Positions 1 through 22,143 of a stretch of DNA of 22,143 nucleotides are shown here, piece after piece. Source of the DNA: a virus. A program made the position numbers and the translations under genes. The notes beneath the pieces were generated by a model. The model worked only from the letters and a program-made list of their open reading frames with translations. It did not search any database and was not told the DNA's origin. Location: positions 1 through 22,143 of IMG/VR virus record IMGVR_UViG_3300046028_007772; one strand, 5' to 3'. The stretch's first letter is position 1. Every line of letters begins with the position of its first letter.

Positions 1-307
1 TGTCTATTGCAACCGTGCTTATTGGCAAAACGATTGTACCTGTTGCATACCCTGCTAAAGGCGTTAAAATTAAATGCGTATTCGCTGATGTATTTGTTAT
101 TGATACAGAAAAACCAGTTGCCGTTGGTGAATTATATTGTGTATCGAATTGCGGAATACCTGTGTTGACAACTGTTTGTAGATATGTTGCTAACGTGTTA
201 ATTGATATTTTACGTTCAGCACCATTTGACGTATTAAAAATACGCATTAAATCGCCTGCATTAACAGTCGTATTTTCATTTAGATAATATGTGTCACTAC
301 ACGACAT
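1..307 (-). CDS. phage structural protein of unknown role (3' part beyond window)
   Basis: An open frame starts at the ATG at 305-307 and runs leftward off the window edge, giving 102 visible residues. The start overlaps the last 11 bp of the gp4-like gene, and a GGGG stretch lies just upstream. Residues near 57-96 (QFDTQYNSPTATGF, then LILTPLAGYATGTIVLP) resemble a beta-rich segment I recall from small virion-associated proteins of many podophages and siphophages; this is from memory and unchecked. Its position directly after the gp4 homologue is where P22 carries gp10, but I see no gp10 similarity. It could be a tail fibre, needle or head decoration protein. I am confident it is a gene, not of its role. 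Confidence 0.7.
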   Translation of the reverse strand, partial: MSCSDTYYLNENTTVNAGDLMRIFNTSNGAERKISINTLATYLQTVVNTGIPQFDTQYNSPTATGFSVSITNTSANTHLILTPLAGYATGTIVLPISTVAID

Positions 308-734
308 TTTGACCCCAACGATTCAAAAAATTAGATGCGTCAGTGCTATAGACTCTGCGTCCTTGCCCTGCTGGCATCAATGGATTTGTAGGCATTATTG
401 GCACATTTAAAAACATTGTAAATAGATTATTAAATGTGTTTATTGCGTTTTGCTTAGCGTCTTGTGATAGCTGTTTTCCTACGTTACCTGCAAGTGAAAC
501 CGCAAGATTAGCGACCACTGCGTCAGAAGCATAGTCAGGAACACCAGAATCATCTTGAATATCACCACCATAGTTATATCCAATAGAAATTCCTTTAGTT
601 TCCCAACCTGCGAGCATTCTATTTAGGATTCTCAATGCAAAATCGTTTTGTTCAGCGTCTGCATTATAAAAATAATCGACATAGCCAAAACTTGCATAAG
701 CGTCTAAAATAATTTGCTTTTTTGTATCAGACAT
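297..734 (-). CDS. P22 gp4-like head completion / DNA stabilization protein
   Basis: This 145-residue protein is similar in length and layout to P22 gp4 (166 aa), the tail accessory factor that joins the portal ring and plugs the filled head. Visible similarities are the helical N-terminus with an aromatic/Asp-rich stretch, the segment LNRMLAGWETKGISIGY near residues 37-53 (gp4 has LEAMMAEWYQDGIITGY), an alanine-rich middle helix, and the C-terminal P..MP.G.G motif near residues 117-127. It lies downstream of coat, as in P22. It overlaps the upstream small gene by 8 bp and the downstream gene by 11 bp, so translation is probably coupled. Its own ribosome site is weak (AAGAAAAA). Confidence 0.82.
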   Translation of the reverse strand: MSDTKKQIILDAYASFGYVDYFYNADAEQNDFALRILNRMLAGWETKGISIGYNYGGDIQDDSGVPDYASDAVVANLAVSLAGNVGKQLSQDAKQNAINTFNNLFTMFLNVPIMPTNPLMPAGQGRRVYSTDASNFLNRWGQNVV

Positions 735-987
735 TTTTTCTTGATTTACCTTTTGGTTTAACTATTACTTCTTGTGTTTTTTCAATCGGTAACGGTTTAT
801 CATCAACAATTTCAGAAACTGATTGATACGCATTTTGAGCCTCTTTTGCCGTTAGAAACCAACCCTCATTTAACGCTGTGCCAATATTTGACGTAATTAA
901 TACGTCAAAATTGTGATAATCAGTAGGACTATCGACTTGCACGATAGTCTCACCTTTAGGATTGTACCTGTAAAGCATTGTTGACAT
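727..987 (-). CDS. small hypothetical head-module protein
   Basis: An 86-residue protein with an aromatic N-terminus (MLYRYNPKG), an acidic middle and a lysine-rich tail (KPKGKSRKNV). The ATG overlaps the previous stop codon by one base (TAATG), with AAAAGG upstream. P22-like phages often carry a small protein between coat and gp4; the segment near residues 37-52 (ALNEGWFLTAKEAQNA) resembles a motif I associate with such proteins (a glycine, an aromatic residue, then an acidic helix). No catalytic motif is visible. A virion or assembly-associated role is inferred only from position. Confidence 0.72.
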   Translation of the reverse strand: MSTMLYRYNPKGETIVQVDSPTDYHNFDVLITSNIGTALNEGWFLTAKEAQNAYQSVSEIVDDKPLPIEKTQEVIVKPKGKSRKNV

Positions 988-1877
988 TAACGAGCCTTTT
1001 CTGCTTCATAGAAATCAATCGTCATTGTTTTAGCGGCGGCTTCACCGTTTTGAATACCGAATGATATTGTTAAATCCTCATCATCAGGTAAATTAGTCAC
1101 AACACTAGATGCAACGAAAACGCCATTGACATAAGCATCGATTCGGTCAACGCCATTATACAGATAAGCAAGCGTCACAAACGTATCATCTGCAAGCGTT
1201 GTTATCGCTGTCGTTGTTGCCGTGTTGTTTTTCTCTACAAGTAAATTGACAGTCGTTGAGCCGTCAGCCTTTAAGAAAAACACGCCGTCAGTAACATCAA
1301 GCGGTGATGTATCTGTAATCTGTAAACCAATAACAACATCAGATTGTGTCGCATCAGATACTTTAAAGCGTGTTGCGAACCATAATTCTTTACCAGTTGC
1401 AAAGCGGAATGACTCACCTTTTTTCTGCATAAAGATAGCATTGTCGTCTGATGTATTATTTGTCAAAAGCAATGCACCACCATCAACATCAGTCAATGCG
1501 ATTGTACCTGTTGCCGCATTCGTAATTGTATAATCGTTTGCAACATACATATCAAAGTCTTCAAAGAGACGATGCGTATTCATGCGATAACGCTGTGGAG
1601 CAATCGCAAAAGGAGCTGTTCCTACTGCGTAATATACAGGGTCAGCACCTGCTGTTATCTGAAATGTTTTAGCGGTTATGTAAGTACCCAAAACAATTTC
1701 ATTATTTGATAATTGTGATAAAGGCGTGAAATTGCGTATGCTAATAGTTGGATTAACACCGTCAGCAATATCAATAGACGCTTTACTCTCACCATATGTT
1801 GCAATGGCAATACGTGAGCCAATAGCAACATCTACTAATTGCGTACCAAAAGGAGCAACGATTAATTGTGTAGACAT
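987..1877 (-). CDS. beta-rich virion protein with probable ConA/LamG-like C-terminal domain
   Basis: A 296-residue protein directly downstream of coat. The ATG at 1877 is preceded by AAAAGGA at good spacing. Residues 1-95 form a beta-rich unit with repeated hydrophobic/threonine strands. Residues about 100-290 look like a jelly-roll lectin fold: FEDFDMY, then alternating strands such as ELWFATRFKVSD, DGVFFLKADG, FVTLAYLYNGVDRIDAYVNGVFV and a final TMTIDFYEAEKA, the usual pattern of concanavalin A-like glycan-binding or decoration domains. P22 has no gene here, so this is an accessory insertion between coat and gp4. It may decorate the head or bind a surface glycan; the fold call rests on strand pattern only. 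It has almost no cysteine or tryptophan. Confidence 0.72.
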   Translation of the reverse strand: MSTQLIVAPFGTQLVDVAIGSRIAIATYGESKASIDIADGVNPTISIRNFTPLSQLSNNEIVLGTYITAKTFQITAGADPVYYAVGTAPFAIAPQRYRMNTHRLFEDFDMYVANDYTITNAATGTIALTDVDGGALLLTNNTSDDNAIFMQKKGESFRFATGKELWFATRFKVSDATQSDVVIGLQITDTSPLDVTDGVFFLKADGSTTVNLLVEKNNTATTTAITTLADDTFVTLAYLYNGVDRIDAYVNGVFVASSVVTNLPDDEDLTISFGIQNGEAAAKTMTIDFYEAEKAR

Positions 1878-1902
1878 ATATAAAAATCCTTTTGTTTATA
1901 AA

Positions 1903-3186
1903 TTAAGACTGGTCAAATAATATAATGCCATTCATTTCAGGATTTAAGTTTACAATACCGTAAGCTGTGTCCCAACGATAAATGGTTTTATATGTTTTAA
2001 TATCTGCTTGCTTACTCATTGTAACCGCCAAACCGTTTTTAAGCGTGGTACTTACAACACTAACACCTGCGTCTTTTGGCAATGCAACTTTTGAGGCAAT
2101 CAATTCAATAGAATTTTTTAACCAGAAAGGATTGATTGATTTTGTTGCAGTGTTTAAAATTGTTACGGCTGCACCATTTGCAGGAGTCGCTGTTACATTT
2201 CTATATCTAGCACCTGCGTCCGAAACAACACCACCGCCAGTGCCGTTAGAAATAATAGGGGGAGCAATAACATAAGCACCAGTACCACCACCTGCAGGAG
2301 CAGAGATAATACGGAATGTTTTAGGATTGCCAGTATCGCCTTTGGTTTGCATATGCACGCTATTAACACCTGCAAATGTGATAGAATCGCCTGCCTTAAG
2401 AACGCCAGAACCAACCGTAAGATTGATTGTTTGAAAGCGATTATCTTTTTTAATAACCCCCACAAGCGTTGTTTCATCTGAAACAGGTGTGTAAGATTGA
2501 TTAGCACCATTAACTGTCACAGATGAAGCTGTTGACGCTGTCAACGATAAAGACCAGTCAAGTTTGAATGTTTCAAAATTGCAAACTTCACCAACATAAG
2601 CCTTTTTATACGCCTTTGTTGGCATCTCATTCATTGTTTGACGTGCGGCTAAGTTAGAAGCCATTTTGTTATAGTTGGCACTGGATAACGCTAAATAACG
2701 TCCGTCCATAGGTACGCCGATTGAATTTAACATATTGTCAATTTCAGCGACATCATCAAAACCAGTAGCCGAAACAGTACGTTTAACAAAGTTTGACCCT
2801 TGATAACAAATAAGGGTTGCGACATCAATATTAATTTGTGACGCTAAAGCAATCATTGCAGCTTCAGCAACGCTAGTCTCTCTCGTACCACGCTTAATAT
2901 CGTTTTCGTCCATGATTTTTGGGACATTTTTACGAAATCCAATATTTGCAGGAACTGCAAGTTGGTTTGTTTCTGAAATAAGACCTGTAATATCAGAACC
3001 GTCAGAAGCAATCTCGATAAGTGGTTGTGGTCTCCAAAATACCTTATTAGTATCAGCCTCTAGTGTAGGGTCTGCTGTAAATGTTGAATCAATCTTTACG
3101 TTTTCAGACATAACCAACTGGTCTTCAAACGCTTCGATAACTTTATCATGTAAAGTTATCTCATCTTTTGTCCAAGTATTAGACAT
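1903..3186 (-). CDS. P22 gp5-like major capsid (coat) protein
   Basis: The 427 residues match the size of P22 coat (430 aa). The N-terminal arm is followed by NKVFWRPQPLIEIASDGSDITG (P22 has [20 protein letters not shown]). Further matches are a helical stretch with INIDVATLI, a loop with YLALSSANYNKMASNLA (P22 YFFNPQDYKKAGYDL), an insertion-domain-like region near residues 215-300 containing NRFQTINLTVGSGVLKAGDSITFAGV (P22 [25 protein letters not shown]), and a C-terminus with TYKTIYRWDTAYGIV (P22 LSGLCRIALWYGV). The ATG has AAGGA at ideal spacing and sits 3 bp after the scaffold stop. This is the HK97-fold shell protein with the P22-type I-domain. A glycine-rich loop (GGGTGAY near residues 300-306) is extra. 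Confidence 0.93.
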   Translation of the reverse strand: MSNTWTKDEITLHDKVIEAFEDQLVMSENVKIDSTFTADPTLEADTNKVFWRPQPLIEIASDGSDITGLISETNQLAVPANIGFRKNVPKIMDENDIKRGTRETSVAEAAMIALASQINIDVATLICYQGSNFVKRTVSATGFDDVAEIDNMLNSIGVPMDGRYLALSSANYNKMASNLAARQTMNEMPTKAYKKAYVGEVCNFETFKLDWSLSLTASTASSVTVNGANQSYTPVSDETTLVGVIKKDNRFQTINLTVGSGVLKAGDSITFAGVNSVHMQTKGDTGNPKTFRIISAPAGGGTGAYVIAPPIISNGTGGGVVSDAGARYRNVTATPANGAAVTILNTATKSINPFWLKNSIELIASKVALPKDAGVSVVSTTLKNGLAVTMSKQADIKTYKTIYRWDTAYGIVNLNPEMNGIILFDQS

Positions 3187-3189
3187 CGT

Positions 3190-4131
3190 TTATCCTTTTT
3201 TCTGTTGTTTCTTAAAGGCATACACTTTTGAACGGTCACCAGTTGCCATAGCCTCTTTTTCAAGTGCTTCTAGCGTGGTTTTCGCATCGGTTGTGCCTGT
3301 CTTGGTATTCGTTAATAGTTTCTCTGGTTTGGTTTTTGGCTTTTTCACCACATTCACCTGTAATTTGTTTTCAATCTTTGCTATTTTATAAGCAAAGTCT
3401 GTATCGCTTAACCCCACCAACTCGCTTAATATTTGTGGATTTTTAGCCAGTGCTAAAACCACTAAAGCAGGCTTTTCAGACCTCAAAATCATTCGCTGTT
3501 TTGGTATATCGAGGGCATTTACAACAGTCTGTTCTAAAGCATCAAAACCTTTAATATTTAAAGCGTTTTTCTGCTCTATGTACGCTTTTTGCAAGTCAGC
3601 AACTGCTTTTATTTCAGCTTCTTTCTGTGCATTAACTGTTTTTAGGCTCTCGTTATATTTTACCACATCATCGGCGTACTTCTTGATTGCGTGTTGATAT
3701 TTATCATCATCATAATCAAATTCTGCTAAAATTGGCAAAACAGGTTCGGATATTTGTATAGTCTGTGGTTGTGGGGTAGTCTGTATAGCGGATTGTTTTT
3801 TGAGTTGTTTGATTTCATATTTTGCTTTTTGCAACTGCTTAATTCTGGCAAATGCGACTCTGCGTAATTTTTTTACAAGTGGTTCATCGTTTTCAGATTC
3901 TGGCGGTATATCGCTATCATCTTCATTGTCATCGTCACTTGCTACGCTATCTGTTTCGCTATCATCTTCATCATTTAACGATTCGCCGTCAAAAGTGATT
4001 TCTGATACTTCTACATCGTCAGCATCGTCATTATTGGCATCTTGCCCCACAGTCACATCTTCGGACTGGATTGCATCTTGAATATCGTCTGTAGCGGAAT
4101 TATGCACGCTAGCATCAACTTCAATTGTCAT
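3190..4131 (-). CDS. P22 gp8-like scaffolding protein
   Basis: A 313-residue protein between portal and coat, exactly where P22 encodes its 303-residue scaffold. The first 80 residues are very acidic (runs of D/E/S); residues 85-115 are basic and helical; the central part (about 140-260) is predicted helical with coiled-coil character; and the last 40 residues are strongly basic (KKPKTKPEKLL then KVYAFKKQQKKG). In P22 the basic C-terminal helix-turn-helix binds the coat protein, and the protein leaves the shell before DNA enters. The ATG is preceded by AGAGGT. Sequence is poorly conserved in this family, so the call rests on position, size and charge pattern. Confidence 0.82.
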   Translation of the reverse strand: MTIEVDASVHNSATDDIQDAIQSEDVTVGQDANNDDADDVEVSEITFDGESLNDEDDSETDSVASDDDNEDDSDIPPESENDEPLVKKLRRVAFARIKQLQKAKYEIKQLKKQSAIQTTPQPQTIQISEPVLPILAEFDYDDDKYQHAIKKYADDVVKYNESLKTVNAQKEAEIKAVADLQKAYIEQKNALNIKGFDALEQTVVNALDIPKQRMILRSEKPALVVLALAKNPQILSELVGLSDTDFAYKIAKIENKLQVNVVKKPKTKPEKLLTNTKTGTTDAKTTLEALEKEAMATGDRSKVYAFKKQQKKG

Positions 4132-4142
4132 ATTAACCTCTT

Positions 4143-6236
4143 TTATGGTTGTTGTAAAGTAAATTGTTCAGGCGGTAATTCTTGCGGTATTGGTTGCGGT
4201 TGTTGCGTTTGCTCTTGCGGTATCGGTTGCCCTGCCTCTTGTAGTGTCTTGATTGTGTCTGCTTTTGTTAAATCAGTTTTGGCTTGATTTAACACAACAT
4301 CAGAAGCAATTTTTTGAGTATCTGCTTTTAACTTATCAGCACTTGCCAACAGATAAAGCGATTGTGGGTCTGGTTGTTGCTCTTGCTTTTGCTGTTCAAG
4401 TAATGCCTGTTTTTCTTCTTCGTTCGGTTCAATTAATCCTTTTGTTACAAGGCGATTGCGATAGTATTTTTTAATGTCTGATTGTCCTTCAAAGTCCATG
4501 TTCATAATGATTAAATCAGTGATATTTTGAACTGAATCAGGGTCTTGAATGAATGGCAACAATGCCATAAGTTTTTTAGTATTTTTCTCGGAACGTGTAG
4601 AACTAGAAGCACCAATATCGACAACAACTTCTAAATTAGCTTTTGACATATCGTTAATAATGCCTTTATCAATCACGTTTTGATTAAGGACTGCCTTTGA
4701 CGCATTGCCTATTATATCGACAACCTTAACTTCTCGGTTATCCTCTACATATATCTCTTTAGCCATGCCAAGCCATACCTTGCCAAGTCGTCTTAGCATC
4801 TTTGCAAAGTTCGTAACAAAGATATATGCTTGTTTCTCTAATCGTTCTTGTACGCTTTCAATAGCTTCATCGGATATGTTAGACGCTATTTTGTCACCCT
4901 GTTCTTGATTGCCCAATAACTCGGATATGTCAGCGTCTGTCTGTTGTATGAGTGCTGCTAAAACAGGCGGTAAATCAGCAACCTTAGTATAACCTAGCGG
5001 ACCCGATACAACATTGCTTTGACCATTCGCATTTTGAATAGAATTAACCAAAAGATACGGATAATTCTTAACGTCCTTATCAGCCCACATTTGAGCAATA
5101 GTAGGGGGCATCTGTTCTGCGTGAAATATCGGAAGTTCCGTTGATGAATTAGAAGCGAACTTCGCAAGCATACTTAGAATTGTGTTTTTAAGCCGTGATA
5201 CATCTTTAACAAAGCGTACATGACCATGATAATATTCTTTGCCACCAATATAAAAATGCGTTGCGTAAAAAGGAATAATTGGCAAGCAATTACCTGCAAT
5301 ATACCCACAATCCTCTACAATACCGCAACCAGAAACAATATATTTTCTGATTTTTGTAACTGTTTTCTTGCGTTCTTTTTCTTTTTTCCAACCTTTTAAC
5401 TTTAATTCAGCGATTAATTCTTTTGCATCATCATCGTCTAAGTCAATCTCTTTTGTTTCTTTTTTACCACCTGCGACATTAAATAAATTAGCATTGTAAA
5501 ACTTAGCAAAATTCTTTTTTACCTTTTCTTTTTCGTAATATTCAGCAACCTTAATGACATCTTTATCAGTGCCAGTGACCCAATCAAACGCCCCTGTTAT
5601 CGGTATATAGACATCAAAATCAGCCATTTTTTCAGTGCCATATTTGTCAATAAAATCTTCCTTTGACATTTCATAAGCAACAAATACATGACGTGCATCG
5701 CTTTTGTCTTGCTTTTTTGCGTGTGCGTCAAAAAATACACTGCAATCAGCGTCGAATATCGGTTCTATTCGGATTGTCTGAGCAGGTTCGTCTAATTCGT
5801 CACCCTCGTCTTCATAATCGTCTTCGTACTCTTCGTCTTCATAGCACGTTACTAATCGGACTGCACCAAAGCCACCACTTATGCCCTCGCCGAAACAATT
5901 ATCATAAGCCTCTTCGGCGTTGCTATCTTGTTCTGTTGCCCTAAATTTGCCGTCAAGAACGCTTGCAATATCATTTTTTTCGCCAAATTTATTATGAAAA
6001 TCAACTGTTATTCGATTGCTTCGATACTCGTTTATGATGCGAACAATCGCAAGATTAACTTTATTGACCTCCATTTTAGGGGCATTTGTCCAGTCAGCAA
6101 GATATTTATCACCCCACATTCCACCTGCGATAGAGGCGAATTTTCTATCTTCTAGCGACTGCTCTCTCACGTCACGAGTTATTGACTCTGAATTTGTAAA
6201 ATATCTTAAAATCTGTTTGTTTTTATCGTCTGTCAT
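4143..6236 (-). CDS. P22 gp1-like portal protein
   Basis: At 697 residues it is the size of the P22 portal (725 aa), the dodecameric ring at the packaging vertex. It begins 4 bp after the large terminase stop. Visible features: an N-terminal region with LADWTNAPKMEVNKVNLAI and IINEYRSNRITVDF, typical of P22-like portals; a very acidic loop near residues 133-155; a middle block with CLPIIPFYATHFYIGG and HGHVRFVKDVSRLKNTILSML, matching the family's wing-stem segment; the helix with ISELLGNQEQGDKIASNIS; and a Q/P-rich tail of about 70 residues resembling the barrel-end region. The ribosome site is weak (TGGTGA), suggesting coupling to the upstream gene. P22-type portal is clear from these blocks and position. 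Confidence 0.9.
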   Translation of the reverse strand: MTDDKNKQILRYFTNSESITRDVREQSLEDRKFASIAGGMWGDKYLADWTNAPKMEVNKVNLAIVRIINEYRSNRITVDFHNKFGEKNDIASVLDGKFRATEQDSNAEEAYDNCFGEGISGGFGAVRLVTCYEDEEYEDDYEDEGDELDEPAQTIRIEPIFDADCSVFFDAHAKKQDKSDARHVFVAYEMSKEDFIDKYGTEKMADFDVYIPITGAFDWVTGTDKDVIKVAEYYEKEKVKKNFAKFYNANLFNVAGGKKETKEIDLDDDDAKELIAELKLKGWKKEKERKKTVTKIRKYIVSGCGIVEDCGYIAGNCLPIIPFYATHFYIGGKEYYHGHVRFVKDVSRLKNTILSMLAKFASNSSTELPIFHAEQMPPTIAQMWADKDVKNYPYLLVNSIQNANGQSNVVSGPLGYTKVADLPPVLAALIQQTDADISELLGNQEQGDKIASNISDEAIESVQERLEKQAYIFVTNFAKMLRRLGKVWLGMAKEIYVEDNREVKVVDIIGNASKAVLNQNVIDKGIINDMSKANLEVVVDIGASSSTRSEKNTKKLMALLPFIQDPDSVQNITDLIIMNMDFEGQSDIKKYYRNRLVTKGLIEPNEEEKQALLEQQKQEQQPDPQSLYLLASADKLKADTQKIASDVVLNQAKTDLTKADTIKTLQEAGQPIPQEQTQQPQPIPQELPPEQFTLQQP

Positions 6237-6240
6237 AATG

Positions 6241-7467
6241 TCACCAGTGGGTATTTAAAGGGGGGATTGATATGTTTATTTCTTGTGTTTTTTCAGCACG
6301 CCTTAACGCTTCTGTTGCGTAACGTAAAGCGTCAATGACGTGATTATTCTTATCGTCAAGAATTGGCAATGTTTCACCTGTCATCTTGTCTTCTTTGTAT
6401 GAATAAGTCGATAACTCTTCAATCGTTTTTACACATCGAGGGTGAACAACAATATTATAAGATTGAAGCCATGCGATTCCGTCCTCTATTGAGCCTGCAC
6501 CTTTTTTAGAATGAATTATCTTAGGGAATCCGTGTTTATTTAAATAAGAAATTGTTTCGGGTCGTGCGGAATCAGCACACATATTCCATTTTTCAGCTTG
6601 TGGAATGGTCATAAATAATTCAGGAATATCAGTTATTTCGCACCCTATTCGATAAGCTTCGTAATCAATATATAGCGTTTTACCATTAATATAACATCGT
6701 ATAGCAACAGTAGGGTCAATACTGAATCCCCAATCAGCACCAAGCCTAAACATTGCGTCTTGAGGTGCTTCAAATTCATCAATCGTCCAGTTTTTAAAGA
6801 CAAGCGATTCTGTATTATTCCAATATTGTCCAAGCCATATATGAGCGTATTTTTCAGGGTCACGAGTACGCATATATTCCATTTGAACTTTAAGTGTATC
6901 AGGAAACCACGGATTGCTATCATAATTGACATGAGCAAAGGTCATTATTTTTTCATCAAAGTTTTCAACAAACATTTTATCCACAGGGTCTTTTTTATCC
7001 TTAGGATTCCATGTAAACCATATTTCAGCATCTTTTGCACGCATTGTCGGCAATAATAAATCTAGTGATTTTTGCGATAGATTTTGTGCTTCTTCTACCC
7101 AACCATATTTAAAATTTTCAAGTGATTTTATTGAGTCGCTCGTATGGTTTGCCATACCCTCAAATATGATAACATTGCCAAAAACTGTTTTAATTAGCTT
7201 ATCTTGCACATAAAAAAATTCACGCAATCCAAGTTTATTAATCTTTGATTCAATTAGTTTTTTAGCAGAAAATTGAAGTGATTTTTGTTTTTCACGAATA
7301 CAGACAAGGTCACATTTTTCAGCCACAACCAATTCAGCCATTCGTTCGCCTACCGTATGTGATTTTCCACTGCCCCTTCCTCCAGCAATGCCTTTAAACA
7401 TCTTTGGTTTTAAGAATGGAACGAACCAACGAGGCGTTTCAACAATCGATTCATTCTGGCTTGTCAT
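6241..7467 (-). CDS. terL: terminase large subunit (ATPase-nuclease)
   Basis: A 408-residue packaging motor of the PBSX/Terminase_3 type. The ATPase half has Walker A GGRGSGKSH (residues 29-37), Walker B ending in WVEEA (123-127, catalytic Glu) and the coupling motif FTWNP (151-155). The RNase H-like nuclease half has the acidic residues in GADWGFSID (Asp 245), CADSARPE (Asp 299) and DDKNNHVIDALRYA (Asp 371/372 and 379). All key residues are present, so it should be active. It powers DNA into the portal and cuts concatemers. It overlaps the small subunit gene by 17 bp. The nuclease C-terminus ends at 408 aa, rather short compared with P22 gp2 (499 aa). Confidence 0.94.
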   Translation of the reverse strand: MTSQNESIVETPRWFVPFLKPKMFKGIAGGRGSGKSHTVGERMAELVVAEKCDLVCIREKQKSLQFSAKKLIESKINKLGLREFFYVQDKLIKTVFGNVIIFEGMANHTSDSIKSLENFKYGWVEEAQNLSQKSLDLLLPTMRAKDAEIWFTWNPKDKKDPVDKMFVENFDEKIMTFAHVNYDSNPWFPDTLKVQMEYMRTRDPEKYAHIWLGQYWNNTESLVFKNWTIDEFEAPQDAMFRLGADWGFSIDPTVAIRCYINGKTLYIDYEAYRIGCEITDIPELFMTIPQAEKWNMCADSARPETISYLNKHGFPKIIHSKKGAGSIEDGIAWLQSYNIVVHPRCVKTIEELSTYSYKEDKMTGETLPILDDKNNHVIDALRYATEALRRAEKTQEINISIPPLNTHW

Positions 7468-7822
7468 CTATGATTTTTCTTGTGATTGTCAATGAATTTA
7501 ACGCTTTGGTTAAGTCTTCTAAATTTGAATCATCTTTGGTTTTTATACCCAGAACATTGCGACAGTATAAAACAGTAACAACGTTGTTTAGTTTTTGATT
7601 TTCTAAATTATCAACAAGAAATTGCTCAGAATGAACATCTTTCGCAATGTCACGACCTTCTTTTATAGCATTGCAAAAAGATGACTCTTCTTTAGACCAC
7701 CGCCACACTGTACTGTTATTAACCCCAATACTTTTAGCAAAATTAACAAGCGTCTTACCCTCTGCAAGCCACTCAATGACCTGTGCATCATATTCTGGTT
7801 TATAATCTGATTGTCTTGTCAT
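7451..7822 (-). CDS. terS: terminase small subunit
   Basis: A 123-residue protein immediately upstream of and overlapping the large terminase gene. Residues about 12-46 (AQVIEWLAEGKTLVNFAKSIGV, then STVWRWSKEESSF) form a helix-turn-helix typical of small terminases, which bind the packaging site. The rest is helical with LDNLENQKL and LTKALNSLTI, expected for oligomerization and large-subunit contact. It is the first gene of the leftward structural operon. Start ATG at 7820-7822 has only AGAG upstream; the transcript leader is uncertain. Family assignment rests on the HTH and the universal gene order. In P22 the pac site lies within this gene; I cannot recognise a pac sequence here. Confidence 0.86.
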   Translation of the reverse strand: MTRQSDYKPEYDAQVIEWLAEGKTLVNFAKSIGVNNSTVWRWSKEESSFCNAIKEGRDIAKDVHSEQFLVDNLENQKLNNVVTVLYCRNVLGIKTKDDSNLEDLTKALNSLTITRKIIDDKPE

Positions 7823-7884
7823 GCTCTAAAAATACCACATAAAAAAATAAATGCAAATAAAATAAAAAAAATGCAAAACAGAAG

Positions 7885-7913
7885 TTGACTTTAGTATAAA
7901 GTTATACTATAAT
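7885..7913 (+). promoter_or_regulatory. strong sigma-70 promoter with embedded operator palindrome
   Basis: TTGACT at 7885-7890 and TATAAT at 7908-7913 are separated by exactly 17 bp. Between them lies a perfect inverted repeat, AGTATAA (7893-7899), two bases, TTATACT (7902-7908), which overlaps the first base of the -10 box. This is the geometry of an operator that blocks polymerase. It drives the HTH gene at 7960, whose product is the simplest candidate repressor. Confidence 0.8.
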
Positions 7914-7959
7914 CATCACAAAAACGCAATCAAGCGGACGACAATATGGATAGACTAAA

Positions 7960-8151
7960 ATGACCGCACAAGCCACAATCCAAGCACTAGAATCACTAGG
8001 CATCACACGGTATCGCATCGCTTGCGATACTGGCATACCTAAAATGCAACTGTGCAACTGGGTAACTGGACGCACAAAGCCACATCGGAGTAATTCTGAC
8101 GTGAAAAAATTAACAGAATATTATCAAAAAATCACTGGAGAAATGAAATGA
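7960..8151 (+). CDS. small Cro-like HTH regulator
   Basis: A 63-residue protein. Residues 12-42 (SLGITRYRIACDTGIPKMQLCNWVTGRTKPHR) read as a helix-turn-helix of the Cro/YdaS-like XRE class: helix, GI turn, recognition helix MQLCNWVTGRTKPH. It follows the strong promoter at 7885 and probably binds the 16-bp palindrome inside it. A five-codon reading frame (7946-7963) ends over its start codon in an ATGA overlap; that may be chance. The upstream ribosome site is poor (GGATAG). It diverges from the packaging operon, so it might act as a switch between early and late transcription (inference). Confidence 0.75.
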   Translation: MTAQATIQALESLGITRYRIACDTGIPKMQLCNWVTGRTKPHRSNSDVKKLTEYYQKITGEMK

Positions 8152-8519
8152 TTGATTATTGGGACGAAACTTGTAAAAAGTGCAAAGAAACAAATGAAAT
8201 GTGTATATGTGGAAGAAAAGTCTTATTTAAAGAAGTTAATAAAACAAGGCATAAATGGACTAAAATTGTTGTCCAATTTAAGCATAATAAACACCAATTT
8301 GAGCATAATTTTTATGACATGAAAGACGCTATTGATGCGTTTAAAGTTCAAAAAATAAGTTTTAAAACACACAAAGAAGCAATAAAATTATTGAATAAAA
8401 CGCCTGATTTAAAAGGTTGTAAAACCTTAGAGGAGATTTTAAAAAAATACGGATATGAAGATATAAAAATAAGAAAAGTAAAAACTTTATCGCCAAGTCG
8501 GCGGTCAAATTTTTTATAA
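8148..8519 (+). CDS. hypothetical protein with N-terminal Cys cluster
   Basis: A 123-residue basic protein overlapping the HTH stop by 4 bp (ATGA), with GGAG upstream. The N-terminus carries CKKCKETNEMCICGRK (residues 9-24): a CxxC pair followed by CxC, likely a small zinc-binding site. The remainder is lysine-rich and helical, ending with KVKTLSPSRRSNFL. I do not recognise the family. Co-transcription with the regulator suggests an early regulatory or host-interaction role, but nothing catalytic is visible. Confidence 0.68.
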   Translation: MIDYWDETCKKCKETNEMCICGRKVLFKEVNKTRHKWTKIVVQFKHNKHQFEHNFYDMKDAIDAFKVQKISFKTHKEAIKLLNKTPDLKGCKTLEEILKKYGYEDIKIRKVKTLSPSRRSNFL

Positions 8520-8531
8520 AGATAATTCAAC

Positions 8532-8562
8532 AAAAGCAGGAACGCAAAATCCCTGCTTTTTT
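8532..8562 (+). terminator. rho-independent terminator of the 7960-8519 operon
   Basis: AAAAGCAGG (8532-8540) pairs perfectly with CCTGCTTTT (8552-8560) around an 11-nt loop, and the stem's 3' side runs into six T residues. It lies 12 bp after the last stop codon. Confidence 0.85.
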
Positions 8563-8572
8563 AGTTGGTTAG

Positions 8573-8648
8573 CACTTGTCACAAAAGTTATTAAATATTC
8601 AGTCCGCAAAAACTAAAAATATTTATAACTGATACAAGGTGACAAGTG
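8573..8648. repeat. large imperfect stem-loop 1 of a pair
   Basis: CACTTGTCAC (8573-8582) pairs perfectly with GTGACAAGTG (8639-8648). Inside it, 8586-8599 (AGTTATTAAATATT) pairs with 8618-8630 (AATATTTATAACT) with one extra base. An 18-nt loop (8600-8617) holds GTCCGCAAAAACT. There is no open reading frame here, and the upstream operon has already terminated. It may be a structured RNA, a DNA cruciform or a protein-binding region. Confidence 0.65.
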
Positions 8649-8658
8649 AATTATGTAG

Positions 8659-8740
8659 AACATATCGCACCTAACTAACCATTGAAAAAACAGATTTTGC
8701 GGTCAATTTTTCAATAGTTATACAAAGGGTACGATATGTT
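8659..8740. repeat. large imperfect stem-loop 2 of a pair
   Basis: AACATATCG (8659-8667) pairs with CGATATGTT (8732-8740). Further in, TAACT (8672-8676) pairs with AGTTA (8716-8720) and ATTGAAAAA (8681-8689) with TTTTTCAAT (8707-8715). The 17-nt loop (8690-8706) holds AGATTTTGCGGTC, whose complement shares CCGCAAAA with loop 1. A weak leftward promoter (TTGGTA complement at 8768-8773, 17 bp, TACATT complement at 8745-8750) would start transcription at this stem's right foot; that is tentative. Confidence 0.62.
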
Positions 8741-8798
8741 TTAAAATGTAAGGTATTAAATTACTTATACCAACTCTCACGAAAAAAGCAACAAGTTT

Positions 8799-8999
8799 TT
8801 AATCATCTAACGGCGGTAAATTGCGTTTACTCATAACTGGTCTTGGGTGTACTGCACGTCCAGCGACAAACGATTTAAACTTTGGTGGTCGCTTAGGTTT
8901 ATATATCCTTACAGTCCGTGATTCCCTTGCGTCTGAATTGGTTGCTGTTACAATCGCAAAACACATAACCACCGACAAAATAATCGCTATGATACGCAT
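8799..8999 (-). CDS. small secreted or membrane-anchored basic protein
   Basis: A 66-residue protein whose first 19 residues (MRIIAIILSVVMCFAIVTA) are a clear signal peptide or single membrane anchor: one Arg followed by an uninterrupted hydrophobic run. A cleavage site is plausible near NSDA-RES. The mature part is basic and proline-rich (KPKRPPKFK, HPRPVMSKRNLPPLDD). The Cys at 13 is not in a good lipobox, so a lipoprotein is unlikely. The ATG has GAGGGG upstream and overlaps the HTH gene by 13 bp. Size and composition would allow a spanin-like or superinfection-related envelope protein, but no lysis genes are adjacent. Function unknown. Confidence 0.68.
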   Translation of the reverse strand: MRIIAIILSVVMCFAIVTATNSDARESRTVRIYKPKRPPKFKSFVAGRAVHPRPVMSKRNLPPLDD

Positions 9000-9331
9000 T
9001 TCTTGCCCCTCACGCTTGCAATGATAACATCAACATCTTTTTGACGGATACTTAGTTTTTCAGCGATTTCATGGGGTGATAATTTATTGCCAAGCAGTTT
9101 TATCACTTCGATTTTTTGCATGATAGGGCAGGTAAATTTTGGCTTTGGTGGTGGTGTTGGTTTACGCCTTGGCTGTGATACCCTAAGTTGCAGATGCCTT
9201 AAATTAAAATAACCTAACATCTGGACAAGATATTCACGCCTGATGCCAAACATCTCACACACGTCCTGCCGTGATACACCGCTTTCAAGTGTTTTTATAA
9301 TTACGTCCCAATCGTACTTATAGCCTGCCAT
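8987..9331 (-). CDS. protein with two helix-turn-helix segments
   Basis: I choose the ATG at 9329-9331 because GGGGGA lies five bases upstream; a longer frame from 9382 would need a TTG start with no good site. The 114-residue product has two HTH-like segments: GVSRQDVCEMFGIRREYLVQML near residues 18-39 and KLSPHEIAEKLSIRQKDVDVIIA near 83-105, separated by a proline/lysine linker (RRKPTPPPKPKFT). This resembles tandem homeodomain-like phage regulators or small DNA-binding adaptor proteins. It sits between rusA and a secreted protein gene on the same strand. DNA binding is likely; its target is unknown. Confidence 0.7.
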   Translation of the reverse strand: MAGYKYDWDVIIKTLESGVSRQDVCEMFGIRREYLVQMLGYFNLRHLQLRVSQPRRKPTPPPKPKFTCPIMQKIEVIKLLGNKLSPHEIAEKLSIRQKDVDVIIASVRGKKCVS

Positions 9332-9529
9332 ACGTTCCCCCATGTTTGATTTAGTGTAACCGATTCGGCGGTAAATTTTCAAGGCTACATTCTATCAAAA
9401 AATTATTTACCATTTTTTGACTAAGTAACTTATTAACGTAAACCCTATTTTTTAGCGTTTCTAGCGGTGCAAATCTTAAAATGATAAAATATACTGGTTA
9501 ATTGGTGAATGTGGCTAGAATTGCGGATT

Positions 9530-9889
9530 TTAAGCATATTCATAAATTTCAACCGATACAAAATCTTTTTTGGTGTAATCGAATTCAATCAGAAGTTTTT
9601 TGACCTGTGAGTCGTCTTGAATGATGCCAGATGCAACCAGTGCATCAAAAATGCCTTTGTTGCGATTGTCTATGTCGGTTTTGTTTTTTGTTTTTGGTGA
9701 TAGTTTTATGCTTAGGAATATATCATGCGTGATTGTTGCGTGTTTTTTCTGAATAAACAAATCAATCAGCGTGTTTTGTTGCCATATGCGATAAGCCTTT
9801 GATGTTATCAAACGCCCTTTGTAAGATGCTCTAACGTGATTATTGGTTGTTGGCATTGTCATCGTGTAGGTTGCAATTAATTTACTCAT
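9530..9889 (-). CDS. rusA: RusA-family Holliday junction resolvase
   Basis: A 119-residue protein the size of E. coli RusA (120 aa). The diagnostic block is at residues 72-97: DIDNRNKGIFDALVASGII followed by QDDSQV, giving the conserved acidic residues Asp 72, 74, 82 and 92/93 that hold the metal, plus the lysine at 78. The N-terminus (PTTNNHVRASYKGRLITSKAYRIW) is also typical (P.t.N..y...g.r..s..y..w). RusA dimers cut four-way junctions; in phages this resolves recombination and replication intermediates before packaging. The start overlaps the 50-residue upstream gene by 8 bp. Confidence 0.93.
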   Translation of the reverse strand: MSKLIATYTMTMPTTNNHVRASYKGRLITSKAYRIWQQNTLIDLFIQKKHATITHDIFLSIKLSPKTKNKTDIDNRNKGIFDALVASGIIQDDSQVKKLLIEFDYTKKDFVSVEIYEYA

Positions 9890-10034
9890 AAACTTTGTCC
9901 AATTTGTTAATTTTAGCTTGATGTTCTGCCCTGATACGTTCTTTCGTGGGGCATTGTGGGTGATTTAACGCTTCGGCAACCTGTAAAAACGGACGGATTG
10001 AGGCGTATTTGTCTTGTTTTGGTGTGTCTGTCAT
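9882..10034 (-). CDS. small hypothetical protein upstream of rusA
   Basis: A 50-residue protein starting at the ATG at 10032-10034, with AGGGA six bases upstream, and ending inside the rusA start (8-bp overlap). The sequence is charged and helical (ASIRPFLQVAEALNHPQ, then KERIRAEHQAKINKLDKVYE). No domain is recognised. The good ribosome site, tight packing against rusA and lack of another explanation for 9890-10034 support a real gene. It may only serve translational coupling. Confidence 0.65.
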   Translation of the reverse strand: MTDTPKQDKYASIRPFLQVAEALNHPQCPTKERIRAEHQAKINKLDKVYE

Positions 10035-10059
10035 AATTATTCCCTGTGTTGTTATTTTT

Positions 10060-10956
10060 TTATAAATACTGAAAGATGATGCCCCATGAGTGTATTTTAT
10101 TTTCTGGGGGCTTTTTGATAATATTTAAAAATACACTAAAAATCTGCTCTTTTGTGTATCCATTTTTTAACAGTTTTAAAAAAACCAAATTGCTATCTAT
10201 TGTTTCACTTTCATGGTCTATGTAATCACCTAATCTTTCCTTTGCTCGACTCAAAATATAATCAGCTGTATCAAAATTATTAACCTTTGCAGGCTTATCC
10301 TTGGCAATCCAATTAACAAATGCACGTTGCCAATCTTTTTTCGAAGCTTTTGACGGTGGCAGGGCAGGATTTAACCAATAATTCTCAAAATTTGTAAAAT
10401 GCTTTTCTGCCTCGGATTCTGAAAATCGCTTTGCCTTTGCGATTGCATAGCATTTTGTTTTAAAATCCTCTCGATTATTACTCTCATAAAAAACTTTCAA
10501 ACAACGCCCCCCTGAATCCCCTGCTAAGGGGGCAGGGGGTAAAGTAGGTTCACTAGGTTCTCTCGGTTCTATAGGTTTGTAGTCAAATTTTGAGGTATGG
10601 TTTGACGTGTCAACTGACGTGTCAACTGACGTGTCAATATTTGACGTATCATTTTTTGACACGTCAATATTTGATGTGTCAACTTTCGGTAAAGCCTTAT
10701 TTTCAGTAAGAAAAACATAAGAATTTATTGACGATGTAAATTTTCTAATCTTAGAGATTTTAATTATTTTTTCTGCTTCAAGCTCTCGTAAACACTTTTG
10801 AATAGTATTTTGTGATAATTGCAAAGTTTCTGATAATAACTGTAGAGAGGGGAAGCATTGCCCTGTCTTTCTGTTTCTATATGAGCATATCGTTATAGCA
10901 ACGATTTTAGCGTGTGCTGATACGTTACTATCCCTTATTTCCTCGATAAAACTCAT
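10060..10956 (-). CDS. lambda O-like replication initiator (winged helix plus DnaT-like C-terminus)
   Basis: A 298-residue protein. Residues about 8-85 form a winged-helix domain (SAHAKIVAITICSYRNRKTGQCFPSLQLLSETLQLSQNTIQKCLRELEAEKII in pieces), as in phage initiators that bind origin repeats. A low-complexity linker (residues 92-122) repeats (N/V)DTS. It is followed by a P/E-rich stretch and a DnaT-like block at 185-220 (HFTNFENYWLNPALPPSKA then KDWQRAFVNWIAKD), the type thought to contact ssDNA or helicase. The linker DNA carries six palindromic repeats, as lambda carries its origin inside gene O. The adjacent divergent DnaB-type helicase supports the role. The ATG overlaps the upstream stop by 4 bp. 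Confidence 0.85.
   Translation of the reverse strand: MSFIEEIRDSNVSAHAKIVAITICSYRNRKTGQCFPSLQLLSETLQLSQNTIQKCLRELEAEKIIKISKIRKFTSSINSYVFLTENKALPKVDTSNIDVSKNDTSNIDTSVDTSVDTSNHTSKFDYKPIEPREPSEPTLPPAPLAGDSGGRCLKVFYESNNREDFKTKCYAIAKAKRFSESEAEKHFTNFENYWLNPALPPSKASKKDWQRAFVNWIAKDKPAKVNNFDTADYILSRAKERLGDYIDHESETIDSNLVFLKLLKNGYTKEQIFSVFLNIIKKPPENKIHSWGIIFQYL
10602..10682. repeat. six iteron-like palindromes within the initiator gene (probable replication origin)
   Basis: Six copies of a 12-bp palindrome (TTGAC, two bases, GTCAA) start at 10602, 10614, 10626, 10641, 10656 and 10671. Copies 1 and 5 have perfect arms; the rest differ by one to three bases. Spacing is 12, 12, 15, 15, 15 bp, multiples of three, so the gene stays open and encodes a repeated DTS peptide. 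AT-rich DNA follows at about 10684-10780, a candidate unwinding element. This matches the arrangement of oriλ inside gene O. Confidence 0.82.
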
Positions 10957-11120
10957 TTATCACCACCGTTTTTGCTATTAATATAATCGGACACGACACG
11001 GCGGATAAATTCACTCATATTCAATCGCTCATTGTGTGCCTGTTCATTGATTTTTTCTTTGAGTGATGCTGGCATATAAAGCAGTATATTTGACTGCTGA
11101 ATCTTTTCGTCTGATTTCAT
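10953..11120 (-). CDS. ribbon-helix-helix (CopG/Arc-like) DNA-binding protein
   Basis: A 55-residue protein with ATG at 11118-11120 and AAGGA seven bases upstream. Residues 11-48 (NILLYMPASLKEKINEQAHN then ERLNMSEFIRRVVSDYI) show one beta strand with alternating residues followed by two helices separated by the NMSEFIR turn, the RHH signature. Such proteins dimerize and bind operators through the strand. It opens the leftward initiator operon and diverges from dnaB across 73 bp containing a 16-bp palindrome, so it probably regulates both promoters. It overlaps the initiator start by 4 bp. Confidence 0.82.
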   Translation of the reverse strand: MKSDEKIQQSNILLYMPASLKEKINEQAHNERLNMSEFIRRVVSDYINSKNGGDK

Positions 11121-11149
11121 AAATAATTCCTTTACTTTTATGTTTTAAT

Positions 11150-11179
11150 ATCATATATATAATATTTATTATAAACCAA
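11150..11179 (-). promoter_or_regulatory. leftward promoter with 16-bp palindromic operator in the initiator/helicase divergent region
   Basis: On the minus strand TTGGTT (11174-11179) and TATGAT (11150-11155) are 18 bp apart. Between them lies the perfect palindrome TATAATATTTATTATA (11158-11173), which also supplies TATAAT for a rightward promoter (11158-11163, -35 poorly matched). The RHH protein encoded just to the left is the obvious candidate ligand. Confidence 0.5.
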
Positions 11180-11193
11180 GTCAAGGAGCATTT

Positions 11194-12693
11194 ATGGATA
11201 CAGATTTTTTTAGCGTGATGAAAGTAACCACGCAGGCACAGCAACCACCAGAAACAAGCGAATATGTTGTAAGGCAGAACTTTGAGGAAGCGGTTGTTCT
11301 TAGTAAGGTGTTAAGGGATTCTTTAGCAGGCAAAGCATTAGACATTGATTTCTTGTCTGATAAACATTTCAAGAATGATTTTTACGGACAGGTTTATCTT
11401 TTTTGTTTGCGAGAAGTAAATGAAAACGGCAAGTTAAGATTGCAGGATTTAGAAAATGTAGTGTGTGGCAATGACCCTGAAGTAAAAAATTATATCCGAA
11501 ACATCATGAAGCAATCAGTTGGCTTAGTCGATGAGATTATCAAGGGGTTTGCATTTTCTTTAGACGAAAACCTGAAGCGTGAGGAAATAAAAAAAATATA
11601 TAAAGAGATTTCGGACAAGCTGAATCAAGAGTATGTTCCGTTTTCTGAAATTATCAAGATTACTCAAAATGCTAACATTGAGATTGAAAAAAACCTTTAT
11701 AATCCGTTTGCGAGAAAAACAGTCTATACACGCAGGGAGCAGACCGAACAGCTAGAACGAGATACTTTTTCAGTGGAATCAGCACGGACAATGACTGGTA
11801 TAACAGCACTTGATAATATAATCGGTGGGTTTGGACGTGGTGAATTTATAATTGATGCAGGGGCAAGTGGTATGGGCAAAACAGCACTATCTATTGACCT
11901 ACAGTCACGTTTTTCAGCACAGGATAAAAATATCATTTCGTTTAATTATGAAATGTCATATCGTCAATGCGAAGCACGTTTTGCAAGCCGTGACAAGTAT
12001 ATAGATGATGCTTATGGAGCGTTAGCGTATAAAAAAATATTATTTAAAAAAGATTGCACGCATGAGCAGTTAAAAGATGTTTTTGATACGGCAAAGCGAA
12101 GCAAGAATAATATTACAGCGGTTTATAATTCGTTTACTGTAGAGCAAATAATATCTTTTTGTAAAAGGCAAGCACAGGATTTAATGCGTCACGGCAAGAC
12201 ACTTGATTTTGTTTTTGTTGATTACTTACAGCTTATTCCACGCCCTGATAAAAAAGATGCACATTTAGAAATTGGGAATGTCACGAGAAAATTAAAGATG
12301 CTTGCGAATGATTTAAACGTAACAGTGATTGCATTGTCACAAGTCAATAGGGAATCGCAAAAATCAGATAATAAACGCCCTGAAATACATCATTTAAGGC
12401 AGTCTGGAAGTATCGAAGAGGACGCTGATATGGTTTTATTCCCTTTTAGACCATCGCATTATGAAGCGGATTTGGTGGTCAAGAATTGGGAAGATTATTA
12501 TTGCGAGATTATTGTTGCGAAGAACAGAAACGCAGAAAAAGGCGTTGCTAAGGTTATGGCATTAATGGGTTATAATTATTTTGGTGATAGTGATTATAAT
12601 CAGAATGATGAGTACGCAGGCATGACAAAAGCAGGCATAGAGAACATAAAAAACAAAAAGAACCACAAACAATTAACACCAGAAAATTTTTAA
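11194..12693 (+). CDS. dnaB: DnaB-type replicative DNA helicase
   Basis: A 499-residue protein in the size range of DnaB. The N-terminal helical domain (about 25-165) resembles DnaB-N, which binds primase and loader. The RecA-like motor has the lead-in TGITALDNIIGGFGRGEFII (201-220), Walker A GASGMGKT (223-230), NYEMS (251-255), Walker B FVFVDYLQLI (339-348) and the SQVNRESQKS...LRQSGSIEEDADMVL block (382-415), where the conserved Arg and sensor residues lie. It encircles and unwinds the lagging strand at the fork; P22 gp12 is the parallel. AAGGAG precedes the ATG. It stands alone, divergent from the initiator, and ends in a bidirectional terminator. Confidence 0.93.
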   Translation: MDTDFFSVMKVTTQAQQPPETSEYVVRQNFEEAVVLSKVLRDSLAGKALDIDFLSDKHFKNDFYGQVYLFCLREVNENGKLRLQDLENVVCGNDPEVKNYIRNIMKQSVGLVDEIIKGFAFSLDENLKREEIKKIYKEISDKLNQEYVPFSEIIKITQNANIEIEKNLYNPFARKTVYTRREQTEQLERDTFSVESARTMTGITALDNIIGGFGRGEFIIDAGASGMGKTALSIDLQSRFSAQDKNIISFNYEMSYRQCEARFASRDKYIDDAYGALAYKKILFKKDCTHEQLKDVFDTAKRSKNNITAVYNSFTVEQIISFCKRQAQDLMRHGKTLDFVFVDYLQLIPRPDKKDAHLEIGNVTRKLKMLANDLNVTVIALSQVNRESQKSDNKRPEIHHLRQSGSIEEDADMVLFPFRPSHYEADLVVKNWEDYYCEIIVAKNRNAEKGVAKVMALMGYNYFGDSDYNQNDEYAGMTKAGIENIKNKKNHKQLTPENF

Positions 12694-12703
12694 TTAACAA
12701 AAA

Positions 12704-12721
12704 AAGCCCCGAAAGGGGCTT
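12704..12721. terminator. bidirectional rho-independent terminator between dnaB and the HTH gene
   Basis: AAGCCCC (12704-12710), loop GAAA, GGGGCTT (12715-12721): a perfect 7-bp stem with a stable tetraloop. Leftward the stem runs into an uninterrupted T run (12698-12705 as A on this strand), a strong signal for the minus-strand HTH gene. Rightward the tail (TTAGTTTTA) is weaker but serves dnaB. Confidence 0.85.
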
Positions 12722-12767
12722 AGTTTTATGCTTTAGTCAATCAATTTCGGTTGGTGTGACCAGTCAA

Positions 12768-12959
12768 TCATGCTTCCCCCAATATGTCTTTTGCGATTTT
12801 ATCGAGTACAGCACGAACTTTCAGATAATTTTCTGTGTTAAACGTGTGTGTGCCACTCTTGAAATTAGCAATCGTTGCCCTTCCAATTCCTGCCAGCTCT
12901 GCAATATAGGTTGCTTTGAACGGCTTAAGGTCTTCTTTGAGTCTTTCAATTTCATTCAT
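12768..12959 (-). CDS. small HTH regulator divergent from the recombination operon
   Basis: A 63-residue protein with an XRE-like helix-turn-helix at residues 14-45 (FKATYIAELAGIGRATIANF then KSGTHTFNTENYL). The motif IAELAGIGRATIANFKSG is close to the classic repressor pattern. AAAGGA lies nine bases before the ATG. It is transcribed away from the recombination operon, and a GTCAA...TTGAC palindrome at 13018-13037 covers both back-to-back promoters, so it probably represses itself and the operon starting at 13094. It lacks any dimerization or cleavage domain, so it would be a Cro-type rather than cI-type repressor. Confidence 0.78.
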   Translation of the reverse strand: MNEIERLKEDLKPFKATYIAELAGIGRATIANFKSGTHTFNTENYLKVRAVLDKIAKDILGEA

Positions 12960-13017
12960 TTTTCTGTAATCCTTTTAAAACATTAACATATCAAGTATTA
13001 TATAAAAAAGAAATAAA

Positions 13018-13060
13018 GTCAAACTTTTTTAGTTGACAATCAAATTATTTGTGGCATAGT
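13018..13060 (+). promoter_or_regulatory. recombination operon promoter with overlapping operator
   Basis: TTGACA at 13033-13038 and CATAGT at 13055-13060, 16 bp apart, form a promoter for the gene at 13094. GTCAAACTTTTTTAGTTGAC (13018-13037) is an inverted repeat with one extra base in the left arm; it overlaps this -35 and the leftward TTGACT (minus strand, near 13017-13022) that would serve the HTH gene with TATAAT farther left. One bound dimer could block both directions. Confidence 0.6.
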
Positions 13061-13093
13061 GAAAAAGTTACAAATCTAAAAAAGGATAACAAG

Positions 13094-14275
13094 ATGACAC
13101 AAGTAATTGATAACGATACCCAAGAAATCTTAGAAGTCTATGAAGCGATTGATAATATCGCACCAGACAGCAAAAAAACACTTATTGCACCGCTTCGCAC
13201 TTTAAGAAAAGAGGATATTTTTACCGATACGGCAAAAACTCTTTTTCTTACTTTAGTAAGAGACGAAGTTGCTTCTTTTATTCCTGATATTTCAACAGAA
13301 AAAGGCAGAGAAGAAATTAAGGCTAATGGTCGTAAAATTGCCAAAATCAGAAATCGCATTGAAGATGTTAAAAAAACAGTAACCGAACAGTGGCGTGTAA
13401 AAACCAATGAAGTCAATGCACAAGCTCGTGACATTAAAGCACAACTTGAAGCACTTGAGGAATTGGCTTTGAAACCATTGACTGATTTTAACAATGCGGA
13501 AAAAGCACGGATTCAAGAGCATGAAGAAAAGATTTCAGAAATTGAGTTTTATGCAAAGCAAAACATTGTAAACATTGAAACAGCAGAGAGTTTTTTAACA
13601 AGCCTTAAACCACTTCTTGAACGTGACTGGCAAGAGTTCAAAGACCGTGCAGAGCGTGCTTATGATGTTTCTATTGCTTATGTCAACGAACAACTTGCAC
13701 GATTGCAAGAAATCGCACGTCAACAAGCCGAACTTGCAGAGTTAAACCGCAAAGCAGAGGAAGCAAGACAAAAAGAGCGTGAAGAGCAAATACGCCGTGA
13801 AGCAGAGGAAAAAGCACGCAGAGAAGCCGAAGTCAAGGCGGAGGCAGAGCGTCAAGCGATTTTAAAAGCACAGCAGGAAAAGCATGATGCTGAAATTCGC
13901 AAGCAACGTGAAGAGCAAGAAAAGATTGAGGCTGAAAATCGTGCAAAGTTAAAAGCAGAGCAGGATAGACTGGACGCTGAACGTAAAAAGGCACAAGAGG
14001 AAAAAGAAGCACTTGAAAAGCAACTTGCAGACCAGAAAGTAGAAGCGGAACGTGCAAAACGTGAAGCAGATGAAAAGGCTTTGAAAGAAAAACAAGAGGC
14101 TGAACGTGTTGAAGCTGAAAGATTAAAGCGTGAAGCTGATTTAGAGCATCGCAAGGCGATTAATAATCAAGCGGTGTCTGATTTATTGGTGCATGGAATA
14201 ACAAAAGAACAAGCCATTGCTATTGTCACAGCGATTGCTAAAAAAGAAATAGCCAATATTTCAATCGCTTATTAA
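13094..14275 (+). CDS. coiled-coil phage protein associated with recombination genes (DUF1351-like)
   Basis: I start at the ATG at 13094 because AAGGA sits upstream at good spacing; the frame extends to a TTG at 13049 that overlaps the promoter. The 393 residues comprise a mixed N-terminal domain (1-110), a long uninterrupted charged helix (about 110-360, rich in A/E/K/R heptads, TolA-like) and a conserved C-terminal unit (AINNQAVSDLLVHGITKEQA then IAIVTAIAKKEIANISIAY). That tail is typical of a protein found beside RecE/RecT-type genes in many phages. The function is not established; it may organise the exonuclease and annealing factors. It is the first gene of the operon. Confidence 0.75.
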   Translation: MTQVIDNDTQEILEVYEAIDNIAPDSKKTLIAPLRTLRKEDIFTDTAKTLFLTLVRDEVASFIPDISTEKGREEIKANGRKIAKIRNRIEDVKKTVTEQWRVKTNEVNAQARDIKAQLEALEELALKPLTDFNNAEKARIQEHEEKISEIEFYAKQNIVNIETAESFLTSLKPLLERDWQEFKDRAERAYDVSIAYVNEQLARLQEIARQQAELAELNRKAEEARQKEREEQIRREAEEKARREAEVKAEAERQAILKAQQEKHDAEIRKQREEQEKIEAENRAKLKAEQDRLDAERKKAQEEKEALEKQLADQKVEAERAKREADEKALKEKQEAERVEAERLKREADLEHRKAINNQAVSDLLVHGITKEQAIAIVTAIAKKEIANISIAY

Positions 14276-14298
14276 TTTGTTAAAACGGAGAGCAAACA

Positions 14299-14574
14299 AT
14301 GGATAACCTATTTCAATTTGTAAAAACATTAACACTTGCAGACGATGAGGCACGCAAGCGAGGCTTTGAACTTGCGAGGGAGAACGGCAAAAAACTTTAC
14401 CATGAAACACGCAGAAAACTAAGAGAACTACAAATTAAAAGCGGTGAAATAATCTGTTTGGATTATAAGCCAACGAATGAGACCATTAACCCAGATGATG
14501 AGTCTGATTTAGTAGAGCCTATAAATCCTGATGATGTGGGTGACGCTGATTGTAACAGCAAGGAGCATAACTAA
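14299..14574 (+). CDS. hypothetical protein of the recombination operon
   Basis: A 91-residue protein with GGAG upstream of the ATG. The N-terminal half is basic and helical (TLADDEARKRGFELARENGK then KLYHETRRKLRELQIKSG); the C-terminal half is acidic with a repeated INPDD (residues about 62-66 and 74-78). No family is recognised. Its stop overlaps the start of the exonuclease gene by one base (TAATG), so the two are probably translated together. It may be an accessory partner, but nothing shows that directly. Confidence 0.68.
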   Translation: MDNLFQFVKTLTLADDEARKRGFELARENGKKLYHETRRKLRELQIKSGEIICLDYKPTNETINPDDESDLVEPINPDDVGDADCNSKEHN

Positions 14575-15548
14575 TGACCAATAATGCAAAAGTAATTTAC
14601 GATATGCCAGAAGACGAATATAGAGCAGTGCCTGCTTTGTCATATTCGGCAATCAAAGAGATTAACGTATCGGTCAATGATTATCTCTATTCGCAAGAAG
14701 AAGAACAAACTGATACAATCGGTAAAACAATCGGCAAAGCGTACCATAAGGCTATTTTAGAGGGCTTTCAAGCGTTTCACGATACTTATAAAGCACCATT
14801 TATAGGTACGGACGATTGCTTAAAATCCAAAGATGACTTGATTAATTTTTGCACAAATAACGGCGTGGAATTTAAGCAATCATGGACAAAAGATAAAATT
14901 TTTAACGCTATCCAATCATGCGGACACGATGTTAAATCGTATGATATGGAGCGTGAGGAACATGAAAAAGGCTTTATCATTATTCCAAGCGAGGCACATA
15001 AAAAAATAAGTGCTTATGCTGAAATTATTGAGGAAAGCGATATTGCAAAGAAGTTGTATGATGCCAAAAAAGAAGTTTCTGTGTTTTGGCGTGAAGACGG
15101 CATAAATTGCAAAGCTCGCTTTGATGCGTTAATTCCAGAGGGAGTCTTTGATTTAAAAACTTTTGATAATTCAAAGAGTCTAAATATTGATAAAGCCGTT
15201 AATTTAACGATTGCAAACTATCAATATGATGTACAAGCTCGTTGGTACACAAAAGCCTACAAAGCTATGTATGACGCAAAAATAGAGGGCTTTGAAAATG
15301 AAAATCCTTTGTTTTTTATGCTTTTCTTGAAAACAAACAAAGGCTTAGACATTAGAACAAGGGTGTTGCGTGATTTAAATGATTCAGAAACCATAATGAA
15401 CGCATATTGGGAAAATGCTAATCAGAAAATCGAAAACGCTAAAAGCCTTTTCAAAAAACACATCATAAAAAAAGAAGAAGTAAAATATGATTTTTACTTT
15501 GATGAGCTTAGAGATTGCGATTTACCAAGTTATTATTTTAAGGATTAA
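14574..15548 (+). CDS. RecE/exonuclease VIII-like PD-(D/E)XK nuclease
   Basis: A 324-residue nuclease. It opens with the family signature MPEDEYRAVPALSYSAIKEI (11-30). The nuclease core follows: GKAYHKAILEG (54-64, His 58), the extended strand with CKARFDALIPEGVFDLKT (179-196; Asp 184, Asp 193 and Lys 195 form the D..DxK active site) and YDVQARWYTKAY (218-229; the QxxxY motif, Gln 221 and Tyr 225). All catalytic positions are intact. The segment LKSKDDLINFCTNNGVEF (83-100) resembles a small HeH/SAP-like DNA-binding insert. It should resect dsDNA 5' to 3' to give ssDNA for annealing. AAGGAG precedes it. Confidence 0.88.
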   Translation: MTNNAKVIYDMPEDEYRAVPALSYSAIKEINVSVNDYLYSQEEEQTDTIGKTIGKAYHKAILEGFQAFHDTYKAPFIGTDDCLKSKDDLINFCTNNGVEFKQSWTKDKIFNAIQSCGHDVKSYDMEREEHEKGFIIIPSEAHKKISAYAEIIEESDIAKKLYDAKKEVSVFWREDGINCKARFDALIPEGVFDLKTFDNSKSLNIDKAVNLTIANYQYDVQARWYTKAYKAMYDAKIEGFENENPLFFMLFLKTNKGLDIRTRVLRDLNDSETIMNAYWENANQKIENAKSLFKKHIIKKEEVKYDFYFDELRDCDLPSYYFKD

Positions 15549-15551
15549 AAA

Positions 15552-16436
15552 ATGTTTACACCAAGACAGGCAAAATTCAACATGATTCCAAGTATTGCAT
15601 TTTGTGGCAAAAGTGGAAGCGGTAAAACATACGGAGCGTTATTATTCGCTCGTGGCTATGTTGGCAAAAATGGAAAAATTGGCGTTATATGCACGGAAAA
15701 TGGACGTGCTGAATGCTATGCAAATGACCCACTAATTGGCGATTTTTTTATTATTGTTCTTGATGCTCCCTTTACACCAGAAAGATATATTGAGGCATAC
15801 AATGCAATGCTTGAATGTGTTGGAAAAGACGGAATTATTATTGTTGATAGTGGTAGTCACGAATGGGAGGGTGACGGAGGAACTCTTGAATTTGTTGAAC
15901 AGGAGGGAGCTAAAAATAATAGTGCAGGGAAGTGGAACAAGCCAAAGCAAAGGCGTAAGAAATTTGTATCGCTAATGGCGAGTCCGCCTGTTGCAACAAT
16001 TATTTGTTTTAGAATAAAGGACAGATTGATTGATGTCCGTGACCCAAGTAAAGGCACAGAAGAGGAAATTGTAACAGAAAAAAATTTCAAATTTGAATTA
16101 ACTGTTATTGTTAAATTTGAAGTTGAAAGCCATAAAATGACTTTTATGAAAGCACCCAAGCCCATACATGATATTATTAAAAATGGAACTATTATGACTT
16201 GCGATATTGGTGATAAGTTTTGTAAAAAAATGAAAGGAATTATTGTTCCTGAAAAACCCATAGAAGAAATATCTATTGAAATATCGCAAGCAAACAGCAT
16301 TGATGATTTAAAAGCAATATCACGGCAATATGCAGGTCATACAGATGTAGAGCAGATAAAAACTGCTTTAACAACACGCAAGGAATATTTACTAAATCAA
16401 CAACCCCAACCAACAACAGACGGAGGATTATTTTAA
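15552..16436 (+). CDS. phage P-loop ATPase with RecA-like core (Sak4-like recombination ATPase)
   Basis: A 294-residue protein. Walker A GKSGSGKT is at residues 19-26 and Walker B GIIIVDSGSHEWEGDGG at 94-110, a pattern common in phage AAA_24/Sak4-related ATPases encoded next to exonucleases. These act like a short RecA, promoting annealing or strand exchange on resected ends. The C-terminal third (about 235-294) is separate, and the protein ends in TTDGGLF, an acidic/hydrophobic tip reminiscent of SSB tails. No RecT or Redβ gene is present, so this is the best candidate for the annealing partner of the RecE-like nuclease. AAGGA precedes the ATG, and the start follows the nuclease stop by 3 bp. 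Confidence 0.78.
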   Translation: MFTPRQAKFNMIPSIAFCGKSGSGKTYGALLFARGYVGKNGKIGVICTENGRAECYANDPLIGDFFIIVLDAPFTPERYIEAYNAMLECVGKDGIIIVDSGSHEWEGDGGTLEFVEQEGAKNNSAGKWNKPKQRRKKFVSLMASPPVATIICFRIKDRLIDVRDPSKGTEEEIVTEKNFKFELTVIVKFEVESHKMTFMKAPKPIHDIIKNGTIMTCDIGDKFCKKMKGIIVPEKPIEEISIEISQANSIDDLKAISRQYAGHTDVEQIKTALTTRKEYLLNQQPQPTTDGGLF

Positions 16437-16606
16437 TGTCTAACTTAAATAAAAAGCAAGTCGATTATGAGTTTGTTAATCTTTATAACACTCAAGAAAT
16501 AGACGCTAGTGAGTTTTGTGAACGCATTACAAAGGAATCACTTGATAGTAATGGAAAAATTATGATTGGCGATATTGTGTTTGAATTGTTAAAGTATAAA
16601 GTATAG
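16436..16606 (+). CDS. small hypothetical protein
   Basis: A 56-residue protein starting at the ATG at 16436, which shares one base with the ATPase stop (TAATG); GGAGGA lies nine bases upstream. The sequence is mixed and helical with YEFVNLYNTQEIDASEFCER near residues 11-30 and a hydrophobic end (IGDIVFELLKYKV). No family recognised. The strong ribosome site and the overlap support a genuine gene. Confidence 0.7.
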   Translation: MSNLNKKQVDYEFVNLYNTQEIDASEFCERITKESLDSNGKIMIGDIVFELLKYKV

Positions 16607-16625
16607 AAAATAAAGGAGCAATAAT

Positions 16626-16730
16626 ATGATACCAACAATAATAACGCTAATATTAATAGCGTGTGTGGCGTGGATAAACTACGCTACACGAGGAATGAAA
16701 GATGTAAATCAAAGTGATATGTGGTGGTGA
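16626..16730 (+). CDS. 34-residue single-span membrane protein
   Basis: The ATG at 16626 has AGGAG eight bases upstream. The product has one hydrophobic span, residues 2-17 (IPTIITLILIACVAW), followed by a short basic segment (NYATRGMK) and a Trp-rich end (DMWW). A mini membrane protein of unknown role. The excellent ribosome site is the main support, since so short a frame could arise by chance. Confidence 0.55.
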   Translation: MIPTIITLILIACVAWINYATRGMKDVNQSDMWW

Positions 16731-16731
16731 T

Positions 16732-16887
16732 ATGACTAAAGAAGAACTCGTAACACAGTTGAAAAATCTGTCAAAAATTAATGATGTTGAACAAGCCCAT
16801 GTTTTGGCAGATAGATTGTTATTGGAATATATTAATGATTCCGAAGTAACAAAAATATTTCACGAAATTGAAAAATGGTACGCATAG
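16732..16887 (+). CDS. small helical hypothetical protein
   Basis: A 51-residue frame starting one base after the preceding stop. The sequence MTKEELVTQLKNLSKINDVE is followed by an amphipathic helix (QAHVLADRLLLEYI) and FHEIEKWYA. It is fully helical by appearance. The ribosome site is weak (GGTGGTGAT), so translation is probably coupled to the upstream gene. No family recognised. Confidence 0.6.
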   Translation: MTKEELVTQLKNLSKINDVEQAHVLADRLLLEYINDSEVTKIFHEIEKWYA

Positions 16888-16901
16888 AAAGGAAACAGAA
16901 A

Positions 16902-17411
16902 ATGACACAGAATAAATTTTGGTTGGTAATGGACGGTATGCTTGGGTTGTCAGGTGACAGTGAAATTTTTAAATATTTTACATTTGATGAGGCACTAAAA
17001 TCTGCTAAAGAAAAAACATTTTTAAACCGACCTAAAGAATATACAGTTCTTGAAGCAACACACCATTTTAAGGCTGATGTGAATGTGGTTGAAACTGTTT
17101 TATCAGGACAAACAATTAATTTTTTTGAAAAGAATGAATTGGTAAAATTAGGAGTTCTTGAAGAAAAAACAGACTTAAATGCAGAGGAACACGAATTAAC
17201 CCTTGCACAACCAGAAACACCTAAGCAGGAGTTTAAAGTAGGTGACCACGTTATACAGGATAAATGCCTCAATTCAATTTATAGGATAAATCGGATAGAT
17301 AAAAATTGGGTATCAATGACTCCAATATATGGAGGAATAGTTGGAACAATATTCGAAAGCCAATGTTCCATAGAAAGGCTATCTCGTTTTAAAATGGTAA
17401 TTTTGGATTAA
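16902..17411 (+). CDS. hypothetical protein with a KOW/SH3-like C-terminal segment
   Basis: I start at the ATG at 16902 with AAAGGAAA upstream; an earlier in-frame ATG (16875) lies inside the previous gene. The 169-residue product begins FWLVMDGMLGLSGDSEIFKYFTFDEALKSA, a compact beta-alpha unit, then has an acidic linker (residues 85-105), then EFKVGDHVIQDKCLNSIYRI (about 109-128), whose VGD-V...Y-I pattern resembles small SH3/KOW-like barrels seen in phage proteins. It is the last gene before a strong terminator. Function unknown. Confidence 0.7.
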   Translation: MTQNKFWLVMDGMLGLSGDSEIFKYFTFDEALKSAKEKTFLNRPKEYTVLEATHHFKADVNVVETVLSGQTINFFEKNELVKLGVLEEKTDLNAEEHELTLAQPETPKQEFKVGDHVIQDKCLNSIYRINRIDKNWVSMTPIYGGIVGTIFESQCSIERLSRFKMVILD

Positions 17412-17426
17412 CCCACGCATAAACCA

Positions 17427-17460
17427 AACCCCCTAAGTGTGGACTTAGGGGGTTTTAATT
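17427..17460 (+). terminator. strong rho-independent terminator of the recombination operon
   Basis: AACCCCCTAAGT (17427-17438), loop GTGG, ACTTAGGGGGTT (17443-17454): a perfect 12-bp stem followed by TTTTAATTTT. On the opposite strand the tail is weaker, so it may also help end the minus-strand cluster that comes from the right. Confidence 0.92.
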
Positions 17461-17503
17461 TTCTTGCAATCGTACGATTACCGAGCAAGCAATCCACAGC
17501 CCC

Positions 17504-17552
17504 CGCTACGCAGTGACCACAGACTTGCATTTTGCAAGTCACGTCCCTAGCG
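17504..17552. ncRNA. nested hairpin element of higher G+C between convergent operons
   Basis: CGCTA (17504-17508) pairs with TAGCG (17548-17552), GTGA (17513-17516) with TCAC (17539-17542), and CTTGCA (17524-17529) with TGCAAG (17533-17538) around a 3-nt loop; GACTTGCA/TGCAAGTC (17522-17529/17533-17540) is the competing perfect hairpin. The flanks (17470-17500) also hold the palindrome AATCGTACGATT. It is not a recognisable tRNA. It may be a structured RNA, an attachment site or a leftover of host DNA; the RNA label is tentative. Confidence 0.35.
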
Positions 17553-17605
17553 AATCCAGACTTGCGTTATTGTTATACCATATTTCCCGATTGGGTAAAA
17601 TGGTT

Positions 17606-17827
17606 TTATTTGCCATAATCAATAAAAACAGCGTCAACACCATTTTCTGACTGTTGATGTGTCCCCTCATACCAAGAGGTAGTGGCGTTTAAAGAAATTT
17701 TTACCTTACTTACAGATGTGCAATCTTCGTAACCGCTTTCATAGCCACTAACAACAACCCTCATGTCGCCGTCAAACTCTTTCAGTTTTTCAATCAGTTC
17801 TGCAACTGTGGTTTTTGTGTTAGTCAT
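17606..17827 (-). CDS. small conserved hypothetical protein (TVAELIEKLKEFDGD family)
   Basis: A 73-residue protein opening TVAELIEKLKEFDGDMRVVVSG (residues 7-28), a motif I associate with small proteins of phages and proteobacteria (helix, then a strand with V-V-G-E-G-DD). The C-terminus ends in a strand (GVDAVFIDYGK). No catalytic residues stand out. Its ATG overlaps the previous stop by one base, with AGAGGTAAG upstream, the same ribosome-site sequence as its two upstream neighbours. It is the last gene of the accessory cluster. Confidence 0.72.
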   Translation of the reverse strand: MTNTKTTVAELIEKLKEFDGDMRVVVSGYESGYEDCTSVSKVKISLNATTSWYEGTHQQSENGVDAVFIDYGK

Positions 17828-18078
17828 TATCTTACCTCTATTGTTTTATATAATTCTATAGTAAAGCAACCGTGACAAATTTTTACCAAACTATCACGGT
17901 TATTTTCTCTAAAAAGCGAATCGATTAAATATTGTCCACTTTCGACCGAACCGCAATTTATTTTTGCAACCTTATCTTTAAAAAAAGAATGACCTTGTCC
18001 GTCTTGATTATGCTTTTCTTGTGAAAATTCATAAGTCCAGTCTGCGCAATCGCTAATTGCTGATATGTTTTGCATCAT
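17827..18078 (-). CDS. hypothetical accessory protein
   Basis: An 83-residue protein with four Cys (residues 11, 42, 68 and 71) including a CHGC pair near 68-71. The N-terminal part is polar with DGQGHSFFKDKVAKI. The CHGC pair could bind metal, but there is no clear second pair. No family recognised. AGAGAGGTAAG precedes two consecutive ATGs (18078 and 18075), either of which could be used. It overlaps the mini-ATPase stop. Confidence 0.65.
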   Translation of the reverse strand: MMQNISAISDCADWTYEFSQEKHNQDGQGHSFFKDKVAKINCGSVESGQYLIDSLFRENNRDSLVKICHGCFTIELYKTIEVR

Positions 18079-18521
18079 CTTACCTCTCTATTTTTACTGA
18101 TTGCTTTTATTAATTCGTCTGCAGTGTACATTGACACGACAGAACGGTTATTGTCCTTTGGTATAGCAGAGCGTCCCAACCGATAATAATAAGCCTCTAT
18201 ATTAGGGTATTCCTTGGCAACTTCTACAAACGCCTGAATAACGTCGAGGCGTTGGGTTGTTGCAAAGATTTGTTGGCTATATTTTTTGATATTATTAAAA
18301 TAAAACCTAATTTCTTTATGTAGCTCACTGTAGTGTGTTGAAAATAAAATCTCATCAATTATTTTCACATCATCTGTACGTCCTGCAATGGAATTAAATA
18401 TATCATATTGTCCATTTTCATACTTACCGCAAAACAGATTAAAATGACCCAATTTATCAATCGTGAGATTATCTATATTTGTGCAATGGATATTCTCTAT
18501 TTTCTCAATGTGTTTCTTCAT
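18075..18521 (-). CDS. miniature, ATPase-dead AAA15/OLD-like protein
   Basis: I start at the second ATG (18521) because AAGGGA is six bases upstream; the first ATG (18527) abuts it. The 148 residues match both ends of the AAA15 (ABC-type) ATPase family but lack the middle. IEKIENIHCTNIDNLTIDKL plus GHFNLFCGKYENGQYDIFNSI (about 5-45) aligns with the family's N-terminal strand and P-loop, yet GKYENGQY replaces GKNNSGKT, so nucleotide binding is lost. KIIDEI (53-58) is a Walker B, HYSELHKEI follows it, and QIFATTQRLDVIQAFVEVA (84-102) matches the ATTHS switch region with His changed to Gln. Normal members exceed 350 residues. It has intact spacing and a ribosome site, so it is probably expressed. 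Confidence 0.72.
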   Translation of the reverse strand: MKKHIEKIENIHCTNIDNLTIDKLGHFNLFCGKYENGQYDIFNSIAGRTDDVKIIDEILFSTHYSELHKEIRFYFNNIKKYSQQIFATTQRLDVIQAFVEVAKEYPNIEAYYYRLGRSAIPKDNNRSVVSMYTADELIKAISKNREVR

Positions 18522-18534
18522 AATCATTCCCTTC

Positions 18535-18741
18535 TTAACTCAATGATATGTTTTTCATGTGATTAAATTCTGACACAAAATAATCTGATAAAGCCTGCAA
18601 GGTGCTGACATCAATATTTGCATCATCTTTTTTGGCAATTCTGGATAAAGTGCCATGCGTCAAGCCGACCTTTTTAGCGATTGCTGACAAATTGCGTTCA
18701 CGCTTAAGTAAATCGCTTATTGTTTTAATTGTTAATAACAT
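18535..18741 (-). CDS. XRE-like HTH regulator of the accessory cluster
   Basis: A 68-residue protein. Residues 17-50 (NLSAIAKKVGLTHGTLSRIAKKDDANIDVST) form a clear XRE helix-turn-helix: LSAIAKKVGLTHGTLSRIAK is near consensus. AGAGAGGTTAAA precedes the ATG. It is the first gene of the leftward accessory cluster and diverges from the gene at 18872. The palindrome TGTTAT-aaaa-ATAACA (18755-18770) just upstream is a likely operator for self-regulation and perhaps for the divergent promoter. No dimerization domain is present. Confidence 0.8.
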   Translation of the reverse strand: MLLTIKTISDLLKRERNLSAIAKKVGLTHGTLSRIAKKDDANIDVSTLQALSDYFVSEFNHMKNISLS

Positions 18742-18754
18742 TTTAACCTCTCTA

Positions 18755-18804
18755 TGTTATAAAAATAACAATACATTATCAAAATAGATATTGCAAGGTA
18801 TAAA
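18755..18804 (+). promoter_or_regulatory. divergent control region: operator palindrome and rightward promoter
   Basis: TGTTATAAAAATAACA (18755-18770) is a perfect 16-bp palindrome; a shorter relative, TGTTAATAACA, lies at 18730-18740 over the HTH start. A rightward promoter is formed by TTATCA (18776-18781), 17 bp and TATAAA (18799-18804). A leftward TTGATA/TAACAT pair overlaps the palindrome on the other strand. Both promoters sit within reach of one repressor. Confidence 0.55.
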
Positions 18805-18871
18805 TTTATCTGTTATGGTGATTCTGTTAAAACAACTGGGACGCAAGTTCCGCATTTTAAGGAGAATGAAA

Positions 18872-19144
18872 ATGAAAGTTAAAAATTTGGAGAAAGCCTT
18901 AGATTTGGCAAAAAGTATTAATAGACTTAAAGAGAAGCGTGATAGCTTGTTGAGACTTAAAAAAGAAGAACCCAATGAAATTCAATGCTCATTTTATGGC
19001 GATGGAAGCCGACTTGTGTACTTTGAGCAAGCCTTTTCTAGGTAAGAAATCTTAGATATTTCAAAATATATAGCATTTTTAATTGAAAAAAGAATAAAAG
19101 CCCGTGAAGTCGAATTGAAATTATTGGGTGTTGATGATGTGTAA
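18872..19144 (+). pseudogene. small helical protein gene split by an in-frame TAA
   Basis: The start is the ATG at 18872, seven bases after AAGGAG. The first 57 codons encode MKVKNLEKALDLAKSINRLK, a helical region, then SFYGDGSRLVYFEQAFSR. A TAA (19043-19045) follows, and the same frame then continues for 32 sense codons (EILDISKYIAFLIEKRIKA then REVELKLLGVDDV) to a second TAA at 19142-19144. The downstream part reads as a natural helical tail, and the next gene starts inside its end, as intact gene pairs here do. Either a recent nonsense mutation or read-through is implied; alternatively only the 57-residue product is made. Confidence 0.65.
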
Positions 19145-19451
19145 TAACAAACCCACCGAACTAACAGCCGTCACCATAGACGGCAACGAGTATGACAATG
19201 TAAGCGTTTACGGCTTATCCTATACATTTGACATTACCGACCACACTGACGATTATGGCTTTGGAGAGTCTGCACAGGTAATCACGAACATTGATTTTGA
19301 TTTAGTGGTTATCCATTTATACGGTGATACAGTTGATATTGATACACATAATAAAGATTGGGAATCTGTGAAAAAACAGGTTTCAGAGCATATTTTAGAG
19401 GACGAAGAAATTATGAAAGAATGGCAAGATAGGGAGCTTGCAAATGATTAA
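19134..19451 (+). CDS. acidic hypothetical phage protein
   Basis: I start at the ATG at 19134 (the next codon is also ATG); an in-frame GTG at 19128 is less likely. The 105-residue protein is acidic and beta-rich (LTAVTIDGNEYDNVSVYGLSY then DFDLVVIHLYGDTVDID), ending in a charged helix (VSEHILEDEEIMKEWQDREL). It has no strong ribosome site; the start lies inside the end of the upstream interrupted gene, so it may depend on coupling. No family recognised. Confidence 0.66.
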   Translation: MMCNNKPTELTAVTIDGNEYDNVSVYGLSYTFDITDHTDDYGFGESAQVITNIDFDLVVIHLYGDTVDIDTHNKDWESVKKQVSEHILEDEEIMKEWQDRELAND

Positions 19452-19743
19452 TTGGCACAGGATAACAAAGGATAATTTCACAGAATTTTTAAACGAGTGG
19501 AGTTTAGAGGAGATAAAACAAGATGGCATTGTTTTAAATACTTATTATTATTCTTGTTATGAAAATAGCAAGTACGTTTTTCTAAGCGATGAAAACTGCA
19601 TTGTAACAGAGGCAGAAATTTGCGTTAATAAGGACGGAACAGTTGATTGTAGAGAGTTTAAAGCGGAATGTAGTTACCACAATTTAACCCACTTTGCACT
19701 CCGCACAGAATACTTGGCAATTTTACCAAAGGATAGAAAATGA
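19444..19743 (+). CDS. hypothetical phage protein
   Basis: The ATG at 19444 is preceded by GGGAG at good spacing; an in-frame TTG two codons earlier is rejected. The 99-residue protein begins MINWHRITKDNFTEFLNEWS, then has SCYENSKYVFLSDENCIVTE and a strand-rich end (THFALRTEYLAIL). The composition suggests a small alpha/beta fold. It overlaps the preceding gene by 8 bp and the following one by 4 bp. Function unknown. Confidence 0.68.
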   Translation: MINWHRITKDNFTEFLNEWSLEEIKQDGIVLNTYYYSCYENSKYVFLSDENCIVTEAEICVNKDGTVDCREFKAECSYHNLTHFALRTEYLAILPKDRK

Positions 19744-19955
19744 AATACACAACACAATCACAAAATCCCGTAACCGCTGATTTTAGCGTGGGGGATTCTG
19801 TATCTAGTACGCTTCATAATTATAAAGGCGTTGTTTTAAATATTGATTCCTCAAAACCGCCTCATTCTTTTGTAGAGTGGGAAACTGGCAATTCTTACTG
19901 GTATGACAATAGACATTTAATTAAACAAAACACAGGAGAAAAAAATGACAAATAA
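19740..19955 (+). CDS. small SH3/KOW-like hypothetical protein
   Basis: A 71-residue protein overlapping its neighbour by 4 bp (ATGA), with AAGGA upstream. Residues 14-64 (ADFSVGDSVSSTLHNYKGVV, then FVEWETGNSYWYDNRHLI) show the VGD-V...Y-G-V pattern and four to five short strands of a small barrel, like proteins that read a translation, nucleic-acid or host-protein surface. No catalytic residues. Family not identified beyond the fold guess. Confidence 0.7.
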   Translation: MKYTTQSQNPVTADFSVGDSVSSTLHNYKGVVLNIDSSKPPHSFVEWETGNSYWYDNRHLIKQNTGEKNDK

Positions 19956-20646
19956 AATGATAGACGCTGATGCGTTAGATAACCTCTTTGAAGATATTTT
20001 TAAAAAAAGCACTTACAATATAATGGGCGTTGAATATGTTATTGATAAGGCAATCTTAATAAATATTCTGCATAGAATAAAAGAACTTGCCACACCTGCA
20101 CCTGCCCCACAGGAAAGCATTTTTGACATTAATAAATGGCAAAATTATCTAGAAACTAATGGACATGAGGGTGTTTTGTATAAAATATTGTTTGGCAATG
20201 AAAAAACATTAAAATTAATTCCTAGTTGCAACGGTCAAAAAATCCTTAACGCTTTTGATGATGATAATTTTAACCCCCTCAAAAATGAGCTTCATAAAAA
20301 CATTTTTATATGCCTCGACTTAGATGTGAAAGATTTTTTATGTGAGCCACAAGAAAGCATTTTTGATGCGGACGGTTGGTGTTGGAATATGGATAAAGCA
20401 CCAAGAGACGAAACAAGGATTTTAGGATTAACTTCTTTTGGTGCAGAAGTTGTAAAATACCACAATGAAAAGAATATTTACTATGGAGATAATTATTTTC
20501 AAATTTCTATTGGTTGGGTTGGGTGTGAACAAGATAGCACTTGTTTTCCAGAAATACATAATCCATTGAGCGGAATAAAAAAATGCCAAAACCAACCTAT
20601 TGCTTGGCAACCATTACCAACAATTTCAACTGGAGGCAAAGAATAA
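19945..20646 (+). CDS. hypothetical protein with C-terminal DUF551-like segment
   Basis: A 233-residue protein with AGGAG upstream. The N-terminal third is helical (IDADALDNLFEDIFKKSTY), then PAPAPQESIFDINKW. A second PQESIFDADGW occurs near residues 136-146, so the same linker is used twice. The C-terminal block NMDKAPRDETRILGLTSFGA then VVKYHNEKN...QPIAWQPLP resembles the W..M..APRDGT.IL......W.PLP pattern of short phage DUF551-type domains. This suggests a modular protein whose parts are swapped between phages. Function unknown. Confidence 0.7.
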   Translation: MTNKMIDADALDNLFEDIFKKSTYNIMGVEYVIDKAILINILHRIKELATPAPAPQESIFDINKWQNYLETNGHEGVLYKILFGNEKTLKLIPSCNGQKILNAFDDDNFNPLKNELHKNIFICLDLDVKDFLCEPQESIFDADGWCWNMDKAPRDETRILGLTSFGAEVVKYHNEKNIYYGDNYFQISIGWVGCEQDSTCFPEIHNPLSGIKKCQNQPIAWQPLPTISTGGKE

Positions 20647-20804
20647 TGACCTTTGAAAAAGAAACTTGCTTACAAAAAATAACTTTAGAACCATTAGCAA
20701 ACATCAAATCACCACGTGTTTTGATGAGAGAAATCCCTAATAATTGGCGTTACGAATATTATCACAAGCATTGGATTAATGACATACCGCACGATATACA
20801 ATAA
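20646..20804 (+). CDS. small hypothetical protein
   Basis: A 52-residue protein starting at the ATG at 20646, which shares a base with the previous stop (TAATG); GGAGG is upstream. Another in-frame ATG (20583) lies inside the preceding gene and is rejected. The sequence is polar and aromatic (MREIPNNWRYEYYHKHWIND). No family recognised. It is the last gene before a terminator. Confidence 0.62.
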   Translation: MTFEKETCLQKITLEPLANIKSPRVLMREIPNNWRYEYYHKHWINDIPHDIQ

Positions 20805-20812
20805 GCCCACCC

Positions 20813-20849
20813 CCCCCTGCCAGTTAATCGCTAGCAGGGGGTGTTTTTT
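20813..20849 (+). terminator. rho-independent terminator of the 18872-20804 operon
   Basis: CCCCCTGC (20813-20820) pairs with GCAGGGGG (20834-20841) around a 13-nt loop, followed by TG and six T residues. Extra C bases upstream would let the stem slip by a few positions. The reverse direction has no T run. Confidence 0.88.
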
Positions 20850-20901
20850 ATTTGTTTATTTCATAATATGCAATGCAAAAAAATATTAATTTAATCATGT
20901 T

Positions 20902-21237
20902 TTATCCTTTTTTCAACGCATTAATAAATCTTAAACAAGCATTAAACCCACTTGAAAAAGCCATATCACCATAACCAATAAATTCTATTGGCTCTAAGAG
21001 TTTTTTTAATAGCTTGACGTGATTATCATCTAATTTATCAATATCATCAGCATATTTTTCTATAAGTTGGTTTGCTTCTTCGTACATCACACTTGCGGAT
21101 TTTTTAAATAGATTTATCAAGTCAATTTGAATTTTGTCATGCAATTCTTTATCAAAATTATCATTATTAGGTTTTTTAATGTAATTTCTTACTAAACCTA
21201 TTTTTCTGTGATACTCTTTGAAATTTTCTTTTTTCAT
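20902..21237 (-). CDS. small helical hypothetical protein next to DUF262
   Basis: A 111-residue protein that is helical throughout, lysine-rich, with no Cys motif. It begins MKKENFKEYHRKIGLVRNYI and ends in GDMAFSSGFNACLRFINALK. GGAGGAG precedes the ATG inside the 3' end of the DUF262 gene, and the two overlap by 4 bp, so translation is coupled. The pairing suggests the two products act together, perhaps as effector and modulator (inference). No family recognised. Confidence 0.68.
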   Translation of the reverse strand: MKKENFKEYHRKIGLVRNYIKKPNNDNFDKELHDKIQIDLINLFKKSASVMYEEANQLIEKYADDIDKLDDNHVKLLKKLLEPIEFIGYGDMAFSSGFNACLRFINALKKG

Positions 21238-21674
21238 GCTCGCTCCTCCTCTTTATGTGCTGTTCCGCTGAAGTTCATAAGGTTGTAATAGTTTTTCAGA
21301 TATTCTATATCGTCGCTTTGTGTGACATAACAAGGGAATTGACAGTTGTGGAATTTTCTATCGGTAACCTCTGAATAAAACAAACCATACACTTTAAATT
21401 CATTGTTCACGTATTCCTTTATGGCATTAACACGCTGTTGTCCGTCAATTAACAACCTATCCAAAGCAGGATTGTCTGATTCGTTTACTGTGTAAGTGCC
21501 AATCGGTATTCCAACCAATAGCGACTCAATTAACCTTATCTTTTGCCCTTGCGTCCAGACAAGCGGACGCTGAAAATCAGGCAATTTAAAATTAAAATAA
21601 TTGAACTTAGGATTTGTAAAATGCCCTACTGTGTAATTATAATGTTGTCCCAAGTTAACCTTTGGCGGTATCAT
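21234..21674 (-). CDS. short standalone DUF262 (GmrS-like ParB-fold) protein
   Basis: A 146-residue protein with the DUF262 core: LPDFQRPLVWTQGQKIRLIE (residues 31-50), SLLVGIPIGTYTVNE (51-65) and RLLIDGQQRVNAIKEYV (73-89), the last holding the DGQQR motif that is near invariant in the family. DUF262 forms the ParB-like nucleotide-binding half of type IV restriction enzymes such as GmrSD and occurs in several defence systems, usually fused to a DUF1524 HNH nuclease. Here there is no nuclease domain, and the end (YYNLMNFSGTAHKEEERA) is a family variant. Phage copies could bind nucleotides or interfere with host enzymes; this is inference. Confidence 0.84.
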   Translation of the reverse strand: MIPPKVNLGQHYNYTVGHFTNPKFNYFNFKLPDFQRPLVWTQGQKIRLIESLLVGIPIGTYTVNESDNPALDRLLIDGQQRVNAIKEYVNNEFKVYGLFYSEVTDRKFHNCQFPCYVTQSDDIEYLKNYYNLMNFSGTAHKEEERA

Positions 21675-21877
21675 TCTAAACCCCTTTGCTCTTTAATTTC
21701 TTGCGTTACAGTTCTATTTATATATTCCAATTCCAATAGAGATTTTTCAAGCTCTCTAATATGGTTTCGCAACTGGTTAATGGTTAGGCAACCAGTAGCC
21801 GATATGTTGATTGTTGCCTCGTGTATTGTTTTCAAATCCACGATGTTAAGATATGGTTCATGTATTTTTATGTTCAT
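21671..21877 (-). CDS. small coiled-coil hypothetical protein
   Basis: A 68-residue protein. Residues 32-60 (TINQLRNHIRELEKSLLELEYI and on) form an amphipathic helix with heptad spacing, a likely dimerization coil. GGGT lies upstream of the ATG, inside the preceding HTH gene, which it overlaps by 20 bp; it overlaps DUF262 by 4 bp. No family recognised. It may dimerize with, or bridge, its neighbours. Confidence 0.65.
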   Translation of the reverse strand: MNIKIHEPYLNIVDLKTIHEATINISATGCLTINQLRNHIRELEKSLLELEYINRTVTQEIKEQRGLE

Positions 21878-22058
21878 TTAGTTTACCCATTTCAATGGTT
21901 GTTAATTTATGTCCTAGTTTTTCAAGGACTGGCACAAGCGATTCAAAGCGTGTTCTTGGTACTTTATTATTCGATTTCCACTTATCGACCGCATAGCTTG
22001 ATATACCCAATGCAATCGCTATATCTTTACTGTTATGCAAAATTTGCTTCCAATTCAT
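21858..22058 (-). CDS. HTH regulator heading the DUF262 operon
   Basis: A 66-residue protein. Residues 10-48 (SKDIAIALGISSYAVDKWKS then NNKVPRTRFESLVPVL) are an XRE/YdaS-type helix-turn-helix, with the recognition helix AVDKWKS and a basic turn. GAGGT precedes the ATG by about five bases. It heads the leftward operon and its promoter is covered by four 11-bp repeats, so it probably regulates itself, and possibly a rightward gene beyond the window edge whose promoter has TTGACA at 22123-22128. This arrangement resembles one arm of a repressor/Cro switch. Confidence 0.78.
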   Translation of the reverse strand: MNWKQILHNSKDIAIALGISSYAVDKWKSNNKVPRTRFESLVPVLEKLGHKLTTIEMGKLNEHKNT

Positions 22059-22074
22059 TTTTACCTCATTAATT

Positions 22075-22118
22075 ATTACAACTAAATTATAACAAAATTA
22101 CAATTATATTACAACTAT
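22075..22118. repeat. four tandem 11-bp repeats (operator array)
   Basis: Units start at 22075, 22086, 22097 and 22108: ATTACAACTAA, ATTATAACAAA, ATTACAATTAT, ATTACAACTAT. The first eight positions follow ATTAYAAY in every unit. The 11-bp period places each on the same face of the helix. They cover the -10 and -35 boxes of the leftward promoter. Confidence 0.75.
22086..22114 (-). promoter_or_regulatory. leftward promoter of the HTH-DUF262 operon
   Basis: On the minus strand TTGTAA (22109-22114) and a perfect TATAAT (22086-22091) are exactly 17 bp apart. The start site would be near 22079, giving a short leader with the ribosome site. The promoter lies wholly within the 11-bp repeat array. 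Confidence 0.75.
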
Positions 22119-22122
22119 TTTA

Positions 22123-22143
22123 TTGACATTTCAAAACAATCTT
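22123..22143 (+). promoter_or_regulatory. rightward -35 box pointing off the window
   Basis: A consensus TTGACA (22123-22128) lies just right of the repeat array; a -10 at 17-bp spacing would fall at 22146-22151, beyond the edge. It suggests a divergent gene to the right under the same repeats, possibly the main repressor. Confidence 0.4.

What the first reader, a model, noticed from the sequence alone, without database searches (positions are those of the whole stretch)
18075..18521. Miniature AAA15/OLD-like ATPase with a lost P-loop and no middle: possible defence decoy
Seen: a 148-residue protein matches the N-terminal and C-terminal blocks of the AAA15 ABC-type ATPase family, but the P-loop reads GKYENGQY where the family has GKNNSGKT, the switch His is Gln, and over 200 residues between P-loop and Walker B are gone. 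The gene keeps a good ribosome site, tight overlaps and an adjacent HTH regulator. Known: AAA15/OLD-type ATPases are sensor subunits of several anti-phage systems (Gabija GajA, Septu PtuA, PARIS AriA) and act as oligomers. Inference: a dead mini-subunit keeping the dimer-forming ends could poison such complexes, or be a regulatory partner. Caution: the terminal EVR overlaps the next gene's ribosome site, so those three residues are not independent evidence.
Basis: partly seen in the sequence, partly recalled or inferred. Interest (0 to 1): 0.72.

Follow-up and report, generated by a model that had tools for sequence, protein, structure and literature searches.

The report
Phage mini ATPase, likely immunity decoy
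A virus of bacteria carries a cut-down, nucleotide-blind copy of the ATPase half of a bacterial two-protein immune system; similar miniatures turn up in unrelated phages, so this looks like a real class of phage proteins that may hold the immune system's killer half in check.

Summary
Its nearest family is PDC-M38A/AbiLi (E 2.6e-19); full-length relatives sit next to a DUF3226 TOPRIM effector gene, which this phage lacks. It is not a one-off: three other mini-AAA15 lineages, on seven further viral contigs, have the same P-loop-to-Walker-B deletion but intact P-loops. One of them is under purifying selection (dN/dS 0.08-0.13). The AlphaFold model (pLDDT 85.5) keeps exactly the elements that flank the deletion. 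In the window's copy the ATP site is eroded while the C-terminal part is as conserved as in full-length proteins, a pattern unlike plain decay. Published structures place the dimerisation domain in the deleted part and the TOPRIM-docking face in the kept part, and AAA ATPases of such pairs act as antitoxins of TOPRIM toxins. I therefore favour a trigger-blind, phage-encoded antitoxin or decoy for a host TOPRIM effector over poisoning of ATPase dimers (confidence 0.42). No partner has been shown, and the window's lineage has a single known sequence.

The parts
18075..18521 (-). mini-AAA15 gene, 148 aa (alternative in-frame ATG at 18527)
18387..18512 (-). N-terminal AAA15 block, residues 4-45 (strands b1-b3, P-loop region, first helix)
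   Evidence: alignment, shuffles, model
18405..18428 (-). degenerate Walker A / P-loop GKYENGQY, residues 32-39 (family GKNNSGK[TS])
18369..18404 (-). junction (residues 40-51) replacing about 240 residues of the family
18351..18368 (-). Walker B remnant VKIIDE, residues 52-57
18252..18254 (-). H-loop switch residue, Gln90 in place of His
   Evidence: His in 22 of 22 full-length
18078..18248 (-). C-terminal part, residues 92-148; equivalent (by topology) to the TOPRIM-docking face of OLD; conserved at family level
18535..18741 (-). Cro/C1-type HTH regulator, 68 aa, first gene of the operon
   Evidence: Pfam HTH_3 E 6e-6, PHROG 9425
17827..18078 (-). 83-aa gene overlapping the mini by ATGA; not a TOPRIM/DUF3226 by profile
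17606..17827 (-). 73-aa gene, last of the four-gene unit; unknown function
18732..18763 (.). weak inverted repeat over the HTH start and a promoter-like site (possible operator; may be chance)

Best explanation
The gene is a phage-encoded miniature of the ATPase subunit (PDC-M38A/AbiLi type AAA15) of a two-gene AAA15-TOPRIM defence system. It has lost the self-dimerisation and signature region and the nucleotide site, and keeps the compact core with the C-terminal face on which the TOPRIM partner docks in OLD proteins. It most likely works as an orphan, trigger-blind antitoxin or decoy: made in the infected cell, it occupies the host's DUF3226-type TOPRIM effector and holds it inactive, or keeps it off its own ATPase, so the phage escapes abortive infection. 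Shown here: homology, deletion, loss of the ATP site, recurrence of minis in other phages, purifying selection on one other mini lineage, predicted fold, absence of a TOPRIM gene in the phage. Inferred: binding to TOPRIM, the host target, the timing, the benefit.
For: All full-length relatives whose downstream gene was tested (9 of 9) carry a DUF3226 TOPRIM gene directly after the ATPase, often with ATGA overlap; PADLOC calls the pair PDC-M38A/B. The phage has neither DUF3226 nor an integrase by profile. ATPases of this kind neutralise TOPRIM_OLD toxins in E. coli assays (PMC10440598), and AriA sequesters AriB until triggered (PMC12409363). In Ts OLD the TOPRIM docks on a6A, a7A, a8A and b11A, while the dimerisation domain is inserted between b8 and b9 (PMC7049728); the mini keeps the first set and lacks the second. 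Segment test: identity to full-length proteins is 39% at the ATP site (54-73% for all 29 other rows) but 24% in the C-terminal part (others 14-24%), ratio 0.62 against 0.22-0.40. Minis recur in unrelated phages, with dN/dS 0.08-0.13 in L030/L032/L033. A viral Phd antitoxin that inhibits a host Doc toxin is a published precedent (PMC11065993).
Against: No binding partner, host or phenotype is known. The window's own lineage has one sequence (two assemblies, 100% identical), so selection on it cannot be measured. The TOPRIM-docking argument is carried over by topology from OLD, a single-chain homologue; no complex was modelled, and published AlphaFold models of AAA:TOPRIM pairs were not convincing (PMC10440598). 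The other minis keep the P-loop, so they may not work by the same nucleotide-blind route. Foldseek scores of the mini against the PDB are weak (best E 1.2e-3). The segment test was devised after looking at the alignment.
Confidence: 0.42

Rival explanations
1. Dominant-negative poison of ATPase assemblies: the mini enters the host ATPase oligomer through the ABC head-to-head interface and blocks ATP hydrolysis or sensing.
For: AAA15/OLD ATPases act as oligomers (PMC10781630, PMC12409363). [quoted passage not shown]
Against: The dimerisation domain is in the deleted part. The window copy has also lost the P-loop Lys and Thr/Ser, the D-loop ENG and the H-loop His, residues that make the ATP sandwich.
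Confidence: 0.2
2. Decaying relic: a defence pair once carried as a moron lost its middle and its TOPRIM gene and is now drifting.
For: Only one sequence of this lineage; very long branch (3.7 changes per column); only 26 of 43 family-conserved positions kept, against 36-40 in the other minis; L065 shows a shrunken ATPase (238 aa) with a truncated partner.
Against: Intact ORF with ribosome site and ATGA coupling. The C-terminal part is as conserved as in full-length proteins while the ATP site alone is eroded. Confident compact fold. Minis in other phages are under purifying selection.
Confidence: 0.2
3. Phage regulator or structural co-factor without a defence role, for example a partner of the adjacent HTH protein or of a phage complex.
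For: First two genes of one operon with an HTH protein; minis elsewhere sit among structural genes (L030 between endolysin and PAAR, L068 in the head-tail cluster).
Against: All minis score best against PDC-M38A/AbiLi defence ATPases. The neighbours differ in each phage, which argues against one phage-internal partner.
Confidence: 0.13
4. A stand-alone minimal defence or exclusion protein carried by the phage against competitors.
For: AAA15 genes are common defence cargo in proviruses and plasmids.
Against: No effector domain, no TOPRIM partner, no ATP site, no integrase in the phage.
Confidence: 0.05

Closest known systems
PDC-M38A / AbiLi AAA15 ATPases (with PDC-M38B / DUF3226 or AbiLii TOPRIM partner)
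   Same: Both ends of the protein, Walker B, D-loop His, QIFATT strand and C-terminal E-V-R; best profile matches of all minis.
   Different: The mini lacks about 240 middle residues, the P-loop Lys/Thr, the switch His and the TOPRIM neighbour gene.
PARIS AriA and OLD/GajA ATPases
   Same: Same ABC/AAA15 core fold; AriA holds a TOPRIM effector in check (PMC12409363); OLD topology explains which elements were kept (PMC7049728).
   Different: Full-length catalytic, oligomeric proteins; the mini has no dimerisation or sensing region.
Other viral mini-AAA15 proteins found here (L030/L032/L033, L035 two copies, L063, L068)
   Same: 140-186 aa, same deletion between P-loop and Walker B, conserved C-terminus, no TOPRIM gene next door.
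   Different: They keep an intact P-loop and switch His; some have altered Walker B (DG in L032/L033, DN in L068, EE in L035b).
Phage-encoded antitoxins (for example the viral Phd of SMV1, PMC11065993)
   Same: A small phage homologue of a host antitoxin without the toxin gene.
   Different: No AAA15-derived phage antitoxin was found in the papers searched; function not shown.

Membership tests
PDC-M38A/AbiLi AAA15 ATPase | N- and C-terminal AAA15 blocks homologous to the family | tested here: met
   PADLOC E 2.6e-19; N-block shuffles
PDC-M38A/AbiLi AAA15 ATPase | functional Walker A G-x-x-x-x-G-K-[ST] | tested here: not met
   GKYENGQY; K and [ST] are in 22 of 22 full-length relatives
PDC-M38A/AbiLi AAA15 ATPase | middle region with beta subdomain, Q-loop/signature and dimerisation helices | tested here: not met
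   15 predicted secondary-structure elements of L020 are absent
PDC-M38A/AbiLi AAA15 ATPase | H-loop histidine | tested here: not met
   Gln90; His in 22 of 22 full-length
PDC-M38 / AbiL two-gene system | TOPRIM (DUF3226/RloB) gene adjacent | tested here: not met
   DUF3226 profile finds nothing in the whole phage record; next gene has no such match
OLD/GajA nucleases | C-terminal TOPRIM domain in the same chain | tested here: not met
   148 aa, ends at the ATPase C-terminus
PARIS AriA | AriA-type ATPase with AriB (DUF4435) partner | tested here: not met
   no AriA match for the window protein, no partner gene
phage-encoded antitoxin / anti-defence protein | phage-encoded homologue of a host antitoxin without the toxin | tested here: met
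   phage genome, no DUF3226; AAA ATPases act as TOPRIM antitoxins (PMC10440598)
phage-encoded antitoxin / anti-defence protein | binds the effector and blocks defence | not testable with these tools
   no complex prediction or experiment available
recurrent mini-AAA15 class (proposed here) | both ends present, P-loop to Walker B deletion, single open frame of 140-190 aa | tested here: met
   single origin not rejected (AU p 0.197) though the tree places the minis in four spots

The most novel reading that the evidence does not exclude
Phages have repeatedly cut the sensor ATPase of AAA15-TOPRIM defence systems down to a 140-190 residue TOPRIM-binding core, and use it as a trigger-blind antitoxin; the window's copy is the extreme case that has also given up nucleotide binding.
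Probability: 0.33. Interest if true: 0.82.

Novelty: new variant of a known kind. Interest (0 to 1): 0.6.

Why it matters
AAA15-TOPRIM pairs (AbiL, PARIS and candidate systems such as PDC-M38) are widespread, and it is unsettled which part of the ATPase keeps the TOPRIM effector quiet. A natural 148-residue version without ATP site or oligomer domain would show the minimal TOPRIM-silencing unit, would be a new type of phage counter-defence, and gives a search rule (both AAA15 ends in a short frame) for finding more. If it is instead a relic, the recurrence and purifying selection of the P-loop-bearing minis in other phages still need an explanation.

Tried and rejected
(1) Single-sequence scan of genome contigs gave one chance hit on the peptide AKEYPNIE in an unrelated enzyme; the same peptide brought in L003-L007 from viral contigs: discarded. 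(2) Weak Pfam, PHROG and phage tblastn matches (CarG, NrdB and others): chance. (3) Streptococcus 'Lp2 protein 4', Vibrio retron ATPase-TOPRIM and an Acinetobacter phage protein matched minis but are about 370 to 700 aa, not minis. (4) The 83-aa neighbour as a shrunken TOPRIM: no profile support. (5) A single origin of all minis: the tree disfavours it (4 changes, 0% of bootstraps with one origin) but the AU test does not reject it (p 0.197), so multiple origins are not claimed as shown. (6) Minis in cellular genomes: in 297 Acidobacteriota genomes all 12 AAA15 matches at E 1e-10 are 336-460 aa frames; other phyla could not be reached. (7) Neighbour-gene scan for related phages found only the same phage. 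(8) MAFFT first placed the helix after the P-loop next to Walker B; the mini alignments place it after the P-loop. The exact junction is uncertain by several residues.

Full report
WHAT IS THERE. The reported coordinates hold a 148-residue ORF on the minus strand. The window is part of a phage: portal, terminase, capsid, DnaB-like helicase, exonuclease. A second IMG/VR record (IMGVR_UViG_3300046003_004184, 41,876 bp) is 100% identical to it over essentially the whole window (bases 1-22140), and its two ends overlap by 126 bp in window coordinates, so it looks like the whole circular genome. That record has no tyrosine integrase, no DUF3226 and no AAA_15 match by profile; the mini itself is too diverged for the Pfam AAA_15 model. 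The mini is the second gene of a minus-strand unit: HTH regulator, mini, 83-aa gene, 73-aa gene, with short overlaps after the mini and phage-like ribosome sites.

HOMOLOGY. PADLOC places it with PDC-M38A (E 2.6e-19) and AbiLi (E 5.6e-9). Plasmid ATPases match residues 41-148 at E 3e-8 and are 371-389 aa. The N-terminal block, tested alone, exceeds 1995 to 2000 of 2000 shuffles for each of four relatives. All nine downstream genes of full-length relatives that were tested are DUF3226, some also weakly matching OLD-like_TOPRIM or DUF4435. About 240 residues between P-loop and Walker B are missing.

NOT A ONE-OFF. C-terminal and mini-based scans of 2.9 million viral contigs gave about two dozen contigs with AAA15 frames, most of them full length with a TOPRIM-like gene next door, and three further mini lineages. 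First, L030/L032/L033 (143 aa, GKNNSGKT, between an endolysin and PAAR/baseplate genes). Second, L035 (two tandem copies, 186 and 185 aa) with L063 (163 aa). Third, L068/L069 (140 aa from the likely start, in a head-tail gene cluster). Where tested, Pfam AAA_15 matches them in two blocks near the ends of its 374 positions. None was found in 50,697 annotated phage genomes with three mini queries, and none among 12 AAA15 matches in 297 Acidobacteriota genomes. For L030/L032/L033, dN/dS is 0.08-0.13, like neighbouring structural genes (0.04-0.16); for L035/L063 it is 0.41-0.57. The tree puts the minis in four places, but one origin is not rejected (AU p 0.197).

STRUCTURE. AlphaFold2 on the mini with 39 relatives: mean pLDDT 85.5, pTM 0.82, elements E E E H | E H E H E E H. 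The full-length relative L020 (pLDDT 82.8) has E E E H, then 15 elements, then E H E H E E H. In Ts OLD the sheet order is 7-6-4-1-2-12-11-3-10-9-8, and the dimerisation domain lies between b8 and b9 (PMC7049728). By topology the mini keeps b1, b2, b3, b9, b10, b11 and b12, which are neighbours in that sheet; it drops the rest and the dimerisation domain, and keeps the helices and strand on which the TOPRIM domain packs. This mapping is my inference from the order of elements, not a superposition. Foldseek finds SMC heads, GajA and Rad50 first, with weak scores, and several 131-191 aa viral proteins in BFVD (best E 8e-6), which I could not examine.

WHICH PARTS ARE KEPT. Among 30 sequences, the window's mini has the lowest identity to full-length proteins at the ATP site (39%; others 54-73%) and joint-highest in the C-terminal part (24%; others 14-24%). 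The ratio is 0.62 against 0.22-0.40 (by segment). The other minis keep the ATP site at family level. Of 43 positions conserved in full-length proteins it keeps 26; those lost include the P-loop Asn, Lys and Thr/Ser, the D-loop E-N-G and the H-loop His-Ser. Uniform decay would not spare the C-terminal part. The segments were chosen after seeing the alignment, so this is suggestive rather than a planned test.

MECHANISM. AAA ATPases of this kind neutralise TOPRIM_OLD toxins in E. coli assays (PMC10440598). AriA hexamers sequester AriB until a phage protein triggers release (PMC12409363). A phage protein that keeps the TOPRIM-facing part of such an ATPase but no sensor, oligomer or ATP site could hold the effector quiet without responding to the trigger. 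Dimer poisoning is less likely because the dimerisation domain is gone. Decay remains a serious rival for the window's copy alone. What is shown is homology, architecture, recurrence and selection on another mini lineage; the partner and the function are inferred.

LIMITS. One sequence for this lineage; host unknown; no complex modelling; the genome search was restricted to one phylum; the literature library is open-access only, and its searches found no description of mini-AAA15 phage proteins.

Noticed in passing
L035 2297-2857 and 3084-3641 (IMGVR_UViG_3300011116_001170): Two tandem mini-AAA15 genes, each preceded by a copy of the same small gene (67-77 aa): a duplicated two-gene cassette in one phage contig.
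   Followed up: partly
L065 2501-3217 and 3210-3692: An intermediate 238-aa AAA15 with a P-loop, followed by a 160-aa gene that begins like a DUF3226 TOPRIM and then diverges; it looks like a shrunken or decaying defence pair.
   Followed up: partly
window 21234-21674 (-), next gene 20902-21237 (-): A 146-aa protein with only the N-terminal part of DUF262/GmrSD_N (E 1e-17). Similar sequences occur in Sinorhizobium, Caulobacter and Escherichia phages, so it is probably a common small phage DUF262 protein.
   Followed up: partly
Foldseek BFVD hits A0A8S5NJK7 (191 aa), A0A8S5N321 (146 aa), A0A172JI18 (131 aa, Bacillus phage AR9), A0A3G8F5P3 (179 aa): Small viral proteins that resemble the mini's predicted fold (E 8e-6 to 1e-3); possibly further miniature ABC-type folds in phages.
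   Followed up: no
L032 and L033 (DG), L068 (DN), L035 3084-3641 (EE): Walker B is altered in several P-loop-bearing minis although the P-loop is intact, hinting that hydrolysis is not needed.
   Followed up: partly
window 17426-17455: A strong terminator-like hairpin between the convergent plus-strand gene 16875-17411 and the mini's minus-strand unit.
   Followed up: no

Follow-up and report, generated by a model that had tools for sequence, protein, structure and literature searches.

Symmetric binding to palindromes is the textbook role of the Cro/CI fold. Direct repeats about one turn apart are the target of lambda CII, an activator that binds as a tetramer to TTGC-N6-TTGC at the -35 element. 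In phage 186, Apl binds cooperatively to direct repeats 10–11 bp apart that lie between pR and pL, a binding mode described as common to lambda Xis and P2 Cox (PMC7498355). The P2 C repressor recognizes O1 and O2, two 8-bp direct repeats that are placed 22 bp apart (centre to centre) and flank the -10 element of Pe (PMC4752584). BldC of Streptomyces, a protein of 68 residues, is reported to line up head to tail on direct repeats, the number of which varies (PMC5859096). With the precedents in 186 (Apl) and P2 (C), where the repeats lie one or two turns apart, the idea of a direct-repeat operator is not new. Phages have an established class of tandem operators, of which the arrangement described below is a real but modest variant.

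We analyzed a 22,143-nt stretch of viral DNA (the window), a separate virus record in which a tandem array of four short direct repeats precedes a leftward operon starting with a small helix-turn-helix (HTH) gene. With lambda CII the locus shares direct repeats about one turn apart at the -35 element, whereas the sequence and the promoter geometry differ, as does activation by a tetramer. The HTH product resembles the all-helical Cro proteins (Xfaso 1 Cro, 3bd1; P22 Cro, 1rzs) in length and in its predicted helical HTH fold; unlike for these, no palindromic operator above chance is present at the promoter, and the match to P22_Cro (E 0.01) is below the Pfam cut-off. The likeness to Apl includes direct, non-palindromic repeats 10–11 bp apart over early promoters, a small phage DNA-binding protein and promoter repression, the binding and the repression being putative in our case (PMC7498355). 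The differences are that Apl doubles as an excisionase and has repeats at att, whereas here the array is single and neither integrase nor resolvase was found in the two genomes scanned, and that pR and pL of 186 are convergent (PMC7498355), whereas PL and the candidate PR diverge here. The initial annotation, which had set the array against 'most phage operators' as separated palindromes, thus overlooked Apl, lambda Xis and P2 Cox (PMC7498355). The P2 C layout, two 8-bp repeats 22 bp apart with the -10 element between them, recurs in copies 2 and 4, but the full array has four units spaced by 11 bp where P2 has a pair at 22 bp, and the protein has 66 residues rather than the 99 given for P2 C, in a phage in which no integrase was found. 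BldC is likewise a very small regulator on head-to-tail direct repeats (PMC5859096; binding is putative here), yet it has a MerR-like winged HTH as opposed to the all-helical wingless model obtained here.

Distinct here are the predicted fold, the lack of a detectable integrase and the way in which operator copies coincide with promoter hexamers. Among the matches listed by a literature search there was no Cro-type protein on one-turn direct repeats in a non-integrating phage. If the HTH protein binds as we propose, it would show in compact form that a Cro/CI fold, and not only an excisionase family, can bind head to tail.

Direct repeats and the leftward promoter

Four exact matches to ATTAYAAY on the plus strand follow each other in steps of 11 bp, as the initial annotation had claimed (Table 1). 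The whole array spans 22075–22115 and reads RTTRTAAT on the minus strand. Tandem Repeats Finder independently reported 22075–22117 with period 11, 3.9 copies and a score of 58. The spacing had been described as exactly one helical turn; the 11-bp period is indeed exact, but it departs from the 10.5-bp turn by about 0.5 bp per copy. In transcription order, copies 1, 2 and 4 contain TTGTAAT and copy 3 contains TTATAAT, being the only copy with TTA instead of TTG, as a TATAAT -10 element requires. Copies 1 and 4 have a 17-nt context in common (88% identity), and the three-base linkers vary from copy to copy. The intergenic region is 78% A+T.

Table 1. Features of the array, the adjoining promoters and the leftward operon (window coordinates)
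Feature	Position	Strand	Remarks
Repeat copy 1, GTTGTAAT	22108..22115	-	Contains the -35 hexamer TTGTAA (22114-22109)
Repeat copy 2, ATTGTAAT	22097..22104	-	In the -35/-10 spacer
Repeat copy 3, GTTATAAT	22086..22093	-	Contains the -10 hexamer TATAAT (22091-22086)
Repeat copy 4, GTTGTAAT	22075..22082	-	Over the putative transcription start (~22079, deduced from the -10)
Leftward promoter PL, TTGTAA-17-TATAAT, extended -10 TG	22086..22114	-	Predicted by consensus scan
Candidate -35 of divergent rightward promoter PR, TTGACA	22123..22128	+	By eye, without a scan call
Cro/CI-type HTH protein, 66 aa	21858..22058	-	Operon gene 1; candidate binder and autoregulator
68-aa ORF, no family match above cut-off	21671..21877	-	Operon gene 2; overlaps the HTH gene
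DUF262 / GmrSD N-terminal-like protein, 146 aa	21234..21674	-	Operon gene 3; ATGA overlap
111-aa ORF, no family match above cut-off	20902..21237	-	Operon gene 4; ATGA overlap

The 8-mer itself is not enriched in the window (10 matches observed, 10.06 expected). What is unusual is the phasing, as four of these 10 matches fall into an 11-bp register. Dinucleotide shuffling never reached the period-11 periodicity of the array, either in 5000 trials on the 118-bp intergenic region or in 300 on the whole window. Two other stretches, both inside an O-like replication gene, are comparable in this respect: one of period 12 at ~10,590 is more periodic than the array, and one of period 15 at 10,627 scores equally. 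The array statistics have to be read with caution in that two copies serve as -35 and -10 elements at the same time, and we therefore ran a control with both hexamers fixed and the other letters shuffled singly. None of 200,000 such shuffles restored the two remaining exact copies, while four phased copies with at most one mismatch arose 168 times. These results confirm that the four-unit array is real and beyond chance. In the 41,876-bp genome to which the window belongs (see below) it is also single: a search for paired units with at most one mismatch gave three overlapping matches, all inside the array.

It is nevertheless conceivable that no protein is involved, and that we are looking at an AT-rich early promoter with a look-alike -35, -10 and flanks or at a short tandem repeat derived by slippage. 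The unremarkable frequency of the 8-mer, the promoter hexamers within two copies and the 168 near-matches would be consistent with this. The shuffles of the intergenic region and those with the promoter fixed argue against it, as do the variable linkers, which are unlike fresh slippage, and a direct repeat at the corresponding place in a related phage. We regard this explanation as quite improbable.

The array overlaps a predicted early promoter, PL. Its score in the consensus scan (10 of 12) is the top score, tied among three of the 36 promoter-like sites in 18000–22143, and of these three PL is the only one with a TG before the -10 element. Consistent with what had been proposed, the array covers the promoter completely, its copies holding the -35, the spacer, the -10 and the start region. 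Its distance from the HTH start codon is 16 nt. On the other side, the candidate -35 of PR begins 8 bp past the last repeat; the matching candidate -10 (TAAGGT) was read in L003, outside the window. The next gene to the right of the window is rightward in window coordinates and codes for 109 residues without a family match above the cut-off; the TTGACA would be a plausible -35 element for this gene.

A palindromic operator above chance was not found at PL by either a self-palindrome or an inverted-repeat scan. Region 22040–22143 holds just three self-palindromes, each of 6 nt, and 86 of 100 shuffles gave an inverted repeat at least as good as its best imperfect one, which pairs at 10 of 13 positions. 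The array can thus be considered non-palindromic, as originally described, and we rejected a palindromic operator at PL.

It does not follow, however, that such an array implies a protein that polymerizes along DNA or binds as stacked monomers. P2 C binds as a dimer to direct repeats spaced by 22 bp, which is precisely the geometry of two copies here. It is accordingly worth asking whether an HTH dimer might occupy only copies 2 and 4, which have the spacing and position of the P2 C repeats with the -10 element between them, with copies 1 and 3 resembling repeats mainly as the -35 and -10 elements whose hexamers they contain. However, the context that copy 1 has in common with copy 4 is more than a -35 element needs, and the repeats of the related phage are 10 bp apart rather than 22. 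A P2 C-like operator seems to us rather unlikely.

The phage genome and the HTH-DUF262 operon

Positions 1–22140 of the window match IMGVR_UViG_3300046003_004184 (G001; 41,876 bp) with zero mismatches, so that the window provides no independent evidence beyond that record. The match consists of two overlapping pieces that run across the ends of G001, and these ends have an identical 126 bp in common; G001 is therefore circular or terminally redundant. The head protein resembles P22-type coat proteins, and the portal and terminase genes adjoin. The window is thus part of a circularly assembled, P22-like phage genome. Phage_integrase (PF00589) and Resolvase (PF00239) were found in neither of the two records scanned, G001 and its diverged relative G002, the controls being positive in 14 of 14 and 11 of 14 cases. 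Region 8987–9313 weakly resembles a transposase PHROG (E 0.0079). The scanned 80 kb of the two phages contain no tRNA genes and therefore offer no hint of the host from this side.

These data bear on the possibility that the array serves an Apl-like recombination directionality factor (RDF). Direct repeats about 10–11 bp apart, typical of such systems, are present. A partner integrase was not found in either genome with the two profiles, nor was a second array at an attachment site found in the 41,876-bp G001 record. With no integrase found by these profiles and no second array in G001, the excisionase reading was rejected.

The four operon genes (Table 1) follow each other with end-to-start overlaps. 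The third codes for a stand-alone DUF262 protein, which has a full-length relative in Sinorhizobium phages (42.5% identity). The first gene product had been put forward as the nearest candidate binder; its place in the operon and its predicted Cro/CI-type fold agree with this. Its sequence matches are weak (phrog_409, E 0.004; Pfam P22_Cro, see above). The AlphaFold2 model, built from a two-row alignment, has a pLDDT of 90.2 and consists of five helices only; it lacks a wing (beta hairpin) after the HTH, the mark of the winged RDF/MerR-like proteins BldC, Cox and Xis. Foldseek returned no match under E 0.001 for the model, the best being Xfaso 1 Cro (3bd1, E 0.036), and the best row of VIA-align was again 3bd1, with a Z of 6.9 and an rmsd of 2.0 over 57 residues, HigA and others being tied with it. 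A P2 C or Apl label is absent among the best 50 of 245 Foldseek rows and the 50 VIA-align entries listed, which excludes neither. We read the product as a Cro/CI-type HTH protein without a wing, as far as the model goes, and no more.

The phage has other HTH genes as well: small ones at 7960 and 18535, and a further weak one at 12768. The HTH_3 gene at 18535–18741 is preceded by a palindrome-type site, TGTTATAAAAATAACA, noticed by eye at 18753–18772.

A diverged phage with the same module

Of all the sequences scanned, one diverged phage, IMGVR_UViG_3300011336_000447 (G002), has the same module. Single-sequence and alignment scans of viral_contigs with the HTH protein returned no further relatives beyond the same phage and G002, and scans of genome_contigs and plasmids gave none. 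In the phages collection, the HTH protein retrieved four weak records (E 0.5–0.9) and its G002 counterpart none. Scans with DUF262 yielded three more loci, all remote, two of them viral and one from genome sequences, while a scan with gene 18075–18527 returned the same two phages only. We also collected terminase relatives, keeping 80 of 140 confirmed, and looked for the HTH gene in the 31 on contigs >10 kb (G001 not counted) plus G002. Of these 32 records, just G002 gave a match. One record without an HTH match, G004 (27,364 bp), has an identical terminase and is probably a fragment of the same phage lacking the array end.

G002 has the same gene order (HTH, ORF, DUF262) beside a divergent gene. 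The HTH proteins are 38% identical, and the DUF262 proteins 65% by tblastn or 72% by alignment. The TTGTAAT/ATTAYAAY array was not found in G002, including its 121-bp intergenic region. At the matching place, this region has a perfect direct repeat instead, AACGTGCTAT, present twice at 10 bp. Its distance from the likely HTH start codon is 13 nt, compared with 16 nt for the array in G001; this codon was assigned from the alignment and the ribosome-binding site and lies 15 nt past the mechanical ORF start, which falls inside the repeat. The two direct repeats differ in both count and pitch, G002 having two copies rather than four, at 10 bp rather than 11.

In shuffles, a repeat run of the G002 type was obtained in 6 of 5000 cases for periods 10–11 and in 21 of 5000 for periods 8–13. 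The 40 kb of G002 that we examined hold six runs of at least 8 at periods 10–11, three of them of at least 10, the AACGTGCTAT repeat included. Because G002 holds several such runs, the probability that one is placed in the 121-bp region by chance is of the order of 1%. The same search in 40 kb of G001 gave zero runs of at least 8, the exact runs of its own array being shorter and so not counted. The G002 region also has an imperfect, AT-rich inverted repeat (9 of 10 pairs), which is at chance level, the best inverted repeat of the region being equalled in 33 of 100 shuffles.

The initial annotation held that related phages having the same HTH gene and no repeats would speak against the operator, and proposed counting repeats in such phages. 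The outcome is mixed: G002 lacks the ATTAYAAY array, yet it has a direct repeat of similar pitch at the same place, in other letters and with two copies only, so that the idea is neither refuted nor cleanly upheld.

A second predicted promoter region (window 7823–7959) aligns well between the window and G002 and provides a further comparison. Between a common TTGACT and TATAA, inside the -35/-10 spacer, the window has TAGTATAA-AG-TTATACTA (7892–7909), and G002 has TACTCTTA-AA-TAAGAGTA at the aligned place (L024 4100–4117). The arms are perfect over 8 bp in both phages; the operator-like symmetry is kept and the letters are changed. The best inverted repeat of this region was equalled in 0 of 100 shuffles for the window and 4 of 100 for G002, as against 86 of 100 (G001) and 33 of 100 (G002) for the same score at the HTH intergenic regions. 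Directly after the inverted repeat region the window has a small HTH gene (7960–8151), whereas its G002 relative (L024 4687–4881) is found two ORFs further down.

Thus, as far as the sequences tell, one promoter keeps an inverted repeat and the other a direct repeat. Because both persist with changed letters, it seems that architecture rather than sequence is kept between G001 and G002, although the comparison rests on these two distinct genomes only. The same architecture in different letters fits an HTH protein with a changed recognition helix. The two phages thus form a natural comparison, with the letters changed at both promoters. If the reading is true, the switching of small HTH proteins from symmetric to tandem binding could be tested with 66-residue proteins and 60-bp DNA.

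Predicted autoregulation and competing readings

We slightly favour the view that this early phage promoter is autoregulated through the four repeats as its operator: the HTH product would bind to them head to tail and repress the promoter. This operator probably co-evolves with its HTH protein. In the proposed mechanism, the protein would bind the TTGTAAT units on nearly one face of the DNA and, since its sites are themselves the -35, the spacer, the -10 and the start region, would block RNA polymerase. It would thereby limit its own operon, that is, the HTH gene, the 68-aa ORF, DUF262 and the 111-aa ORF. Copy 3 would probably be the weakest site, because it deviates from TTGTAAT exactly as a good -10 element demands. 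Perhaps the divergent promoter would be affected too; an effect of the array on PR is our conjecture. We infer that the HTH protein is the binder, that it represses, that neighbouring molecules cooperate and that it may polymerize along the DNA; monomer stacking, dimers and other binders are all open options.

Support for the operator comes from the array being beyond chance, its coincidence with PL, its single placement 16 nt before the HTH start codon, the AACGTGCTAT direct repeat at the matching place in G002 and the precedent of Apl in 186. What counts against it is that two genomes are compared, that the G002 pair is spaced by 10 bp rather than 11, that a similar array occurs without this HTH gene in another phage (L007, below) and that Cro proteins bind palindromes as dimers. 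A more specific version is doubtful: an all-helical 66-residue Cro-type protein of an integrase-less phage might bind as head-to-tail monomers to operator copies fused with the promoter hexamers, in a lineage that keeps one-turn direct repeats while the word and the recognition helix change together.

The four-unit pattern was found in two of the viral contigs scanned, G001 and a 115-kb phage (L007). In the latter, TTGTAAT occurs four times at 11 bp (6019–6059), directly upstream of a promoter-like TTGACT -35, and the HTH profile gave no match in L007 up to E 10. Since this array stands in an unrelated phage without an HTH match, the TTGTAAT word can arise without this HTH protein. The L007 array may reflect chance in AT-rich DNA or be the target of another regulator with similar taste. 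A different binder, of phage or host, such as a nucleoid-type silencer of AT-rich DNA or another phage regulator, might silence or activate PL or PR at our locus. The L007 array, the high A+T content of the region and the three additional HTH genes of the phage (two small, one weak) are compatible with this. On the other hand, the array is single and immediately precedes the HTH gene, and the relative, too, has a direct repeat in front of its HTH gene. We consider another binder unlikely.

Head-to-tail repeats near one or two turns apart are also the layout of replication iterons, and the array resembles an origin bound by an initiator to that extent. Yet the array overlaps a promoter instead, and it was found neither in nor beside the O-like replication initiator gene (10060–10956), which has tandem repeats of its own. 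These repeats, TGACGTGTCA, have a period of 12–15 bp and lie inside the gene (10603–10682), a lambda-like place for an origin, so that they presumably represent a lambda-type origin. Origin iterons, which we deem so improbable as to be nearly negligible, were rejected on these grounds. Finally, G002 has scattered direct repeats of ACTCGTGAC in a stretch without a long ORF (L024 5454–5806), possibly an origin or a regulatory array.
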